Below, in pieces: positions 1 through 64,000 of a stretch of 64,000 nucleotides of DNA. Each line of letters opens with the position of its first letter. Within the stretch, counting starts at the first letter, position 1. The stretch comes from SAR116 cluster bacterium AG-390-L20 (lineage in GTDB: Bacteria; Pseudomonadota; Alphaproteobacteria; Puniceispirillales; Marisalimonadaceae). The position numbers and the translations under genes are program-made. The notes below the pieces were generated by a model. It worked only from the letters and a program-made list of their open reading frames with translations, had not been told where the DNA came from and made no database searches. The stretch is from positions 160,210-224,209 of the forward strand of contig QCHB01000002.1 of NCBI GenBank assembly GCA_003278095.1, in the 5' to 3' direction.

Positions 1-1
1 T

Positions 2-637
2 ATTGACCAAATTAATAAAATATTTCCATTAGATTTAAATACTTATCCTTCTCTGGAAGGGCAGGTGGCAAATATTTCAGATGATATTGCTTACTTAACT
101 CATGACTTTGACGATGGTCTTCGTGAGGGCCTATTTACAATAAATGATCTTCGTAAAATTAAAATTATTGATGAAATTCTACATAAGTTAAAAAAAGAAT
201 TTATAAATATTAAAATTGATATTTTAATTCATCAATTTATAAGGCATTTGATAAGCTATTTTATAAATGATGTAGTTTCGAACTCATTAGCTGTTATAAA
301 TGTTAATAATTTTGAAAATGTTAACCAAATTCGATGTTTTGAAAATAAAATAATTAAACTTAGTCCGACTGCTTATAGTAATATGGAAGAAATTAGAAAT
401 TTTTTATTTAAAAATATGTACAACAACGATATTTTGAAAAATAAATTACAAAATAGTTGTTTAATGATAGAAAAGTTATTTTTTCTATTCCACAAAGATA
501 TCAACTTGCTACCAGAACAGTGGAAAAATTTAAAAGGAAGGCTCTCGGAAACTAAACAATCACGAGTAATTACAGACTATATTGCAGGTATGACAGATGG
601 TTATTTAAAAAGAGAATACAAAAAATATTTTAAATAG
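2..637 (+). CDS. dgt: dNTP triphosphohydrolase (Dgt family), 3' part
   Basis: The reading frame is open from base 2, so the gene starts upstream of the window; 211 residues of the C-terminal part remain. Dgt-family HD enzymes hydrolyse dNTPs to the deoxynucleoside and triphosphate. The visible segment SDDIAYLTHDFDDGLREG carries the last metal-binding Asp of the HD fold and the usual following helix. The tail ends in YLKREYKKYF, normal for the short alphaproteobacterial 'Dgt-like' type. It lies 14 bp before argS, the standard alphaproteobacterial order, and is probably co-transcribed with it. The N-terminal HD motif cannot be checked because it is outside the window. Confidence 0.9.
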   Translation: MDQINKIFPLDLNTYPSLEGQVANISDDIAYLTHDFDDGLREGLFTINDLRKIKIIDEILHKLKKEFINIKIDILIHQFIRHLISYFINDVVSNSLAVINVNNFENVNQIRCFENKIIKLSPTAYSNMEEIRNFLFKNMYNNDILKNKLQNSCLMIEKLFFLFHKDINLLPEQWKNLKGRLSETKQSRVITDYIAGMTDGYLKREYKKYFK

Positions 638-651
638 GAAAATTAAACTAT

Positions 652-2388
652 ATGAACATTTATAAAATTTATTTTAATCACACTATTGAATTGCTTGATA
701 AGTTTAAATTAGATTCTAATTATAACTTTGATAATACTGAAATACTTAAAAAGATTACATTAGAACCTCCTAAAAATACTATTAATGGAGACATGTCTAC
801 TAATTTAGCAATGCTTTTGAGTAAAAATTTAAAGTTAAATCCAAAAGAAATTGCTAATAAACTTAAACCATATATCTCAAAGCTACCAAATGTACTAACT
901 GTTGATATCGCCGGACCTGGTTTTATTAATATTACATTAAAGCAAAAAACTTGGTCAGATTGCATAAAGAAAATACTTCTAGATCCTGATAATTGGGACA
1001 AACAGGATCTTGGAAAGGGTAAAAGAATTAATTTAGAATATATCTCTGCTAATCCAACTGGTCCATTACATGCTGGTCACGCTAGAGGAGCTGTTTTTGG
1101 AGATGCACTTGCTTCTCTTTTAAATGAAGTTGGATATAAAGTTATAAGAGAATATTATATCAATGACTCAGGAAATCAGATAGAAAAATTAGTTGAATCT
1201 TCCTTGCTAAGATATGATGAATGTAATGGTAAAAATATAAAAGAAATTCCAGAAGGTCTTTATCCAGGCGAGTATTTACAAGAGGTTGGAAAAGCCCTTT
1301 TAAAAAAATATGGAAAAAACTTAAAACAAAATTCAAAAGAAGTTACTTTTAATTTAGTCAGAGAAGTTTCTTTAGAAATCATAATGAAAATGATTAAAGA
1401 AGATCTTTATAAGTTAGGTATAGAAATGGATGTATTCACTAGCGAACATAATATCATTTCAGGAAATTTATTGACGGATATACTAACTATACTTGAGGAA
1501 AAAAATCTGACTTATTATGGGTCTCTTGATCCTCCAAAGGGATCAGATCCAACAAAATGGGAAAAGCGAGAACAATTTCTTTTTAAATCTACTGTTTATG
1601 GTGATGACTCTGATAGGGCCTTAAAAAAGTCAGATGGTAGCTGGACTTATTTTGCAACGGATATGGCTTATCATCTAGATAAAATTAATAGAACAAATGG
1701 AGATTTAATAAATGTCTTAGGTGCAGATCATACAGGATATATATCAAGAATTAATGCAGCAGTTAACGCTCTTTCGAATGGTTCAATTTCCATAGATACA
1801 AAAGTATGTGCATTAGTTAACCTTATGGAAAATGGTAAGCCAATAAAAATGAGTAAAAGAGCAGGAAATTTTGTAACCCTTTCTGATATAATCGATGCAG
1901 TTGGAAAAGACGTAATCAGATTTATAATGTTAACTAGAAGAAATGATCAATCTTTAGACTTTGATTTTAAAAAGGTTATGGAAAAGTCAAAAGAAAATCC
2001 AGTTTTTTATGTCCAATATGCACATGCTCGTTGCAATTCTATTTTTAAATCAGCAGAAATATTAGAAGAAAATCTTCATATTGAAAATACAGACCTATTA
2101 AGTGGAAAAGATGAAATTCAATTGATTAAATTTATTTCTCAATGGCCTAGAACATTAGAGTTGGCTGCTAAAAACCATGAACCTCACAGGATTTGTTATT
2201 ATTTAATAGAGCTTTCTAGTATGTTTCATTCTTTATGGAATAAAGGTAAAGATAATTTCAACGTTAAATTTATAGTTGAAAAAGATATTAAATTAACTAA
2301 TGCAAGATTGTTATTAGTTAAAGCAGTTGCTTTAACAATTAGAAAAGGTTTAAGTATTTTAAAAATAAAACCAATTTTTGAAATGTAA
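652..2388 (+). CDS. argS: Arginyl-tRNA synthetase
   Basis: Class I aminoacyl-tRNA synthetase that charges tRNA-Arg in the cytoplasm. At 578 aa it has the family's usual length. It has an N-terminal Add-1-like domain (about 1-110), the HIGH-type signature as HAGH at 140-143 within NPTGPLHAGHARGAVFGD, and the KMSKS loop as KMSKR at 399-403. The C-terminal DALR anticodon-binding domain (about 450-578) starts near QYAHARCNSI. The ATG start follows dgt by 14 bp. The end abuts the next gene, whose ATG begins 2 bp after the stop, which suggests translational coupling. Confidence 0.97.
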   Translation: MNIYKIYFNHTIELLDKFKLDSNYNFDNTEILKKITLEPPKNTINGDMSTNLAMLLSKNLKLNPKEIANKLKPYISKLPNVLTVDIAGPGFINITLKQKTWSDCIKKILLDPDNWDKQDLGKGKRINLEYISANPTGPLHAGHARGAVFGDALASLLNEVGYKVIREYYINDSGNQIEKLVESSLLRYDECNGKNIKEIPEGLYPGEYLQEVGKALLKKYGKNLKQNSKEVTFNLVREVSLEIIMKMIKEDLYKLGIEMDVFTSEHNIISGNLLTDILTILEEKNLTYYGSLDPPKGSDPTKWEKREQFLFKSTVYGDDSDRALKKSDGSWTYFATDMAYHLDKINRTNGDLINVLGADHTGYISRINAAVNALSNGSISIDTKVCALVNLMENGKPIKMSKRAGNFVTLSDIIDAVGKDVIRFIMLTRRNDQSLDFDFKKVMEKSKENPVFYVQYAHARCNSIFKSAEILEENLHIENTDLLSGKDEIQLIKFISQWPRTLELAAKNHEPHRICYYLIELSSMFHSLWNKGKDNFNVKFIVEKDIKLTNARLLLVKAVALTIRKGLSILKIKPIFEM

Positions 2389-2389
2389 A

Positions 2390-3046
2390 ATGATGAAAAA
2401 ATACTTAAAAATTTCTATAATTTTATTTTTAAGTACGGGAGTTATTTCTTCATTAGGTTTGTTTGCGCTAAAAATAATTTTTGAAGAAAAAAATGAGAAA
2501 GAATTGATAGTTTTAGGTCCTGATAATAGAGATATCTTTACAATCCCTAAAGATGTTGGGGGAAAAAAAGTATCTAATCTTGATATAGAAATATTGAACA
2601 ATAAAAAAGCTTTTATTGCCGATGAGAAACTAAGACTGATTCCTGCTGAACCTGAACTTTTGCCTTTAGATATTAGTGAAGAAAAGGTTGTAAAAAAAAC
2701 AGAAAAAATAAAAAAATCTGTAAATAATATTATTCCAGACAATCAGATAAAAGTCCAAAGTTCCAGCAAAATTAAAGAAAAATCAAAAAAAGAACTCGGA
2801 TTGTACAGAGTACAATTTGGTTCATTTAGAAATTTAGATAAGGCAAAGTTTGCTAAAAATAGCATGAATAAAAAACATGTTAATTTATTGTCCAATAACA
2901 AGTTAGAAATTTATTCGTATACTAACAATGAAAAAGTGGTTTTTCATAGAGTTTGGACTTCTCCTTTGACTAAAGTTAATGGTCTTGACTTATGTGACAA
3001 GTTTAAAAAACAAAATATTGTTTGTATTTTACAAGTAAATAAATGA
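2390..3046 (+). CDS. SPOR-domain membrane protein
   Basis: A 218-aa protein with one N-terminal membrane helix (about residues 5-28), a charged, low-complexity linker rich in Lys and Glu, and a C-terminal SPOR domain (about 140-218, starting LYRVQFGSFRNLDKAKFA). SPOR domains bind denuded septal peptidoglycan, so a periplasmic role in division or wall remodelling is expected. I chose ATG 2390 over the TTG 12 bp upstream because it sits directly after the argS stop and gives the usual cytoplasmic MMKK lead. The gene holds the same place between argS and scpA as in many alphaproteobacteria, where nagZ normally follows; here it is absent. Confidence 0.85.
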   Translation: MMKKYLKISIILFLSTGVISSLGLFALKIIFEEKNEKELIVLGPDNRDIFTIPKDVGGKKVSNLDIEILNNKKAFIADEKLRLIPAEPELLPLDISEEKVVKKTEKIKKSVNNIIPDNQIKVQSSSKIKEKSKKELGLYRVQFGSFRNLDKAKFAKNSMNKKHVNLLSNNKLEIYSYTNNEKVVFHRVWTSPLTKVNGLDLCDKFKKQNIVCILQVNK

Positions 3047-3053
3047 ACGAAAT

Positions 3054-3806
3054 ATGTCAGAATTAATTAATCCTAAAATAGACGTATTAAGCTTGAGCTT
3101 AGATGGATTTGAAGGACCTATTGATTTACTTTTGAGTTTAGCTAGAGATCATAAAATTGATTTGACTAAATTATCAATACTTAAATTAGCAGAACAATAT
3201 TTAGAATTCTTAGATCATGCTATAAAAAAGGATATTGATATTGCCGCTGAGTACTTGGTAATGGGAGCTTGGCTTGCTTTTTTAAAATCAAAACTATTAT
3301 TACCTGATGATAAAATTGAAAACTCGTATACTGCTGAAGAAATGTCGGAGTTATTAGAATTCCAAATAAAGAGGTTAGAAGGTATTCAAAAAGTATCAAA
3401 ACTTCTTTTTAAAAAACATCAATTAGGAACTCATTTTTTTAAAAGAGGTGATCCAGAGTTTTTTAATAACAATAATAAAGTGCATTATGAGTTAAGTTTA
3501 TATGATTTAATCAAAACTTATGGAAAAATTGTTACACAAGATAATAACAAATCAATAACTATTGCTGAAACAAAATTTTATTCTGTTGAAGATGCTATAA
3601 ATAGACTAAAAAGTTTTGTTAAAATATCTAATGGTTGGATAAATCTACTAGAATTTATTCCAAAAAATATAAAAGATAAGCTTGAGATAAAATCTGCTTT
3701 AGCTTCACATTTTGTAGCATCTTTGGAACTAGTAAAAGAGGGTGATATATCCTTAAGACAGGATAATTTTAATGACAAAATTTTAATAAGTTTTAAAAAC
3801 AAATGA
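3054..3806 (+). CDS. scpA: Segregation and condensation protein A
   Basis: Kleisin subunit of the SMC-ScpAB condensin that compacts and segregates the chromosome. The 250-aa product starts with the typical FEGPIDLLLSLARDHKIDL segment, followed by AAEYLVMGAWLAFLKSKLLLP, both hallmarks of ScpA. The C-terminal winged helix (about 170-250) ends in LVKEGDISLRQDNFNDKILI. It starts 7 bp after the SPOR-protein stop and precedes scpB by 43 bp, so the two partners are co-expressed. No unusual feature is visible. Confidence 0.93.
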   Translation: MSELINPKIDVLSLSLDGFEGPIDLLLSLARDHKIDLTKLSILKLAEQYLEFLDHAIKKDIDIAAEYLVMGAWLAFLKSKLLLPDDKIENSYTAEEMSELLEFQIKRLEGIQKVSKLLFKKHQLGTHFFKRGDPEFFNNNNKVHYELSLYDLIKTYGKIVTQDNNKSITIAETKFYSVEDAINRLKSFVKISNGWINLLEFIPKNIKDKLEIKSALASHFVASLELVKEGDISLRQDNFNDKILISFKNK

Positions 3807-3849
3807 AACATATATCTTAATAATATTTGACACATGATTTGGTGAATTT

Positions 3850-4437
3850 ATGAAAAATTTAAATAAAGATTATAAAAATATTGATTTTGGTTTAAAACAA
3901 AAGATTGTTGAGGCTTTGATTTTTTCTTCAGCTGAACCTGTTTCATATTCAGAATTACAAAAAATAATTACCGACAATGAACAACTTGATAAAATTTTAA
4001 TTGCTTTAGAAAAAAAATATATGTCTAGTGGGGTAAATTTATACACAATAAGTAATTCTTATGCCTTTAGGACTTCCTCCGAAGTCTCAGAATATTTGAA
4101 CATAGAAAGAATAGTTCCTAAACCTTTATCTAGAGCAGCAACTGAAACCCTAGCAATTATTGCTTATCATCAACCAATTACTCGATCAGAAATTGAAAAT
4201 ATAAGAGGTGTTTCTCTTAGCAGAGGTACAATAGATCTGTTATTAGAATTAGGTTGGATAAAACCTGGCCAAAGAAGAGCAACGCCTGGAAACCCTCTAA
4301 CTTGGAAAACATCCAATAATTTTTTAGATCATTTTGGTTTAAAAGAAATTAATGAACTTCCTGGTATTGAAGATTTAAAAAGTTCTGGGCTTCTTGATAA
4401 AAATAAAATAATTTTTAGTGATCAAACAATAGATTAA
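3850..4437 (+). CDS. scpB: Segregation and condensation protein B
   Basis: Partner of ScpA in the SMC complex. It is 195 aa with two winged-helix domains: the first about 15-80 (IVEALIFSSAEPVSYSELQ), the second about 90-170. The second holds the family signature ETLAIIAYHQPITRSEIE and the RGVS...LLELGWI segment. The length and both motifs are normal. ATG start; 43 bp after scpA. Confidence 0.93.
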   Translation: MKNLNKDYKNIDFGLKQKIVEALIFSSAEPVSYSELQKIITDNEQLDKILIALEKKYMSSGVNLYTISNSYAFRTSSEVSEYLNIERIVPKPLSRAATETLAIIAYHQPITRSEIENIRGVSLSRGTIDLLLELGWIKPGQRRATPGNPLTWKTSNNFLDHFGLKEINELPGIEDLKSSGLLDKNKIIFSDQTID

Positions 4438-4472
4438 ATACTTATTTAACTTTTTTTAATATTAGGATTTTT

Positions 4473-5549
4473 TTGTTAGAATTTTTAAATATATCTCATT
4501 CATATAATAAACAAAAAATTTTGAATGATTTCTCGATGAAGCTTGAATCAGGTGAAGTGGTTTCTTTATTAGGACCATCCGGATGCGGTAAAACCACCTT
4601 ACTAAAATTAGCTAGTGGTATTGAAAAACTTCAGAATGGTGAGATTAAATTAAATAATGAAATAGTATCATCTCCCAATATTCATCTGAATTCAGAAAAA
4701 AGAGGTGTTGGTTATGTTTTTCAAGACTGCGCTCTATTCCCACATTTAACAATATTACAGAATATTTTTTTTGGAATGAAATCAATTGAAATAGAAAAAC
4801 AGAAAAATAAAATACAAAGCTTGATGAAAGAAATTAATATTTCAAGTTTGTCAGGAAAATACCCACATGAATTGTCAGGAGGGCAACAACAGCAAGTAGC
4901 TCTGGTTAGAGCAATGGCGAGTGGTCCAAAAATTATTTTTTTAGACGAACCTTATTCAAACCTTGATTCAAGGTTGAAAGAGAAAATTAGGGACCAAATG
5001 TTACACATACTAAGAGAGCATAATATTTCTGCCTTACTTGTAACTCATGACCCAGAAGAAGCGATGTTTATGTCAGATAAAATTGGTATTTTAAATAATG
5101 GTTCTATCGAACAATTTGGAAGTCCGATAGATTTGTATTTGCGTCCTAAATCTGCTTTCATTGCAGAATTTTTTGGAGAGATTAATGTTTTTGAAGGAAT
5201 AGTCGAGGATGGATATGTAAATACTGTTTTAGGTACTTTTAAATGTTCAAATAAATTCAATAAAAAAAAGGTAAAGATTGTTATAAGAAACGAAGCAATT
5301 AATGTTTTTGCAGAAAATAAATTAAATTTAAAGAAGTATAAACAACCTAAATTTGTTACTTCACCTTATTTTGGCCATGTAATGGAAGCTAGATTATTGG
5401 CAGGGTCAACGTTAGTTCACTTATCTTTAAAGGTTAACCGATCAAATTTTCATATTCATGCTAAAATTCCAGGATTAAACTTCTTTAACAAAAATGAAAA
5501 AGTTTTTGTTACTAGTGATCCTTCACAGATTTTTGTTTTTCAGCAATAA
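4473..5549 (+). CDS. ABC transporter ATPase, FbpC/PotA-like, orphan
   Basis: A 358-aa nucleotide-binding subunit of the importer type used for ferric iron, polyamines or phosphonates. Walker A GPSGCGKTT is at 34-42, the Q-loop at VFQD, the signature LSGGQQQQVAL near 135, Walker B IIFLDEPYSNLD near 156, the H-loop at VTHD, and a C-terminal TOBE-like region from about 240. The start is a TTG; I see no ATG giving a full N-terminus. It lies between scpB and tatA with no permease or binding-protein gene nearby, so its partners must be elsewhere. The substrate cannot be assigned. Confidence 0.8.
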   Translation: MLEFLNISHSYNKQKILNDFSMKLESGEVVSLLGPSGCGKTTLLKLASGIEKLQNGEIKLNNEIVSSPNIHLNSEKRGVGYVFQDCALFPHLTILQNIFFGMKSIEIEKQKNKIQSLMKEINISSLSGKYPHELSGGQQQQVALVRAMASGPKIIFLDEPYSNLDSRLKEKIRDQMLHILREHNISALLVTHDPEEAMFMSDKIGILNNGSIEQFGSPIDLYLRPKSAFIAEFFGEINVFEGIVEDGYVNTVLGTFKCSNKFNKKKVKIVIRNEAINVFAENKLNLKKYKQPKFVTSPYFGHVMEARLLAGSTLVHLSLKVNRSNFHIHAKIPGLNFFNKNEKVFVTSDPSQIFVFQQ

Positions 5550-5631
5550 TAATTTTTAATATAAAAAAAATAAAAATTACATATAATATTAAATAAGTTA
5601 TAAGTAATTTATAATTTTAGGAGTAAATATT

Positions 5632-5883
5632 ATGGGTGCATTTAGTATTTGGCATTGGATTATCGTGTTGATAGTTGTTCTTATCTTATTTGGTGGGAAA
5701 GGTAAATTATCTAGCATAATGGGTGATTTTGGAAAAGGTTTAAAAAACTTCAAAGATCAAGTTAAATCTAATAAAGATAATGAAGAGGAAGTTGAGGTTA
5801 TTTCTGAACAGAAAGTCACCCCAAAAAAGAAAACAGTGAAAAAATCAGCAAAAAAGAAACAAACTGTTAAAAAGAAATCGTAA
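5632..5883 (+). CDS. tatA: Twin-arginine translocase subunit TatA
   Basis: Pore-forming subunit of the Tat pathway for folded proteins. The 83-aa product has a single N-terminal membrane helix ([16 protein letters not shown]), the FG hinge, then an amphipathic helix ([15 protein letters not shown]). The tail is extremely lysine-rich ([18 protein letters not shown]), as often seen in alphaproteobacteria. A good ribosome-binding site (taggag) lies 10 bp before the ATG. It is first of three tat genes with short gaps (20 and 16 bp). Confidence 0.93.
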
Positions 5884-5903
5884 CATTTTTCAGAAAGTTC
5901 TAA

Positions 5904-6266
5904 ATGCTAGATATTGGTTTTCCAGAATTCCTTCTAATTTCTTTCGTATTACTTATTGTAGTTGGACCTAAAGATTTACCAAAAGTGTTAAGATCAATTA
6001 CCACTTTTGTTAGAAAAATAAAAACAATGGCTTCTCAATTTCACTCTGGAATTGATGATTTAGCTAACGAATCTGAGATCTCTGACCTAAGAAAGGAAGT
6101 TAGTAAAATAGAAAATAATTCTATCATTGATTCTGAAATAAGCGATATCAAGGATTTTCAAAATGAGATAAACGTAAAATCTTTGAAGGATGATGTTAAT
6201 GAAATTAAAAACTCTCAAAATAAATCATTTAAACAAAACAAAACTTCTAAAATTGTTAAAAAATAA
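5904..6266 (+). CDS. tatB: Twin-arginine translocase subunit TatB
   Basis: A 120-aa protein that starts MLDIGFPEFLLISFVLLIVV, followed by GPKDLPKVLRSITTFVRK, the TatB pattern (Glu in the membrane segment, GP hinge, LP). The remainder is a charged helical tail. TatB with TatC forms the receptor for twin-arginine signal peptides. The position between tatA and tatC confirms the assignment. Confidence 0.92.
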   Translation: MLDIGFPEFLLISFVLLIVVGPKDLPKVLRSITTFVRKIKTMASQFHSGIDDLANESEISDLRKEVSKIENNSIIDSEISDIKDFQNEINVKSLKDDVNEIKNSQNKSFKQNKTSKIVKK

Positions 6267-6282
6267 TATTTAAGAATTTACT

Positions 6283-7059
6283 ATGGCAAAAGTAAAAAAA
6301 TCAGAACATAATATGACACTATTAGATCACTTAATTGAATTAAGAAATAGGCTTTTAGTTTCTTTTTGTGCTTTTTTATTCCTGTTTTTTTTGTGCTTTA
6401 TAAAATTTACAAGCGACAATCAAAATCTAGCTGATATTGTTTATAATTTTCTCCAAGCTCCTCTAGCATCGCAAATATTAGAAAACGGTGGTAGGATGAT
6501 TTATACAGCATTACATGAAGGTTTTTTTACTCAGGTTAAAGTAGCTTTTTTTATATCTATATGTGTTTCATTACCAATTTTTTTAATACAAGTATGGCGT
6601 TTTGTAGCTCCAGGTTTATACAAAAATGAAAAAAAAGCTTTTCTTCCTTTCTTGCTTGCTACTCCAGTACTTTTTATAGCAGGTGCTGCGATGGTTTATT
6701 ATATTGTAATTCCATTAGCCTGGGACTTTTTCCTTTCATTCCAAGTTAGCAGTGTTGACGGTTCGTTACCTATTGAATTAGAGCCCAGGATATCTGAATA
6801 TTTGTCTTTAATAATGAAATTAATTTTTGCTTTTGGATTATGTTTTGAATTACCCGTTATATTATTGTTACTTGTCAAGACTGGCATAATTACTCCAGAA
6901 GATTTGGCTAGTAAGAGAAAATACGCAATTTTAACAGCTTTTGTGATTGCTGCAATTTTAACACCTCCTGATGTTATCTCACAAATTTTGCTTGCTTTAC
7001 CTATTATTGCTTTATACGAAATTTCTATAATATTTTCAAAATTTCTAAGTACCAATTGA
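6283..7059 (+). CDS. tatC: Sec-independent translocase TatC
   Basis: A 258-aa inner-membrane protein with six predicted helices. It begins with the conserved LLDHLIELRNRLL segment and has the periplasmic loop FHEGFF-like ALHEGFFTQVKVA, with the functionally important Glu. RFVAPGLYKNEK and the late FELPVILLLL and TPPDVISQ motifs are also present. It recognises twin-arginine signal peptides together with TatB. It is the last gene of the tatABC run and precedes serS by 17 bp. Confidence 0.95.
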   Translation: MAKVKKSEHNMTLLDHLIELRNRLLVSFCAFLFLFFLCFIKFTSDNQNLADIVYNFLQAPLASQILENGGRMIYTALHEGFFTQVKVAFFISICVSLPIFLIQVWRFVAPGLYKNEKKAFLPFLLATPVLFIAGAAMVYYIVIPLAWDFFLSFQVSSVDGSLPIELEPRISEYLSLIMKLIFAFGLCFELPVILLLLVKTGIITPEDLASKRKYAILTAFVIAAILTPPDVISQILLALPIIALYEISIIFSKFLSTN

Positions 7060-7076
7060 ATTAGACGAGAAATATT

Positions 7077-8366
7077 ATGCATGATATTAAATTTATAAGA
7101 AATTATCCTGAAGAATTTGAAAAACTAATGAGAAGAAGAGGTTTAGATTTAAAATCTTCGTTCATTCTTGAAATTGATACCTCAATACGAGGTTATCAAA
7201 CAGAAATTCAAACGATACAGCAAAAAAGAAATACTGCTTCTAAGGAAATCGGAAAGTTATTATCAATTGGTTCAGATGTATCAAGTTTAAAATTAAATTT
7301 AGAGAGTTATAAATCTGATTTAAGTCAATTAGACGATAAAATTAAAAAATTATCAAAGGACTTAAATGATATTTTAAAAGAACTGCCTAATTATTTAGAT
7401 GAAGATGTTCCAGATGGTGAAACTGAATTTCAAAATGAATTTGTTAAAGATTGGGGGAATAAGCCTGAATTCTCCTTTAAACCGAGAGATCACGTAGAGA
7501 TTGGTGAAATATTAAACGAACTAGATTTTAAGACAGGTGTAAAAATTTCCGGTTCGAGGTTTGTTTTATTAAGAGGTCAGTTAGCTTTGTTGGAGAGGGC
7601 ACTTTCATCGTTTATGCTGGATACTCATTTAAGCGAATTTGATTTTGAAGAAGTTTCTCCTCCTTATATTGTTAGGGAAGACGCTATGTTTGGCACTGGA
7701 CAGCTCCCAAAGTTTTCGGAAGACCTTTTTAACACAACAGATAATAGATGGTTAATACCTACAGCTGAGGTTCCATTAACTAATATTGTAAGTAATGAAA
7801 TAGTTGATAAAGAAATATTGCCCTTAAGATTTGTGGCTAATACTCCTTGTTTTAGATCAGAAGCAGGTGCTGCTGGGGCAGATACAAGAGGAATGATCAG
7901 ACAGCATCAGTTCTCTAAAGTTGAAATGGTTTTTATAACTAATCCTTTAGAATCTAATCATGAATTAGATCGTTTAGTTATATGTGCAGAAACTATTCTT
8001 CAAAAATTAAAATTACCTTATAGAGTAATGAAATTATGTTCTGGAGATGTTGGTTTCTCTGCAAAAAAGACATATGACTTAGAAGTTTGGCTGCCTGGTC
8101 AAAACAAAGGTAAGGGTGCTTACAGAGAAATATCTTCTTGCTCTAATTGTGGAGATTTTCAAGCGAGAAGAATGAATGCAAAATTTAAGGATAGAGAAAC
8201 TAATAAAATTGATTTTTTACATACTTTAAATGGCTCTGGACTTGCTATAGGCAGAACAATAATAGCTATATTAGAAAATTATCAACAGATAGATGGATCT
8301 GTTTTAATACCTGATGTGTTAGTACCTTATATGAAAGGGACACTGAAAATTGACATTCCAAACTGA
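7077..8366 (+). CDS. serS: Seryl-tRNA synthetase
   Basis: Class II synthetase, 429 aa. An N-terminal antiparallel coiled coil (about 1-110) grips the tRNA-Ser long arm. The catalytic core carries motif 2 as FRSEAGAAGADTRGMIRQHQ and motif 3 as NGSGLAIGRTIIAILENYQ. The E-I-SSCSNCGDFQARRMN segment is also characteristic. The ATG start lies 17 bp after tatC. All parts are of normal length. Confidence 0.96.
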   Translation: MHDIKFIRNYPEEFEKLMRRRGLDLKSSFILEIDTSIRGYQTEIQTIQQKRNTASKEIGKLLSIGSDVSSLKLNLESYKSDLSQLDDKIKKLSKDLNDILKELPNYLDEDVPDGETEFQNEFVKDWGNKPEFSFKPRDHVEIGEILNELDFKTGVKISGSRFVLLRGQLALLERALSSFMLDTHLSEFDFEEVSPPYIVREDAMFGTGQLPKFSEDLFNTTDNRWLIPTAEVPLTNIVSNEIVDKEILPLRFVANTPCFRSEAGAAGADTRGMIRQHQFSKVEMVFITNPLESNHELDRLVICAETILQKLKLPYRVMKLCSGDVGFSAKKTYDLEVWLPGQNKGKGAYREISSCSNCGDFQARRMNAKFKDRETNKIDFLHTLNGSGLAIGRTIIAILENYQQIDGSVLIPDVLVPYMKGTLKIDIPN

Positions 8367-8371
8367 AATAT

Positions 8372-9130
8372 ATGAAAAAAAAATTAAATAACATTCTTAT
8401 AACAAATGATGACGGTTATAATGCTATTGGTATAAAAATATTGTTAGAAATTGCAGAAAAGCTTGGAAAAAATGTTTATGTAATTTCTCCCGAAAAAAAT
8501 CAATCAGCAAAATCTAAGTCTATAACTATCAGGAATAACATTAATTATAAAAAAATATCAAATTATAATTGGATTGTAGATGGAACACCAACAGATTGTA
8601 TGATTTTTGCTTTAAATCATATTTTTAAATCGGATAAACCTGATCTAATTTTAAGTGGAATAAATGCAGGTAGTAACATTGGAGATGAGGTGTCTTATTC
8701 AGGTACTGTGGGTGCTGCTTGGGAAGGCGCAGTTAGAGGTATCAACTCTATTGCATTAAGTCAATTTGGTGGAGATAATAATATTTATTCCTACAAGAAT
8801 TCTAAAAATAATGCTTTAAATGTTATAAATTATCTACTTGATTTAAATTTAGGTCATCCAAAATTTTATAATGTTAATTTTCCTTTTATATTTTCTGAAA
8901 TTATAAAAAGTAAAGATTATTTATTTACTGAGTTAGCTTCCCAAAAAAAGGCAGATGAAATTATTTTTAGTCAAGACAATAATTCTTTTAGCATAGGAAG
9001 AATGATAAATCACAATGAATGTATTTTAAATTCAGATTTAGAAACTTTAAAAAAAAATAAAATTTCAATAACTCCATTATTATTAAATTTAACTAATAAT
9101 ATAATAATAAATAATTTGAAGATCTCTTAA
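8372..9130 (+). CDS. surE: 5'-nucleotidase SurE
   Basis: Metal-dependent nucleoside-monophosphate phosphatase of the SurE fold, 252 aa. The two adjacent Asp metal ligands appear in ILITNDDGYNAIGI at the N-terminus. The substrate loop VDGTPTDCMIFAL and GTVGAAWEGAV are in their usual places. It is 5 bp after serS and is followed after 1 bp by pcm; serS-surE-pcm is a well-known alphaproteobacterial string. Confidence 0.93.
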   Translation: MKKKLNNILITNDDGYNAIGIKILLEIAEKLGKNVYVISPEKNQSAKSKSITIRNNINYKKISNYNWIVDGTPTDCMIFALNHIFKSDKPDLILSGINAGSNIGDEVSYSGTVGAAWEGAVRGINSIALSQFGGDNNIYSYKNSKNNALNVINYLLDLNLGHPKFYNVNFPFIFSEIIKSKDYLFTELASQKKADEIIFSQDNNSFSIGRMINHNECILNSDLETLKKNKISITPLLLNLTNNIIINNLKIS

Positions 9131-9131
9131 G

Positions 9132-9776
9132 ATGTTATATGAAAGCTCAATTCAAAAGGCTAATCTCATAATGGATTTGAGATCAATGGGTATTTCATCT
9201 AATGATGTTCTTTCAGCCATAGAGAAAATTCCACGCGAAATTTTTTTACCAACTACATTTCAATCATATGCTTATGAAAATAATCCTTTACCCATTGGTT
9301 TTGAGCAAACAATTAGTCAACCTTATATTGTCGCGCTTATGACTGAGGCTTTATCACTAAAGGGTAACGAAGTAATTTTAGAAATAGGTACTGGTTCTGG
9401 TTATCAAACCTCAATTTTATCCCTTTTATCTAGAAGAGTTTACTCTATAGAAAGAATAAAGGCACTTCTTGTTAATGCCCAAAGTTGTTTTAAAAAGCTT
9501 AAGTTAACGAATATAATCTCTGAATTTGGAGATGGATTTTTAGGTTGGCCAAAATTAGCACCTTTTGATCACATGATTATAACATGTGCAGTTAAAAAAA
9601 TAGATAATAGATTATTAAACCAAATTAGAGTTAATGGTTCATGTGTTGTACCAATAGGCAAAAGTATTACTCATCAAAGATTAAAGAAAATTATAATAGG
9701 AAATGACAGAAATGAAGATGTTTGGGAAGATTTAGGTAAAGTTAGTTTTGTACCATTAATTACTGAAAAAGATTGA
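9132..9776 (+). CDS. pcm: Protein-L-isoaspartate O-methyltransferase
   Basis: A 214-aa SAM-dependent methyltransferase that starts repair of isoaspartyl residues in aged proteins. Motif I is VILEIGTGSGYQTSILS, preceded by ISQPYIVALMTEAL and followed by VYSIERI. The C-terminal IGKSITHQRLK segment matches the family. It sits directly behind surE, whose stop is 1 bp upstream, and is probably translated from the same mRNA. Confidence 0.92.
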   Translation: MLYESSIQKANLIMDLRSMGISSNDVLSAIEKIPREIFLPTTFQSYAYENNPLPIGFEQTISQPYIVALMTEALSLKGNEVILEIGTGSGYQTSILSLLSRRVYSIERIKALLVNAQSCFKKLKLTNIISEFGDGFLGWPKLAPFDHMIITCAVKKIDNRLLNQIRVNGSCVVPIGKSITHQRLKKIIIGNDRNEDVWEDLGKVSFVPLITEKD

Positions 9777-9825
9777 ATAATTTTTAATTTTTTGAAACAT
9801 TAATGATTTAGTATGGGGAATATGA

Positions 9826-10734
9826 TTGTTAAAACTTCATTTAATTATATTAGTTTTTTTTATGTTTGGTTGCCAAACAAAAAACTTGGTTGAAGGTTTA
9901 AAAAATGACTATGCACCAGAGACAAAAGCTATAGTTTTCAATAAATATGAAGAATTCATTAAAAACAACATACCTTTAAATGGTATGATAATGGTAAAAG
10001 AAAATGAAACAATTTATAGTATTGCAAATAAATATAATGTTATTCCAAAAGACATTATTGAGGATAATAAGCTTTCAAAGCCCTACGATTTAAAGTTCAA
10101 TCAAATTTTATTTTTAAGAAATAAAAATTTCTATATTTTAAAAAAGGGAGATACTATTGATAAAATTTCTATAAGGTTTGCTGTTAACAAACTAGATATT
10201 ATTAAACTTAATAAACTCGCAAAACCATACAAATTAATAGTGGGCAACAAAATTTTAATTCCAAAAATTAGAGACTATTCTGTTGTTGACTTAATAATTA
10301 GTGAAAAAGTTTATAAATCTAAATTAGTAGTCCCTAAATTTAACAAAAATAATAAAAACTTAATTAAAAATTCACCTAAATTTATTTGGCCAGCAAAAGG
10401 AACTGTTACTAAAAGTTTTGGTAAATTTGGGAAGGGACAATTTTATGATGGAATTGATATAAAATTAGGTGCAAATAGGCCAATATATTCTACGTACGAA
10501 GGAAAGATTGCTTTTATTGGATCTCAAATTAAAAAATTTGGGAACCTTATTCTGGTAAAGCATGATAATGGCTGGTTATCAGCATATTCAAATTTAGGTA
10601 GATATAATGTAAAACAAGGTGAAATAATTAAAAAAGGTGAAATTATTGCTTTTACTTCTGCAGATAGTGGATTATTTCATTTTCAATTAAGATATAACAG
10701 AACTCCCGTTAATCCAGTAAATTATCTTAATTAA
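9826..10734 (+). CDS. LysM-LytM lipoprotein, NlpD-like, degenerate peptidase site
   Basis: A 302-aa protein with a lipoprotein-type leader ending FFMFGC (Cys 16), two LysM peptidoglycan-binding repeats (about 54-97 and 101-146) and a C-terminal LytM/M23 domain (about 190-302). The zinc site is not intact: the usual HxxxD motif reads YDGID, and the HxH motif reads LFH (in GLFHFQLRY). It is therefore probably a non-catalytic amidase activator of the NlpD/EnvC kind rather than a hydrolase. The start is TTG 9826, with GGGGA about 8 bp upstream; the nearby ATG 9822 is out of frame. The last 4 bp overlap the convergent DUF815 gene. Confidence 0.85.
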   Translation: MLKLHLIILVFFMFGCQTKNLVEGLKNDYAPETKAIVFNKYEEFIKNNIPLNGMIMVKENETIYSIANKYNVIPKDIIEDNKLSKPYDLKFNQILFLRNKNFYILKKGDTIDKISIRFAVNKLDIIKLNKLAKPYKLIVGNKILIPKIRDYSVVDLIISEKVYKSKLVVPKFNKNNKNLIKNSPKFIWPAKGTVTKSFGKFGKGQFYDGIDIKLGANRPIYSTYEGKIAFIGSQIKKFGNLILVKHDNGWLSAYSNLGRYNVKQGEIIKKGEIIAFTSADSGLFHFQLRYNRTPVNPVNYLN

Positions 10735-11609
10735 TATATTTTAATTTTATTTTTTCCAGCTAAATCTTGTATGAATTGCCATGCAACTCTTCCAGATCTA
10801 GCTCCTCTTGTAATTGACCATTCAAGTGCCTCTGATTTTAGAATATTTTTGTCTATTGATATTTTAAATTCATCACAATATCCATAAACTATTTCTAGGA
10901 ATGTATCTTGAGACATGTTATGAAATCCTATCCATAACCCAAATCTGTCTGATAAAGAAACCTTTTCTTCTACTGATTCAGATGGGTTAATAGCTGTAGA
11001 TCTTTCATTTTCCATCATATCTCTTGGCATTAAGTGTCTTCTATTAGATGTTGCATAAAAAATAACATTATTAGGCTTTCCTTCAATTCCGCCGTCTAAT
11101 GCAGCCTTTAGACTTTTATAAGTGTTTTCTCCAGCATCAAAGGATAGATCATCACATAATAAGATGAATTTAAAATTTTTATTTTGAGATAATAAGTAAA
11201 GTAATTCTGGAAGTTCAGAAATATCTTCACGATGAATTTCAACTAATTTTAAATCTGTAGATTTTGTCTTTAATAAAATTTCTGCATGTACAGCCTTAAC
11301 CAAAGACGATTTCCCTGTTCCTCTTGCTCCCCACAAGAGCGCATTATTAGCTGTTAAGTTTTGAGAAAAATTTAATGTGTTATCAAGAAGTAACTTTTTT
11401 TGTGGTTCAATGCCTTGAAGAAGTGAAATTGGAATACGATTAATACCTTCAATGGGTCTAATAAGACCTGTCTTTGAGTCATAAACAAACCCCTCGCTTT
11501 TGTGTAAATTATCTATTTTTTTTTCTGGTGGTGCCAATCTATCCAAAGCGTTCGCTATGCGTTCTAATAAAAAAATTGATTTGTCGTTATTAATCATTTG
11601 ATAGCCCAA
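10731..11609 (-). CDS. DUF815-family P-loop ATPase
   Basis: A 292-aa protein of the DUF815/COG2607 ATPase family. It has Walker A GARGTGKSS at 94-102 and a Walker B-like stretch FKFILLCDDLSFD near 146-158. The family-typical segment YATSNRRHLMPRDM, an AAA-like sensor region, follows. The biological function is not established. It commonly sits beside yajC/secDF in alphaproteobacteria, as here, and is transcribed against its neighbours. An internal ATG at 11597 could be the real start; the first 4 residues are not decisive. Confidence 0.88.
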   Translation of the reverse strand: MGYQMINNDKSIFLLERIANALDRLAPPEKKIDNLHKSEGFVYDSKTGLIRPIEGINRIPISLLQGIEPQKKLLLDNTLNFSQNLTANNALLWGARGTGKSSLVKAVHAEILLKTKSTDLKLVEIHREDISELPELLYLLSQNKNFKFILLCDDLSFDAGENTYKSLKAALDGGIEGKPNNVIFYATSNRRHLMPRDMMENERSTAINPSESVEEKVSLSDRFGLWIGFHNMSQDTFLEIVYGYCDEFKISIDKNILKSEALEWSITRGARSGRVAWQFIQDLAGKNKIKIY

Positions 11610-11716
11610 ACCGTTGAAGTTGTAATATATATGTTTTTTGGAATTTATCTATGGTCTTTCTTAGATTTTTTTTATATAAGTTGTTATCTTAATTTTAGAT
11701 TTTTATGGAGTTATCA

Positions 11717-12082
11717 ATGATTTCAAGTGCATTCGCTCAATCGGCAGCTGGGGGAGCCGGAGGATTTTCTTTACAAGGACTTCTCCCATTTGTTTTAATT
11801 TTTATAATTTTCTATTTTTTGTTAATAAGACCTCAACAAAAAAGAGTTAAACAACATAAATTAATGGTTGAAAGTTTAAAAAGGGGAAATAAAGTTTTGA
11901 CAGCAGGAGGAATTCTTGGAGTTGTTACTAAAGCAATTGATGGTTCTGAAACAGTTAGTGTAGAAATTTCTTCAGGTGTAACCGTGGAATTGGCAAGACA
12001 AATGATTTCTGAAGTAAGAGGCGAAGAAAAAATTAAAGCAAAAGCAGTTGAAAATAAGACTAAACCAAAATCCAAAAAGTAG
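11717..12082 (+). CDS. yajC: Sec translocase accessory subunit YajC
   Basis: Small inner-membrane protein of the SecDF-YajC complex. One membrane helix (LLPFVLIFIIFYFLLIRPQ) is followed by the family signature RPQQKRVKQHK and a basic cytoplasmic domain ending in a Lys-rich tail. I set the start at ATG 11717, giving 121 aa beginning MISSAFAQ, because the GGAG 7 bp upstream is a ribosome-binding site. An ATG at 11705 in the same frame would add four residues and overlap that site. Confidence 0.92.
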   Translation: MISSAFAQSAAGGAGGFSLQGLLPFVLIFIIFYFLLIRPQQKRVKQHKLMVESLKRGNKVLTAGGILGVVTKAIDGSETVSVEISSGVTVELARQMISEVRGEEKIKAKAVENKTKPKSKK

Positions 12083-12124
12083 CTAATTTTTTCACTCCTT
12101 AAATATGTAATAAAGTGATACAAA

Positions 12125-13687
12125 ATGAAAAGTTTATCTAAAATTAGGATTATTCTAATATTGTTTAGTGTATTTTTAGGTATTGTATATGCTGCACCTA
12201 ATTTTTTTAATAGTTCTCTGCAAAATAATTCTGTTAATTTATTGCCAGGAAAAAAAATAAATCTTGGTTTAGATTTAAAAGGTGGATCATATCTTTTGTT
12301 AAAAGCTGATATGGAGGTAGTATTTGCCGAAAAATTAGAATCGTTAATGTCTGATATTAGATCCTCACTTAGAAAATCCAAAATTGGTTATAAGAAATTA
12401 AATGTAAAGGAAGATTTTGTCTCTTTTCAAATGCGGAAAGGAACATCTGTAGAAAAAATAAAATCTGTTATATTAGGCATAGATAAAAATTTAATTGTTA
12501 AGAATAATATTGATATTTTTCAAATTGAATTCTCTGATGCTAACAAGCAAAAAATTACTAAAACAACAATGATGCAAGCAATTGAAATAGTCAGAAGAAG
12601 AATAGATGAAACTGGAACTAATGAGCCTAGTATTCAGCAACAAGGTACTGATAGAATAATTGTTCAATTACCAGGCTTAGATGATCCAAGTCGTATAAAA
12701 AAGTTATTAGGAAAAACTGCTAAATTAAACTTTCAATTAGTTCATCCTACAATTTTATCTGAAGATATTAACAAAGACTCGAAATCTCCTCCAGGTTATA
12801 TTGTGTTACCGGAAGATAAAAATCTTGATCGTTTTTATATGGTTAATAAGAGAGTAATGGTTTCGGGAGAAATGTTAAAAGATGCTAGTCCTACGTTTGA
12901 TAGAAATAATAGTCCTTCTGTTTCATTCCAATTATCACCCTTAGGAGGTAAAAAATTTGGAAGAGTAACTGGCAAACATGTTGGTAGAGCTTTTGCAATT
13001 GTCTTAGACGGTAAAGTTGTTAGTGCACCTGTTATTCAAACTCAAATTTTTTCAACAGGTCAAATAACCGGGGCTTTTAGTGTTCAAGAAACAAATGATC
13101 TAGCTTTAGTTCTTAGATCAGGTGCATTACCTGCACCAATGATTATTTTAGAAGAACGTTCAGTAGGACCAGGGTTGGGTAGTGATTCAATATCATCAGG
13201 TAAAATAGCCAGTATAATAGGCTTAATAGCCGTTATGTTTTTTATGTTAATAACTTATGGCGTATTTGGGATATTTGCTAATATTGCTCTATGTTGTAAC
13301 ATTATTTTTATTATAGCTTTATTAAGCATGATTCAAGCAACTCTTACATTACCAGGCATTGCTGGAATAGTTTTAACAATGGGTATGGCGGTAGATGCAA
13401 ATGTTTTGATTTTTGAACGTATTAAAGAAGAGTTTAATGCCGGAAGAAAAATTGTAGACGCTATTGAAGCTGGTTTTCAAAGAGCTATTTCAACAATTGT
13501 TGATGCTAATTTAACAACATTATTTGCCGCTCTTGCGTTGTTTTCATTTGGAAGTGGTCCTATTAAAGGTTTTTCAGTTACTTTGATGATAGGAATAGCC
13601 ACATCTATGTTTACTGCGATTATTATAACTAAATATCTTGTTTTATTCTATTCAAAGAAAAAAGATATTAATAATATTTTATTTTAA
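12125..13687 (+). CDS. secD: Protein translocase subunit SecD
   Basis: A 520-aa RND-superfamily membrane protein that uses the proton gradient to complete protein export through SecYEG. It has an N-terminal helix, the NLGLDLKGGSYLLL motif, a large periplasmic domain (about 40-340) and a C-terminal bundle of five helices. That bundle contains GMAVDANVLIFERIKEE and AISTIVDANLTTL. It is 42 bp after yajC and 9 bp before secF. Confidence 0.96.
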   Translation: MKSLSKIRIILILFSVFLGIVYAAPNFFNSSLQNNSVNLLPGKKINLGLDLKGGSYLLLKADMEVVFAEKLESLMSDIRSSLRKSKIGYKKLNVKEDFVSFQMRKGTSVEKIKSVILGIDKNLIVKNNIDIFQIEFSDANKQKITKTTMMQAIEIVRRRIDETGTNEPSIQQQGTDRIIVQLPGLDDPSRIKKLLGKTAKLNFQLVHPTILSEDINKDSKSPPGYIVLPEDKNLDRFYMVNKRVMVSGEMLKDASPTFDRNNSPSVSFQLSPLGGKKFGRVTGKHVGRAFAIVLDGKVVSAPVIQTQIFSTGQITGAFSVQETNDLALVLRSGALPAPMIILEERSVGPGLGSDSISSGKIASIIGLIAVMFFMLITYGVFGIFANIALCCNIIFIIALLSMIQATLTLPGIAGIVLTMGMAVDANVLIFERIKEEFNAGRKIVDAIEAGFQRAISTIVDANLTTLFAALALFSFGSGPIKGFSVTLMIGIATSMFTAIIITKYLVLFYSKKKDINNILF

Positions 13688-13696
13688 GGCTTAAAT

Positions 13697-14638
13697 ATGA
13701 AATTATTAAGATTAATTCCAAATAATACAAACTTTGATTTTTTACGTTTTAAAAAAATTGCTTTTATTTTCTCGGCTATAATAATTTCAGGAACTTTTGT
13801 AAGTCTACTAATTAATAATTTGAACTATGGTATTGATTTTAAAGGTGGAATATTATTAGAATTAAGAAGTAATAATTCAAATAATGGTAACATTGATGAT
13901 CTAAGAAATAAAGTTTCCACTTTAAACGCTGGTGAAGTTTCAATACAAAACTTCGGAAAAGAAACAGATTTTTTAGTTAGAATTCAAAAGCAAGATGGTG
14001 ACCAAAAACAACAAATTGCTATGATTGAAAAAGTTAAATCTGTTACAAATAAAGATTACAATGTAAGAAGATCTGAATTTGTTGGCCCAGTTGTTGGTGA
14101 TGAGTTAAAAACTGCTGGAATGTTAGCTGTTTCTTTAGCTTTGTTATCAATCATGGTCTATATTTGGTTTAGGTTTGAGTGGCAATTTTCGATTGCTGCA
14201 ATTATTGCTTTAACTCACGATGTTTTAACTACAGTTGGCTTGTTTTCTATCCTCCAATTAGAGTTTAACTTAGCAACAATCGCAGCTATTTTAACTACTG
14301 CTGGATATTCCATAAATGATACTGTGGTTATTTTCGATAGAGTTAGAGAAAATTTAAGAAGATATAAGTCAAAAGACCATTACTTTATTTATAATAAATC
14401 TATTAATGAGACCTTATCTAGAACTGTAATAACATCAGTTACTACTCTAATAGCTTTATTTATTATTTTCTTTTTTGGTGGTGCTGTATTATCTGATTTT
14501 GCTCTTGCAATGATATGGGGAGTATTAATAGGAACATTTTCTTCAATTTTTGTTGCTGTTTCGTTATTGACCTTTTTTAATATTAATAAAGGAGATAAAG
14601 TAGAGGATCAACCAAATGTTCCAGAATATGAAAGATAA
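13697..14638 (+). CDS. secF: Protein translocase subunit SecF
   Basis: A 313-aa partner of SecD. The N-terminal helix is followed by NYGIDFKGGILLEL, a short periplasmic domain, and five C-terminal helices with TTAGYSINDTVVIFDRVREN and SRTVITSVTTL. The tail is acidic. It ends immediately before the convergent trmFO gene with no spacer and no clear terminator between them. Confidence 0.96.
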   Translation: MKLLRLIPNNTNFDFLRFKKIAFIFSAIIISGTFVSLLINNLNYGIDFKGGILLELRSNNSNNGNIDDLRNKVSTLNAGEVSIQNFGKETDFLVRIQKQDGDQKQQIAMIEKVKSVTNKDYNVRRSEFVGPVVGDELKTAGMLAVSLALLSIMVYIWFRFEWQFSIAAIIALTHDVLTTVGLFSILQLEFNLATIAAILTTAGYSINDTVVIFDRVRENLRRYKSKDHYFIYNKSINETLSRTVITSVTTLIALFIIFFFGGAVLSDFALAMIWGVLIGTFSSIFVAVSLLTFFNINKGDKVEDQPNVPEYER

Positions 14639-15997
14639 TTAAATATAAATTTCTTCTACCCAATTCTTAAATGAGTTTAACGCATTATTAGCTTGTATTT
14701 TTTTCTTTTCTCTTCCTTTTAAATGCTTTTTTTTATTCTGAATTGTTTCAGTAACGTTAATATCTGGCATTAGACCAAAATTAATGTTCATAGGTTGAAA
14801 GGTTTCTGGATTTGCATTCATTGTAATATGTTTTAATAAAGCCCCATGAGCGGTATTATCTGGTGGGAGTTTGAAATCAATTTTTTTAAAATCATGCGCA
14901 GCTACCATGCCTGAAATCAAACCTATTGCCGCTGATTCAACATAGCCTTCAACCCCAGTAATTTGGCCAGCAAAAATAATATTTGGAGATTTTTTTAAAC
15001 GTAAATATTGATCTAATAATATGGGAGATTTTATAAATGTATTTCTATGAAGTCCTCCAAGCCTTGCAAACTCAGCTTCTTCTAAACCAGGAATTGTTTT
15101 AAAAACTTCTTTTTGTGCGCTATGTTTCATTTTAGTTTGAAAACCAACAATGTTAAATAATGTACCAGATTTATTATCTTGCCTTAATTGAACTATAGCA
15201 TACGGTTCTTCACAACTGTTAGGGTTTGTTAAACCTATAGGTTTCATAGGGCCATAACGCAGTGTTTCGTCACCTCTTCTAATTGTCTCTTCTATTGGCA
15301 TACAACCTTCAAAAAAGGGGGTGTCTTCAAAATTTTTGAAATTCATTTTAGGAGCTTTTTTAACTTTTTCTATAAATTCATAATATTCCTTTTTTGACAA
15401 CGGACAATTTATATAATCATCTCCATCACCCTTATCATATCTAGATTGTTTCCAAGCTATAGTCATATTTATTGTATCTTTGTATATGATCGGTGCTATT
15501 GCGTCATAAAATGCTAATGAATTTTCAGATGTTTTATTTTTAATATACTTTGTTAAATGACTTGACGTTAATGGACCTGTGCAAACAATTACAATTTGAT
15601 CATTAAATTCATCAAGATCTTTAACCTCTTTACATATAATGTTGATTTTTGAATTTCTTTTGATAGAATTATTTATTTCTTTTGCAAAATCATCTCTATC
15701 TACAGCTAATGCTGATCCTGCTGGTACTTTATTCAAATCAGCCGTTTTCATAATTAAGGAGTCAGACATTCTTAATTCTTCGTGTAAAACTCCTACGGCA
15801 TTATACTCTTTGTCGTCTGATCTAAAAGAATTAGAACACACTAATTCAGCTAAATATTCGGTATTATGAGCTTCAGTTTTGATATCTGGTCTCATTTCAT
15901 AAAGGTCAACATAGATTCCTAATTTAGAAATTTGATAAGCAGCCTCACATCCAGCTAAACCACCTCCAACAATATTAATTTTATTTTGATTTTTCAT
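14639..15997 (-). CDS. trmFO: tRNA (uracil-54-C5)-methyltransferase, folate/FAD dependent
   Basis: Forms ribothymidine at position 54 of tRNA using 5,10-methylenetetrahydrofolate and FADH2. The 452-aa product starts with the FAD-binding motif NIVGGGLAGCEAA (residues 8-20). It has the family segments CSNSFRSDD, GCMPIEETIRRG, RYGPMKPIGLTNP, and the cysteine in FEGCMP. Together with the C-terminal GQITGVEGYVESAAIGLISG block this separates TrmFO from the related GidA. It is one bp from uvrA, and both are read leftward. Confidence 0.95.
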   Translation of the reverse strand: MKNQNKINIVGGGLAGCEAAYQISKLGIYVDLYEMRPDIKTEAHNTEYLAELVCSNSFRSDDKEYNAVGVLHEELRMSDSLIMKTADLNKVPAGSALAVDRDDFAKEINNSIKRNSKINIICKEVKDLDEFNDQIVIVCTGPLTSSHLTKYIKNKTSENSLAFYDAIAPIIYKDTINMTIAWKQSRYDKGDGDDYINCPLSKKEYYEFIEKVKKAPKMNFKNFEDTPFFEGCMPIEETIRRGDETLRYGPMKPIGLTNPNSCEEPYAIVQLRQDNKSGTLFNIVGFQTKMKHSAQKEVFKTIPGLEEAEFARLGGLHRNTFIKSPILLDQYLRLKKSPNIIFAGQITGVEGYVESAAIGLISGMVAAHDFKKIDFKLPPDNTAHGALLKHITMNANPETFQPMNINFGLMPDINVTETIQNKKKHLKGREKKKIQANNALNSFKNWVEEIYI

Positions 15998-15998
15998 A

Positions 15999-18872
15999 TT
16001 ATTTTTTATTTGCTAATATTCGTTTTAGGAAAACACCTGTATGACTTTCTTTTACTCTAGCAACTTCTTCAGGAGTGCCTTCAGCAACTACATATCCACC
16101 TTTGTCACCTCCTTCAGGTCCTAAGTCAATAATATGGTCTGCTGTCTTAATTACATCAAGATTATGTTCAATCACAATCATTGTATTTCCATTATCTACA
16201 AGCTCTTGCATAACTTCTAAAAGCTTTTTTATATCGTGAAAATGTAGACCTGTTGTTGGCTCGTCTAATATGTAGATAGTTCTCCCTGTTCCTTTTCTTG
16301 ATAACTCTTTAGCAAGTTTTATTCTTTGAGCTTCTCCGCCAGATAGCGTTGTAGATCGTTGACCAATTTTAATATACCCTAAACCAACTCTTTCTAATGT
16401 TTCCAATTTTTCATAAATTAACGGTACAGCCTTGAAAAGTTCCGCTCCTTCGGAAACCGTCATATCCAAAACGTCTGAAATAGATTTATCTCTCCACTTT
16501 ACATCAAGTGTTTCTCTATTATATCTCATCCCTTTACATTGGTCACATTTTACATATACATCAGGTAAAAAATGCATTTCAATTTTTATTACTCCGTCAC
16601 CTTGACATGCTTCGCATCTTCCCCCTTTTACATTAAATGAAAATCTACCTGGTAAATAACCTCTTGCTTTTGCTTCAGGTAAACCTGCAAACCAATCTCT
16701 AATATGGTTAAAAGCTCCAGTGTAAGTGGCGGGGTTTGATCTTGGAGTTCTTCCTATAGGTGATTGATCAATGTCTATGATTTTATCAATTTGTGATATA
16801 CCATTTATGGATTTATAGGGTGAAGGTATTGAACTATTACCATTTAAGATTTTAGACAAACATTTTTGAAGTGTTTGTATTACCAAAGTAGATTTTCCTC
16901 CACCAGAAACACCAGTAACACATGTAAGAATTCCAAGGGGAAACTCTACATCAATATTTTGAAGATTATTACCAGAGGCCCCTCTCAGTATAATATGTTT
17001 ATTTGGATTAATTTTTCTTCTTTTTTTAGGAACGTCAATTTTTTTAATACCAGATAAATAATTTCCAGTTATGCTATTCTTATTATTTTTTATTTTTTGA
17101 GGTGTACCTTCAGCTATAATTGCTCCACCATTGATTCCAGCACCAGGGCCAATGTCTACAACATGATCTGCAATTAAAATAGCCTCTTCATCATGTTCAA
17201 CAACTATAACAGTATTTCCAAGATCTCTTAATTTTTGTAAGGTATGTAATAATCGTTCATTGTCTCTTTGATGTAATCCTATGCTCGGTTCGTCAAGTAC
17301 GTATAATACTCCTGACAACCCAGAACCAATTTGACTAGCTAAACGTATCCTTTGACTTTCTCCTCCTGACAAAGTTCCACTATTTCTTGAAATTGATAAA
17401 TAAGAAAGCCCCACACTCGTTAAAAAACCTAGTCTGTCATTTATTTCTTTTAAAACCTGCTTCGAAATTGCTAATTCTTGTTCATTAAGTACTGAATTTA
17501 GATTTAAAAACCATTCTCTTGCATCGTCTATTGTTAATCTCGAAACATCTGCGATATCTTTTTTATTAATTTTAATTGCTAAAGTTTCTAATTTAAGTCT
17601 TTTCCCACTACATTTTTCACAATCTTTATCAGATTGAAATCTACCTAGTTCTTCCTTAACCCACTTGCTTTCACTCTCTTTTAGTCTTCTAGCCAAATTT
17701 GGAATTACACCCTCAAATGCTTTGTTAGATCTGTAAACTCTAGTTCCATCATTATAGACGATTTCAATTTTTTCTTCACCAGATCCATATAAAAGTTTTT
17801 GTTTTATATCATCTGAAAGATCTGAAAATTTACTATCAATATCGAATTTATAATGTTTTGCTAAAGATTGGAGTGTTTGAACGTATAGTTTACTGGTATT
17901 TAAAGCCCAAGGGGCAATTGCACCATCTCTTAAAGAAATAGTTTCATCAGGAACTACTAGGTTAACATCAAATGCTACAGCATTACCTAATCCGTCACAT
18001 TTATCACAAGCACCTGCTGGATTATTAAAAGAGAAAATTCTAGGTTCAATTTCATCAATTGTAAAACCACTCTCAGGACAAGAAAAATTAGATGAATAGA
18101 TTTCTTTTTTATTTGTATCTACCTCTAACGTGTATAATAAACCGTCTGACAATTGTAATGAAAGTTCAACAGAATCTGCAAGCCTTTGAAGTAAATCTTT
18201 ATTTTCTTGCTCATTAGTTTTTTTAATTATTAATCTATCAACAACAACCTCAATATCGTGTTTTTTATATCTGTCAAGTGTTGGTAATTCTTCTATATCA
18301 TAAAATTCATTATTAATTCTAAGTCTTTGAAAACCTTTTTTTCTTAAGTCTATGAATTCTTTTCTATATTCCCCTTTTCTACCTCTTACAATTGGGGAGA
18401 GTATATAAATTTTTGTGTTGTCTTCTTTTTTATAAATTTTATCAACCATTTGACTAACAGTTTGGCTTTCTATAGGTAAACCTGTCGCTGGAGAATATGG
18501 AATTCCTACCCTTGCCCATAGAAGTCTCATGTAATCATATATTTCTGTTACTGTGCCAACTGTAGACCTTGGATTTTTATTAGTGGATTTTTGTTCAATT
18601 GAAATTGCAGGTGACAAGCCTTCAATAGATTCCACATCAGGCTTTTGCATCATTTGTAAAAATTGACGTGCATACGCTGAAAGTGATTCTACGTATCTTC
18701 TTTGACCTTCTGCATAAATTGTATCAAAGGCGAGCGAACTTTTACCCGAACCAGAAACTCCCGTCATAACAATTAATTTATTTTTAGGGATATTAATATC
18801 AACATTTTTTAAATTATGTTCATTAGCACTTCGAACTTTTAGAAATTGGTTTGGTTCAAGAGTTAAAGTCAT
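15999..18872 (-). CDS. uvrA: Excinuclease ABC subunit A
   Basis: DNA damage recognition ATPase of nucleotide excision repair, 957 aa. Two ABC modules are visible: Walker [10 protein letters not shown] (38-46) and a second GVSGGGKST, with signatures [12 protein letters not shown] and [12 protein letters not shown]. Zinc-binding Cys pairs appear as [24 protein letters not shown] and CDQCKGMR. It is divergent from ssb, with a 148-bp shared intergenic region. No consensus alphaproteobacterial LexA box was found there. Confidence 0.97.
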
Positions 18873-18985
18873 TAGATAATCATATCCTCATTAAAAGAAA
18901 TTTAACTTTCCACTTAGTTAACTTTGAAACCCTAAAAGTCAATGAAAAAGATTAAATTATTGTTTTTTTTAATAGAATACTGTTC

Positions 18986-19012
18986 TATAATAAACTCTGT
19001 TTTTTTATGGAG
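18986..19012 (+). promoter_or_regulatory. Likely ssb promoter -10 and ribosome-binding site
   Basis: A perfect TATAAT (18986-18991) lies 29 bp before the ssb ATG, and a GGAG ribosome-binding site (19009-19012) sits 8 bp before it. The -35 region is a T-run with TTGTTT about 20 bp upstream, so the spacing is poor. The uvrA side of this gap holds no comparably clear site. Confidence 0.4.
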
Positions 19013-19020
19013 TTTAAATA

Positions 19021-19482
19021 ATGAGCGGAAGTGTTAATAAAGTCACTTTAGTAGGCAATTTAGGTCGAGATCCTGAAATTAGAGCTATGCAAAATGGTGA
19101 TAAAATTGTCCAACTTAGCATCGCTACATCTGATAGATGGAAAGATAAAAATTCTGGTGAACAAAGAGAAAGAACTGAATGGCATAGAGTTGTTATTTTT
19201 AACGATGCTTTAGGCAAAATTGCAGAACAATACTTAAAAAAAGGAAGTACTGTTTATTTAGAAGGCCAACTTCAAACAAGAAAATGGACTGACCAGCAAT
19301 CTGGTCAAGATAAGTACACAACCGAGGTTGTTCTTCAAAGATACAGAGGAGAATTAACCTTACTTGGTTCTAGACCAGACAATCAAATTAACAATGATTA
19401 CAATAAATCTGAAATTGATCAGTTAAGTGAACCTTCTGTTTCCAATATTGCGTCTGATTTAGACGACGAAATACCTTTTTAA
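19021..19482 (+). CDS. ssb: Single-stranded DNA-binding protein
   Basis: A 153-aa protein with an N-terminal OB fold (about 1-110; NKVTLVGNLGRDPE, WHRVVIF, YLKKGSTVYLEGQLQTRKW). A short linker leads to the acidic tip DLDDEIPF that recruits replication and repair partners. It binds single-stranded DNA as a tetramer. The gene is divergent from uvrA and followed after 109 bp by gyrA, a frequent bacterial neighbourhood. Confidence 0.96.
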   Translation: MSGSVNKVTLVGNLGRDPEIRAMQNGDKIVQLSIATSDRWKDKNSGEQRERTEWHRVVIFNDALGKIAEQYLKKGSTVYLEGQLQTRKWTDQQSGQDKYTTEVVLQRYRGELTLLGSRPDNQINNDYNKSEIDQLSEPSVSNIASDLDDEIPF

Positions 19483-19591
19483 AATAAATTCAACACTCAT
19501 TACAAAATAATACATATTGTTATATATACTAAAAACATATACAATATTTAGTAATCTTTTTTAATAAGAATATTATCCTTGGAGTCTTTTT

Positions 19592-22210
19592 TTGTCTGAA
19601 GAAAACAACAAACCTTCAAATCATTCTTTAATTTCTATTACTGACGAAATGAAAAAATCTTATCTAGATTATGCCATGAGTGTAATAGTTTCTAGAGCTC
19701 TGCCGGATGTAAGAGATGGGTTGAAACCTGTTCATAGAAGAATTCTTTATGCTATGATTGAAGGTGGTTATGATTGGTCAAAGCCTTATCGAAAATCTGC
19801 AAGAGTTGTAGGTGATGTTATGGGTAATTATCATCCCCATGGTGATACGGCTATTTATGATTCAATGGTAAGAATGGCCCAAGATTTTTCTATGAGATTA
19901 ATTCTAGTTGACGGTCAAGGTAATTTTGGATCCGTGGATGGAGATCCTCCTGCAGCAATGAGATATACTGAATCTAGGTTGGCCAAATCTTCTGAGAGTT
20001 TATTAAGAGATATTGATAAAGATACTATTGACTATATCCCTAATTATGATGAGTCGCAGTCTGAACCTTCTGTTTTACCTGCAGAATTTCCTAATATGTT
20101 AGTCAATGGGGCTGGTGGCATAGCAGTAGGTATGGCAACTAACATTCCACCTCACAATCCAGGAGAAGTTGTAAGAGCATGTAAAGCTTTGATAGACAAT
20201 CCAGAATTAAGTTTAGAGGAATTGATGGAAATAATTCCTGGACCAGATTTTCCTACAGCTGCTCTAATAATGGGCAGGTCGGGTATTAGGGAGGCTTTTA
20301 AATCTGGTAGAGGTAGCATAATTATGCGTTCTAGAGCAGAAATTATACAAACTGGTAAAAATGCTGATCGTGAAATGATAGTTATTACTGAAATACCATT
20401 TCAAGTTAATAAAGCTCTTGTTTTAGAAAAAATTGGAGAATTGATTAGGGATAAAACGATTGAAGGAATTTCTGATTTAAGGGATGAATCCGATAGAAAT
20501 GGCATGAGAATTGTTATCGAGATAAAAAGAGATGTCCAAGGGGATGTGGTTTTAAATCAATTGTGGAGGCATACAAGACTGCAAACTAGTTTTCCAGTAA
20601 ATATGCTCGCTTTAGATCGTGGACAGCCAAAGCAATTAGGACTGATTGAAATCCTAAAAGCATTTATAGATTTCAGGTTTGAAGTTGTAATAAGAAGAAC
20701 AAAGTTTCTTCTAAATAAAGCAAGAAATAGAGCTCATATTTTAGCTGGGTTAATGGTTGCTATAACAAGTATAGATGAGATAATAGAGCTTATAAAATCG
20801 TCTACTGATCCAGAAAGCGCACGTAATCAATTATGTTCAAAAACTTGGCCTGCTAAAGAAGTTGAAGCCTTCATTAATTTAATCGATGACCCAAATCATC
20901 AAATAGTTGATAATAATTATACTTTGTCTGTTACTCAAGCTAAGGCAATTTTAGAGTTAAGGTTGCAAAGACTTACAGGTATGGAAAGAGCTAAACTAGA
21001 AAAAGAGACCCAGGAATTATCTGAACAAATTAATAAGTATTTAATAATTCTTTCGGATAAAAATAAATTAACTAATCTTATACAAACTGAACTTGATGAA
21101 GTTTTAAGCCGAATTGATGATCCTAGACGTACTGAGATTAATGATAGTGCTGTAGACCATGACGATGAAGACCTTATTCAGAAAGAAGACATGGTTGTAA
21201 CGGTTAGTCATAGAGGTTACATAAAAAGGGTTTCATTATCTACATATAAAGCCCAAAGAAGAGGTGGAAAAGGTAGAGCTGGGATGAAAATGAGAGACGA
21301 AGATACAGTAACCTCTCTATTTGTAACAAACACTCATACACCAATATTGTTTTTCACTTCATCAGGTATGGTTTATCAATTAAAATGCTATAAACTACCC
21401 GAGTCTGCTCCTCAAGCGCTAGGTAAACCCATGATTAATTTGTTACCTATTGATCAAGACGAAAATATACACACTGTAATGCCTATGCCTGAAGATGAAG
21501 AAACTTGGCAAAATTTACAAATTATTTTTGCTACTAAAAATGGAAATATTAGAAGAAATCAACTGAGTGATTTTACTAATATCAGACAAAACGGTAAAAT
21601 TGCTATGAAGTTAAATGAGGAAGATGAACTGGTTTCAGTAATTCCGTGTGGTGATAAGGACAACATCCTTTTAGCTACCAGATTAGGAAAGGCAATAAGA
21701 TTTGATGTGCATGATGTTAGGGTTTTTGTAGGTAGAGGCTCGTCAGGAGTAAGAGGAATTAGATTAAAGCCAAACGACTATGTTGTATCAATGTCATTAA
21801 TACCAAATTTAGAAAATAGATTTATACTGTCCGTTACCGAAAATGGTTTTGGAAAACGTACACCGATTGACGATTACAGGATGACTAATAGAGGGGGGCA
21901 AGGTGTAGCTAATATAGAATGTTCAGCGCGAAATGGCCCCGTTGTCGCTTCATACGTAGCTTCTGAAGATGATCAAATAATGTTAGTAACAAATTCAGGT
22001 AAATTAATAAGAATACGCGTTCACGGTGGAGAAGGTGATTCAATAAGAGTTGCAGGAAGAAAAACCCAGGGTGTAAGGTTGTTTGATGTTGAAGAAGGTG
22101 AAAAAGTAGTGTCAGTTGCATTGTTAAGTGAAAATGAAGATGAACAGGATGAAGAAAATTTAGAAGTTCTAGTTGAAAATAAAAAAGAAGGCAAAGAACT
22201 TGAAAGTTAA
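19592..22210 (+). CDS. gyrA: DNA gyrase subunit A
   Basis: The 872-aa breakage-reunion subunit of gyrase. The catalytic tyrosine is Y125 in AMRYTESR. The quinolone-determining stretch reads [13 protein letters not shown], with Thr 86 and Asp 90 at the E. coli Ser83/Asp87 positions. The C-terminal beta-pinwheel carries the GyrA box QRRGGKG (about 555-561), which is needed for DNA wrapping and distinguishes GyrA from ParC. The tail is acidic ([12 protein letters not shown]). The start is TTG, with GGAG 7 bp upstream. Confidence 0.96.
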
Positions 22211-22231
22211 AATGTTAATCGAGGTTTGTGT

Positions 22232-22756
22232 TTGAAAAGAATAGCATTATATCCAGGAACTTTCGACCCTGTAACAAATGGTCATTTAGATATTATTCAT
22301 AGAGCAAGTTCGCTTTGTGAAGTTCTTATAGTAGGTGTTGCAGAAAATATTGGTAAAAATCCTTTTTTTAACATTTCTCAAAGAAAATCTCTTATTGAAG
22401 AGGCAGTAAATACTAGTGACATTAAATCTAAAAGGAAACTGGGAGAGATTAAAGTTAAAAGTTTTGACAATCTGCTTATTGATTTTGCCAGATCTAATTC
22501 AGTAACTATGATTATAAGAGGCTTAAGAGCTGTGTCAGATTTTGATTATGAGTTTCAAATGGCTGGTATGAACGCTAGGTTAGCAAATGATATTGAAACT
22601 GTATTTTTGACCGCTTCAGAGAGACATCAGTTTGTTGCTTCAAAATTTGTAAAAGAAATAGCTCTTTTAGGAGGAGATATTTCTTCTTTTGTTCCGCCTA
22701 ATGTTGATCAAGCTATTGAAAACAAAAAAAACACTGAAATTAAACTTAAAACTTGA
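22232..22756 (+). CDS. coaD: Phosphopantetheine adenylyltransferase
   Basis: Penultimate enzyme of coenzyme A synthesis, 174 aa. The nucleotidyltransferase motif is GTFDPVTNGHLDII, and the C-terminal ISSFVPPNV block and IRGLRAVSDFDYE are typical. I prefer TTG 22232 (protein starting MKRIALYPG) to TTG 22226. GAGG at 22221-22224 is 7 bp from the former but only 1 bp from the latter. gyrA-coaD adjacency (21 bp) is common in alphaproteobacteria. Confidence 0.94.
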   Translation: MKRIALYPGTFDPVTNGHLDIIHRASSLCEVLIVGVAENIGKNPFFNISQRKSLIEEAVNTSDIKSKRKLGEIKVKSFDNLLIDFARSNSVTMIIRGLRAVSDFDYEFQMAGMNARLANDIETVFLTASERHQFVASKFVKEIALLGGDISSFVPPNVDQAIENKKNTEIKLKT

Positions 22757-22772
22757 TTATAATATTATAATC
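22755..22772. promoter_or_regulatory. 18-bp AT palindrome before tRNA-Lys
   Basis: GATTATAATATTATAATC is a perfect palindrome beginning inside the coaD stop codon and ending 21 bp before tRNA-Lys. It contains TATAAT on both strands, so the right half could serve as the tRNA -10 box. It may also act as a weak transcription end for coaD. Which role applies cannot be told from sequence. Confidence 0.35.
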
Positions 22773-22793
22773 ACATAGTTTCTTTTTATCTTA

Positions 22794-22869
22794 GGGCGCG
22801 TAGCTCAGTTGGTAGAGCAATTGACTTTTAATCAATGGGTCACAGGTTCGAATCCTGTCGCGCTCACCA
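22794..22869 (+). tRNA. tRNA-Lys (anticodon TTT)
   Basis: A 76-nt cloverleaf with CCA encoded. The acceptor is GGGCGCG pairing with CGCGCTC (one G-T pair), and the D arm reads GCTCAGTTGGTAGAGC. The anticodon stem ATTGA/TCAAT surrounds loop CTTTTAA with anticodon TTT, and the T arm is ACAGG-TTCGAAT-CCTGT. The discriminator base is A. It marks the right edge of the conserved core gene block; what follows is accessory. Confidence 0.97.
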
Positions 22870-22891
22870 CTTTTCCTAATTTGAAAAGTGG
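22867..22891 (+). terminator. Hairpin overlapping the tRNA CCA end
   Basis: CCACTTTTC (22867-22875) pairs perfectly over 9 bp with GAAAAGTGG (22883-22891), with loop CTAATTT. The left arm starts with the CCA of tRNA-Lys. It is not followed by a T run, so it may act in tRNA 3' end formation or as a weak terminator. It would compete with the mature 3' end only in the precursor. Confidence 0.45.
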
Positions 22892-22903
22892 TAACAAATT
22901 TAA

Positions 22904-23003
22904 TGACCTAGCTTATAATTCATTGAAAACATTATCTGATTTAAAATATCCTTAACTAAAACGCACCTATTTGGTTCTTAGGGTATACTTATAAGTTAGG
23001 TCA
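22904..23003. other. Nested inverted repeats, possible structured RNA or MITE-like remnant
   Basis: The outer arms are 15 bp: TGACCTAGCTTATAA (22904-22918) against TTATAAGTTAGGTCA (22989-23003), with one G-T pair in RNA. Inside, ATATCCT (22946-22952) pairs with AGGGTAT (22980-22986), and above it AACTAA (22954-22959) pairs with TTGGTT (22971-22976), leaving an 11-base loop. The rest of the 223-bp gap between tRNA-Lys and the next gene has no coding potential. It could be a small RNA, a leader of the downstream gene, or a short element with inverted ends. I recognise no known family. Confidence 0.4.
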
Positions 23004-23092
23004 GAATTCCTCCCAAAAGCATAAGGGGTCTTGTAAATTTTAAATTTAAATTTTAAAGTATGTAAAATTATTTAACATATAGTGGCTATTTT

Positions 23093-23551
23093 ATGAATAA
23101 ATCTGAAGTTTTATTTGATCATTTTTGTTTTGCTCAGGCGGCTTTTGAAAGCTCAAGACACGTTTATAGACGAGAACATAGTCCTGGTCAGGTTCGACGG
23201 TTATTTAATATTAGTTTTACAGCATTTGAGCTTCGTAGATACATGATGAATTTCTATTTTTCAAAGGGAAGCTTTACTATATCAGAACTTGTAAAGGTTT
23301 CTGATTTTAGTCGGCCAACAGTAAGTTCAACAGTTCATGAAGCCTTAAATCTTAAATACTTAGAGAAAATAAAGGGAAACAGAGACTCTCGTAGAAATGA
23401 CTATCGTCCTACAAAGCCAATGCTTGATGCCTGGCGTAATTATTGTAATGCTCTTTTAGTAAATCCTAAATTTGATCACGCTTTAAGGCTTGCCCAAACA
23501 GTTATTTTAACTCGTGAATCAGAAAGCCAATCTTTAAAAAAAAATATGTAA
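23093..23551 (+). CDS. Winged-helix transcriptional regulator, MarR-like
   Basis: A 152-aa protein with a central winged helix (about 55-115): FTISELVKVSDFSRPTVSST is the helix-turn-helix, and IKGNRDSRRNDYRPT the wing. It is the first gene of a rightward run with the alpha/beta hydrolase and the peptide-type ABC importer, and is the likely local regulator. Arginine is often encoded by CGN, unlike the core genes. Ligand and operator are unknown. Confidence 0.65.
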   Translation: MNKSEVLFDHFCFAQAAFESSRHVYRREHSPGQVRRLFNISFTAFELRRYMMNFYFSKGSFTISELVKVSDFSRPTVSSTVHEALNLKYLEKIKGNRDSRRNDYRPTKPMLDAWRNYCNALLVNPKFDHALRLAQTVILTRESESQSLKKNM

Positions 23552-23580
23552 AATTTTTTACTCTATTTTTATTAATTTAT

Positions 23581-23612
23581 GCGGTTTATTTTAAAATTTG
23601 ATTTTAAAACGG
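23581..23612. promoter_or_regulatory. Paired TTTTAAAA motifs upstream of the hydrolase gene
   Basis: Two TTTTAAAA palindromes (23589-23596 and 23602-23609), 13 bp apart centre to centre, are flanked by CGG on both sides. They lie just upstream of the hydrolase/ABC operon and downstream of the regulator gene. They are a possible operator, but such AT-rich motifs arise easily by chance here. Confidence 0.2.
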
Positions 23613-23645
23613 ATTATTGCTGTTTATAATTTTTAGGATAATTTT

Positions 23646-24497
23646 TTGTTAGAATTTAATGCACCAACATTAAAATATTTACCTCACAGACACGGACATA
23701 TTGCTTATAGAGATACTGGTGTGGGCCCTACTTTATTTCTTCTTCATGGTATGAATGGTAACAGTAAAAGTTGGACTAATTTATTTCATTCATTAAATTC
23801 TTCTTATAGATTAATTGCTTGGGATGCTCCTAGTTTTGGAAAGTCTGATGTGTTTGGTGATAGTATAGAAGAATATAAAAATGCGGCTAAAGCTTTAATT
23901 AGAACTCTAAAGTTAGAAAATATTATTTTAATTGGACATTCAATGGGTGGCTTAATAGCAACTCAATTAGCTAATGATCATGATGTTTCTATTTCAGGTT
24001 TGATTTTATCTTCAACACATTTAGGCTTTGGGCGGCCAAAGGGTGATGTATTAATGGCACGTTACGCGAATAGGATTGAAACATTTAATTCAAAGCAGTC
24101 TAATATTGATTATTCCATAGAACGTGCGCAACGTAACACACCTGAGGGCACACCTCGGACGGTTATTGAGTTCCTTGCAAATGTTGCTTTAGGTATTCGT
24201 TTAGAAAGTATTCGTGATGGTGGTCGTATGAGCCAAGAAACCGACAATACGACCATTTGTAATAATCTCAAAGTGCCAGTACTTATTCTATCTGGTGCTA
24301 AAGATACTGTAATTTCGACTGAAATGCATGCGTCTCTAATCGCAGCCCTTCCAGGAGCAACTGAAGTCGTCTTCCCCAAAGCGGGCCATGCCTCTTATGC
24401 TGAATACCCTGACCAATTTATTTTTGAGGTTACAGAGTTTGCTAAAAAAGTGTGGAATTTAAATGGGGCCGTTTTAACTAAAACTAAAATAAATTGA
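23646..24497 (+). CDS. Alpha/beta-fold hydrolase
   Basis: A 283-aa serine hydrolase. The oxyanion segment LLHGMNGNSKSW is near 33-43, the nucleophile elbow GHSMGG at 97-102 (Ser 99), the acid Asp near 221 in SGAKDTVIS, and the catalytic His near 248 in AGHASYAEYP. It has no signal peptide, so is cytoplasmic. It starts at TTG with AGGA 7 bp upstream. Being 11 bp before the binding-protein gene suggests it acts on an imported substrate (ester, amide or lactone), but the substrate is unknown. Confidence 0.85.
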   Translation: MLEFNAPTLKYLPHRHGHIAYRDTGVGPTLFLLHGMNGNSKSWTNLFHSLNSSYRLIAWDAPSFGKSDVFGDSIEEYKNAAKALIRTLKLENIILIGHSMGGLIATQLANDHDVSISGLILSSTHLGFGRPKGDVLMARYANRIETFNSKQSNIDYSIERAQRNTPEGTPRTVIEFLANVALGIRLESIRDGGRMSQETDNTTICNNLKVPVLILSGAKDTVISTEMHASLIAALPGATEVVFPKAGHASYAEYPDQFIFEVTEFAKKVWNLNGAVLTKTKIN

Positions 24498-24508
24498 AAG
24501 GGAGAAAA

Positions 24509-26098
24509 ATGAATAAATCTTTTTTAAAAGTTGTGACATTTGTTGTAGCTATTTCGTCAGTGATAGGATTTTCATCGAGCTCTGTTTTGTCTGATGATTT
24601 AAAAGTCGCTCTAGCTGCAGAACCAACATCGATGGATCCGCATTATCAGAATTTAACTATAAACAACTCATTTGCAACTCAAGTTTACAATGCTCTTGTT
24701 CTTCAGGATGTAAATCAAAAATTGTTGCCTGGATTAGCTAAATCTTGGAAACCAATTGATGAACTTACTTGGGAGTTCAAGTTAAGACCTGGTGTAAAGT
24801 TTCATAATGGTGCAGCATTTACCTCGGAAGATGTAACAGCTACTATGAAACGTGCCGCAAATGTACCAAATAGTCCCTCTAGTTTTGCTACTTTCATTAA
24901 AGGGAAAAAGTTTGAAATTGTTGATGATTTAACTATTAGAATTTCTACAAAGAAACCTAATCCTTTTATTCCTAATGATATGTCTCGAATTGCTATTATA
25001 GATTCGGCATTTGTTAATTCTACTACAGAAGACTTTAACACTGGTGTTGCCTCATTTGGGACAGGGCCGTTCAAATTTTCTAAATGGTTACCTGGAGATC
25101 TTATCGAAATAAAACGTAACAATGCATATTGGGGTGATAAAGTAAAATGGGATAATATAATCATACGACCAATAAAAGATGGAACTACTAGAACTGCAGC
25201 CTTAATCTCAGGTGATGTTGATTTTATTGAACGAGTTCCTCCATCTGATCTACCAAATTTAGAAAAGCGAAAAGGAATATCAGTATTTAAATCAGTTTCT
25301 AACCGTTCTCTTTATTTAACACTACATATGACAGATAATCCAAGAAGACCATATACTATGGACAATAATGATAAACCTATTGCATCACCGTTCCAGGATG
25401 TTCGTATGCGTAAAGCTGTTTCTTTAGCAATTAATCGACAAGCTATTTCAGATCGTATAATGGATGGACTATCTTCACCAGCTGGTCAATTTTCTCCAAA
25501 AGGATATATTGGTTATTCACCTAATTTAAAACCTGATGTTTATAATCCAAAACGTGCGAAAGAATTAATGGCGGAAGCTGGATATTCAGATGGTTTTAAA
25601 TTAACTATTCATGGCCCAGCTGGTCGATACACTAACGACACTCGTATTCTTGAAGCTATTGCGCAAATGTTATCTAGTATAGGTATTCAAACTAGTGTTG
25701 AAACTATGCCGGCGTCTGTTTTCTTTAAACGTTTTGCTCGTGGTGGAGCAAATAAGACCCCTGAGTTTACAGTGGCAATGTCTGGATATGCCAATGGATC
25801 AGGAGAGCCTTCCCATCCACTGCGAATATTTATACATACTAAACAGAAAAAGCGTGGATATGGGCCTGGTAATAGGAATGGATACAGTAACGCTGAAGTT
25901 GATAAACTTATAGAAGATGGAAGAGCTTCGATGGACGTGTCTAAGGGTGAAAAGAAATTCATAAAAGCTACAGAAATAGCTATGCGTGAGTATGCTTTAC
26001 TTCCAATTCATCATGTTGTTGCTACTTGGGCAGCACGAGAAGGTATTACTTATGAGCAAGGTGCTCTAGATAGTACATTTTTACACTTCATTCGCTAA
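24509..26098 (+). CDS. Peptide-type ABC transporter substrate-binding protein
   Basis: Family 5 solute-binding protein (DppA/OppA type), 529 aa after choosing ATG 24509, which has AAGGGAG 6 bp upstream. It has a signal peptide with cleavage likely after SSSVLS. The typical landmarks are AAEPTSMDPHYQNL, LAKSWKPIDELTWEFKLRPG and FHNGAAFTSEDV, plus the C-terminal WAAREGITYE. It captures oligopeptides or similar compounds in the periplasm and delivers them to the following permeases. The substrate cannot be read from sequence. Confidence 0.9.
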   Translation: MNKSFLKVVTFVVAISSVIGFSSSSVLSDDLKVALAAEPTSMDPHYQNLTINNSFATQVYNALVLQDVNQKLLPGLAKSWKPIDELTWEFKLRPGVKFHNGAAFTSEDVTATMKRAANVPNSPSSFATFIKGKKFEIVDDLTIRISTKKPNPFIPNDMSRIAIIDSAFVNSTTEDFNTGVASFGTGPFKFSKWLPGDLIEIKRNNAYWGDKVKWDNIIIRPIKDGTTRTAALISGDVDFIERVPPSDLPNLEKRKGISVFKSVSNRSLYLTLHMTDNPRRPYTMDNNDKPIASPFQDVRMRKAVSLAINRQAISDRIMDGLSSPAGQFSPKGYIGYSPNLKPDVYNPKRAKELMAEAGYSDGFKLTIHGPAGRYTNDTRILEAIAQMLSSIGIQTSVETMPASVFFKRFARGGANKTPEFTVAMSGYANGSGEPSHPLRIFIHTKQKKRGYGPGNRNGYSNAEVDKLIEDGRASMDVSKGEKKFIKATEIAMREYALLPIHHVVATWAAREGITYEQGALDSTFLHFIR

Positions 26099-26114
26099 TA
26101 ATATTATATTATCG

Positions 26115-26144
26115 TTGGCCTGTCGCAATATTGTTGCAGGCCAA
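26115..26144 (+). other. Intercistronic hairpin after the binding-protein gene
   Basis: TTGGCCT (26115-26121) and GCAA (26125-26128) pair with TTGC-AGGCCAA (26134-26144), giving an 11-bp stem with a 3-nt bulge. No T run follows. Such hairpins between a binding-protein gene and its permease genes commonly stabilise the upstream message or limit read-through, so that the binding protein is made in excess. Confidence 0.55.
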
Positions 26145-26163
26145 TTAGCGAAAGGAAAAAAAA

Positions 26164-27141
26164 ATATTTAGTTTCATTATTAAGCGTGTAATACAAAGTT
26201 TTTTTGTAATACTTTTTATGTCATTAATTGTATTTTTTATGATCAACTTTGTTGGTGACCCTGTTGATATGTTAGTCAATCCTGAGAGTCTGCCAGAAGA
26301 AATCGAAAGGGTACGAAAAGATTTTGGCTTAGATCAACCAGCACATATTCAATATTGGAAATTTTTACAAGGTGCAATGAATGGGAATTTAGGTAATTCT
26401 TTCATTTTTGGGAGACCTGCACTTGCTCTTATTGTTGAACGTTTTCCAGCAACGCTTGAACTTGCTACATGTGCTTTAATTATAGCTATAATAGTTGGTT
26501 TACCATTGGGTATTTTTGCAGGTTTAAAACCTAATAGTTTTGGAACTCGTATTATTATGAGTAGCTCGGTTCTTGGCATATCAATCCCAACTTTTTGGCT
26601 TGGGCTTATGATGATTATAGTTTTCTCTGTAATTTTAGGTTGGCTACCAGTTTCCGGTCGTGGAGAAATAGGATCTTTTCTAGGTATTCAAAGTAGTTTA
26701 TTTACTTATGATGGTTTACTTCATCTCATAATGCCTGCAACTAATCTTGCACTATTCAAAATAGCTATGGTGATACGATTAGCAAGAGCTGGAACTGAAG
26801 AGGTTATGAGTTTTGATTTTATAAAATTTGCTCGTGCAAGAGGGTTGCCTTCTAAAAGAATTGTTCGTTTTCATCTTCTTCCTAATATCCTCATACCTAT
26901 AGTTACTGTTTTAGCGATTGAGTTTGGAACTCTTATAGCCTTTGCAACAGTTACAGAGACTATTTTTGCATGGCCTGGTCTAGGTAAACTAGTTATTGAT
27001 GCAATTATAAATCTTGATCGCCCAATAGTTGTAGCATACTTGATGTTTGTTGTTACTTTGTTCCTAATTTTAAACTTGATTGTGGATATAATGTACGCAT
27101 TTCTTGACCCCCGTGTACGTGTAAAAGGAGAAGATCAATGA
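26164..27141 (+). CDS. Peptide-type ABC permease, DppB-like
   Basis: Inner-membrane permease with six helices and the EAA loop near RLARAGTEEVMSFDFIKFARARGL. The first usual start codon is ATG 26218, but that cuts off the first helix. Upstream the frame stays open and encodes IFSFIIKRVIQSFFVILF, the normal DppB N-terminus. AAAGG lies 8 bp before the ATA at 26164, so I place the start there: either a rare ATA start or one changed base of an ATG. The stop overlaps the next gene by 4 bp. Confidence 0.85.
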   Translation: MFSFIIKRVIQSFFVILFMSLIVFFMINFVGDPVDMLVNPESLPEEIERVRKDFGLDQPAHIQYWKFLQGAMNGNLGNSFIFGRPALALIVERFPATLELATCALIIAIIVGLPLGIFAGLKPNSFGTRIIMSSSVLGISIPTFWLGLMMIIVFSVILGWLPVSGRGEIGSFLGIQSSLFTYDGLLHLIMPATNLALFKIAMVIRLARAGTEEVMSFDFIKFARARGLPSKRIVRFHLLPNILIPIVTVLAIEFGTLIAFATVTETIFAWPGLGKLVIDAIINLDRPIVVAYLMFVVTLFLILNLIVDIMYAFLDPRVRVKGEDQ

Positions 27142-28046
27142 GCGAAATAAAGCTTATATCTGAAAACAAAATTAATATAGGAACAAACTCCAAAATTTTA
27201 TTAAGAAAATTTACTAGGCCTTCTACTTTAATTTCTCTTGGTTTACTTTTTTTAATAATATTTTGTGCGTTATTTGCCTCTATTTTAGCACCAACCAACC
27301 CATATGATTTAAAGGTTGTAAGTATTTTAGATTCTCGTCTCTCCCCAGGAGATAAAATGTTAAATGGAACTGTGGCTTGGTTAGGGACTGATGGAGCTGG
27401 TCGAGATGTGCTAAGTGCAATTATTTTTGGACTTCGTACTAGTTTAGTTGTAGCTATTAGTAGTGCAGTTATAGCGTTAATTGTAGGTCTATTTGTTGGA
27501 CTAATTGCGGGATTTTATGGAGGTAAAATTGATGCATTTTTAATGCGCATTGTAGATATACAATTATCATTTCCTGCAATTTTAGTCGCATTAGTGTTAT
27601 TGGCCTTGTTAGGTAAGGGAATTGATAAGGTTATTATTGCATTAGCAATAGTACAATGGGCGATATATGCGCGAACAGTTCGAGCTGCTGCTATAGTTGA
27701 ACGAAATAAAGAGTATATACAAGCAGCATCTTGTTTAGGCTTAAGTAATTCTCTTATCATTTGGAAACATCTTTTACCCAATAGCATTTCACCATTAATT
27801 GTTTTAGCTACCTTGCAAACAGCTCATTCAATATCTATAGAAGCAACACTAAGTTTTTTGGGTGTTGGAGTGCCAATTACAGAGCCATCACTTGGCTCAT
27901 TGATTTCAAATGGCTTTGATTTTATTTTGTCTGGTGCTTATTGGATTACTTTTTTCCCAGGCCTTATGTTGTTAGCTACTGTAGCTGCAATTAATATTTT
28001 TGGAGATCAATTAAGAATTATATTAAATCCTAGGGTTAATAGATGA
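27138..28046 (+). CDS. Peptide-type ABC permease, DppC-like
   Basis: A 302-aa inner-membrane protein with six helices. It has an N-terminal DppC-type region, WLGTDGAGRDVLSAIIFGLRTSL, and the EAA loop EYIQAASCLGLSNSLIIWKHLLPNSI that contacts the ATPase. It overlaps the DppB-like gene by 4 bp (ATGA), so the two are translationally coupled. Confidence 0.92.
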   Translation: MSEIKLISENKINIGTNSKILLRKFTRPSTLISLGLLFLIIFCALFASILAPTNPYDLKVVSILDSRLSPGDKMLNGTVAWLGTDGAGRDVLSAIIFGLRTSLVVAISSAVIALIVGLFVGLIAGFYGGKIDAFLMRIVDIQLSFPAILVALVLLALLGKGIDKVIIALAIVQWAIYARTVRAAAIVERNKEYIQAASCLGLSNSLIIWKHLLPNSISPLIVLATLQTAHSISIEATLSFLGVGVPITEPSLGSLISNGFDFILSGAYWITFFPGLMLLATVAAINIFGDQLRIILNPRVNR

Positions 28047-28109
28047 GACTTCTTAACGTTTACAAGATACTTTTGAAAAAGATTTACCTAAACTTTGGAT
28101 TAAAAAATA

Positions 28110-29813
28110 GTGATTAAAAATTTACTAGAGATTTATAATCTCAATATAAGATTTATGTCAGATCAAGAAACAGTAAATGCAGTTCGTGATGTTTCAATTA
28201 CCCTTAGGTCTGGTGAAGTTCTAGGTGTCGTTGGTGAAAGTGGTGCTGGAAAATCTACTATTGGTAATGCAATTGTAAATTTACTAGACTTTCCTGGTGA
28301 GATTGTAAAAGGAAAAGTTATATTTGAAGGTCAAAATCTTGTGGGCATGGATGATAAAACTATGCGTACTATTCGCGGAAAAAAAATAGGAATGATATTT
28401 CAAGATCCTCAAACCTCTCTAAATCCAATAATGACCATAGGCAATCAATTAATTGAGACAATTAAATTTACAAAAGAAATTGATTATGTATCAGCTTACA
28501 ATGAAGCAATAGAACTTTTGGAGTCTGTAGATATTGATAACCCAAAACTTCGAATGAAATCTTATCCTCATCAATTTTCAGGTGGAATGCGTCAAAGAGT
28601 AGTAATAGCTTTATCTCTTGCAGGTAATCCAGATTTAATAATTGCAGATGAGCCAACAACTGCGCTTGATGTTTCAGTTCAATCACAAATCCTTGAATTA
28701 ATAAAATCACTTTGTAAGAAAAGAGATTTGGGAGTTATTATCATAACTCACGACATTGGTGTTATTGCAAATATTGCTGACAGAGTAACTGTTATGTATA
28801 ATGGGTCTATTGTTGAAACTGGTAAAGTTCGTCAAGTACTATTAAACCCTAAACATGATTATACAAAAAGTTTAATTGCAGCGGTGCCACGCAGTGATAT
28901 TAAATTGAAACGATTTGAATCAATAGACTTTATAGAAGGTAATACCCACAGAAATAAACGTATTAATCTTGATAATCATTGGTTAGGTGAAAAACTTAAT
29001 CAAAAAAAATCTGCAAAAGCAATTTCTGTTTTTGAGTTAAATAAAGAATTTATATTAAAAAAAGCTTTCTTTCTTAAAAACAGAGTTAATCTCAAAGCCG
29101 TTAACAATGTGTCCTTTGAAATTAATAAAGGTGAAAGCTTTGGTATTGTTGGCGAGTCGGGTTCAGGAAAAAGTACAATTGCACGTCTTATTGCAGGTCT
29201 TATTAAAGTAGATACTGGAAGCATCAAGATTTTTGATCAAGAAGTTGTAAACAATAAAAATAAAAAAGAAATAATTAACGCTCAACGTGACGTTCAAATG
29301 ATATTTCAAGACCCTTATTCCTCTCTTAACCCAAGAATGAGAGTGCAAGATATTATAGCTGAACCCATAAAATTTTATAAAACTGCATCAAATTATAATG
29401 AAATAAGAGAAATTGTAAGTGATCTTTTAAATCATGTTGGTATAAATGATAATGCTTTGCTAAAATATCCTAGTCAATTTTCAGGTGGGCAAAGACAGCG
29501 TATATCTATTGCGAGAGCACTCGCATCAAGACCAAAAATTTTAATTTGTGACGAGCCAACGTCATCTTTAGATGTATCTGTTCAAGCACATGTTTTAAAT
29601 CTTCTTAAAGATCTTCAAGATGAGTTAGGTCTAACGATATTGTTCATCTCTCATGATTTGCCCGTCATACGTCATATGTGCGACAGAGTTGCTGTAATGA
29701 GAAAAGGAAAAATTTGTGAAATTAATACTACTGATAGTATATTTGAAAAGCCCAAACATTCTTACACGAAAGAACTGTTAAGCCTAATACCCAAAATAGA
29801 ATCTATAAATTAG
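28110..29813 (+). CDS. Fused DppD-DppF-type ABC ATPase
   Basis: A 567-aa protein with two complete nucleotide-binding modules in one chain. The N half has Walker A GESGAGKST, signature FSGGMRQRVVIALSLA and ADEPTTALDVSVQ. The C half has GESGSGKST, FSGGQRQRISIARALA and CDEPTSSLDVSVQ. Each half ends with the oligopeptide-transporter C-terminal extension. It energises the two permeases upstream. The start is a GTG. It completes a hydrolase-SBP-permease-permease-ATPase operon with no gene missing. Confidence 0.92.
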   Translation: MIKNLLEIYNLNIRFMSDQETVNAVRDVSITLRSGEVLGVVGESGAGKSTIGNAIVNLLDFPGEIVKGKVIFEGQNLVGMDDKTMRTIRGKKIGMIFQDPQTSLNPIMTIGNQLIETIKFTKEIDYVSAYNEAIELLESVDIDNPKLRMKSYPHQFSGGMRQRVVIALSLAGNPDLIIADEPTTALDVSVQSQILELIKSLCKKRDLGVIIITHDIGVIANIADRVTVMYNGSIVETGKVRQVLLNPKHDYTKSLIAAVPRSDIKLKRFESIDFIEGNTHRNKRINLDNHWLGEKLNQKKSAKAISVFELNKEFILKKAFFLKNRVNLKAVNNVSFEINKGESFGIVGESGSGKSTIARLIAGLIKVDTGSIKIFDQEVVNNKNKKEIINAQRDVQMIFQDPYSSLNPRMRVQDIIAEPIKFYKTASNYNEIREIVSDLLNHVGINDNALLKYPSQFSGGQRQRISIARALASRPKILICDEPTSSLDVSVQAHVLNLLKDLQDELGLTILFISHDLPVIRHMCDRVAVMRKGKICEINTTDSIFEKPKHSYTKELLSLIPKIESIN

Positions 29814-29919
29814 TTTTTTGACTGATAAAAAGTAATTAAAATGATAGGTCATAACCAAAATATTAAAATCTTAATTTTATTCATTGAAAACTTAATTTAA
29901 AAATGTTTAATGTAACTAT

Positions 29920-31818
29920 ATGAGTTCTTCCGATATTAATCGTAAAATAGCAGTGATATTTGCCGCTGACGTAGTTGGCTATAGTAAACATATGGAAAAA
30001 GACGAAGATGCCACGTTGTCTAGTCTCAATGCCTGTAATAAAATTATAGAACCTCTGATAAAAAAACAAAAAGGCCGTATATTTAACACAGGAGGAGACT
30101 CTGTATTTGCTGAGTTTCCAAGTGCTGTTGCTGCCGTTAATACAGCTGTAGAGTTCCAAAAACATATTAAAGATCGTAATGAAAAAGAAACAACAGACAT
30201 TAAACTAGAATACCGTATAGGTATTAATATGGGAGATGTGATAAAGCAGGGTGATAAGAACCTGATGGGTGATGGTGTTAACATTGCAGCCAGATTAGAA
30301 GCTTTAGCACAACCAAATGGAATAACAATATCCAAGAATGTCTATGATCTTGTTACTAATAAGACGAAGTATGAGTTTAATGATCTAGGCATACAAAAGG
30401 TCAAACAAAACCAGTTTCATGCTTATGATCTTCTTTTAGATCCTTCACAAAAGAGAAAGCTTAAGACACAATCATCAAACACTAAACTAATAGCGATGAT
30501 TGGAGGAGCTGTAGCTGCCGTTTTCATAGGACTGTTCTTCTCTGGAGTGTTGGATAAAGAAACTAAATTAGACAGCAGTAAGATTGTCATACTGCCATTT
30601 AAAAGCTTAAGTGATAATAAAAAAGAAAAATTGTTAGCTCTTGGCATATCACAAGATTTAGGTTCTAAATTAACTAAATCATCTAAATCATTAAATATAT
30701 TAAATTTAAAAAAAACACCAAAGGACCTTAAAGAAGTTTCTAAATCTACAAATGCCTCTTATTTAGTTGATGGAAACATCATGCAGATTGATAATATGCT
30801 GCGGGTAAAAGTAGATCTTATAGATGGTAAGAACATATCAAATGTTTGGTCAGAGACATATGATAGAGATTTAACAGGTAAAAATATATTCAAATTACAA
30901 GATGAAATTACTAAACAAATTATAAATGAGTTGGTTGGAGCAGGGGCTGTCTTATCCAAAGATATAAATCAAAAAATTGCTTCCTCCAGTACAGATGATA
31001 TATCAATTTATGAATGTATTAACTTGGCTAGGAACTCTCAGACTGTTTTAAGTTTAAGACCTAAAGCAATTGAATGTTTAAAAGAATCTGTCAAAAAAGA
31101 TCCTAATTATGCTGATGCATGGATATGGTTGGCTGAACGAACAAGAAACTTATATGCCTCAGGGAACAAAGACAAAGTAAATGCTTTATTAGAAGATGCT
31201 ACAGAATATATTAATAAAGCTCTTATAATTGATCCAGAGTCTCCAAAAGGCTTAACAGTCAAAACAATGATTGAATTTCATAAAAAAAATTGGGAAACGA
31301 TGTTTGTGACAGCTGAAAAAGCCTTCAGTTTAAATGCTGGTGATCCAAGTGTGTTAAGTAATTTAGCGGTAAATGTTGCGTTTGGAGGCGAATGCACTTT
31401 AAATGATGTTACTTCGCCAGATGAACAAACTAAAAATATAAATAAAAAGCAATGTCAGTTTCATATAGGTTGTTGGGATATGGGTTTAAAAGCTCATGAA
31501 TTAGATACTGGTAATCTTGTTGTTATGGACAACTACATGTTGGCAGTATGTTATAACATAGTAAAAGATGGAGCAAATGCGTTAAAAATGATGAGTCCAA
31601 TGCCTCACAAAAATAGATTTTTCTATGAAATACATTCGGGAGTAGCATCACATTTTAATGACAAGTTTGATATTGCACAAGATCATTTTGATAATGTAAA
31701 AAAAGCAATAAAGGGTAATAAGCTTCAAAAAATTTATGATATTTTCAAAAAGTGGAATAATGAACGTCTAAGCTATCCTGTTTACGAAAAAGTCTTGTTA
31801 AAATATGGTTTTGAATAA
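29920..31818 (+). CDS. Class III adenylate/guanylate cyclase with TolB-like and TPR regions
   Basis: A 632-aa protein. The cyclase domain (about 8-180) has metal-binding Asp 17 (FAADVVGYS) and Asp 60 (NTGGDSVFAEF), and MGDGVNIAARLEALA. One membrane helix (about 189-210) separates it from a FlgO/TolB-like N-terminal domain (about 219-330) and TPR-like repeats (about 380-520). This architecture is common in alphaproteobacteria, and most members are uncharacterised. The base specificity (ATP or GTP) cannot be decided. A cyclic-nucleotide-binding-like protein is encoded next door. Confidence 0.85.
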   Translation: MSSSDINRKIAVIFAADVVGYSKHMEKDEDATLSSLNACNKIIEPLIKKQKGRIFNTGGDSVFAEFPSAVAAVNTAVEFQKHIKDRNEKETTDIKLEYRIGINMGDVIKQGDKNLMGDGVNIAARLEALAQPNGITISKNVYDLVTNKTKYEFNDLGIQKVKQNQFHAYDLLLDPSQKRKLKTQSSNTKLIAMIGGAVAAVFIGLFFSGVLDKETKLDSSKIVILPFKSLSDNKKEKLLALGISQDLGSKLTKSSKSLNILNLKKTPKDLKEVSKSTNASYLVDGNIMQIDNMLRVKVDLIDGKNISNVWSETYDRDLTGKNIFKLQDEITKQIINELVGAGAVLSKDINQKIASSSTDDISIYECINLARNSQTVLSLRPKAIECLKESVKKDPNYADAWIWLAERTRNLYASGNKDKVNALLEDATEYINKALIIDPESPKGLTVKTMIEFHKKNWETMFVTAEKAFSLNAGDPSVLSNLAVNVAFGGECTLNDVTSPDEQTKNINKKQCQFHIGCWDMGLKAHELDTGNLVVMDNYMLAVCYNIVKDGANALKMMSPMPHKNRFFYEIHSGVASHFNDKFDIAQDHFDNVKKAIKGNKLQKIYDIFKKWNNERLSYPVYEKVLLKYGFE

Positions 31819-32027
31819 TGGTTTAAAGCCTAGATTAACAGGTTCGGACCCTTTAGCAGTCACTATTTTCCTTGTTTTGACTATCGATGTTAATAAAGTA
31901 ATCTATAAATTAATTTATTCCTAAGTTTCTAAAATTAAAATTTTTTTATTTAGTAATTGCTTGTTAAAATTTATAGAATTGTTGATTTTATTATGAAAAC
32001 ACACACCATTTAACTCTTGAGCTAAAA
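31819..32027. other. Intergenic region with a tRNA T-arm-like stretch
   Basis: A 209-bp gap between convergent genes, very AT-rich, with no open frame of note. At 31838-31858 it contains ACAGGTTCGGACCCTTTAGC, which resembles the T arm of the tRNA-Lys at 22794 (ACAGGTTCG identical, then scattered matches). No rho-independent terminator is evident. Confidence 0.3.
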
Positions 32028-32477
32028 TCAATGTGTCATTTTCATTTTAATATGAAGTTCCTCTAATTTATTTGGTTTTTCAATTTTCTTTTTTAATTCG
32101 ACTTCTTTATTTAATTCAACCATAAACCTGCCAGTTAAGTTAAGCCAACTTCTAAAAATATGTGTTACAAATGGATCTGAATTATTAAGTATTGTCTTTA
32201 GATGTTTTTGGGGAATAACAAAAACTTCTGTTTTGGCTAAAGCATGAGCGGAAAAAAATCGATTTTTATTTTCGAAAAAAAGATTAAATACTCCCAAAGC
32301 CTCACCTTTTCCTAATTTTTCTATCTTTATATTATTTCTTTCGAGCATTATTTCTCCAGAATTTATAATATATCCATCTCCAATAATGTCACCCTGATGA
32401 AATAAAAATTCCTTCTTTTCAAAAATTCTTTGAGGAAAAATATTGTTTAATCTTCTATTTTGTATATTATTTTCCAT
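32028..32477 (-). CDS. Cyclic-nucleotide-binding-domain protein
   Basis: A 149-aa single-domain protein with the cNMP-binding beta roll: RIFEKKEFLFHQGDIIGDGYIINSGEIML, then LGKGEALGVFNLFF. The phosphate-binding cassette lacks the usual G-E-x-A and R-S/T-A residues (it reads LGVFN ... NRFFSAHAL). Binding of cAMP or cGMP is therefore doubtful. It has no DNA-binding domain. It is convergent with the cyclase gene, which suggests a signalling link without proving it. Confidence 0.7.
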   Translation of the reverse strand: MENNIQNRRLNNIFPQRIFEKKEFLFHQGDIIGDGYIINSGEIMLERNNIKIEKLGKGEALGVFNLFFENKNRFFSAHALAKTEVFVIPQKHLKTILNNSDPFVTHIFRSWLNLTGRFMVELNKEVELKKKIEKPNKLEELHIKMKMTH

Positions 32478-32811
32478 AATATTTCATTTTTATTTGTAGG
32501 ATTTATATCTACGTAACAAAAGTGCAAACATCTTATATATTTTATTGGAAAAGTCAATTTATTGTTATATTTCAATAACTTAGTATCGTTTTGAGATTAA
32601 GTCTTTTTCATGAATGTTTACTATATTTTTTTAATTTAAACAAAATCTCTAATAAATATTAGCAAAAATATTATTGGGTAAAATTTCTGCTAATTATATA
32701 TCTCTTATATTTTAAGGTAAAAAATATTGTAATTTATAATCTTCAATTAATCATTTCTTTTAACTACTTTTTCTTATACAACATGTTTATGCTATTTAAC
32801 CTTATCACATC
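32478..32811. other. 334-bp intergenic region, no gene seen
   Basis: Divergent promoter region between the cNMP-binding-like gene and the HAD-like gene. It is over 75% A+T. The only discrete sign is the palindrome CTAATAAATATTAG (32649-32662), which could be an operator for the ABC cluster. No start-to-stop frame with a ribosome-binding site was found. Confidence 0.4.
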
Positions 32812-33465
32812 ATGAAGTCTTTACTATTCGGCTCTATTGGTTCTCTGGTAGAATGTTCAGAAATTCAAAGAAAAGCTTTTAATGAAGCTTTTAAAGAGTT
32901 TGGAGTTGACTGGTATTGGAATGTAGCTAACTACATCACAATGTTACAAAAGCCAGGTGGTTTAAATCGTCTGATTAAATATTCAAAAAATGAATTAAAT
33001 TCAGATGATGTTAAACAAATATATTTATTAAAAATTAAGCATTTCAAATTATTATCGGAAAATAATTTAATGCCAAGAGACGGTGTTTTAGAAGTAATTC
33101 AATATGCTTTGAAACATAATATTAAAATTGCTTTTATTACAACCACAAATAAAGATACTCTTGATTTAGTGATTAATAATTTATCAAACTATATTGATTT
33201 TTCAAAATTTGACTTAATTACTCATGATGAGCTTGTTGCTAATAGAAAACCTGACCCAGAAATTTATAAATTTGCTTTAAAAAATCTAGGTGTAACTCAC
33301 TCGAGTTCGATAGCAATTGAGAATACTTTAGAAAGTTGTAATTCTTCAATTAATGCAAAAATACAAACTCTTCTTTACCCAGGTGAATATACTATTTATG
33401 GCGAAAATTATTTAATAAGCAGAGATATATTCAAATCCGTAAAATCATTCTTTGAAAAAGGATAA
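32812..33465 (+). CDS. HAD-superfamily protein lacking the catalytic aspartates
   Basis: A 217-aa protein with the beta-phosphoglucomutase/CbbY-like HAD fold: cap helices after residue 15, motif II as FITTTNKD, motif III Lys in ANRKPDPEIYKFA, and motif IV region SIAIENTLES. Motif I, normally DxDGTL, reads FGSIGSLVE (residues 6-14), so both the nucleophile and the acid/base Asp are missing. It therefore cannot work by the standard phosphoaspartate mechanism. It is the first gene of the sugar-type ABC operon, with its stop 10 bp before the ATPase start. Confidence 0.8.
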   Translation: MKSLLFGSIGSLVECSEIQRKAFNEAFKEFGVDWYWNVANYITMLQKPGGLNRLIKYSKNELNSDDVKQIYLLKIKHFKLLSENNLMPRDGVLEVIQYALKHNIKIAFITTTNKDTLDLVINNLSNYIDFSKFDLITHDELVANRKPDPEIYKFALKNLGVTHSSSIAIENTLESCNSSINAKIQTLLYPGEYTIYGENYLISRDIFKSVKSFFEKG

Positions 33466-33475
33466 ATGTCGTCTA

Positions 33476-34525
33476 ATGGCTGAGATTGAATTAATTAATG
33501 TGTCGAAAAGTTGGGGTGATTTCAATGCTGTAATAGATTTTAATTTAATAATTAAAGACAAAGAGTTCTTAGTGTTATTAGGTCCTTCTGGATGTGGTAA
33601 AACTACTACAATGAGAATGATAGCTGGATTAGAGGATCTAACAGATGGAATAATCAAAATTGATAATAAAATTGTAAATGAATTAGAACCTAAAGACAGG
33701 GATATTTCTATGGTATTTCAATCATACGGTTTATATCCAAATATGACTGTTTACGAAAATGTTAGATTCCCTCTAAAAATAAGAAGAGTACCTAAAGAAA
33801 ACCATAATAATTTAGTTATGGAAGCTATCAATTTAGTTGAATTAAATGATTTTTGTCATAGGAAACCGTCTGAACTATCTGGAGGACAAAAACAGAGAGT
33901 TGCATTAGCAAGAGCTTTAGTAAGAAAACCTAATGTTTTTTTAATGGATGAACCATTATCTAACCTTGATGCTAAATTGAGAGTTTCGACTAGAGGTCAG
34001 ATTAAACACCTACAAAACCAGCTTCAAATAACCACAATTTACGTTACTCATGATCAAATTGAAGCAATGACTTTAGCTGATAGGGTTGTTGTTATGAATA
34101 AGGGTATTATTCAACAAATAGGTAAACCAAAACAAATTTATGACAAGCCGATAAATACATTTGTTGCTTCGTTTATAGGTAATCCACCTATGAATTTAAT
34201 CAATGGTAATATCAAGGATAATGATTTTATTGCAAAAGATATAAAAATTGAAAATTTTAATCATAAAAATGGAAAATATAAACTTGGATTTCGTGCAGAA
34301 GATGGTAAAATAATTAAAAGTATTTCTGGAAATATTAAAGGTCCAATTTTTTCAATAGAGCTTTTAGGTGATGCGACTATGGTAACAGTGAAAATAGAAG
34401 AAAATTTTATTTCAGTAAAAATGAGTAATACTTTTAATGCATCTTTAGGAGATGTTGTTAGTATATCAATTTTGTCTTCAAAGTGTCAGATTTTTGATGA
34501 TAAAACTGGTGTTAATTTAAGTTAA
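33476..34525 (+). CDS. Carbohydrate ABC transporter ATPase, UgpC/MalK-like
   Basis: A 349-aa ATPase. Walker A is GPSGCGKTT, the Q-loop VFQSYGLYPNMTVYENV, signature ELSGGQKQRVALARAL, Walker B VFLMDEPLSNLDAKLR, and the switch His is in VTHDQIEAM. The C-terminal part carries a regulatory OB/TOBE region. The MalK/UgpC group drives CUT1-type importers of oligosaccharides, polyols or glycerol-3-phosphate. I chose ATG 33476 (MAEIELINV) because the upstream TTG lies inside the preceding gene and lacks a ribosome-binding site. Confidence 0.92.
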   Translation: MAEIELINVSKSWGDFNAVIDFNLIIKDKEFLVLLGPSGCGKTTTMRMIAGLEDLTDGIIKIDNKIVNELEPKDRDISMVFQSYGLYPNMTVYENVRFPLKIRRVPKENHNNLVMEAINLVELNDFCHRKPSELSGGQKQRVALARALVRKPNVFLMDEPLSNLDAKLRVSTRGQIKHLQNQLQITTIYVTHDQIEAMTLADRVVVMNKGIIQQIGKPKQIYDKPINTFVASFIGNPPMNLINGNIKDNDFIAKDIKIENFNHKNGKYKLGFRAEDGKIIKSISGNIKGPIFSIELLGDATMVTVKIEENFISVKMSNTFNASLGDVVSISILSSKCQIFDDKTGVNLS

Positions 34526-34538
34526 TCAAGGAGAAAAT

Positions 34539-35765
34539 ATGAGACTATTTTTAATCAAAATTTTATCTTCAATTATTTTTTTGACATCTACAAGCGCATT
34601 TGCATGTAGTATTTCTGCTAGAGTTAGTATTGTTGGAAACGAATTTCCTGCAATTCAAACGGTTGGATCGGGTGCAAAAGAATGTAAGGGAGCTAAAGTA
34701 TCAGCAAATTTAACTGCAGATCATCAAAAAATTAATGTTGCTGGTATGAGTAGTGAGCCAGCTGAATACACCTCAGCTATTGTAGCCAATACTTCAATTG
34801 TTGCATTGCTTAACGAAGACCTTATAAGGCCGTTAGACAGTTTAGTTAAAAAACATGGTAAAGGTTTGAAAAAAAATCAACTTATTACTATTGATGGTAA
34901 AATAATGGCAGTAGCATTTATGGCTAATGCACAACATCTTGTTTATAGAAAAGATATTTTAAAAAAACTAAATATTGACGTTCCTAAGACGTATGAAGAA
35001 ATGTTGTTTGCAGCAAAAAAAATCAGAGATGCTGGTCTTGTAAAAAATCCTGTTGGTGGAGCTTATAAAGCAGGCTGGAATTTAGCTCAAGAATTTAATA
35101 ATATGTTTATAGGTTATGGTGGATCACATTTTAAAGGCAACACTGCAGAACCAAATGTAAATTCTGAATCTGGTGTAAAAGCTCTTGAAATGATGAAAGC
35201 TTTGTCAGGTTATATGAATCCAGATTTTCTAACCCATGATAGTAATGCTACAAATGCCGAGTTTAGAGCTGGAAACGTTGCTATTATGAATATGTGGGGT
35301 AGTAGAGCTGCCACTTTAGTAGATGTTGATGGTGTTAGTGATGAAGTTAAAAATGGCATGGACATAGCTGGACCTATGACAGTTGGAGGAGGGAAAATTC
35401 CAGCTTCAACATTGTTTTGGGATGGTTGGACTGTAGCTAAAAAAATAAGTGACAAAGAAGCTGAAGCTACTTTCATTGCAATGACTAATGCTATTAGACC
35501 TTCAATAATGGATAATGATGACATAAGAAAGCAAGCTGTATGGTTAATTGATGGTTATAAGCCAACAGAAGCAGCTAAAGGTGTTTTTGCAGCAGCAAAA
35601 ATGAGTACTACACCTTATCCAATGTTACCATATGCAGGTTTAATGCATTCAGCAATTGGAAAAGAAATATCTGATTTTATGCAAGGTAAAGAAACAGCAA
35701 AAAAGACTTTGTCTGACATAGAAGATGCTTACAGAGCTTCTGCAAAAGAAAAAGGGTTTTTATAA
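34539..35765 (+). CDS. Carbohydrate ABC transporter substrate-binding protein
   Basis: A 408-aa periplasmic family 1-type binding protein. It has a signal peptide ending near TSAFA, and AEYTSAIVANTSIVALLNED. PKTYEEMLFAAKKIRDAG and AFMANAQHLVYRKDILKKLNID are typical of sugar-binding members. Position between the ATPase and two CUT1-type permeases supports import of a small polar carbon compound. It has AAGGAG 7 bp before the ATG. Confidence 0.9.
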   Translation: MRLFLIKILSSIIFLTSTSAFACSISARVSIVGNEFPAIQTVGSGAKECKGAKVSANLTADHQKINVAGMSSEPAEYTSAIVANTSIVALLNEDLIRPLDSLVKKHGKGLKKNQLITIDGKIMAVAFMANAQHLVYRKDILKKLNIDVPKTYEEMLFAAKKIRDAGLVKNPVGGAYKAGWNLAQEFNNMFIGYGGSHFKGNTAEPNVNSESGVKALEMMKALSGYMNPDFLTHDSNATNAEFRAGNVAIMNMWGSRAATLVDVDGVSDEVKNGMDIAGPMTVGGGKIPASTLFWDGWTVAKKISDKEAEATFIAMTNAIRPSIMDNDDIRKQAVWLIDGYKPTEAAKGVFAAAKMSTTPYPMLPYAGLMHSAIGKEISDFMQGKETAKKTLSDIEDAYRASAKEKGFL

Positions 35766-35772
35766 AAAGGCG

Positions 35773-35800
35773 ACTATAGAGTTTATTGCTCTCTAGTTTT
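35773..35800 (+). terminator. Attenuator hairpin between binding protein and permease genes
   Basis: ACTATAGAG (35773-35781) pairs with CTCTCTAGT (35789-35797) with one mismatch, loop TTTATTG, and is followed by TTT. It sits 8 bp after the binding-protein stop and just before the first permease ATG. It fits partial termination that lowers permease expression relative to the binding protein. Confidence 0.5.
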
Positions 35801-35805
35801 AAAAG

Positions 35806-36831
35806 ATGAAACACAAAACTTTCTTTTGGTTTATACTTCCAACATTCTTGGCAATGTTTTTCTTTATAACATTGCCAATTATTTCTGTTACAATTCAATC
35901 TTTGCACACCCCTCATGAAAATGTTCTAGTAACTGTAGAAAACTGCGATCCTTTTGGTTGTAAAAAGGCTACATCTATAAATCATGAGGCCACTCAAAAT
36001 TTAAAAAAAAATAACCCGTTAGGGAAATATGTTGGTTTAGATATCTATTTTGATAGGGGGCATTTAGCAATTGAACAGGTCAAAAATTTATGGTCAAAGA
36101 CAAATAATTTTTTTGAATTTTTAAAATTAACTGCTGATTTACCATTTTATAAAGCCTTATTTTTTACTTTGACTTTCACATTCACAGTTACACCAATAAT
36201 GCTTGTTCTCGGACTATTAATTGCCTTAGGAGTGAATTCATTTAATCAAAAATTAAAAGGACTAATTATTTTCTTTTCTCTTCTACCAATGATAGTTACG
36301 CCATTAATAGGTTCGATAATATTATTTTGGATGATAGATAGTAGAGGAATTGTAGGAAACTTTTTACAAATATTATTTGAAGACCCAGGTTTGTCTCTTA
36401 AAGCATCTACATTCTTAACTTGGATAATGTTAATAGTTTACGGGGTATGGCATGCAATTCCTTTTTCATTCATTGTTTTTTATGCAGGATTACAGACCCT
36501 TCCAAAAGATCAAATAGAATCAGCACAAATTGATGGTGCAAATACTTTCCAACAAACCATACACATAATAATACCGCACATAATGCCACTAATTACGTTT
36601 GTAACATTAATGCAGCTAATGGATAATTTCAGAGTATTTGAACCAATTGTAGGGTTTAATGCAGAAGCTCACGCAACCTCATTGAGTTGGATTATTTTTA
36701 ATGATCTAGGAGGTGAAACAAGACAGTTATCTGCTGCAGCAACATCTTCTATACTAACTATTTTTGGTATTATAATCTTACTTTTACCTGTTTTAATAAA
36801 AACATGGAAAGAATTTGAGTTTAAAAAATGA
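35806..36831 (+). CDS. Carbohydrate ABC permease, first subunit
   Basis: A 341-aa CUT1-type (MalF/UgpA-like) inner-membrane permease. The first helix is followed by a long periplasmic segment (about 35-105, including CDPFGCKKATS). Five more helices follow, with the EAA loop ESAQIDGANTFQQTIHIIIPHIMP near 230-255. Its stop overlaps the next permease start by 4 bp. Confidence 0.9.
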   Translation: MKHKTFFWFILPTFLAMFFFITLPIISVTIQSLHTPHENVLVTVENCDPFGCKKATSINHEATQNLKKNNPLGKYVGLDIYFDRGHLAIEQVKNLWSKTNNFFEFLKLTADLPFYKALFFTLTFTFTVTPIMLVLGLLIALGVNSFNQKLKGLIIFFSLLPMIVTPLIGSIILFWMIDSRGIVGNFLQILFEDPGLSLKASTFLTWIMLIVYGVWHAIPFSFIVFYAGLQTLPKDQIESAQIDGANTFQQTIHIIIPHIMPLITFVTLMQLMDNFRVFEPIVGFNAEAHATSLSWIIFNDLGGETRQLSAAATSSILTIFGIIILLLPVLIKTWKEFEFKK

Positions 36832-37718
36832 TTTTTAATTTTAACAAAATTACTAAAAATAATCCCTTTACGGCAATAACAATTTACTTTCTAATATTTT
36901 TATGGGTTTTTGTGGCGGCATTTCCTTTTATTTGGACTTTTTGGGGATCTTTCAAAGTTGAATTAGATTTTTTTTCGATATCAAATTGGACTAATGCTAT
37001 TACAGGAAAAAATACAGAACAAACTTATGGTTCTCCTTTCACTTTTATTGGTTATCATGGTGCATGGGTTCAAGAAGAATTTTGGAAAGCTTTTATAAAC
37101 ACATCTTTAGTCTGTTTTTTTGTTGTGATTACTTCACTGACAATAGGTACTCTTGGCGCATACGCACTTTCACGATCAAATTTTAAATATACATTTTGGC
37201 TTTTAATAATGGCGCTTATTTTTAGGGCAATGCCTCCAATCACTCTTGTTGCTGGTTATCTTCCGCCTTTTTTTGAATGGAATCTATGGGGCACTTTACC
37301 AACAACAATCATAGTATTAGTTTCAATAAATCAACCATTTACTTTGTGGATGTTACACTCGTTCTTTCAAAATATACCGAAGGAACTTGATGAGAGTGCT
37401 AAAGTCGATGGTTGTTCACAATACCAAGCATTTGGCCATGTAATTGTACCTGTCATGTGGCCAGGAATAATTACTACTGGATTATTTAGTTTTTTGTTAG
37501 CTTATAACGATTTCGCAGTTACTTCTATGCTTTTATCAGATGAAAATAGGACAATGATACCAAAGATAGCTGCTTTCTTAGGTACAACTTATACTGAAGG
37601 AAATGTTATGTTCGCAGTTGCAGCTGTCGTTTCTGCTACTGTACCACTTTTCATATTAATAATGTTTTTTCAAACTAAATTAGTAAGTGGTTTAACTCAA
37701 GGTGCTGTGAAGGGTTAG
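36828..37718 (+). CDS. Carbohydrate ABC permease, second subunit
   Basis: A 296-aa MalG/UgpE-like permease. Six helices; the EAA loop is DESAKVDGCSQYQAFGHVIVPVMWPG. An NWTNAITG periplasmic stretch follows helix 1. It overlaps the first permease by 4 bp and completes the importer. Confidence 0.92.
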   Translation: MIFNFNKITKNNPFTAITIYFLIFLWVFVAAFPFIWTFWGSFKVELDFFSISNWTNAITGKNTEQTYGSPFTFIGYHGAWVQEEFWKAFINTSLVCFFVVITSLTIGTLGAYALSRSNFKYTFWLLIMALIFRAMPPITLVAGYLPPFFEWNLWGTLPTTIIVLVSINQPFTLWMLHSFFQNIPKELDESAKVDGCSQYQAFGHVIVPVMWPGIITTGLFSFLLAYNDFAVTSMLLSDENRTMIPKIAAFLGTTYTEGNVMFAVAAVVSATVPLFILIMFFQTKLVSGLTQGAVKG

Positions 37719-37733
37719 GAGTGTTAATTATAA

Positions 37734-39197
37734 ATGAAAGATAAAATAATAGAGCAATCAACTCTCACTTCTTGTAATGATTTATCTAAAACAAAAATTA
37801 CTAGAGAAATTATTGAGAAAATGGTTATTGCACTTAATGACCATAGAATAGATGATATTGGAGAGTTTTTCTCTAATAATTTAAACTGGTTTGGGAATTA
37901 TGGTTGTGGAACTAAATTAGGTTTAAAAGAATTTCAAGAAAATTGGCAAGTGCCATTTCAAAAAGCTTTTTCAGAAAAGGTTTGTGTAGACGAGGCAAGA
38001 CTGTTTGAAGGAGATTGGGGTGCTGCTTTTGGTAGGCAAGAAGCAGTGCATAGCGGAACATTTATGGGTATAAGCCCAACAAATAAAAAAGTTAACATAA
38101 GGTATATGGATTTTTGGCAAACCAAAGATAATAAAATTATTAATAATTGGGTGATGGTAGATTTTCCAGACGTGTTGAGACAATTAGGGGTTGATATTTT
38201 TAAAGGAGAAGGTTGGGAAAAATTTGATAGTAAAAAAAATTTAATTAATCAATATTCACTTGATCATTATGAAATTGAAGATTTTATATACAGAATTACA
38301 GAAGAAATTTGGGAAAATAAAAAAGTTGAAAATATCAGAAACTATTACTCATCAGATGTAATTGTAAGATCACCAAGTATTACAACATACGATTGTGATA
38401 GTGTAGTTCAAGCAACTTACAAAACACTTGAGCAATTCCCAGACAGACAGTTAATTGGTGAGGATGTCATTTCGTTTGGATCTATAAAAAGTACTTATCT
38501 TAGTTCTCATAGGATCTTATCTACAGGAACTCATTTAGGCGACGGATTTTATGGCAAAGCGACAGGTAAGAAAGTTATATATAGGGTCATAGCTGATTGT
38601 TTGGTTGTTAACAATAAAATCATAGAAGAATGGATAATTAGAGATGAAGCAAGTATTTTAAATCAATTAGGCTTTAAAGTAAGTGAATTTGTTGAACAAC
38701 GAATTAGTGATGGAACTTTTAAAAAAAATGATCTTGAAACTACAAAAAATTCATTTATCAAAAAAAATATAATGAATGATTGTGAAAACATTTACGCAAA
38801 AACATATAAAGATTCAATTATAAATCTTATAGAAGATAAATTTTCATTTGAGAAAAAAGTATATGAGCGTTCAGCACAGTTATACTGGTTTGGTGGAGAA
38901 TTAATCAATATTGTTGAAAATATATATGAAAAATGGAACTTGTTTCTTTCATGCTTTAAAATTTTAAAATGTGAAGTTTCAAATAGTATAGCTTTAGATC
39001 AAAATAATATGAGGCCAAGGGCAGCATTGAGATGGAGGTTAATGTGCTTGCACAACTCTAATGGTTTTTTTGGCTTGCCAACTAACAAAGAAATTGAAAT
39101 TTATGGTATTTCTCACGCCGAGTTCGGTAAACAAGGGATTGTAAGAGAGTTTATTTTAATAGATGAAATTTCAATTTGGAAACAATTATTGCTTTAA
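37734..39197 (+). CDS. Multi-domain SnoaL/NTF2-like protein
   Basis: A 487-aa cytoplasmic protein built of NTF2/SnoaL-like cone folds. Domain 1 is about 25-150 (DIGEFFSNNLNWFGNYGCG ... YMDFWQTKDNKI). Domain 2 is about 180-305 (RNYYSSDVIVRSPS ... VVNNKIIEEWIIRDE). A third, more divergent region spans about 340-487. SnoaL-type domains bind small molecules and act as cyclases, isomerases or hydratases. It follows the ABC permeases by 15 bp, so is likely part of a pathway for the imported compound. Function unknown. Confidence 0.65.
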   Translation: MKDKIIEQSTLTSCNDLSKTKITREIIEKMVIALNDHRIDDIGEFFSNNLNWFGNYGCGTKLGLKEFQENWQVPFQKAFSEKVCVDEARLFEGDWGAAFGRQEAVHSGTFMGISPTNKKVNIRYMDFWQTKDNKIINNWVMVDFPDVLRQLGVDIFKGEGWEKFDSKKNLINQYSLDHYEIEDFIYRITEEIWENKKVENIRNYYSSDVIVRSPSITTYDCDSVVQATYKTLEQFPDRQLIGEDVISFGSIKSTYLSSHRILSTGTHLGDGFYGKATGKKVIYRVIADCLVVNNKIIEEWIIRDEASILNQLGFKVSEFVEQRISDGTFKKNDLETTKNSFIKKNIMNDCENIYAKTYKDSIINLIEDKFSFEKKVYERSAQLYWFGGELINIVENIYEKWNLFLSCFKILKCEVSNSIALDQNNMRPRAALRWRLMCLHNSNGFFGLPTNKEIEIYGISHAEFGKQGIVREFILIDEISIWKQLLL

Positions 39198-39213
39198 TAT
39201 TGATAGGAAGATT

Positions 39214-40182
39214 ATGAACGAATTAAATATAAATAATAGGTTAGTTAGATATGGAGAATTGATACCATGTAAAACTGCTTTTATAGACACGCATACACCA
39301 GGCTCAGATCAAAAAGAAAATTTTACTATTATTGGTTCTGGTGTTTCAGAAAATCCAGAACAACATGTTCATATAAGTATACCTCATGGCTTTAATATTG
39401 GGGCAGCTGGACAACCACCAAAATGTAATAATTCTCTTCATAGTCATCGTACTGCAGAAGTCTTTTTTGTTTTGTCTGGTAGGTGGAGGTTTTTTTGGGG
39501 GCGTTATGGTAATGCTGGAGAAGTAATTCTTGAAAAAGGTGATATTTTTAATATTCCGACGGGTATTTTTAGAGGATTTGAGAACATTGGAGAAAGTTAC
39601 GGGATGCTAATGGCTATATTAGGAGGCGATGATGCAGGTGGTGGTGTGATATGGGCACCTGAAGTACTTTCAGAAGCAAAGAAACATGGTTTAATATTAT
39701 CAGAAAAGGGTAAAATTTATGACACACTTAAAGATCAACAAATACCTAACGATGAAAATGAAATGAAACCTCTTAAAGATGAGGAATTGAAAAATTTTCC
39801 AGAATACTCAACTAGTGAGGTTGTTCCTTATTATGTCGCGAGGTATTTAGATTTATATTCTTTATCATTTGAAACTCCATGTAAAGTAATTGGTGAAAAA
39901 GGAAAAATTTATGATAAACCAGGATTTGAAGTCGAATTTATTTCAGACAAGTCTAAAAAAGACTATGGAATATATACTAAAGACGTTGTTTTTATGCCAG
40001 TTTATGGATATTGGAGAATAAAGTTTGAAATTTTTGACATAATTTTAAATCCAGGTGATACTTTTTCACTTCCTAAAAATAATGAATATATATTAGAGCC
40101 AATAAAACCAGGGATTGCTTCAATTTATAAAGTTATTCCAACGGACGATAAGCCTGGTTCTACTCAAAGGAAATTATATTAA
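39214..40182 (+). CDS. Bicupin protein
   Basis: A 322-aa protein with two cupin folds. The first shows the metal-binding motif H76-S-H78 with E82 (LHSHRTAEVFFVLSGRWRFF) and a downstream ILEKGDIFNIPTG turn. The second, about 230-320, has ILNPGDTFSLPKNN but no clear His pair. I chose ATG 39214 because AGGAAG stands 4 bp upstream and the earlier in-frame ATG lies inside the preceding gene. Its stop is directly followed by the next ATG. Cupins of this kind include dioxygenases and sugar or acid isomerases. Confidence 0.75.
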   Translation: MNELNINNRLVRYGELIPCKTAFIDTHTPGSDQKENFTIIGSGVSENPEQHVHISIPHGFNIGAAGQPPKCNNSLHSHRTAEVFFVLSGRWRFFWGRYGNAGEVILEKGDIFNIPTGIFRGFENIGESYGMLMAILGGDDAGGGVIWAPEVLSEAKKHGLILSEKGKIYDTLKDQQIPNDENEMKPLKDEELKNFPEYSTSEVVPYYVARYLDLYSLSFETPCKVIGEKGKIYDKPGFEVEFISDKSKKDYGIYTKDVVFMPVYGYWRIKFEIFDIILNPGDTFSLPKNNEYILEPIKPGIASIYKVIPTDDKPGSTQRKLY

Positions 40183-41304
40183 ATGGCCATCTTAACAACA
40201 CATGTAGGTTCTCTTCCAAGACCTAAGATAGTTTCTGATTTACTTTTCAAAAGAGAAAAGGAAGAGGAGTATAATCTTCAATATTTTGAAGAGGTAATAT
40301 CAAATAGTGTAGAAGAAGTAGTAAAAAAACAATTAGATGTTGGTGTTGATATAATTTCAGACGGTGAAATGTCTAAAATATCCTATGCAACTTATGTAAA
40401 AGATAGGTATAATGGTTTTGCAGGTGATAGCGAGAGAAATCCACCACAAGATTTAGAAAAGTTTCCAAATTATATGAAAAAAATTGCGGATAGTGGAGGC
40501 ACACCGACATATTCTCGCCCTTGTTGCGTAGCAGAAATATCTTCAAAAAAAAATAATGATTTAACTAATGATATTAAAAATATTTTGAACGCATCAAAAA
40601 AGTTTAATCATAATAAAATTTTTATGAACGCAGCCTCTCCTGGAGTGATATCACTATTTCTTAGTAATTCTTATTATTCAAATAGAAATGAATATTTAGA
40701 TGCAATTGCATCAGCTATGCAAGATGAATATGAGACAATTGTTAATTCTGGAATCAAACTACAGTTAGATTGCCCAGATTTAGCTTTATCTAGACATATG
40801 ACTTTTAAAACTGAGACTGATAAAGATTTTGTAAAAATTGCTTATGAAAATATGGAAATCCTCAATCAAAGCCTTGAAAACATTCCATCACAAATGTTGA
40901 GGCTCCATGTTTGTTGGGGAAATTATGAGGGTCCACATATACATGATATATCTATTGAAGAGATTTTTGATGTTTTGATGTCATTTAAGGGTAATTATTT
41001 ACTTTTTGAATCTTCAAATCCAAGACATCAACATGAGTGGGAAATTTTTGAGAAGTTAAAAAATAAAATACCTGAAAACAAAATACTCATTCCTGGAGTT
41101 CTCGATACTACTAGTAATTTTGTTGAACATAGTTCTCTAGTAAGACAAAGAATTGAAAAGTTTGTCAATATTGTTGGAAAAGATAGAGTGATAGCTGGAA
41201 CAGATTGTGGATTTGGAACGTTTGCTGGTTTTGGAAACGTAGATCCAGATATCGCTTATTTAAAGCTACAATCTTTAGTTGAAGGTGCAAGTAGAGTTAA
41301 ATAA
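40183..41304 (+). CDS. MetE-like zinc methyl/alkyl transferase family protein
   Basis: A 373-aa protein of the cobalamin-independent methionine synthase C-terminal/UROD-like barrel superfamily. The N-terminus TTHVGSLPRP is typical. Zinc ligands are visible as H242 and C244 (LHVCWGNYEGPH) and C342 (AGTDCGFGTF), with the Glu between likely in LFESSNPRH. The length fits the single-barrel subfamily that includes epoxyalkane:coenzyme M transferase, not full MetE (about 750 aa). Its substrate is probably a thiol-linked intermediate. No gap to the bicupin gene. Confidence 0.78.
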   Translation: MAILTTHVGSLPRPKIVSDLLFKREKEEEYNLQYFEEVISNSVEEVVKKQLDVGVDIISDGEMSKISYATYVKDRYNGFAGDSERNPPQDLEKFPNYMKKIADSGGTPTYSRPCCVAEISSKKNNDLTNDIKNILNASKKFNHNKIFMNAASPGVISLFLSNSYYSNRNEYLDAIASAMQDEYETIVNSGIKLQLDCPDLALSRHMTFKTETDKDFVKIAYENMEILNQSLENIPSQMLRLHVCWGNYEGPHIHDISIEEIFDVLMSFKGNYLLFESSNPRHQHEWEIFEKLKNKIPENKILIPGVLDTTSNFVEHSSLVRQRIEKFVNIVGKDRVIAGTDCGFGTFAGFGNVDPDIAYLKLQSLVEGASRVK

Positions 41305-41326
41305 AAATTTTACGGGTTTAAAATAA

Positions 41327-42319
41327 TTGAATTTCCAATCTGAAAAACAATTAATTCTCAATTTTTATGATGCTATAGGTAATAGTAAAATTGAAGAAAT
41401 ACCAAAAGTATTATCTAATTATTGTTCAGAAGATTTATTGTGGCGTGGTTTTCATCCTTTTAATGAAATTATTGGATTAGATAATTTATATTCACTATTC
41501 TGGAAACCATTTAAAAAAAGTTTTTTTAATTCTCAAAGAAGGATGGATATCTTTTTAGCTGGATATAATACAATATCTGGTAATGAAGGTGTTTGGGTTG
41601 TCTCAATGGGACATTTAATGAGCTTGTTTGATAATCCTTGGATTGGCATCAAAGATACAAAAAAAATTGCAATATTACGTTACTGTGAATTTAGTAAAAT
41701 ACAAAATGGTAAAATTACTGAAGTAGCGATGTTCTTTGATATACCTCATCTAATGCTTCAAGCGGGAATAAAACCTTTCCCAAGTGAAACTGGTATTAGT
41801 TTGGTTCAACCAGGCCCTTTAACACATGATGGTTTAATGTTTAACGAACAAGATCCTAATGAAGGAAATAAGACATTAGAAATAATCGAAAATATGATTA
41901 ATGACGTGAAAGTTTGGACAAGTACGAGTAGATCTTCATTAATTGATGAGCTAAAAAAAAGTTGGAACGATAATATGATTTGGTGGGGACCAACAGGAAT
42001 TGGTTCAACATACACAATCGAAAGATATGCAGACCAACATGCAGGACCTTTTAGAGAAACTTTTAAAGATAGAAAATTTAACGGTCATCTTTGTCGAGTG
42101 TCAGAAGGCAATTATGGTGGGTTTTTTGGTTGGCCTAATTTAACTTTAACACCCAAAAAAAAGTTTATGGGAATTAAAACTGCTCCAAAAACATCTGAAA
42201 TGAGAGTGATAGATATGTATCGTAGGGAAGGTGAAAAATTAATTGAAAATTGGGTATTTATAGACTTGTTACATTTTTTGAAAATTTTAGGAATAGATAT
42301 ACTTAAGAACTTAAAGTAA
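41327..42319 (+). CDS. Double SnoaL/NTF2-like protein
   Basis: A 330-aa protein with two cone-fold repeats: about 10-145 (NFYDAIGNSKIEEIPKVLSNYCSEDLLWRG ... KITEVAMFFDIPHLM) and about 185-328 (DELKKSWNDNMIWWGPTGIG ... YRREGEKLIENWVFIDLLHF). It is clearly related in layout to the 487-aa protein at 37734. The TTG start is 22 bp after the MetE-like gene. It is the last gene of the presumed catabolic operon. Reaction unknown. Confidence 0.65.
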   Translation: MNFQSEKQLILNFYDAIGNSKIEEIPKVLSNYCSEDLLWRGFHPFNEIIGLDNLYSLFWKPFKKSFFNSQRRMDIFLAGYNTISGNEGVWVVSMGHLMSLFDNPWIGIKDTKKIAILRYCEFSKIQNGKITEVAMFFDIPHLMLQAGIKPFPSETGISLVQPGPLTHDGLMFNEQDPNEGNKTLEIIENMINDVKVWTSTSRSSLIDELKKSWNDNMIWWGPTGIGSTYTIERYADQHAGPFRETFKDRKFNGHLCRVSEGNYGGFFGWPNLTLTPKKKFMGIKTAPKTSEMRVIDMYRREGEKLIENWVFIDLLHFLKILGIDILKNLK

Positions 42320-42331
42320 ATTTTTGTTTAT

Positions 42332-43150
42332 TTAAAATACAGGGGTAAATGTATTTATAACCTCTTTAAACCCTTTTACTTTTATTTCATCATATTTTTT
42401 ACAATTAATTTCATTTATTATTAGAGATTTTGTTTTTTCTGAAATTAAAATTTGTCCTATTGGAGATTTGCTTTCTAACCTTGAAGCAAGGTTTACAGTT
42501 CCACCTATAACAGTGTAGTCTAAACGTTTTTCACTTCCAAAATTTCCTACTGTGCACTCACCAGAATTAATTCCTACTCTAATATTTAGGGGATTTAAAA
42601 GATTGAAATCATTCATAAAAACTTTTGATAATTTTTTCATAGTATTTTGCATTTCTATTGCCATTTTTACACAATTTATAGCGTCCTGATTTTTGCCAGC
42701 AGTTTGAGGATCTCCAAAAAAAATCATCACAGAGTCGCCAATATACTTGTCAATAGTACCACCATATTTCAGTGCTATCTCCGACATTTTCGTCAAGTAT
42801 AAATTTAACATTTCAGTTAGTGGGGCTGAGTCCATATTGTCAGAAATTGATGTAAAGGAAACTATGTCAGAAAAAAAAACAGTAAGAAACTTTCTTTCAC
42901 TTTCAATCAAAACCTTTTTCTCGCCAGAAAATATAGAACTAAATAATTGAGGCGAAAGATATTTTGAAAGTTGACTAGCTATTCCTTCAATTTCTCTACT
43001 TTTTTCCTTAGCTATTTCTTCTGCATTTTTGGCTATTTGTTTTTGCTTATCAATTTCAGAAGCTAAATTACGACGTAATTTTGATTCAAGTTGTAATTTT
43101 GCAACTTGCATCTTAAGACTTCTAATTTCATTACTTTGGCTGTTTTCCAT
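42332..43150 (-). CDS. Class III adenylate/guanylate cyclase, soluble, coiled-coil
   Basis: A 272-aa protein. An N-terminal coiled coil (about 5-60) and the LSKYLSPQLFSSI linker precede a complete cyclase domain. Metal ligands are D95 (FFSDIVSFTS) and D139, and the purine-selecting Lys is K135 (DKYIGDSVMIFFG). DYTVIGGTVNLASRLES holds the transition-state Asn and Arg. Unlike the cyclase at 29920, all catalytic residues are canonical, with K and D/T suggesting ATP as substrate. No sensor domain is visible. Confidence 0.85.
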   Translation of the reverse strand: MENSQSNEIRSLKMQVAKLQLESKLRRNLASEIDKQKQIAKNAEEIAKEKSREIEGIASQLSKYLSPQLFSSIFSGEKKVLIESERKFLTVFFSDIVSFTSISDNMDSAPLTEMLNLYLTKMSEIALKYGGTIDKYIGDSVMIFFGDPQTAGKNQDAINCVKMAIEMQNTMKKLSKVFMNDFNLLNPLNIRVGINSGECTVGNFGSEKRLDYTVIGGTVNLASRLESKSPIGQILISEKTKSLIINEINCKKYDEIKVKGFKEVINTFTPVF

Positions 43151-43193
43151 TTTTAGTTAACAAATATCAATTAATGTAAAAAATTTAGTTTTA

Positions 43194-43517
43194 TTAGGTA
43201 TCGAAAGGATTGACTAGTTTTTGATTTGTGATTTTCTCTGAAGAAACATATCTTTGCATTTCACTTGGCATAGTTACAATAACATCGTTTAAACCCACTT
43301 TTTCTAGCACGTCTATTATAGATTGTTCGTCTTCAGCATACCAATGACAGAAAAAGAAGTCGTCTTTTCCCATCCAATGCTGTAAAGTCTCAGCCTTTTC
43401 GGTTTTTAATCCAGCGAAGAATTCTTTATCAGTCATTTCTCCTTGCTGTTTAATTACGTCTTTAATTGTGTCTGGATTAGACCAAGTATGTGTGCAGATA
43501 TAATGTTTTTTCCCCAT
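43194..43517 (-). CDS. Small conserved-looking protein, unknown
   Basis: A 107-aa protein starting MGKKHYICTHTW, rich in aromatic residues, with a C-H-W cluster (DDFFFCHWYAEDEQSIIDVL). The predicted pattern beta-alpha-beta with a terminal beta strand resembles dimeric alpha/beta-barrel or DUF4242-like small proteins, but I do not recognise the family. It has GGAGG 6 bp before the ATG. It is grouped with two other small leftward genes upstream of the aldehyde dehydrogenase. Confidence 0.6.
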   Translation of the reverse strand: MGKKHYICTHTWSNPDTIKDVIKQQGEMTDKEFFAGLKTEKAETLQHWMGKDDFFFCHWYAEDEQSIIDVLEKVGLNDVIVTMPSEMQRYVSSEKITNQKLVNPFDT

Positions 43518-43630
43518 TAATCACCTCCAAAAAAAATGTGATAATTAAGAATATTAAAAAAAAATATATCTATCAACATTAATAAATAAATAATAAGTTG
43601 TAATAATAAAATATTAATTAAACTTATATT

Positions 43631-43891
43631 TTAATTTTTAATTACGGATCCTTCTTGAATTGAAACCTTTGCCATTGCTTGTTCACTTAAACCTTGCATT
43701 GCTTTCATAGTTTCTATTTTTTTACCAGCTATATTTATATTTTCAAAAACTTCTATTATGAAGCCATTATTATCACCAGTTTTAAATAACATTCTTTTAT
43801 ATTTGTCTTCTTCAACATTGGAACCAATAGCCTGAACTACTGCCCACAATGATGGAGCTAATAGAGTGAAATTAATGTTGCGACCGTACAA
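43631..43891 (-). CDS. Small protein, unknown, paired with GYD protein
   Basis: An 86-aa protein (MYGRNINFTLLAPSLW...) with no motif I recognise. Its ATG follows the stop of the preceding GYD-domain gene with no gap, so the two are translationally coupled. It is read leftward, away from the aldehyde dehydrogenase. Confidence 0.6.
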   Translation of the reverse strand: MYGRNINFTLLAPSLWAVVQAIGSNVEEDKYKRMLFKTGDNNGFIIEVFENINIAGKKIETMKAMQGLSEQAMAKVSIQEGSVIKN

Positions 43892-44242
43892 TTAATCCTC
43901 CTGAGATTTTTGTTTTGCTGATATATATGTAGCCATATTTTTTGAGGCTAATTGAAAAATATTTTTCCAATCTTCTGCTTCAAATGCTCTATACCAATTA
44001 AATGAAGAAAAAGCTCCACTTGCATATATTAAATTTGTTGTAGCAGCAATATCTTCGTCACTCTTAGCCATGACAACACACATAAAATCAAACTCAGGAT
44101 GATTTAAGTATAAAAATTCAATAAATTTGGCTCCAAATGCTTCAGCCAAAGGTTCAGTAATTTCACGTCTATTTTGGGGTTTATTTAACATAGATGCAGC
44201 TGTTTCTTGGGAAGTTTTACCAGTGATAATATATTTTTGCAT
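43892..44242 (-). CDS. GYD-domain protein
   Basis: A 116-aa protein matching the GYD (PF08734-type) dimeric alpha/beta fold. It starts QKYIITGKTSQETAASML, continues EPLAEAFGAKFIEFLYLNHPEFDFMCVVMAKSDEDIAA in the family's order, and has an extra C-terminal helix. GYD proteins have no settled function. It is first of three small leftward genes, divergent from the aldehyde dehydrogenase gene with a 148-bp gap. Confidence 0.7.
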   Translation of the reverse strand: MQKYIITGKTSQETAASMLNKPQNRREITEPLAEAFGAKFIEFLYLNHPEFDFMCVVMAKSDEDIAATTNLIYASGAFSSFNWYRAFEAEDWKNIFQLASKNMATYISAKQKSQED

Positions 44243-44390
44243 GTTGATTTAAACCTTATCTAATTAAATGAAATTTGATACTACTTAAAAAATTACAGTA
44301 ATATCAATTAAATTAATTTTTATGTTTACTTATTAAGCAAATTAAACCTAATATTAGCTTTAAAAATATTTAAGGGGGAGGAAAGTATTA

Positions 44391-45881
44391 ATGGCTTTCA
44401 AATATAAAGAGAAGTATGGGAACTACATAAATGGAAAATTTGTAGATCCAATTGATGGAAAATTCTTTGATAATATAACACCAATAAATGGTAAGGTTCT
44501 TTGTAAGATTGCGAGGTCAAATGAAAAAGATATAAATTCAGCTTTAGATGCAGCTCACGCAGCAAAAGATGCTTGGGGAATAACAAGTGTTACCGAAAGA
44601 AGTAACATTATGATACAAATTGCTCAAATATTAGAAGATAATCTTGCCATGTTAGCCGAGGCTGAGACTTGGGATAACGGAAAAGGCATAAGAGAAACTA
44701 CTGCTGCTGATTTACCTTTAGGTATTGATCATTTCAGATATTTTGCTGGCGTAATAAGAGCTCAAGAAGGTAGTCTTGCTGAACTTAATAACGATACTGT
44801 TTCTTATTTAATTCAAGAACCTTTGGGCGTTGTTGGCCAAATAATACCTTGGAACTTTCCGTTACTAATGGCTATATGGAAGTTAGCGCCTGCTTTAGCA
44901 ACTGGAAATTGTGTTGTTTTAAAACCTGCAGAACAAACACCTGCGTCAATAATGGTTATGATGGAATTAATTGGTCATTTGTTACCGCCAGGCGTAATTA
45001 ATATTGTTAATGGCTACGGTTTAGAGGCTGGAAAGCCATTGGCTTCAAGTACCAGGATAGCAAAAATAGCATTTACTGGTGAGACAACAACTGGAAGAAT
45101 GATACTTCAATATGCAAGTCAGAATTTAATTCCTAGTACTTTAGAACTAGGTGGAAAGTCTCCAAATATTTTCTTTAAGGATATTGCTGAAGCAGATGAT
45201 GACTTTTTTGATAAGTGTATTGAAGGTTTTGTTATGTTTGCTCTTAATCAAGGAGAAGTTTGTACTTGCCCTAGTAGAGCATTAATACATGAAGATATTT
45301 ATGATAAATTTATTGAAAGATGTATTGAAAGGACAAAAGCAATAACTCAAGGAGATCCTCTTGATTCAAATACTATGATGGGTGCAATGGCTTCTGCTGA
45401 GCAGTATGAAAAAGTAAAGTCATACTTAGACCTTGGAAAAAAAGAGGGAGCAGAAGTTCTTGTTGGAGGTGATGTTGCTCAAATGAATGGTGATCTTGCA
45501 AATGGATATTATATACAGCCTACAATATTTAAAGGTCATAATAAGATGAGGATATTCCAAGAAGAAATTTTTGGACCTGTTGTTTCTGTTTGTACTTTTA
45601 AAACAGATGAAGAGGCATTGGAAATAGCTAATGATACTCTCTATGGCCTTGGAGCGGGCATATGGACAAGAGACCTAAATACATCTTATAGATTTGGACG
45701 CGCTATTAAAGCTGGAAGGGTTTGGACAAATTGTTATCATGATTATCCAGCTCATGCTGCTTTTGGTGGTTATAAGCAATCTGGTATAGGTCGTGAAAAC
45801 CATTTAATGATGTTAAGTCATTATCAGCAAACTAAGAATTTACTGGTAAGTTACAGCCCAAAAAAGCTAGGTTTCTTTTAA
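44391..45881 (+). CDS. NAD(P)-dependent aldehyde dehydrogenase
   Basis: A 496-aa enzyme of the aldehyde dehydrogenase superfamily that oxidises an aldehyde to its acid. The general-base Glu is E252 in LELGGKSPN, and the nucleophile is C291 in [11 protein letters not shown]. The coenzyme site is [19 protein letters not shown] and [10 protein letters not shown]. The long form with EVCTCPSR and the neighbouring DUF779 gene matches the AcoD/ExaC-type acetaldehyde dehydrogenase group. AGGGGGAGG stands 7 bp before the ATG. Confidence 0.93.
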
Positions 45882-45891
45882 TTCAATTTAG

Positions 45892-45919
45892 AGGGCGCAT
45901 GTTGCGCCCTTTTCCTTTT
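45892..45919 (+). terminator. Rho-independent terminator after the aldehyde dehydrogenase gene
   Basis: AGGGCGCA (45892-45899) and TGCGCCCT (45903-45910) form a perfect 8-bp GC-rich stem with a TGT loop, followed by TTTCCTTTT. This is the clearest terminator in the window. It lies 10 bp after the dehydrogenase stop and 23 bp before the DUF779 ATG, so expression of the latter probably depends on partial read-through. Confidence 0.85.
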
Positions 45920-45932
45920 AGGAGTTTAAACA

Positions 45933-46265
45933 ATGCTAGATCAGGTTGAAGCAACTCAAGAAGCTTTAAATTTAATTGAAGAAATAAAAAAAGACTATGG
46001 TGAAGTTTTGTTTCATCAATCTGGTGGATGTTGTGACGGCTCTGCACCTATGTGCTTCCAAAAAGGTGATTTCTTGATAGCTGATCATGATGTGCAGATG
46101 GGTGAGATCGGTGGTGTTCCTTTTTATATAGGCGGACTTCAGTTTGAGGCTTGGAAGCACACAAAATTAATAATAGATGTCGTTGATGGACAGGGTGGAA
46201 TGTTTTCATTGGATAATGGTAGAGGAAAAAGGTTTATTACTAGATCCGAAATGTGTGCAGTTTAG
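45933..46265 (+). CDS. DUF779-family protein
   Basis: A 110-aa protein with the DUF779 signature LFHQSGGCCDGSAPMC and GGVPFYIGGLQFEAWKHTKLIIDV. Two adjacent Cys plus a third suggest metal binding. The family is habitually encoded beside aldehyde dehydrogenases of the AcoD type, as here, and is thought to assist them, but the mechanism is unknown. It has TAGGAG 9 bp before the ATG. Confidence 0.88.
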   Translation: MLDQVEATQEALNLIEEIKKDYGEVLFHQSGGCCDGSAPMCFQKGDFLIADHDVQMGEIGGVPFYIGGLQFEAWKHTKLIIDVVDGQGGMFSLDNGRGKRFITRSEMCAV

Positions 46266-46331
46266 CATTTACTATTTGTTGATTTAATAATAATTTATTG
46301 CAGATAAATCTGTTAAGATTTTGATAATATA

Positions 46332-46694
46332 TTAATAAACAAATGTCCTATCAGCCTCTAATGACAAATTTAATAACGTCTTTGGAAAAACTTTTCTTGC
46401 ATTAGCGTCTTTAAGATCTTGCTCTGTTACACCCCTGATTTCGCAAGATATTGCTGAAACGTACATTGGTACTTTTGCTTTTTTTAGTACTTCAAAGTGT
46501 TCTTTTAAACTGCCAGTCCCTAAACCAACTAAATTATCCAAAACTGGAGGTCTTATCAAACTAACGGCATCTGCATTTAGAAATACAGTAACTTCATGAC
46601 CTTCTTCAACGGCAGTCCTTGCCAGCATAAAGCCAAGTGATGCCTTGGTTTGGTTGTTTGTACCATTAGTAATGTTAAATAAAATTTTAGCCAT
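46332..46694 (-). CDS. DsrE/F-like sulfurtransferase-fold protein
   Basis: A 120-aa protein of the DsrE/DsrF/DrsH fold: KILFNITNGTNNQTKASLGFMLARTAVEEGHEVTVF, then PMYVSAISCEIRGVTEQDL. The Cys in ISCEIRGV is at the position of the conserved sulfur-carrying Cys. It is a single gene, convergent with DUF779. No dsr genes are nearby, so a dissimilatory sulfur role is not supported. Confidence 0.75.
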   Translation of the reverse strand: MAKILFNITNGTNNQTKASLGFMLARTAVEEGHEVTVFLNADAVSLIRPPVLDNLVGLGTGSLKEHFEVLKKAKVPMYVSAISCEIRGVTEQDLKDANARKVFPKTLLNLSLEADRTFVY

Positions 46695-46803
46695 TAATCA
46701 TACTAACTTAAAATTCCATATACATAGATCATTTTATTAGATAATCATGTGTATTTTATTGAGTTGTAAAATTATGATTAAAACTTATACATTTAACTAA
46801 ATA

Positions 46804-47628
46804 TTATTGGCTCATTACAAATCCACCATTAGGTGAAATTGTCTGTCCGGTAACAAATTTAGCTTCATCAGATGCTAAATAAACTGCAGCCCATGCTATA
46901 TCGTCAACCTCTCCAAATGTTTTCATAGGTGTGGATGATTTAACAAGCTTTATCACATCTCCTAGGCCACTTGTCATATCAGTATCAATATAACCTGGAG
47001 CAATAGCATTAACTCTTATATTTCTAGACGCCAATTCCTTAGCAGTAGCCCTTGTGAAGCCAAGGATTGCTGCTTTAGCAGCAGAATAATGTGGAGAAGA
47101 TGGACCGCCTGTTGTGCCCAAAACTGATCCCATATTTATTATTGATGCACTTTCTTGATTATTCATTATAGTTAAGGCTTCTCTCGTACAAAAAAAAGTA
47201 CCATTCAAATGAACTGATATCATTTTGTGCCATTCATCATCTGACATGTTTACAGTCACATCAAAATGAGTGCTAATTTTTTCTGATTTTGAAAATTCTT
47301 TAATTTGAAGATTGTTTACTTTTATTCTTTCATCAATTAAGTCTTGTCTGTTTTCAAAACCATTAATGCCTGCATTATTTACCAGAATGTCTAATTGTTT
47401 AAAATCTGATTTAACTTTCGTGAACACATCTTTAACACTTTTGGAATTTGATACATCTATATAGTAGGCCGTGCCACCTAATTCTTTAGCTCTTTCAGAT
47501 GCTTGATTGATGTTAATATCACACAATATGACCACGGCGCCTTCATTAGTAAAATGCTTGGCAATTGAGGCCCCTAGGCCTTTAGCAGCACCTGTAATTA
47601 AAGCAATTTTACCTTTTAATCGATCCAT
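46804..47628 (-). CDS. Short-chain dehydrogenase/reductase
   Basis: A 274-aa NAD(P)-dependent oxidoreductase. The nucleotide motif is TGAAKGLGASIAKHF, LVNNAGINGF follows, and the catalytic Ser-Tyr-Lys are in MGSVLGTTGGPSSPHYSAAKAA. An insertion of about 25 residues after the NNAG motif (FENRQDLIDERIKVNN...) is longer than usual. I chose ATG 47628 (MDRLKGK), with GGAA about 9 bp upstream, over GTG 47643. It is divergent from the MaoC-like gene. Substrate unknown. Confidence 0.88.
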   Translation of the reverse strand: MDRLKGKIALITGAAKGLGASIAKHFTNEGAVVILCDININQASERAKELGGTAYYIDVSNSKSVKDVFTKVKSDFKQLDILVNNAGINGFENRQDLIDERIKVNNLQIKEFSKSEKISTHFDVTVNMSDDEWHKMISVHLNGTFFCTREALTIMNNQESASIINMGSVLGTTGGPSSPHYSAAKAAILGFTRATAKELASRNIRVNAIAPGYIDTDMTSGLGDVIKLVKSSTPMKTFGEVDDIAWAAVYLASDEAKFVTGQTISPNGGFVMSQ

Positions 47629-47710
47629 ATTTGATTCCAACACAAATTTGTTTATGAATAAAGTTTTTTTATGATTTCTTGCTATTTATATAGCAGGGAC
47701 ATATTTTATC

Positions 47711-48184
47711 ATGATGGCAAAAATAGAAAATAATAAAAATAGTAAGTATTTCGAGGATTTTTCAATTGGTGATAAATACTTAATACCATCTAGAACTCAA
47801 ACTAGTGGTATATTTTCAATGTTTCAGGCGGCGTCAGGAGATAATGATCCAATTCATTATGATTTAGAATATTGCAAAAAAAGGGGACATCCAGAAATGT
47901 TAGCTCATGGATTACAAGTCATGATTCAAACTGCAGCAGGTGCTGGAACATTTCCTTCTGAGGTTAGGGATAGTTTAATTGGTTTAATTGAGATTTCAGG
48001 AAAAATGTTAAAACCTGTTTATAGAGAAGATACTTTATACCCTGAACTAATAATTTCAAATCTAATTTCTCAAAACACCACAGGGGTTTTAGAAATGAAG
48101 GCTGCTATCTATAACCAAAAAAATAATTTAGTTTTTGAGGGATTTCACAAATATCTAATTAAGAAAAAATTAAATAATGTATAA
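47711..48184 (+). CDS. MaoC-like hydratase/dehydratase
   Basis: A 157-aa hot-dog-fold protein. The R-hydratase motif appears as ASGDNDPIHYDLEYC followed by MLAHGLQVM, so Asp/His of the active site are present. It probably hydrates an enoyl thioester. It is divergent from an SDR, which suggests a two-step hydration/oxidation module. The last 8 bp overlap the next gene. Confidence 0.82.
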   Translation: MMAKIENNKNSKYFEDFSIGDKYLIPSRTQTSGIFSMFQAASGDNDPIHYDLEYCKKRGHPEMLAHGLQVMIQTAAGAGTFPSEVRDSLIGLIEISGKMLKPVYREDTLYPELIISNLISQNTTGVLEMKAAIYNQKNNLVFEGFHKYLIKKKLNNV

Positions 48185-49295
48185 AATTATTAAAAGCACC
48201 TATCATATTGTAATATATATTTTTATTATATTCGATTATGCTTTTGCAGATACTTTAAAATGTAATTACAAAAAAAATATTTGTGCCAAGCTAGATAAAG
48301 TTGTTGGTATAAAAACTCCTATGATGATAGCGAGTGGAACTATAATTAATGAAAATATTATAGTAACTAACAGGCATGTTGTCGAAGATCATAAGCATTT
48401 CGTTATTAAGTTTAATAATGGTGATATAAAAAAAGCGTTCCCATTACCTCATAATTTTCCTGCAGATTTAGCATTGTTATCATTAAAAAAAGAACCTTAT
48501 CAGCTTAATGAATTACCAAAATCTAATAAAATTGTTGGAAAGATTAGGGTAATAGCTTACGACCAGGGAAGAAATGCAAATCGTATTTATGATCCAGGAA
48601 AAGTTATTTCATTTTCTGATTTTAACAAATATCCCCAAGCACGTATACATACCACTGCTAAAAGCTTACCAGGAAACAGTGGCGGTTCAGTGGTTGATGA
48701 AAATGGAGAATTAATTGGCATACTTGCTTCTGGTGATGGAAATATTAATGAAGTTATACCAGTTTCCTTAATTAATAAGATTATACAAAACACCCATTTA
48801 AAGCATGAAGATGAATTCTATAAAATAGGTAAATATATAAAAACATGCGCGGATAATCTTGAAACTGCATTTAATGTACAAAAAAATTTAGATATAAAAA
48901 TTGAAAACAATATTGATCATTATTGTTGGAGCTCTAATAATAAACAATTAATTGATCAAGCAGGGCAAACTTTTGGAAGGTTAGGGGATCTTGAAAAAGC
49001 AAAAAAATTTCTAGAAAGAAGTATTCTACTTGATCCCCAGAGTCCAAATGCTCTTCTTTCATTGGCAATAACTTATCATATTAGTAGAGATTTAAAGAAA
49101 GAAAGGCCTGTAATATTAAAATTGTTGGAGATAACTCCTGAAAATCCACAAGTATTAAGATTGGGTGCCCAAGTTGCTGGAATTTTAAAGGACAAAAAAA
49201 TGACTAATCAAGTTTTAACTCTTATGGAAAAATACAATAAAGAAGCTTTGCCTCTTGCGAAAAAATTTATTGATAACGCTTTAAAAGCTAATTAA
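48177..49295 (+). CDS. Exported trypsin-like serine protease with TPR
   Basis: A 372-aa protein. The signal peptide ends near DYAFA. A trypsin/DegP-like fold follows with an intact triad: H67 (NRHVVED), D97 (PADLALL) and S168 (PGNSGGS). No PDZ domain; instead TPR-like repeats (about 265-350) follow. It is probably periplasmic. It overlaps the upstream MaoC-like gene by 8 bp, and its end overlaps the convergent subtilase gene by 8 bp. Confidence 0.83.
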   Translation: MYKIIKSTYHIVIYIFIIFDYAFADTLKCNYKKNICAKLDKVVGIKTPMMIASGTIINENIIVTNRHVVEDHKHFVIKFNNGDIKKAFPLPHNFPADLALLSLKKEPYQLNELPKSNKIVGKIRVIAYDQGRNANRIYDPGKVISFSDFNKYPQARIHTTAKSLPGNSGGSVVDENGELIGILASGDGNINEVIPVSLINKIIQNTHLKHEDEFYKIGKYIKTCADNLETAFNVQKNLDIKIENNIDHYCWSSNNKQLIDQAGQTFGRLGDLEKAKKFLERSILLDPQSPNALLSLAITYHISRDLKKERPVILKLLEITPENPQVLRLGAQVAGILKDKKMTNQVLTLMEKYNKEALPLAKKFIDNALKAN

Positions 49296-50541
49296 TTAAA
49301 TAATTATCTAAGGGGTCAGGTATCCAACCATACTTAGTTATTTTTTTTCCTTTTTGAATAGCTCTTTTTTTAAGAAAATCATATATTTCATCATTTGTAC
49401 AATTAGGATTTTTTTCAATATACCTTGAAATTAAAGCAGTTAATCTAGGGGCTGCATAACTTGTACCCCCTGTAAAAGCTTTTACTCCTCTATGATCAAA
49501 TACTTGTAGGCGTTCTGCAGGCAGTATGAAGTCTACAGAATTTTGTCCGTAATTTGAACCACGTCCCAATCTTCCACTTTTATCTGACGAGGTAACAGCA
49601 AGGATGTTTTTCAAATTTAGAGAAGCTGGGTAAATTGGATTTTCATCAATATTAAATCCATTATTGCCTGCAGATACAACAAAGATGACATTCTTGTATT
49701 TACTTGCCACTTTCTCAAAACACTCCCAATCTTGTAACTTCTTAGATCCCATTGATAAATTAACTACCCTAATTGAGTTTTCAACAATATGTTCAACTAA
49801 TTCTTTAAATTTACACATATCTAGAGCTGGAAATCTATATGGTGCAATTGGAGAGTTTGGGGCATCATGAGCTAAAATACTAAATACTGTAGTTCCATGG
49901 TGTCTTGGGTAAAAAGGACTTTGTCTAGGATCACTGTCAAAAGGTTTGTTATCATTATCCCAAAAATCAAAACCTAAAATTTGTCTTTCTTTAACAGCAA
50001 TATTTTTATGAACTATTTTCAAACTATAATTTATACCCGTATCAATTAAAGCAATTATATTCTTGTCATTATTTGATTTTAGTTTAGGTAATTCTGGATT
50101 TAACAATTTTGTATTATCTATCTTGTAATCAGAAATATTAATTGAATGTATCTCTTGAGGTATGAAATTTTTATTGTAAATTATTTTCCTTATACTTTGT
50201 ATATTACAATTTTTATTTGATCTAATTTCTAAAATTGGTCTCTTTGGAACTTTATAAAAAGTAAATATAATCTTTTGGATCTGGTTTGATCTGTACAAAG
50301 ATCTAATTCGTAAAGCTTTTTGTTCAATTTTATTGGCAAATAATTGTAAATATTTACTTTTTTTTTGTAATTTCCAATTATTCCCAATTTCTTCAAAATT
50401 AGATAAAGTTACATTTTTACAAATAATATTATGAATTTCTTTTAATTTTATAAACTCATCACTTTCTGTAGAACTAAAAGATTTGCCAATTAACAACATT
50501 GTTGAGAATAAAAACATTATTAGAAAATTAATTTTTTTCAT
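49288..50541 (-). CDS. Exported subtilisin-family (S8) serine protease
   Basis: A 417-aa protein with a signal peptide (MKKINFLIMFLFSTMLLIG). An N-terminal region of about 130 residues may be a propeptide. The S8 domain has the full triad: Asp in IIALIDTGINYS, His in RHHGTTVFSIL, Ser in GGTSYAAPRLTAL, plus the oxyanion Asn in VVSAGNNGF. It is encoded tail-to-tail with the trypsin-like protease, and both are predicted exported. Targets unknown. Confidence 0.85.
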   Translation of the reverse strand: MKKINFLIMFLFSTMLLIGKSFSSTESDEFIKLKEIHNIICKNVTLSNFEEIGNNWKLQKKSKYLQLFANKIEQKALRIRSLYRSNQIQKIIFTFYKVPKRPILEIRSNKNCNIQSIRKIIYNKNFIPQEIHSINISDYKIDNTKLLNPELPKLKSNNDKNIIALIDTGINYSLKIVHKNIAVKERQILGFDFWDNDNKPFDSDPRQSPFYPRHHGTTVFSILAHDAPNSPIAPYRFPALDMCKFKELVEHIVENSIRVVNLSMGSKKLQDWECFEKVASKYKNVIFVVSAGNNGFNIDENPIYPASLNLKNILAVTSSDKSGRLGRGSNYGQNSVDFILPAERLQVFDHRGVKAFTGGTSYAAPRLTALISRYIEKNPNCTNDEIYDFLKKRAIQKGKKITKYGWIPDPLDNYLIN

Positions 50542-50547
50542 AATTAA

Positions 50548-51309
50548 CTATTTTCTTAAAGAAGGAAGCCCAACACCAGTAGCTTCAAATCCGCCATCTA
50601 CTGAAAGGACTTGTCCCGTAATATATGAAGCTTTTTCAGATGCTAAAAAATAAATACCATTCGCAATTTCCTGTTCGGTACCATATCTATTAAGTGGAAT
50701 TGCATCATGATAAGCTTCAATAATATCTTGGGTATGGACTGCCATTGCTAGTTTTGTTTTTACTGGACCTGGTGCAATACAATTTACTCTTATACCAAAT
50801 TCACCTAATTCAGCAGCCTGTTGTTTAGTTAGTTGAATTACAGCTGCCTTTGAGGTTCCATAAGCTACTCTGAGGGTTGATGCACGTAAACCAGATATAG
50901 ACGCAATATTAATTATATTTCCTTTTGTTTTTTTTAAATGCGATATTGCTTTTTGTGAGCATAAAAAAACACCATCTAAATTTGTTTTCATAACTTCATT
51001 CCATTTCTTGAAATTGGTTTCCTCAATATTACCAAAATCAGCTACACCTGCATTATTAACTAATACATCAATTCTATTATGCCACTTCAATATTTGACTA
51101 TACATTTTCTCTAATTGATTATCATTTGAAATATCAAAACAAAATGTTTTTAAATTTTCATTTTTGAAAGATAAGTTATCAATCTCTTTCTTATCATTAT
51201 CAACTATTGCAACTTTATAACCATTCTCATTAAACATAAGAGCTGTAGCTAGCCCAATCCCTCTAGCTGCTCCCGTAACTATGGCTAACTTTGTACTATC
51301 TTCGTTCAA
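50548..51309 (-). CDS. Short-chain dehydrogenase/reductase
   Basis: A 253-aa oxidoreductase of the FabG-like SDR class: VTGAARGIGLATALMF, DVLVNNAGVADFG, and the catalytic set in ASISGLRASTLRVAYGTSKAA. The C-terminal ASYITGQVLSVDGGFEATG is typical. Its start is 21 bp before (in the leftward sense after) the GST-like gene's stop, and it lies 6 bp upstream of the subtilase start. A GST-SDR-protease transcript is possible. Substrate unknown. Confidence 0.9.
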   Translation of the reverse strand: MNEDSTKLAIVTGAARGIGLATALMFNENGYKVAIVDNDKKEIDNLSFKNENLKTFCFDISNDNQLEKMYSQILKWHNRIDVLVNNAGVADFGNIEETNFKKWNEVMKTNLDGVFLCSQKAISHLKKTKGNIINIASISGLRASTLRVAYGTSKAAVIQLTKQQAAELGEFGIRVNCIAPGPVKTKLAMAVHTQDIIEAYHDAIPLNRYGTEQEIANGIYFLASEKASYITGQVLSVDGGFEATGVGLPSLRK

Positions 51310-51330
51310 TGTTTGTATATACTCAACTTA

Positions 51331-51975
51331 TCATATTAGGTTATTAATTGGATTTGATGGCCTATCTTCAAGTTCTGATTTCCATCTAAAAACATTTTTG
51401 TATTCATCTTCAAGATCAATTTTTAAGATTTTTGATAAATTAAACATAAAATGTGCTGTTATGTCTGCAATAGTAAATTTTTCTCCGGCAATAAACTTAT
51501 TCTTTGAAAGATATGGCTCAACCCTACTTAGAAAAATCTTAAACATTTCAATTCCACGAACAACAATTTCAGGCGATTGATTAATTTCGTTCCGCGTGCC
51601 CGGAACTACTTTTCCCTTAAAAAAAGATGTTTTATTTCTTACAGAATGTAAGAGAGGTAAAAATCCGTCTAATTCTATTCTTCTGTTCCACATATCAATA
51701 ATAGCTATCTCCTTACTATTACTCCCAAATAAATTTGGATTTTCAAATTTATCTTCTAAATAACGACAAATTGATATTGTTTCAGAAATAATTGTACCAT
51801 CTTCTAATTCCAAAAATGGAACACAATTAAACGGGTTCATTGTATTATATGGTTCTTTAAATATTTCATCTTCTCTAACATTGACTTGAATAGTTTCTAT
51901 ATCTATTTTTTTCTCTTTTATGAACATTTCAACTCTAAGTGCGTTTGCTGCAGGGGTGAAAGTGTATAACTTCAT
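51331..51975 (-). CDS. Glutathione S-transferase-like protein
   Basis: A 214-aa protein with an N-terminal thioredoxin-like domain (MKLYTFTPAANALRVEMF ... NPFNCVPFLELEDGTIISETISICRYLE, cis-Pro and the glutathione-binding ES/ET motif) and an all-helical C-terminal domain (about 90-214). Ser/Thr near the N-terminus is likely the activating residue. It is read leftward, 21 bp before the SDR gene. Confidence 0.88.
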   Translation of the reverse strand: MKLYTFTPAANALRVEMFIKEKKIDIETIQVNVREDEIFKEPYNTMNPFNCVPFLELEDGTIISETISICRYLEDKFENPNLFGSNSKEIAIIDMWNRRIELDGFLPLLHSVRNKTSFFKGKVVPGTRNEINQSPEIVVRGIEMFKIFLSRVEPYLSKNKFIAGEKFTIADITAHFMFNLSKILKIDLEDEYKNVFRWKSELEDRPSNPINNLI

Positions 51976-52017
51976 TACTAACCTCTAAATTTTTAGTTAA
52001 AATTTCTATTAATTGAA

Positions 52018-52779
52018 TTAGTTTTTTATTCTATATCCAGTTTTAAAAATGTACCAAATTATACTAATACATATGCTAGTGAACAACAGTATAAAAAAAA
52101 TACTTGTTAGTATTGGCACATCACCAATACCAAAAAAAGCCCATCTAAAGCCAGATATTAAATAAACTATAGGATTTAATAGAGCAAAGTTTTGCCAGAA
52201 AGGAGGTAACATATCTATTGTATAAAAACTTCCACCTAAAAATACTAATGGAGTAATTATTAACATTGGAGCTATGTTTAGTTGCTCAAAATTATCTGAC
52301 ACAATACCAATAATAAAACCGAGAAGGCTAAAACTAACACAAGTTAACAATAAAAAAAATAACATAAAGATTGGGTGTACAATATCTATGGTAACAAACA
52401 AATAAGATGTTGCTAAAATTATTAAGCCTATCGAGAATGCTTTGGTTGTTGCTGCACCTACATAACCGATCACTATTTCAACAAATGATAATGGAGCTGA
52501 CAAAAGTTCATAAGTAGTTCCAATAAATTTTGGAAAATAAATACCAAAAGAAGCATTATTTACACTTTGCATTTGAACAGTTAACATTATTAATCCTGGA
52601 ACAATAAATGCGCCATAAGTTACATTACTAATATTTTCCATCCTTGAACCAATAGCAGCGCCAAAAACAATGAAATAAAGTATTGTCGATAAAACTGGAG
52701 AGACAAGACTTTGAATTAGAGTCCTAAAGGATCTATTCATCTCGTATATATAGATTGCTTGTATTCCTCGCAGGTTCAT
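52018..52779 (-). CDS. ABC-2 type transporter permease
   Basis: A 253-aa inner-membrane protein with six helices. It has RGIQAIYIYEMNRSFRTLIQSLVSPVL at the start and the ABC-2 signature region PLVFLGGSFYTIDMLPPFWQNFALLNPIVYLISGFR. It pairs with the ATPase 3 bp upstream to form an exporter of the YadGH/NodIJ kind. Substrate unknown. Confidence 0.9.
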   Translation of the reverse strand: MNLRGIQAIYIYEMNRSFRTLIQSLVSPVLSTILYFIVFGAAIGSRMENISNVTYGAFIVPGLIMLTVQMQSVNNASFGIYFPKFIGTTYELLSAPLSFVEIVIGYVGAATTKAFSIGLIILATSYLFVTIDIVHPIFMLFFLLLTCVSFSLLGFIIGIVSDNFEQLNIAPMLIITPLVFLGGSFYTIDMLPPFWQNFALLNPIVYLISGFRWAFFGIGDVPILTSIFFILLFTSICISIIWYIFKTGYRIKN

Positions 52780-52782
52780 TGA

Positions 52783-53703
52783 TTAGTCCTTAATAATTTT
52801 TACAAAAATATCTTCTAATGATGTTTCTTCTGTTTGAATGTCAAATAAATTAATACCAATTTGATTCATGTCTGATAGTAGGGAAGTTATACCCGTTCTT
52901 TCTTTTCCTGTATTATAGTAATAGTGAAATGAATTGCCCTCATCAATCAGCTTCAGATTATATTTTTTAAGTTTAGAGGGGATTGTTGAAAGTGATTTTT
53001 TCAGTTTTACTTTAAGTGTTTTAACGCTCATTCTTTTTATAAGTTTGTTCTTTTCTTCAACCAGTAGTAATTCCCCATGGTTTATTATACCTATATTATC
53101 AGCTATCATTTCAGCTTCTTCAATATAGTGAGTAGTTAAAATTATTGTAACACCTTCATTTTTCAATTCTTTTATAATGTTCCACATATCTTTACGTAAT
53201 TCAACGTCAACTCCTGCTGTAGGCTCGTCAAGAAATAAGATTTTAGGGTTGTGACTTAAGGCCTTGGCTATCATTACTCGACGTTTCATTCCGCCTGATA
53301 GAGATTTAATAATATTATCTTTTTTATCATATAGTTGTAATTTCTTTAAAAGATTTTCAATATATTCAACATCATCTTTTTTACCAAACAATCGCCTGGA
53401 AAATTTAACTGAGTTAATAACTTTTTCAAAAGGTTCCAGTGCTAATTCCTGAGGTACAAGCCCAATAATCTCTCTTGTTTTTCTGTAATCCTTAATCACA
53501 TCAAATCCACTTACCGTGATACTCCCAGATGTTATTGATGCAAGGCCACATATTGTAGAAATAAGAGTGGTTTTACCAGCTCCATTAGGACCCAGGAGGG
53601 CAATTATTTCACCTTGGTTAATTTTCAGACTTAAATTTTTAACTGCAATAAAATCATTGTCATATTTCTTAACTAAATTTTTAACTGAAATTATTTCTGA
53701 CAA
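52783..53703 (-). CDS. ABC-2 type transporter ATPase
   Basis: A 306-aa ATPase: Walker A GPNGAGKTT, signature SLSGGMKRRVMIAKAL, Walker B ILFLDEPTAGVDVELR, switch His in LTTHYIEEAEM. A C-terminal extension (about 225-306) is typical of YadG-like drug/polysaccharide exporters. It is translated with the permease that follows 3 bp later. Confidence 0.92.
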   Translation of the reverse strand: MSEIISVKNLVKKYDNDFIAVKNLSLKINQGEIIALLGPNGAGKTTLISTICGLASITSGSITVSGFDVIKDYRKTREIIGLVPQELALEPFEKVINSVKFSRRLFGKKDDVEYIENLLKKLQLYDKKDNIIKSLSGGMKRRVMIAKALSHNPKILFLDEPTAGVDVELRKDMWNIIKELKNEGVTIILTTHYIEEAEMIADNIGIINHGELLLVEEKNKLIKRMSVKTLKVKLKKSLSTIPSKLKKYNLKLIDEGNSFHYYYNTGKERTGITSLLSDMNQIGINLFDIQTEETSLEDIFVKIIKD

Positions 53704-53834
53704 TTCTTTTTTCCTTAATTTATATTAATAAATCATTACATTGATTTTATATAAAAAGTAATTTTTTTAATTAAATAATTTTAAAAAATATAATAAACAA
53801 CTTTGTTATAGGAACAGCAACTAGAAGATTTAAT

Positions 53835-54011
53835 TTAGTTGGCAATTATTAACATTCTTTTTTTAAGCTGTTTTTGAAGCGCTTTTACATCAAATGGTTT
53901 CATTTTTTTCCATTTTCGGCATTCATCTCTTGTTCTTCCGCACCCTATGCACCAACCATTTTGACCAGTAAATTTACACACATCAATGCAAGGACTTTTC
54001 TGACTTTTCAT
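53835..54011 (-). CDS. DUF1289-family small cysteine-rich protein
   Basis: A short gene of 58 codons. Its product begins MKSQKSPCIDVCKF and contains GWCIGCGRTRDECRKW, the four-Cys pattern (C-x3-C ... C-x2-C) of the DUF1289 (YdhL-like) family, which may bind a metal or iron-sulfur centre. It lies 28 bp after the iota carbonic anhydrase-like gene on the same strand, so it may share that transcript. The opposite strand carries an overlapping open frame that I regard as spurious. Confidence 0.85.
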   Translation of the reverse strand: MKSQKSPCIDVCKFTGQNGWCIGCGRTRDECRKWKKMKPFDVKALQKQLKKRMLIIAN

Positions 54012-54039
54012 TCTTGTAATCCAAAAATTACCATTTTAT

Positions 54040-54510
54040 TTAATTTCCTTGATAAGGCAATGAAGAATGATGAAGATTTATAATTAATTCTCCGTTATCA
54101 TTCTTAGTGTAACCAAAAGTATACTCAACTCTAACCTCTTCACTTACACTGCTAGTTTGAAAATAATAATTGCCCATTACTAGAGCAGTATGATCTTCCA
54201 AAATAAAATACCTATCGCCAAAACGAATTTTTTTCCATGGTTTTAGAGCAAATCCTTTATCTTCTCTAATTGAACCACCGACGAAATAGGATAAAGCATC
54301 ATCAAATTTTATTCTGAACTGGTTTTTTGAGGCTAAAGTCGGTTTGAAAAGTACGTTACTAAAACCATATGCGTAAAAATTAGAAACAAAATCGTATGCG
54401 GCTTGCTTGTAGTCACCGTTATTTGTATAAAGATCCCCAATTTGAATAACATGATCTGCCCATAATCTTTGAGCATTAATCACATCTTCTTTTGAAATAC
54501 TATTTTTCAA
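54040..54510 (-). CDS. Iota-class carbonic anhydrase-like protein (SnoaL fold)
   Basis: A 156-aa single-domain NTF2/SnoaL-like protein without signal peptide. It ends in LIINLHHSSLPYQ (HHSS at 147-150), after VLFKPTLA, ALSYFVGG and VEYTFGY. As I recall it, this order is that of the COG4337/LCIP63 iota carbonic anhydrases, which hydrate CO2 and in some members need no metal. Older annotations call relatives phosphoribosyl-AMP cyclohydrolase, with no motif support here. The start is TTG. It lies 93 bp behind the FecCD-like permease on the same strand with no strong terminator between, so it may be the tail of the Zur-controlled operon. Confidence 0.72.
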   Translation of the reverse strand: MKNSISKEDVINAQRLWADHVIQIGDLYTNNGDYKQAAYDFVSNFYAYGFSNVLFKPTLASKNQFRIKFDDALSYFVGGSIREDKGFALKPWKKIRFGDRYFILEDHTALVMGNYYFQTSSVSEEVRVEYTFGYTKNDNGELIINLHHSSLPYQGN

Positions 54511-54603
54511 TTTTCTAATTATCTTTCAATTGTCATTACAAGATATATTTATAAAATCATGCTTAATAGATATAATATGAATATTATTAATCAACAAAAA
54601 TAT

Positions 54604-55656
54604 CTATAATTTTCTTCTAAGTAACCAAACAAAAAAAACTCCACCAACTAAACCTGTAACTATTCCTATAGGCATATCTTCAGGAGCCATTATTGTGCGA
54701 GCAGCTATATCAGCCCAAAGTAACAGTATTGCACCAAATAAAGCAGAAACTGGTAATACACGTAAATAATTCCCTCCAACTATCATACGAACAACATGAG
54801 GAACCATTAATCCTATAAATCCTATCATACCTGAGAATGCAACCATTACCCCTGTAACAAGGGCGCATATAGTAAACACAATTAAACGGAAATTTTGAAC
54901 TCGAATACCAAGAGTAGTAGCTGTTTCATCACCTACAGTCATTGCATTTAAAATATCTGTTTTAAAAAAAAGCCAGATACCGCAACAAATTAGTGTTGCC
55001 AAAGGATAAATAAGGTGATCCCATTGGGCAAAGCCTAAACCTCCTAACATCCAAAAGACGACTGTGTGAGTAGCCCGGTGATCACCCAAAAATATTAAAA
55101 TATTGGCTCCAGCCATAATTATGAATGATACCGCAACCCCAACTAATACCAAGCGGTCAGCACTTGTTGCAGCTGTAAAACGAGACACTCCCAATACAAT
55201 AGAGGTTGCCACTAAAGCCCCCAAAAAAGCCATCAAAGGGACAGTCAACAGACCAATAAATAACCCTGTATGTAAAAGTGCAAGTATAGCTCCAAATGCA
55301 CCACCCGAGGAAATGCCTAATAAATGAGGGTCAGCTAATGGATTTCTTGTAACAGCTTGAAGACTAGCCCCAACAATTGCCAGTCCAGATCCTACTATAA
55401 TTGCTAAAAGAGAACGTGGAAATCGAACATTCCAAACAATTGCTTCACGACCTTTACTCCAAATAGTTTCAAATGTTTCGGGATATAACTTATTTATTAT
55501 AACTCCCCATACTGTACTTGTTGAGATTTGGACAGCACCAACTGAAATTGCTAGAGATAATGATATAATTAGTACGAATATACTCAATAAAATCAAAAGT
55601 CCTAACCCTTTGTTTATTTTAAAGGGTGATAAAGAACCTTTGATTTTATTTTTCAA
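54604..55656 (-). CDS. FecCD-family ABC permease (metal or metal-chelate importer)
   Basis: A 350-aa inner-membrane protein with about ten helices. Family landmarks are RFPRSLLAIIVGSGLAIVGASLQAVTRNPLADPHLLGISSGG, then FIGLMVPHVVRMIVGG and the C-terminal DMPIGIVTGLVGGVFFVWLL. It is the BtuC/FhuB/FecCD type for siderophores, heme, cobalamin or other metal complexes, not the ZnuB type. It follows the binding-protein gene by 1 bp. The upstream Zur-like operator points to zinc or a zinc chelate as cargo. Confidence 0.93.
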   Translation of the reverse strand: MKNKIKGSLSPFKINKGLGLLILLSIFVLIISLSLAISVGAVQISTSTVWGVIINKLYPETFETIWSKGREAIVWNVRFPRSLLAIIVGSGLAIVGASLQAVTRNPLADPHLLGISSGGAFGAILALLHTGLFIGLLTVPLMAFLGALVATSIVLGVSRFTAATSADRLVLVGVAVSFIIMAGANILIFLGDHRATHTVVFWMLGGLGFAQWDHLIYPLATLICCGIWLFFKTDILNAMTVGDETATTLGIRVQNFRLIVFTICALVTGVMVAFSGMIGFIGLMVPHVVRMIVGGNYLRVLPVSALFGAILLLWADIAARTIMAPEDMPIGIVTGLVGGVFFVWLLRRKL

Positions 55657-55657
55657 G

Positions 55658-56611
55658 TTATTTTTTCCAAAATGACTTAACTAGTTTTTTGACTGCTTTG
55701 ATGTTACGAGGTCCTGGTGTAGCTTCTACATATTCCAGTGTCACAAAACGATCATTTTTAACTGCATCTATTTCTGCAAAAGCGGGATTTGTCATCATGA
55801 ATTGTCTTTTTTGTTCAGCTGTTACGTTTCCATAATTTACTATGACGATAACTTCAGGGTTTCTATCAATTACTTCCTCCCAAGTAACAGTGCCCCAACT
55901 TTTTTTAAAATTGTCCATAACGTTTTTACCACCAGCTGCTTCTATAAGCGCAGTTGGCATCGCATACAAACCAGCTGTAAATGGTGTATCTTCTCCACTA
56001 TCATATACAAAAACTTTTAGAGGATCTTTACTTTGAATATCCTTTGTTAAACTTGCAAGTTCATTACGATAACTTTTAACAATCGAATTAGCTTTATCTT
56101 CAATCTTAAAAATTTTACCTAAATTTAAAAGATCGTTATACATATCATCAATACTAGCTTTATTTTTCTTCATAATATGTGTGCAACTTTCAGTTAATTC
56201 ATAAACTTTAATTCCAAAAGGTTTTAACGTTTCAGGTGTAACTGGTCCACCAACCTTCATGCCATAGTTCCAGCCTGCAAAGAAAAAGTCAGCATCTGCA
56301 CCTATAAGTACTTCTTTAGAAGGATATTTTGATGATAATTCTGGTAATTCTTTTACACCCTTTCGCATTTCTTCATCTAATGTCTTCCATCCAGAAATAC
56401 CTGTGTATCCGACCATGCGATCACTAAGACCAAGTACCAGCATCATCTCTGTCAAATTTACATCATTTGAGATAGTCTTTTTAGGCACTGAATCAAAAGT
56501 TACTGTGCGATTACAACTTTGAATTGAAGTCTTACTGATAGCTATCGAAGTAAAGCCAGTAATTAGGACCATATTTAAAATTAAAAATTTAATTATTGAA
56601 AGTATTTTCAT
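55658..56611 (-). CDS. Periplasmic metal-chelate binding protein (BtuF/FecB-like)
   Basis: A 317-aa class III binding protein with two lobes joined by a long helix. It has a signal peptide ending near SIAISK, and NDVNLTEMMLVLGLSDRMVGYTG is the usual N-lobe start. The PEVIVIVNYG and PGPRNIKAVKKL segments mark the C-lobe. No His-rich loop as in ZnuA is present. It supplies the FecCD-type permease. Zinc-complex specificity is inferred only from the operator. Confidence 0.9.
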   Translation of the reverse strand: MKILSIIKFLILNMVLITGFTSIAISKTSIQSCNRTVTFDSVPKKTISNDVNLTEMMLVLGLSDRMVGYTGISGWKTLDEEMRKGVKELPELSSKYPSKEVLIGADADFFFAGWNYGMKVGGPVTPETLKPFGIKVYELTESCTHIMKKNKASIDDMYNDLLNLGKIFKIEDKANSIVKSYRNELASLTKDIQSKDPLKVFVYDSGEDTPFTAGLYAMPTALIEAAGGKNVMDNFKKSWGTVTWEEVIDRNPEVIVIVNYGNVTAEQKRQFMMTNPAFAEIDAVKNDRFVTLEYVEATPGPRNIKAVKKLVKSFWKK

Positions 56612-56624
56612 TGATGTTCCTCCA

Positions 56625-57410
56625 TTATGCTAAATGAAAAGTTATGTGTTTTGAATTGCTTGGAACTAAAAACTCTTGTTCTGTTATAACTTCAAATGCT
56701 TCAGATATTTTTGATTTACAGAAAACATTGTCTGGGTGTCCAAATGCAAGGGAATGTCCTTCTTTCAACAGAAGGACATCATCACAAATAGAAGCGGCCA
56801 TATTTAAATCGTGAAGAGAAGTCACGACAGTAATTGGTAAGTCTTTAATTAATTCAAGAACTTCTAACTGTTGACGAATATCAAGATGATTTGTTGGCTC
56901 ATCGAGAATTAATAATCTAGTTTCTTGTGCTAGAGCACGAGCAACCATTACGCGCTGTCGTTCTCCGCCAGATAAAGTATTTAATTGTCTATCTGCAAAT
57001 TTAAGGATACATAACCGATTTAATGAATTTTCTATAATTTCTTCGTCATTTACGTCATTTAAACTTCCAAACCATTGTTTATGAGGAGTTCGCCCCAAAG
57101 CAACAATTTCACGAACTGTTAGGGCAAAGTCTGTAATTTGTTCTTGTAAAACTGCGGCAATTATGCAGGCTACTTTCTTAGCGGACATTGACCAAATGTC
57201 TTTTCCATCTATCTTAATTACGCCTGTGCTTGGTTTTTGATACCTATATAATAAGCGAAGAAGCGTAGACTTTCCCGCTCCATTAGGACCAACAATACCT
57301 AAAATTTTTCCAGGATCTAAATTAAAAGAAACAGGATGTAGTATCTTTTGCTTTTTTCTTGGTTCTGTCCAACTGATATCTTTAACATCTATACTCACTG
57401 GTAATTTCAT
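56625..57410 (-). CDS. FecE/BtuD-like ABC ATPase
   Basis: A 261-aa ATPase: Walker A GPNGAGKST, Q-loop AAVLQEQ, signature TLSGGERQRVMVARALA, Walker B LLILDEPTNHLDIRQQ, and VTSLHDLNMA with the switch His. GRTPHKQWFGSLNDVND is the family's characteristic insertion. It follows DUF1636 by 5 bp and precedes the binding-protein gene by 13 bp. Confidence 0.93.
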   Translation of the reverse strand: MKLPVSIDVKDISWTEPRKKQKILHPVSFNLDPGKILGIVGPNGAGKSTLLRLLYRYQKPSTGVIKIDGKDIWSMSAKKVACIIAAVLQEQITDFALTVREIVALGRTPHKQWFGSLNDVNDEEIIENSLNRLCILKFADRQLNTLSGGERQRVMVARALAQETRLLILDEPTNHLDIRQQLEVLELIKDLPITVVTSLHDLNMAASICDDVLLLKEGHSLAFGHPDNVFCKSKISEAFEVITEQEFLVPSNSKHITFHLA

Positions 57411-57415
57411 TGGAA

Positions 57416-57832
57416 TTATCCTTTAAATAAATAACTAACAAGTGAAGAATTAGTGGATATTGGAGGGAGTCTTCCAAGAATATTTGAGCGAAAAAGTTCT
57501 GGTCTATCTCTTCGTCTTAAAAAACCATCTGATGAAGAGTTATAAATTGATATAAGGTCTAATAATGAATTTACATATTCAAATTTAGATGGCTTTATGT
57601 CACCAAATATATATGTAAATGAATTTTCAGCAGTAAGTGATATTATACAAGAGCGTTTACATTGGCTCATACAATTAACTCCTCTTACTTTCAATCCTCC
57701 AATTTTTTTGTGCTTAATACTTTCCATAAAGAGTTCTGAGAACCGTTTTCCTCCTCTTTCTTTACTTGTTTCCTCTAGGCCATCCTTACAAGAAAGACAA
57801 ATGGACAAAATAGGTTTTTTTGCGTCTAACAT
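57416..57832 (-). CDS. DUF1636-family putative metal-binding protein
   Basis: A 138-aa protein with Cys 12 and 15 (CLSCKDG) and Cys 54, 58 and 62 (GVNCMSQCKRSC), a thioredoxin-like ferredoxin pattern. It ends in the family-typical ILGRLPPI...SLVSYLFKG region. DUF1636 (COG5469) proteins are annotated as predicted metal-binding proteins without known activity. It is the first gene of the leftward importer operon, with a Zur-like palindrome 51 bp upstream of its ATG, so a part in intracellular handling of the imported metal is plausible. Confidence 0.75.
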   Translation of the reverse strand: MLDAKKPILSICLSCKDGLEETSKERGGKRFSELFMESIKHKKIGGLKVRGVNCMSQCKRSCIISLTAENSFTYIFGDIKPSKFEYVNSLLDLISIYNSSSDGFLRRRDRPELFRSNILGRLPPISTNSSLVSYLFKG

Positions 57833-57882
57833 TTTATTTCTGTTCCTAAAATTTTTACTAACTAATTACACCATTCAATAAT

Positions 57883-57900
57883 GTAATGTTATAACATAAC
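57883..57900. promoter_or_regulatory. Zur-like operator 1 (importer operon side)
   Basis: GTAATGTTATAACATAAC, an 18-bp palindrome with one mismatched pair around the core ATGTTATAACAT (57886-57897). The core matches the second site at 57945-57964 exactly. It is placed 51 bp upstream of the DUF1636 start, where it would block the leftward promoter when Zur holds zinc. The GTTATAAC form agrees with known proteobacterial Zur sites. Confidence 0.8.
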
Positions 57901-57944
57901 AGTTTTTTGATTACTCTCGTAGTAGGGTGTTGTCAAATAAAAAA

Positions 57945-57964
57945 TGCAATGTTATAACATTGCA
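57945..57964. promoter_or_regulatory. Zur-like operator 2 (zur operon side)
   Basis: TGCAATGTTATAACATTGCA, a perfect 20-bp palindrome, 38 bp upstream of the zur ATG. Its centre lies 63 bp from that of operator 1, about six helical turns, so the two could serve separate divergent promoters or bind cooperatively. This implies that zur represses its own operon. Confidence 0.82.
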
Positions 57965-58002
57965 ATTAGTGAATAATTATTTTTATTAATTAAAGGAATA
58001 AA

Positions 58003-58407
58003 ATGATAAAAAGTAAATCTCGCCTAACCCATGCAGATCGAGTACTTCAATATCTTAAAAATAAAGATCAACCACTTTCAGCTTATGATATTCTAGAGGG
58101 TATGAGGTCAGAAGGTGTTGCAGCAGCCACCACAGTTTATAGAGCTTTAGACAAATTACTGTCAATTGGATTAGTACACAAAATAGAATCTCTTAATGCA
58201 TGGACAGTATGTTGTGGATCTCACAATAATAAAACACCTGTTTTTGAAATATGTAATGATTGTGGATACGTTAAAGAACATCTTGACCAAGATTTTACGA
58301 ATAATATTAATAATTTATCCAAAAGGACTGGCTTTATCCCAGACAATCCAGTTCTAGAAATTCATGGTAGATGCGGTGCATGTGCTAATAATTATTTAAG
58401 TGCCTGA
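58003..58407 (+). CDS. zur: Zinc uptake regulator, Fur family
   Basis: A 134-aa Fur-superfamily repressor. The N-terminal winged helix (about 1-75) has [30 protein letters not shown]. The C-terminal domain has two Cys pairs for structural zinc, C84/C87 (CNDCG) and C124/C127 (CGAC), plus His residues in between. The short CNDCG...CGAC form and the neighbours (COG0523 GTPases, metal importer) fit Zur rather than Fur, Mur or Irr. Two operator-like palindromes lie just upstream. The start has AAAGGA 6 bp before the ATG. Confidence 0.9.
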
Positions 58408-58418
58408 AAGGAAATATA

Positions 58419-59390
58419 ATGAATGATATGTCACAAGTACCAGTAACAGTACTAACTGGATTTCTTGGAGCTGGTAAAACTACACTCTTAAATCGTATAC
58501 TTACAGAACAGCATGGGCAAAAATATGCTGTAATAGTTAATGAATTTGGAGAACAAGGTATTGATAATGATCTCGTTGTCGATGCTGATGAAGAAGTTTT
58601 TGAAATGAATAATGGCTGTATTTGTTGTACAGTTAGAGGTGACCTAATTCGTATACTTGGCGGTCTAATGAAGCGTGCGGACAAACTTGACGCAATTATA
58701 GTTGAGACTACAGGCCTTGCAGATCCAGCTCCAGTTGCACAGACGTTTTTTGTAGACCAAGATGTTTCTGACAGAACTAAATTAGACGCTATAGTTACAG
58801 TTGCAGATGCCGTTCACTTAAGTTCTCAACTTGGTGAGCATCATGAAGCTGAAGAACAAATAGCATTTGCAGATGTTGTATTACTTAATAAAATTGACCT
58901 TGTTGACGATAAAGCCGTTCAAAATGTTCAAACTCGTATCCGTAAAATAAACCCTTACGCAAAAATTATTAAAACTAATCACTGCTCTGCGCCACTAACG
59001 GAAGTTCTAGGTTTAAACGCCTTTAGTTTGGATCGAGTTTTAGAAGTTGAACCAGATTTTCTAGAATCTGACCATGACCATGAACATGATGATGATGTTA
59101 CAAGTTTATCATTTGTGTCTGATACGCCTTTAGATATGGATAAATTTCAAGCTTGGTTTGGTAATTTGTTACAAGAAAAAGGCCAAGATATTTTGAGATC
59201 TAAAGGCATTCTGAATTTTGAAGGTAGAGATGATAGGTATGTTTTCCAAGGAGTTCATATGCTTATGGACGCATCTCCAATGGGTCCATGGCCAGCAGGT
59301 AAAGATCGCAGTTCAAGAGTTGTGTTTATTGGAAGAAATCTTGAAAGTATGAACCTTCAAGAAGGTTTTGAACGCTGTAAAGTAGCCTAA
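58419..59390 (+). CDS. COG0523 zinc-metallochaperone GTPase, copy 1
   Basis: A 323-aa G3E GTPase of the CobW/ZNG1/ZigA group. The P-loop GFLGAGKTT is at 14-22, the metal motif CICC spans C67-C69-C70 ([13 protein letters not shown]), the G-domain [12 protein letters not shown] follows, and NKIDLV is the base-recognition motif. A His/Asp cluster (DHDHEHDDD, about 213-221) and a CobW C-terminal domain complete it. Such proteins deliver zinc to client enzymes when it is scarce. It is 11 bp behind zur and under the same operator. It is not the cobalt-chelatase partner: no cobalamin genes are near. Confidence 0.92.
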
Positions 59391-59426
59391 ATGTTCAAGT
59401 GATATACTACTAAATAGCACATATTG

Positions 59427-60482
59427 ATGTCAGACAGAGAAAAATTTTTAAGAGAAAAAATATCTTCCCTTGTGCCAAAGGAAACTGAGTTAGAAAATAG
59501 GGGGGAGCATTTTGATTTTCATGCTCCTGTAACTTGTTCAGTGACTACCAGTCATTCGATTGCTGTTGGTTTTGGTGATGGTAAAGTTAGGTTTTTTTTT
59601 GAAGGAGAAAAACCTAGAATTATTGACGCTCATAACGGTGTTGTTTTATCAATAGCTACAAATGGCGAATATATATTTACTGGTGGAGATGATGGAAGAT
59701 TTTTAAAGTTATCTCAAAATGGAGATATTGTTGAGATAGCTAATTTTAATTCTCGTTGGGTAGACTCCGTTGCTGCTTACAAAGATAGTATGGTCTGTTC
59801 ATCTGGTCGTAATGTCTACATATGGTCTGGGGATCAAAAGAAAGCAAAGTCACTTGAGCATTCAAGTACTGTTGGGGGTTTAGCCTTCGATCATACTGGA
59901 AAACGTTTAGCTGTTTCTTCATATGGAGGTGTAACAGTATGGGAACGAGGAGAGCGTCGGTGGACGTCAAAAAGATTAGTATGGAAAGGTTCTCATAGTA
60001 AAGTAGGTTTTAGTCCAGATGGAAAATATATTGTAACTTCAATGCAAGAAAGTGAACTTCACGGTTGGCGTCTAAGAGATAAAGTTGACTTAGCCATGAG
60101 AGGTTATCCTGCAAAGATTAAGAGCTTTGCATGGGTTGGAGATACTCCGCATTTAGCAACTTCTGGAGACCATCAAGCTATATGTTGGCCATTTGATGGA
60201 AAAGATGGACCACTTGGTCGTGAACCAGTTTGTGTTGCAGATTGTGGCAAACAAATTTCAACTTTTATAGAGCCCTTGACTGGAGAAAAAGCTATTTTTG
60301 TAGGTTTTAATGATGGTAGTGTCTTGTTGTCTGAGCTCGATGAAAATAAAAATCCATTTGTAATAAGAAATCCAAAAGGTTCTGAAATTTCTGCAATAGC
60401 AATTTCTCCTAATCGTTCACATATCTTAATAGGTGACTCAGACGGAAATATTTTATGGTCTACGCTATGGAAAAATAATTAG
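59427..60482 (+). CDS. WD40-repeat protein of the zinc operon
   Basis: A 351-aa beta-propeller with about seven WD40-like blades (for example YIFTGGDDGRFLKLS, KRLAVSSYGGVTVWERG, KYIVTSMQESELHGW, HILIGDSDGNILW). It has no signal peptide, so it is cytoplasmic. A charged N-terminal helix (REKFLREKISSLVPKETELE) precedes the propeller. It is 36 bp behind the COG0523 gene and directly before the 85-aa gene. The role is unknown; a scaffold for metal transfer is a guess from context. Confidence 0.8.
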   Translation: MSDREKFLREKISSLVPKETELENRGEHFDFHAPVTCSVTTSHSIAVGFGDGKVRFFFEGEKPRIIDAHNGVVLSIATNGEYIFTGGDDGRFLKLSQNGDIVEIANFNSRWVDSVAAYKDSMVCSSGRNVYIWSGDQKKAKSLEHSSTVGGLAFDHTGKRLAVSSYGGVTVWERGERRWTSKRLVWKGSHSKVGFSPDGKYIVTSMQESELHGWRLRDKVDLAMRGYPAKIKSFAWVGDTPHLATSGDHQAICWPFDGKDGPLGREPVCVADCGKQISTFIEPLTGEKAIFVGFNDGSVLLSELDENKNPFVIRNPKGSEISAIAISPNRSHILIGDSDGNILWSTLWKNN

Positions 60483-60740
60483 ATGGTAGGAATGTTTGAA
60501 CGCAAAAATGCAAGTCCTGAAGTAATTAGAGATTTAAAAAATAAAATTACTAAGAAATTAAATTTACCAGAAAGTACAATTTTAAGTGTTGCAGAACTTC
60601 ATTGTCATGAGCCTAATTGCCCCCCCAAAGAGACTGTAATTACAACTAGATCTATTGATGGGTCTGTCAAAAACTGGCGTTTAGCTAAATCTATTAATGA
60701 GATTGGTTTAGAAGACCTAGAAAAACTTAATCAAAGTTAG
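60483..60740 (+). CDS. Small H/C-motif protein of the zinc operon
   Basis: An 85-aa protein whose ATG immediately follows the WD40 gene stop. The central segment ELHCHEPNCPPKETVITT holds H40, C41, H42 and C46, a compact potential metal site, followed by two short beta strands. I do not recognise a named family. Tight coupling to the WD40 gene suggests that the two products work together. Confidence 0.7.
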   Translation: MVGMFERKNASPEVIRDLKNKITKKLNLPESTILSVAELHCHEPNCPPKETVITTRSIDGSVKNWRLAKSINEIGLEDLEKLNQS

Positions 60741-60754
60741 AAATTTTAAATTTA

Positions 60755-61408
60755 ATGAGTTATCTACATATTTATAAAATGGACGCAATAAAAGACTTCC
60801 CAAACAAGTCAGATCAATTAGCTATTATGAACAGATCCATGCCTGAAAATGCTAACTTATTCTTTACAGAACTCCTAAAAATATCTTTCAATATTACTGG
60901 TAAAATTAATAAAAAAACAGCTACAATTAATATTAGAGATCTACTAAGCGATAAACTTCCTAAAAAAATTCAAAACAATGTCTTCTACCAAAACTGGATT
61001 GAAGACATGGCTAACTTATGTAAATTATTTTGTCTTATGGAAAAAAGTAGTTACATCAGTTATAGCATTAGTTCACATAGAGGATGCCGACGTTATCATA
61101 TAGATAATGTTCCAATAAGATTGCTAGTGACGTATGCAGGACAGGGAACAGAATGGTTACCAGATAATTTTGCTGATAAAATAGCTTACAAAAATGGTGA
61201 ACCCAATGAGAAAATAATAAAAGACATATCAGCAAGGCAGTTTATAGGTGAATGGGATATTGCGGTATTTAAAGGTGGCCCTGAAGGTTTGCTTCATCGT
61301 ACACCGGATTCAGCTTTGAATAAAAATTCAATATTAATGCGACTTGATCACCCTGAATTTTGGAAAAATATTCAAAGAAACTTTAAACAAAACACTAGTT
61401 ATCTTTAA
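60755..61408 (+). CDS. DUF1826-family protein
   Basis: A 217-aa protein. The segment RRYHIDNVPIRLLVTYAGQGTEWLPD and a later LLHRTPDS give an HxD...H triad such as non-heme iron/2-oxoglutarate oxygenases use. AGQGTEWL and RLDHPEFW are typical of DUF1826. The family often lies near COG0523 GTPases, from memory of published comparative analyses. It is 14 bp behind the 85-aa gene and is last in the zur operon. The enzymatic activity is unproven. Confidence 0.78.
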   Translation: MSYLHIYKMDAIKDFPNKSDQLAIMNRSMPENANLFFTELLKISFNITGKINKKTATINIRDLLSDKLPKKIQNNVFYQNWIEDMANLCKLFCLMEKSSYISYSISSHRGCRRYHIDNVPIRLLVTYAGQGTEWLPDNFADKIAYKNGEPNEKIIKDISARQFIGEWDIAVFKGGPEGLLHRTPDSALNKNSILMRLDHPEFWKNIQRNFKQNTSYL

Positions 61409-61468
61409 AATTAATGTTATTAATCAATAGTTTAATAAAAATTTAAATAATTTAAATTAATTTTAGCT

Positions 61469-62515
61469 TTAACCAATAATTTTAAAAAACTCTTCAATGA
61501 CAGATTTTTTAATATCACGAGTAATGAATACCATTTGGGTACTTCTATCTTCGTCAGGCCATTCTTTAAGCCATTCTACAGGATGAAAAATATGTTGAAC
61601 ACCATGAATAATTGCAGGCCCGTCTTTACCTTTTATATTTAGTATGCCTTTTAATCTTAACAATTTAGAACCCATTTGACTTGACAGTAATTCAATAAAA
61701 AAATTCAAAGTTGTCATACTTATCTGCTGATTAGTGACTAGTGAAAAACTTTCAATGTTATCACCATGACGATTTATATCATGATGCTCGTGTTCGTGAT
61801 TATGATTATGATGGGTATTTTTGTTGGTCGTTTCATTGTATTTTTCAATTGCTAACCACTTTCTATAATCCCATGAATTATTTAGTGGATCGTAATCATT
61901 TAATCCTATTAGGTCGGTTAAGGGGAGATTTTTTTTATTGCTCTCAATTATATTTGCTTTTGGATTAATTTTCTTAATTCTGTTTTTAATTGAATTAGTA
62001 TTAGAGCTTTCTGAAAGATCAGTTTTGCTTAAAATAATCTTATCAGCTAAGGCTGTTTGTTTGATTGCTTCTTTGTGATTATTATATGTATTTTCAGCGT
62101 TTACAGCATCAACTAATGTAATGATACCGTCAATTTCATAAATTCTATGTAAATCTAGAGATTTCATAAGAGTATGTATGATAGGAACAGGGTCTGCTAA
62201 ACCGGTAGTTTCAATAACGACTCTGTCAAAATAAGGAATGGTCTTTCTTTCTAATTTCTTTATTAAATCAAGAAGAGTTGATTTTAGATCTTCCTGGATA
62301 GTGCAGCATATACAGCCATTTTGAAGTTCTACTATGTTTTCGTCAGTAGTCTCTACTAAATTATGATCTATGCCAACTTCTCCAAATTCATTAATAATTA
62401 CAGCGGTATTTGTCATAACCTTGTGTTTTAAAAGAGCAGACAAAAGAGTTGTTTTACCGCTACCTAAAAATCCAGTTATTACTGATACGGGAATATTAGT
62501 AGGAAATTGAGACAT
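61469..62515 (-). CDS. COG0523 zinc-metallochaperone GTPase, copy 2 (His-rich)
   Basis: A 348-aa G3E GTPase: P-loop GFLGSGKTTLL (15-25), metal motif [24 protein letters not shown], and base motif SKTDLS. A His-rich loop (about 236-255, THHNHNHEHEHHDINRHGD) could bind several zinc ions. I start at ATG 62515 (MSQFPTN), not the GTG 15 bp upstream. The Zur-like palindrome is 42 bp upstream, shared with divergent folE. Compare B. subtilis ZagA, a COG0523 protein that supports FolE under zinc limitation. Confidence 0.92.
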   Translation of the reverse strand: MSQFPTNIPVSVITGFLGSGKTTLLSALLKHKVMTNTAVIINEFGEVGIDHNLVETTDENIVELQNGCICCTIQEDLKSTLLDLIKKLERKTIPYFDRVVIETTGLADPVPIIHTLMKSLDLHRIYEIDGIITLVDAVNAENTYNNHKEAIKQTALADKIILSKTDLSESSNTNSIKNRIKKINPKANIIESNKKNLPLTDLIGLNDYDPLNNSWDYRKWLAIEKYNETTNKNTHHNHNHEHEHHDINRHGDNIESFSLVTNQQISMTTLNFFIELLSSQMGSKLLRLKGILNIKGKDGPAIIHGVQHIFHPVEWLKEWPDEDRSTQMVFITRDIKKSVIEEFFKIIG

Positions 62516-62556
62516 TATTAAAGTTAACACATTGTAATTCTGAATATAAATAGTAT

Positions 62557-62574
62557 GTTATGTTATAACGTAAC
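62557..62574. promoter_or_regulatory. Zur-like operator 3 (cobW2/folE divergent promoter)
   Basis: GTTATGTTATAACGTAAC, an 18-bp palindrome with one mismatched pair, sharing the ATGTTATAAC core with operators 1 and 2. It lies 42 bp from the COG0523 start and 25 bp from the folE start, so one bound Zur dimer could control both directions. Confidence 0.8.
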
Positions 62575-62598
62575 GTAATTGTCTAGAAAAGAGTAACA

Positions 62599-63204
62599 AT
62601 GACTAAAAATATAAATAATGAAAACATTATCAAATTTAATCCTGATCCGTCTAGAGAAGAGGCTATGCAAGCCGTAAAAACTCTTATTGCATGGGCTGGA
62701 GATAATCCTAATCGTGAAGGATTGATAGAAACTCCAAAACGTGTTGTAGACGCTTATAAAGAGTTTTTTGATGGTTACAAAATGAACCCAGACGAGATCC
62801 TATCTAAAACATTTGAAGAGGTAGAGGGTTATGATGAGATGGTTATTATAAAAAATATTAGACTAGAATCTCATTGTGAACATCATATTGTTCCAATACT
62901 AGGCATTGCTCACGTTGCATATATGCCTAATAAAAAAGTAGTTGGAATTAGCAAGCTAGCTAGACTGGTTGATGTATACGCTAAAAGACTTCAAATACAA
63001 GAAACCTTAACTGCTCAGATTGCAGAAACCATTCAAAGAGTTCTAGATCCTTTGGGAGTTGCTGTACTTATTGACGCGTCTCATCAGTGTATGACTACTA
63101 GAGGGGTTCATAAACCTGAGTCGAGTACAGTTACAAAGCGTATGCTAGGTGTGTTTAAAACTGATGAAAATGTAAGATCTGAATTTATGGAATTAATTAG
63201 ATAG
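62599..63204 (+). CDS. folE: GTP cyclohydrolase I, zinc-dependent type
   Basis: A 201-aa enzyme that opens GTP to dihydroneopterin triphosphate for folate synthesis. Zinc ligands C93 and H96 ([10 protein letters not shown]) and C164 (QCMTTRGV) are all present, so this is the zinc-requiring FolE (type IA) and not FolE2. [20 protein letters not shown] is the family signature. Placement under a Zur-like operator is unusual for the zinc-dependent form. The operator may raise FolE and its chaperone together when zinc falls. Confidence 0.95.
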
Positions 63205-63213
63205 GAGATTAAA

Positions 63214-63507
63214 ATGATTGTTAAAATGGGTATAGATTTAGCTAGGGGTTTTGAACCTTGGAAAGAAATGTTTGTTAAAAATGAACATAAATTAAATGCT
63301 CATGGCGGTAGGTTAGTTTTCGCAGGTACTGAAAAAGATAATGATAATAAATTAACTGTTATTATGGACTTTGACTCACCTGAAGCATTAAAAAGTTTTG
63401 CTAGTGATGAAGAACTCTCTAAAATTAGAGCAGATGCAGGTGCAATGTTAGAAACTAGTACAGTAACTATGATGTGCGCAGAATCTTTTACAAGCACTAA
63501 CAATTAA
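63214..63507 (+). CDS. Small dimeric alpha/beta-barrel protein (DUF3764-like)
   Basis: A 97-aa protein with a ferredoxin-like beta-alpha-beta pattern: VKMGIDLARGFEPWKEMFVKNEHKLNAHGG, then KLTVIMDFDSPEALKSFASDEEL. This resembles DUF3764/antibiotic-monooxygenase-like small proteins. It lies 9 bp after folE, with a TAGGAG ribosome-binding site, so is probably co-transcribed and under the same operator. Function unknown. Confidence 0.65.
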   Translation: MIVKMGIDLARGFEPWKEMFVKNEHKLNAHGGRLVFAGTEKDNDNKLTVIMDFDSPEALKSFASDEELSKIRADAGAMLETSTVTMMCAESFTSTNN

Positions 63508-63544
63508 TAAATAATTCATTTAGTTTTGTCTAAAATAAACTATA

Positions 63545-64000
63545 TTATATCGGGCAATCCTTAAATTTAGAGCCTACGGCCTTAACAACTTTAGGGTCTT
63601 TTTCTACTTCGTCACATATTTTTAATATGTTAGGACATTCTTTAAAAGGTTTTTCTTGACATGAATCTCTTAATACAGCAAATCCAGCTGTCTCCTGGAC
63701 GGTTCTAATACAGGTATAGATAAAAATATCTGCGTAAGAACAATTTTCACCAGTAATAAAAGGGCCTATATTTTTACTTTTAATATGATTTTCTAAATAT
63801 TGAAGTCTTGAATGATGTAATTTTGTTAGATTAGATACTCCAAGTTCTTTTCCACCCTCAGCAAGTGTATCTGTAAGTCTCAAATTTCTCCAAAAGGGTT
63901 CATTATGTCCAGTAATAATATCATGAAATGGGGATAATACAAAAGAGTAATAATCCTGTGCCCATGACCAATACATAGCTGCTAAGGCGGCATTTTCTGT
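63545..64000 (-). CDS. Glutathione S-transferase-like protein, 5' end missing
   Basis: The frame is open to the last base of the window, so the N-terminal thioredoxin-like domain lies outside; 151 C-terminal residues are present. The ENAALAAMYWSWAQDYYS segment begins the helical domain, and FITGENCSYADIFIYTCIRT is the GST N-capping region before a final helix. It is convergent with the folE transcript. The internal ATG at 63976 is not the real start. Confidence 0.75.
   Translation of the reverse strand, partial: TENAALAAMYWSWAQDYYSFVLSPFHDIITGHNEPFWRNLRLTDTLAEGGKELGVSNLTKLHHSRLQYLENHIKSKNIGPFITGENCSYADIFIYTCIRTVQETAGFAVLRDSCQEKPFKECPNILKICDEVEKDPKVVKAVGSKFKDCPI

What the first reader, a model, noticed from the sequence alone, without database searches (positions are those of the whole stretch)
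54040..54510. Iota carbonic anhydrase-like gene at the tail of the zinc-importer operon: possible zinc sparing
The 156-aa SnoaL-fold protein ends in HHSSLP with VEYTFGY and VLFKPTLA upstream, the pattern I associate with iota carbonic anhydrases, some of which are reported to work without metal. It is on the same strand and 93 bp behind the FecCD-like gene. If read-through occurs, zinc shortage would induce a carbonic anhydrase that needs no zinc, in parallel with other Zur-controlled enzyme swaps. I do not know of a described case.
Basis: partly seen in the sequence, partly recalled or inferred. Interest (0 to 1): 0.85.

Follow-up and report, generated by a model that had tools for sequence, protein, structure and literature searches.

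The report
Metal-free carbonic anhydrase in zinc regulon
A bacterium of the marine SAR116 group carries the gene for an iota-class carbonic anhydrase, predicted to work without metal, directly behind an importer operon headed by predicted zinc-repressor (Zur) sites, so zinc shortage would likely switch on CO2 hydration that spends no zinc.

Summary
Observation confirmed. 54040-54510(-) encodes a COG4337-type iota carbonic anhydrase: 7c5x/7c5v are the top matches by sequence (E 5e-99, 2e-25) and by fold (TM 0.88-0.93), and the four catalytic residues established by others are present (T58, Y75, H147, S149). It sits 93 bp behind a FecCD importer operon. Zur-like palindromes lie between that operon and zur, and between COG0523b and folE.

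The link recurs. In three sister genomes the importer was most likely deleted (the last 32-34 nt of fecCD remain), leaving iota-CA divergent from zur. In six other SAR116 loci it follows box-COG0523. In another lineage it is fused to HisI at the end of a box-zur-znuC-znuB-COG0523 operon. But 16 of 30 SAR116 loci and 48 of 51 others examined show no link, so this is lineage-specific.

The interpretation needs correcting. No alpha- or beta-CA was found in this genome, and none of 34 iota-bearing family genomes has a beta-CA. Iota-CA probably replaced the zinc enzyme and was then wired to zinc status; it is no backup for a beta-CA. A gamma-CA-like protein is present. Zur-linked CAs of other classes are known; I found no held paper describing a Zur-linked iota-CA. 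Regulation and activity are untested.

The parts
54040..54510 (-). COG4337-type iota carbonic anhydrase, 156 aa, TTG start; catalytic T58, Y75, H147, S149
54511..54603 (-). 93-bp gap between fecCD-like gene and iota-CA; no terminator-like site on this strand; a weak own promoter is not excluded
54604..55656 (-). FecCD-family ABC permease
   Evidence: PF01032, E 2.9e-91
55658..56611 (-). periplasmic binding protein (Peripla_BP_2)
56625..57410 (-). ABC ATPase of the FecCD/BtuD type
57416..57832 (-). DUF1636 protein, first gene of the importer operon
57882..57901 (.). predicted Zur box 2 (TGTTATGTTATAACATTACA on the minus strand), importer side
57945..57964 (.). predicted Zur box 1 (TGCAATGTTATAACATTGCA), zur side; kept in importer-less sister genomes
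58003..58407 (+). Fur-family regulator, closest to Zur (NF008646, E 8.6e-25, below cut-off)
58419..59390 (+). COG0523 GTPase a (CobW/CobW_C)
59424..60482 (+). WD40-repeat protein
60755..61408 (+). DUF1826 protein, a family named in the Haas 2009 Fig. 4 legend on Zur-regulated COG0523 clusters
61469..62530 (-). COG0523 GTPase b, the paralogue that lies upstream of iota-CA in other SAR116 loci
62556..62575 (.). predicted Zur box 3 between COG0523b and folE (one mismatch to the 15-mer)
62599..63204 (+). GTP cyclohydrolase I (FolE), divergent from COG0523b

Best explanation
The gene encodes an iota-class carbonic anhydrase, predicted to hydrate CO2 without metal, that has likely taken the place of the zinc carbonic anhydrase in these SAR116 bacteria and would be switched up by zinc shortage as the last gene of a predicted Zur-controlled importer operon. 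Shown by sequence: class, predicted fold and catalytic residues; gene order; palindromes; recurrence of the linkage; no detectable alpha- or beta-CA. Inferred: Zur loaded with zinc binds 57882-57901 and 57945-57964 and represses zur-COG0523a and the DUF1636-ATPase-binding protein-FecCD unit; when zinc falls, transcription runs through the 93-bp gap into iota-CA, so the cell makes bicarbonate without drawing on zinc. If iota-CA is the main CA, some basal expression (leaky box promoter or a weak promoter in the gap) must also exist. Untested: Zur binding, read-through, enzyme activity and metal independence of this protein.
For: Identity; catalytic positions over the window and the 80 loci: T58 80/81, Y75 81/81, H147 80/81, S149 81/81. 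Boxes: of 11 exact TGTTATNNNATAACA sites in those 80 loci (1.32 Mb; shuffled mean 0.1), 10 lie at promoters of zur, znuA, COG0523b/folE or the DUF1636 operon and 1 before an unmatched 397-aa protein in the zur cluster of L090; many of these loci are relatives, so the sites are not independent. Of 8 exact TGTTATAACA sites in the genome only the two between zur and DUF1636 lie outside ORFs. Linkage: window clade 6 of 6 (in L042 only the importer is visible, the contig ends before zur); other SAR116 6 of 24 directly, 2 more nearby; HisI::iota-CA fusion at the end of zur-znuC-znuB-COG0523 in L074 and L077, placed apart from SAR116 in the tree (support 91/90, not starred). Deletion scar: L038, L039 and L041 keep the last 32-34 nt of fecCD but not the importer, leaving iota-CA divergent from zur. 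Replacement: no PF00484 or PF00194 match in G000; beta-CA in 0 of 34 iota genomes against 7 of 24 others, Fisher p 0.0012. COG0523b in 26 of 34 iota genomes against 5 of 24 others, p 4e-5.
Against: 16 of 30 SAR116 iota-CA loci (window included) have no exact box and no COG0523 in the stretch examined (some contigs are short). Outside SAR116, only L074 and L077 of 51 loci are linked and L090 is loosely near; 0 of 17 further class loci. The 93-bp gap is longer than the 1-13 bp gaps inside the importer operon and could hold a promoter. In importer-less sisters only the zur-side box remains, and it may serve zur alone. A sole CA under repression at high zinc would be odd, unless leaky or backed by the gamma-like protein. 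The genome is 93% complete, and both Fisher tests ignore shared ancestry and incompleteness. Outside the family 2 of 19 iota genomes do carry a beta-CA. In the fusion genomes HisI is single and keeps the cysteines recalled as zinc ligands, so that operon is not purely zinc-sparing.
Confidence: 0.62

Rival explanations
1. Bystander: iota-CA has its own zinc-independent promoter in the 93-bp gap and its position behind the importer is incidental.
For: Most iota-CA loci examined have no zinc genes nearby; the gap sequence is largely kept in clade members with and without the importer; the gap exceeds the other intergenic distances of the operon.
Against: The linkage recurs in different arrangements, including a fusion inside a zur-znuCB operon; only one weak sigma-70-like match (9 of 12) on this strand, overlapping the start; part of the gap is deleted in L041.
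Confidence: 0.2
2. Inducible swap: iota-CA is made only under zinc shortage and stands in for a metal carbonic anhydrase, here the gamma-CA-like YrdA homologue.
For: Zur-linked gamma-CA (Cam/can) is a known precedent; a YrdA-like protein with three aligned metal-site histidines is in this genome.
Against: No beta- or alpha-CA to replace; YrdA-like proteins occur in most of the family (49 of 58 above 100 bits) whether or not iota-CA is present, and their CA activity is unknown.
Confidence: 0.12
3. COG0523 client: the iota-CA binds a metal in vivo, delivered by the COG0523 GTPase, as might its neighbours FolE and HisI, which are zinc enzymes.
For: In the loci read, iota-CA, FolE and HisI sit beside COG0523b; a Burkholderia iota-CA was reported with zinc (PMC8425729, passages).
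Against: The nearest solved relatives are the COG4337 enzymes that stayed active after metal removal and appeared to be inhibited by added zinc (PMC8132391, passages), and the catalytic residues are the same.
Confidence: 0.06

Closest known systems
COG4337-type iota carbonic anhydrases all2909 (Anabaena, PDB 7c5v) and Bn86287 (Bigelowiella natans, PDB 7c5x)
   Same: Single COG4337 domain as in all2909; same predicted fold; catalytic Thr, Tyr, His, Ser conserved; Tyr at the position of Bn Tyr552.
   Different: Lies behind an importer operon with Zur-like boxes; the words operon and Zur do not occur in the characterisation paper.
Zur-linked carbonic anhydrases: gamma-class Cam/can (Pseudomonas, Cupriavidus) and ytiB (Bacillus subtilis)
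   Same: A carbonic anhydrase placed with COG0523 and Zur sites (PMC2770081 section 10; PMC6103462 table passages).
   Different: Those belong to metal-dependent CA classes (gamma named in both papers; ytiB as beta-class is recalled). Here the class is the one reported to need no metal, and no alpha- or beta-CA was found beside it in the genome.
Zur-regulated enzyme paralogues HisI2, FolE2, PyrC2, HemB2, DksA
   Same: Enzymes of zinc-demanding steps linked to Zur; a HisI domain is fused to iota-CA in L074/L077.
   Different: Here iota-CA seems to replace rather than duplicate the beta-CA; the fused HisI is the only HisI found in those two genomes.

Membership tests
COG4337-type (metal-free) iota carbonic anhydrase | Homology over the whole COG4337 domain to the characterised enzymes | tested here: met
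   7c5x E 5.3e-99 (best stretch residues 4-154); 7c5v E 2.4e-25 over 3-154
COG4337-type (metal-free) iota carbonic anhydrase | Catalytic Thr106, Tyr124, His197, Ser199 (all2909 numbering) | tested here: met
   T58, Y75, H147, S149 in the window, matched through the alignment (numbering offsets worked out by hand from it); invariant in 21 rows; 80-81 of 81 rows; roles from PMC8132391 passages
COG4337-type (metal-free) iota carbonic anhydrase | Cone-shaped alpha+beta barrel | tested here: met
   as a prediction: AlphaFold2 pLDDT 87.8; best Foldseek PDB matches are 7c5x, 7c5y and 7c5v, TM 0.88-0.93
COG4337-type (metal-free) iota carbonic anhydrase | CO2 hydration that survives metal removal | not testable with these tools
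   needs purified protein
COG4337-type (metal-free) iota carbonic anhydrase | NCBIfam equivalog NF047901 at its curated cut-off | tested here: not met
   102 bits against 350; the model has 205 positions, and the PDB matches suggest that this reflects the model's narrow scope
Zur regulon member | Zur-like palindrome heading the transcription unit | tested here: met
   boxes 57882-57901 and 57945-57964; a consensus match, not shown to bind
Zur regulon member | Cognate Zur in the genome | tested here: inconclusive
   58003-58407: Fur family over its Pfam cut-off; closest NCBIfam model is Zur, E 8.6e-25, but 87 bits against a cut-off of 167
Zur regulon member | Co-transcription with the box-headed unit, no terminator or promoter between | tested here: inconclusive
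   no minus-strand terminator-like site in the gap; one 9-of-12 promoter-like match at 54529-54502, overlapping the start
Zur regulon member | Zinc-dependent expression and Zur binding | not testable with these tools
   no expression data
Zinc-sparing paralogue (inducible swap) | A zinc-dependent isozyme in the same genome that it replaces | tested here: inconclusive
   no beta- or alpha-CA found; a gamma-CA-like YrdA homologue is present

The most novel reading that the evidence does not exclude
In open-ocean alphaproteobacteria the zinc beta-carbonic anhydrase has been retired in favour of a metal-free iota enzyme, and that enzyme has been captured by the Zur zinc regulon at least twice independently (SAR116 next to zur or COG0523; another lineage as a HisI::iota-CA fusion inside a zur-znuC-znuB-COG0523 operon), so that zinc supply sets the cell's capacity to make bicarbonate without spending zinc.
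Probability: 0.5. Interest if true: 0.85.

Novelty: new variant of a known kind. Interest (0 to 1): 0.72.

Why it matters
Open-ocean zinc is scarce, and carbonic anhydrase is a classic zinc sink (recalled). The discoverers of metal-free iota-CAs suggested that they suit metal-poor water (PMC8132391, passages), and 'Zur' does not occur in that paper. Here a regulatory link is visible in the genome: the gene recurs beside Zur boxes, outlasted the importer next to it in sister genomes, and is fused to HisI within a Zur-box-headed operon elsewhere. This makes the zinc-economy idea directly testable by transcript, Zur binding and protein assays, and predicts that iota-CA transcripts of these clades in marine metatranscriptomes track zinc.

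Tried and rejected
Swap for a beta-CA: rejected for this family; iota and beta never co-occur. G015 was dropped from the iota list before that test because its match is 31 residues at 22 bits; if counted, one genome would hold both. General Zur control of iota-CA: rejected; most loci are unlinked, among them cyanobacteria, Alcanivorax, Erythrobacter and Ponticaulis.

Insertion of the importer beside iota-CA: rejected in favour of deletion, because importer-less genomes retain the last 32-34 nt of fecCD, with a few mismatches. The junction looks the same in all three, but they do not form one clade in the iota tree, so either one event was spread by recombination or the tree is wrong at these short branches.

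The bare 10-mer TGTTATAACA as a genome-wide Zur finder: too short; 6 of 8 places lie within ORFs, and the reversed control pattern gave 5. Literature for this exact box form: three papers hold Zur and GTTATAACAT (listing only), on Yersinia, uropathogenic E. coli and E. coli editing by their titles. The tree's label-change table was uninformative, because unlinked rows were not given as a group.

Novelty searches, all in the held open-access library. Iota-CA terms and Zur were counted together only (20 of 143 papers listed; none of the 20 holds an iota-CA term and a Zur term; 7 papers; one, PMC13261364 on a Pseudomonas gamma-CA, holds 'iota-carbonic' and 'Zur' once each; seen in the listing only). 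So absence from print is not shown.

Full report
WHAT IS THERE. The ORF at 54040-54510(-) is real and complete. By sequence it is an iota carbonic anhydrase of the COG4337 type: 7c5x E 5.3e-99 (three repeats matched), 7c5v E 2.4e-25; 3h51, a putative CaMKII-association-domain protein that others liken to the diatom and Burkholderia iota-CAs, matches only weakly, E 0.0027. The model (pLDDT 87.8) finds 7c5x, 7c5y and 7c5v chains as its five best PDB matches. Hirakawa et al. (PMC8132391; passages seen) found that alanine at Thr106, Tyr124, His197 or Ser199 of all2909 abolished activity (in Bn86287 the His and Ser changes lowered it 4- and 8-fold), that the enzymes work after metal removal, and that added zinc appeared to reduce activity. 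Through the alignment these residues are T58, Y75, H147 and S149 here (offsets worked out by hand). They are invariant in 21 aligned relatives and present in 80, 81, 80 and 81 of 81 sequences from the window and 80 loci.

THE NEIGHBOURHOOD. Minus strand: DUF1636, ABC ATPase, periplasmic binding protein, FecCD permease (gaps 5, 13, 1 bp), then 93 bp, then iota-CA, then a DUF1289 gene at 53835-54011. Plus strand: zur, COG0523a, WD40, an 85-aa ORF, DUF1826. Then COG0523b(-) and divergent folE(+). The permease is of the siderophore/B12 type; no zinc transporter model passes its cut-off, so 'zinc importer' is an inference from the boxes. The genome also encodes a ZnuA, seen as a partial match at a contig edge.

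ZUR BOXES. Palindromes lie at 57882-57901 and 57945-57964 between zur and DUF1636, and at 62556-62575 between COG0523b and folE. In the window TGTTATAACATNACA with up to 2 mismatches matches 9 times (both strands counted; 5 places, two of them inside genes) against 1.81 expected; 0 of 100 shuffles reached 9. In the genome there are 8 exact TGTTATAACA places; 6 lie inside ORFs and the other 2 are these; the reversed control pattern has 5. In 80 related loci (1.32 Mb) there are 11 exact TGTTATNNNATAACA sites against a shuffled mean of 0.1 (block-wise base shuffles): 10 lie at promoters of zur, znuA, COG0523b/folE or the DUF1636 operon, and 1 precedes a 397-aa protein with His-rich stretches in the zur cluster of L090. 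One of the 10 (L045) falls inside an ORF that the caller had extended upstream. Many of the loci are relatives, so the sites are not independent.

THE DELETION. In three close relatives (L038, L039, L041) the importer is missing and iota-CA starts 157-184 bp from the start of the remaining box core, divergent from zur. Their gap aligns on one side with the zur-side box region, and on the other with the last 32-34 nt of fecCD plus the pre-iota sequence, with a further small deletion in L041. So the importer was most likely deleted and the iota-CA kept. In L040 the order is as in the window; L042 shows the importer and iota-CA, but its contig starts within DUF1636.

THE RECURRENCE. Of 30 SAR116 loci (window + 29), the window clade is linked in 6 of 6 (L042 by the importer alone). 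In five loci of a second clade of 19 (L043, L047, L053, L054, L063) the order is folE // box // COG0523b - 4HBT thioesterase - iota-CA on one strand; the box in L047 has one mismatch. L051, in a third clade of 5, has COG0523b then iota-CA with a 540-bp gap and a one-mismatch box. L045 and L052 have box and COG0523b nearby, but opposite-strand genes between. The other 16 show no exact box and no COG0523 in the stretch examined; several contigs are short. In L074 and L077, uncultured alphaproteobacteria placed apart from SAR116 in the tree (91/90, below the starred level), znuA // box // zur-znuC-znuB-COG0523 ends in one 295-aa protein, HisI fused to iota-CA, overlapping COG0523 by 4 bp. A protein search with the HisI half found 7249 proteins; of the 120 listed, 74 carry both PF01502 and PF27546 (my count), 80-99% identical to the query half, so probably one lineage. 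Of the other 49 non-SAR116 loci and 17 further loci from a class survey, none has zinc genes of my reference set nearby by ORF search within 8 kb or by tblastn, except L090 (zur-znuC-znuB 5-7 kb upstream), a lone HisI in L091 and a weak ZnuA-like ORF in L079 seen by the ORF search only. The link is thus lineage-specific, but appears in at least two lineages.

WHICH CARBONIC ANHYDRASES DOES THE CELL HAVE? G000 (93.1% complete): no PF00484 beta-CA, no PF00194 alpha-CA, one iota-CA, one YrdA-like gamma-CA homologue, 43% identical to E. coli YrdA, with three aligned histidines. In 58 family genomes: iota in 34 (35 matched; G015 dropped as a 31-residue match), beta in 7, both in 0; Fisher p 0.0012; among 19 genomes at least 80% complete, 11 iota, 4 beta, 0 both, p 0.018. 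YrdA-like in 53 of 58, of which 49 above 100 bits by my count. Outside the family, 2 of 19 iota genomes also have a beta-CA (G193, G202). COG0523b (E<1e-90, which sets it apart from COG0523a; the call's own tally at 1e-60 is 33) occurs in 31 of 58: 26 of 34 iota genomes and 5 of 24 others, p 4e-5. These tests ignore shared ancestry and incompleteness.

HOW IT LIKELY WORKS. Iota-CA probably took over CO2 hydration from the zinc beta-CA in these SAR116, and in some clades its gene came under Zur. Inferred for the window: zinc-loaded Zur sits on the two boxes; zinc shortage relieves both the zur-COG0523a unit and the importer unit, and transcription continues into iota-CA. The scan shows no terminator-like site in the gap on this strand and one weak promoter-like match (9 of 12) overlapping the start. 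As probably the main CA it also needs basal expression. HisI in the fusion operon is the only HisI found in those two genomes and keeps the cysteines that I recall as zinc ligands; Haas et al. [quoted passage not shown] So those operons may combine zinc-free CA with more, or better loaded, zinc enzyme.

WHAT IS KNOWN. Zur-linked gamma-CA (Cam) and HisI paralogues: PMC2770081, section 10. Table 3 of PMC6103462 lists ytiB (carbonic anhydrase) in B. subtilis, can in Pseudomonas, hisI2 in P. protegens (passages). The metal-poor-ocean argument for COG4337 enzymes is in PMC8132391 (passages), where 'Zur' does not occur. PMC4771312 on SAR11/Roseobacter metal uptake does not contain 'carbonic anhydrase' (find). 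I found no held paper describing a Zur-linked iota-CA; one gamma-CA paper holds both words once each (PMC13261364, listing only), and subscription papers are mostly not held.

VERDICT. The enzyme call is secure at sequence and predicted-fold level. Zur linkage is well supported as genome anatomy and unproven as regulation.

Noticed in passing
L074:9578-10465 and L077:9578-10465: HisI (phosphoribosyl-AMP cyclohydrolase) fused to iota-CA, last gene of zur-znuC-znuB-COG0523; it is the only HisI found in either genome.
   Followed up: partly
window 53835-54011 (-): DUF1289 gene (58 aa, Cys-rich) begins 28 bp behind the iota-CA stop, same strand; may be part of the same transcript.
   Followed up: partly
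window 61469-63204: folE and COG0523b are divergent around a predicted Zur box; the pair recurs in other SAR116 loci and suggests a COG0523-FolE metallochaperone relation.
   Followed up: partly
G007:C1:218660-219463 (L039 genome) and L041 COG0523a (about 8414-9377): Zinc genes look damaged in two importer-less genomes: COG0523b has 3 in-frame stops in G007, and COG0523a is split into two ORFs in L041. Single-cell assembly errors are possible.
   Followed up: no
L043:9396-9836 and equivalents in L046, L047, L050, L053, L054, L059, L060, L062, L063: A 4HBT-family thioesterase gene lies directly upstream of iota-CA in these SAR116 loci, with or without the COG0523b-folE pair.
   Followed up: no
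L090:2791-4030: A Zur-like box precedes a 397-aa protein with His-rich stretches behind zur-znuC-znuB; possibly an outer-membrane zinc protein.
   Followed up: no
G193:C1:374013-382196: An alphaproteobacterial genome outside the family with iota-CA and a beta-CA about 7 kb apart, one of 2 of 19 such genomes with both.
   Followed up: no
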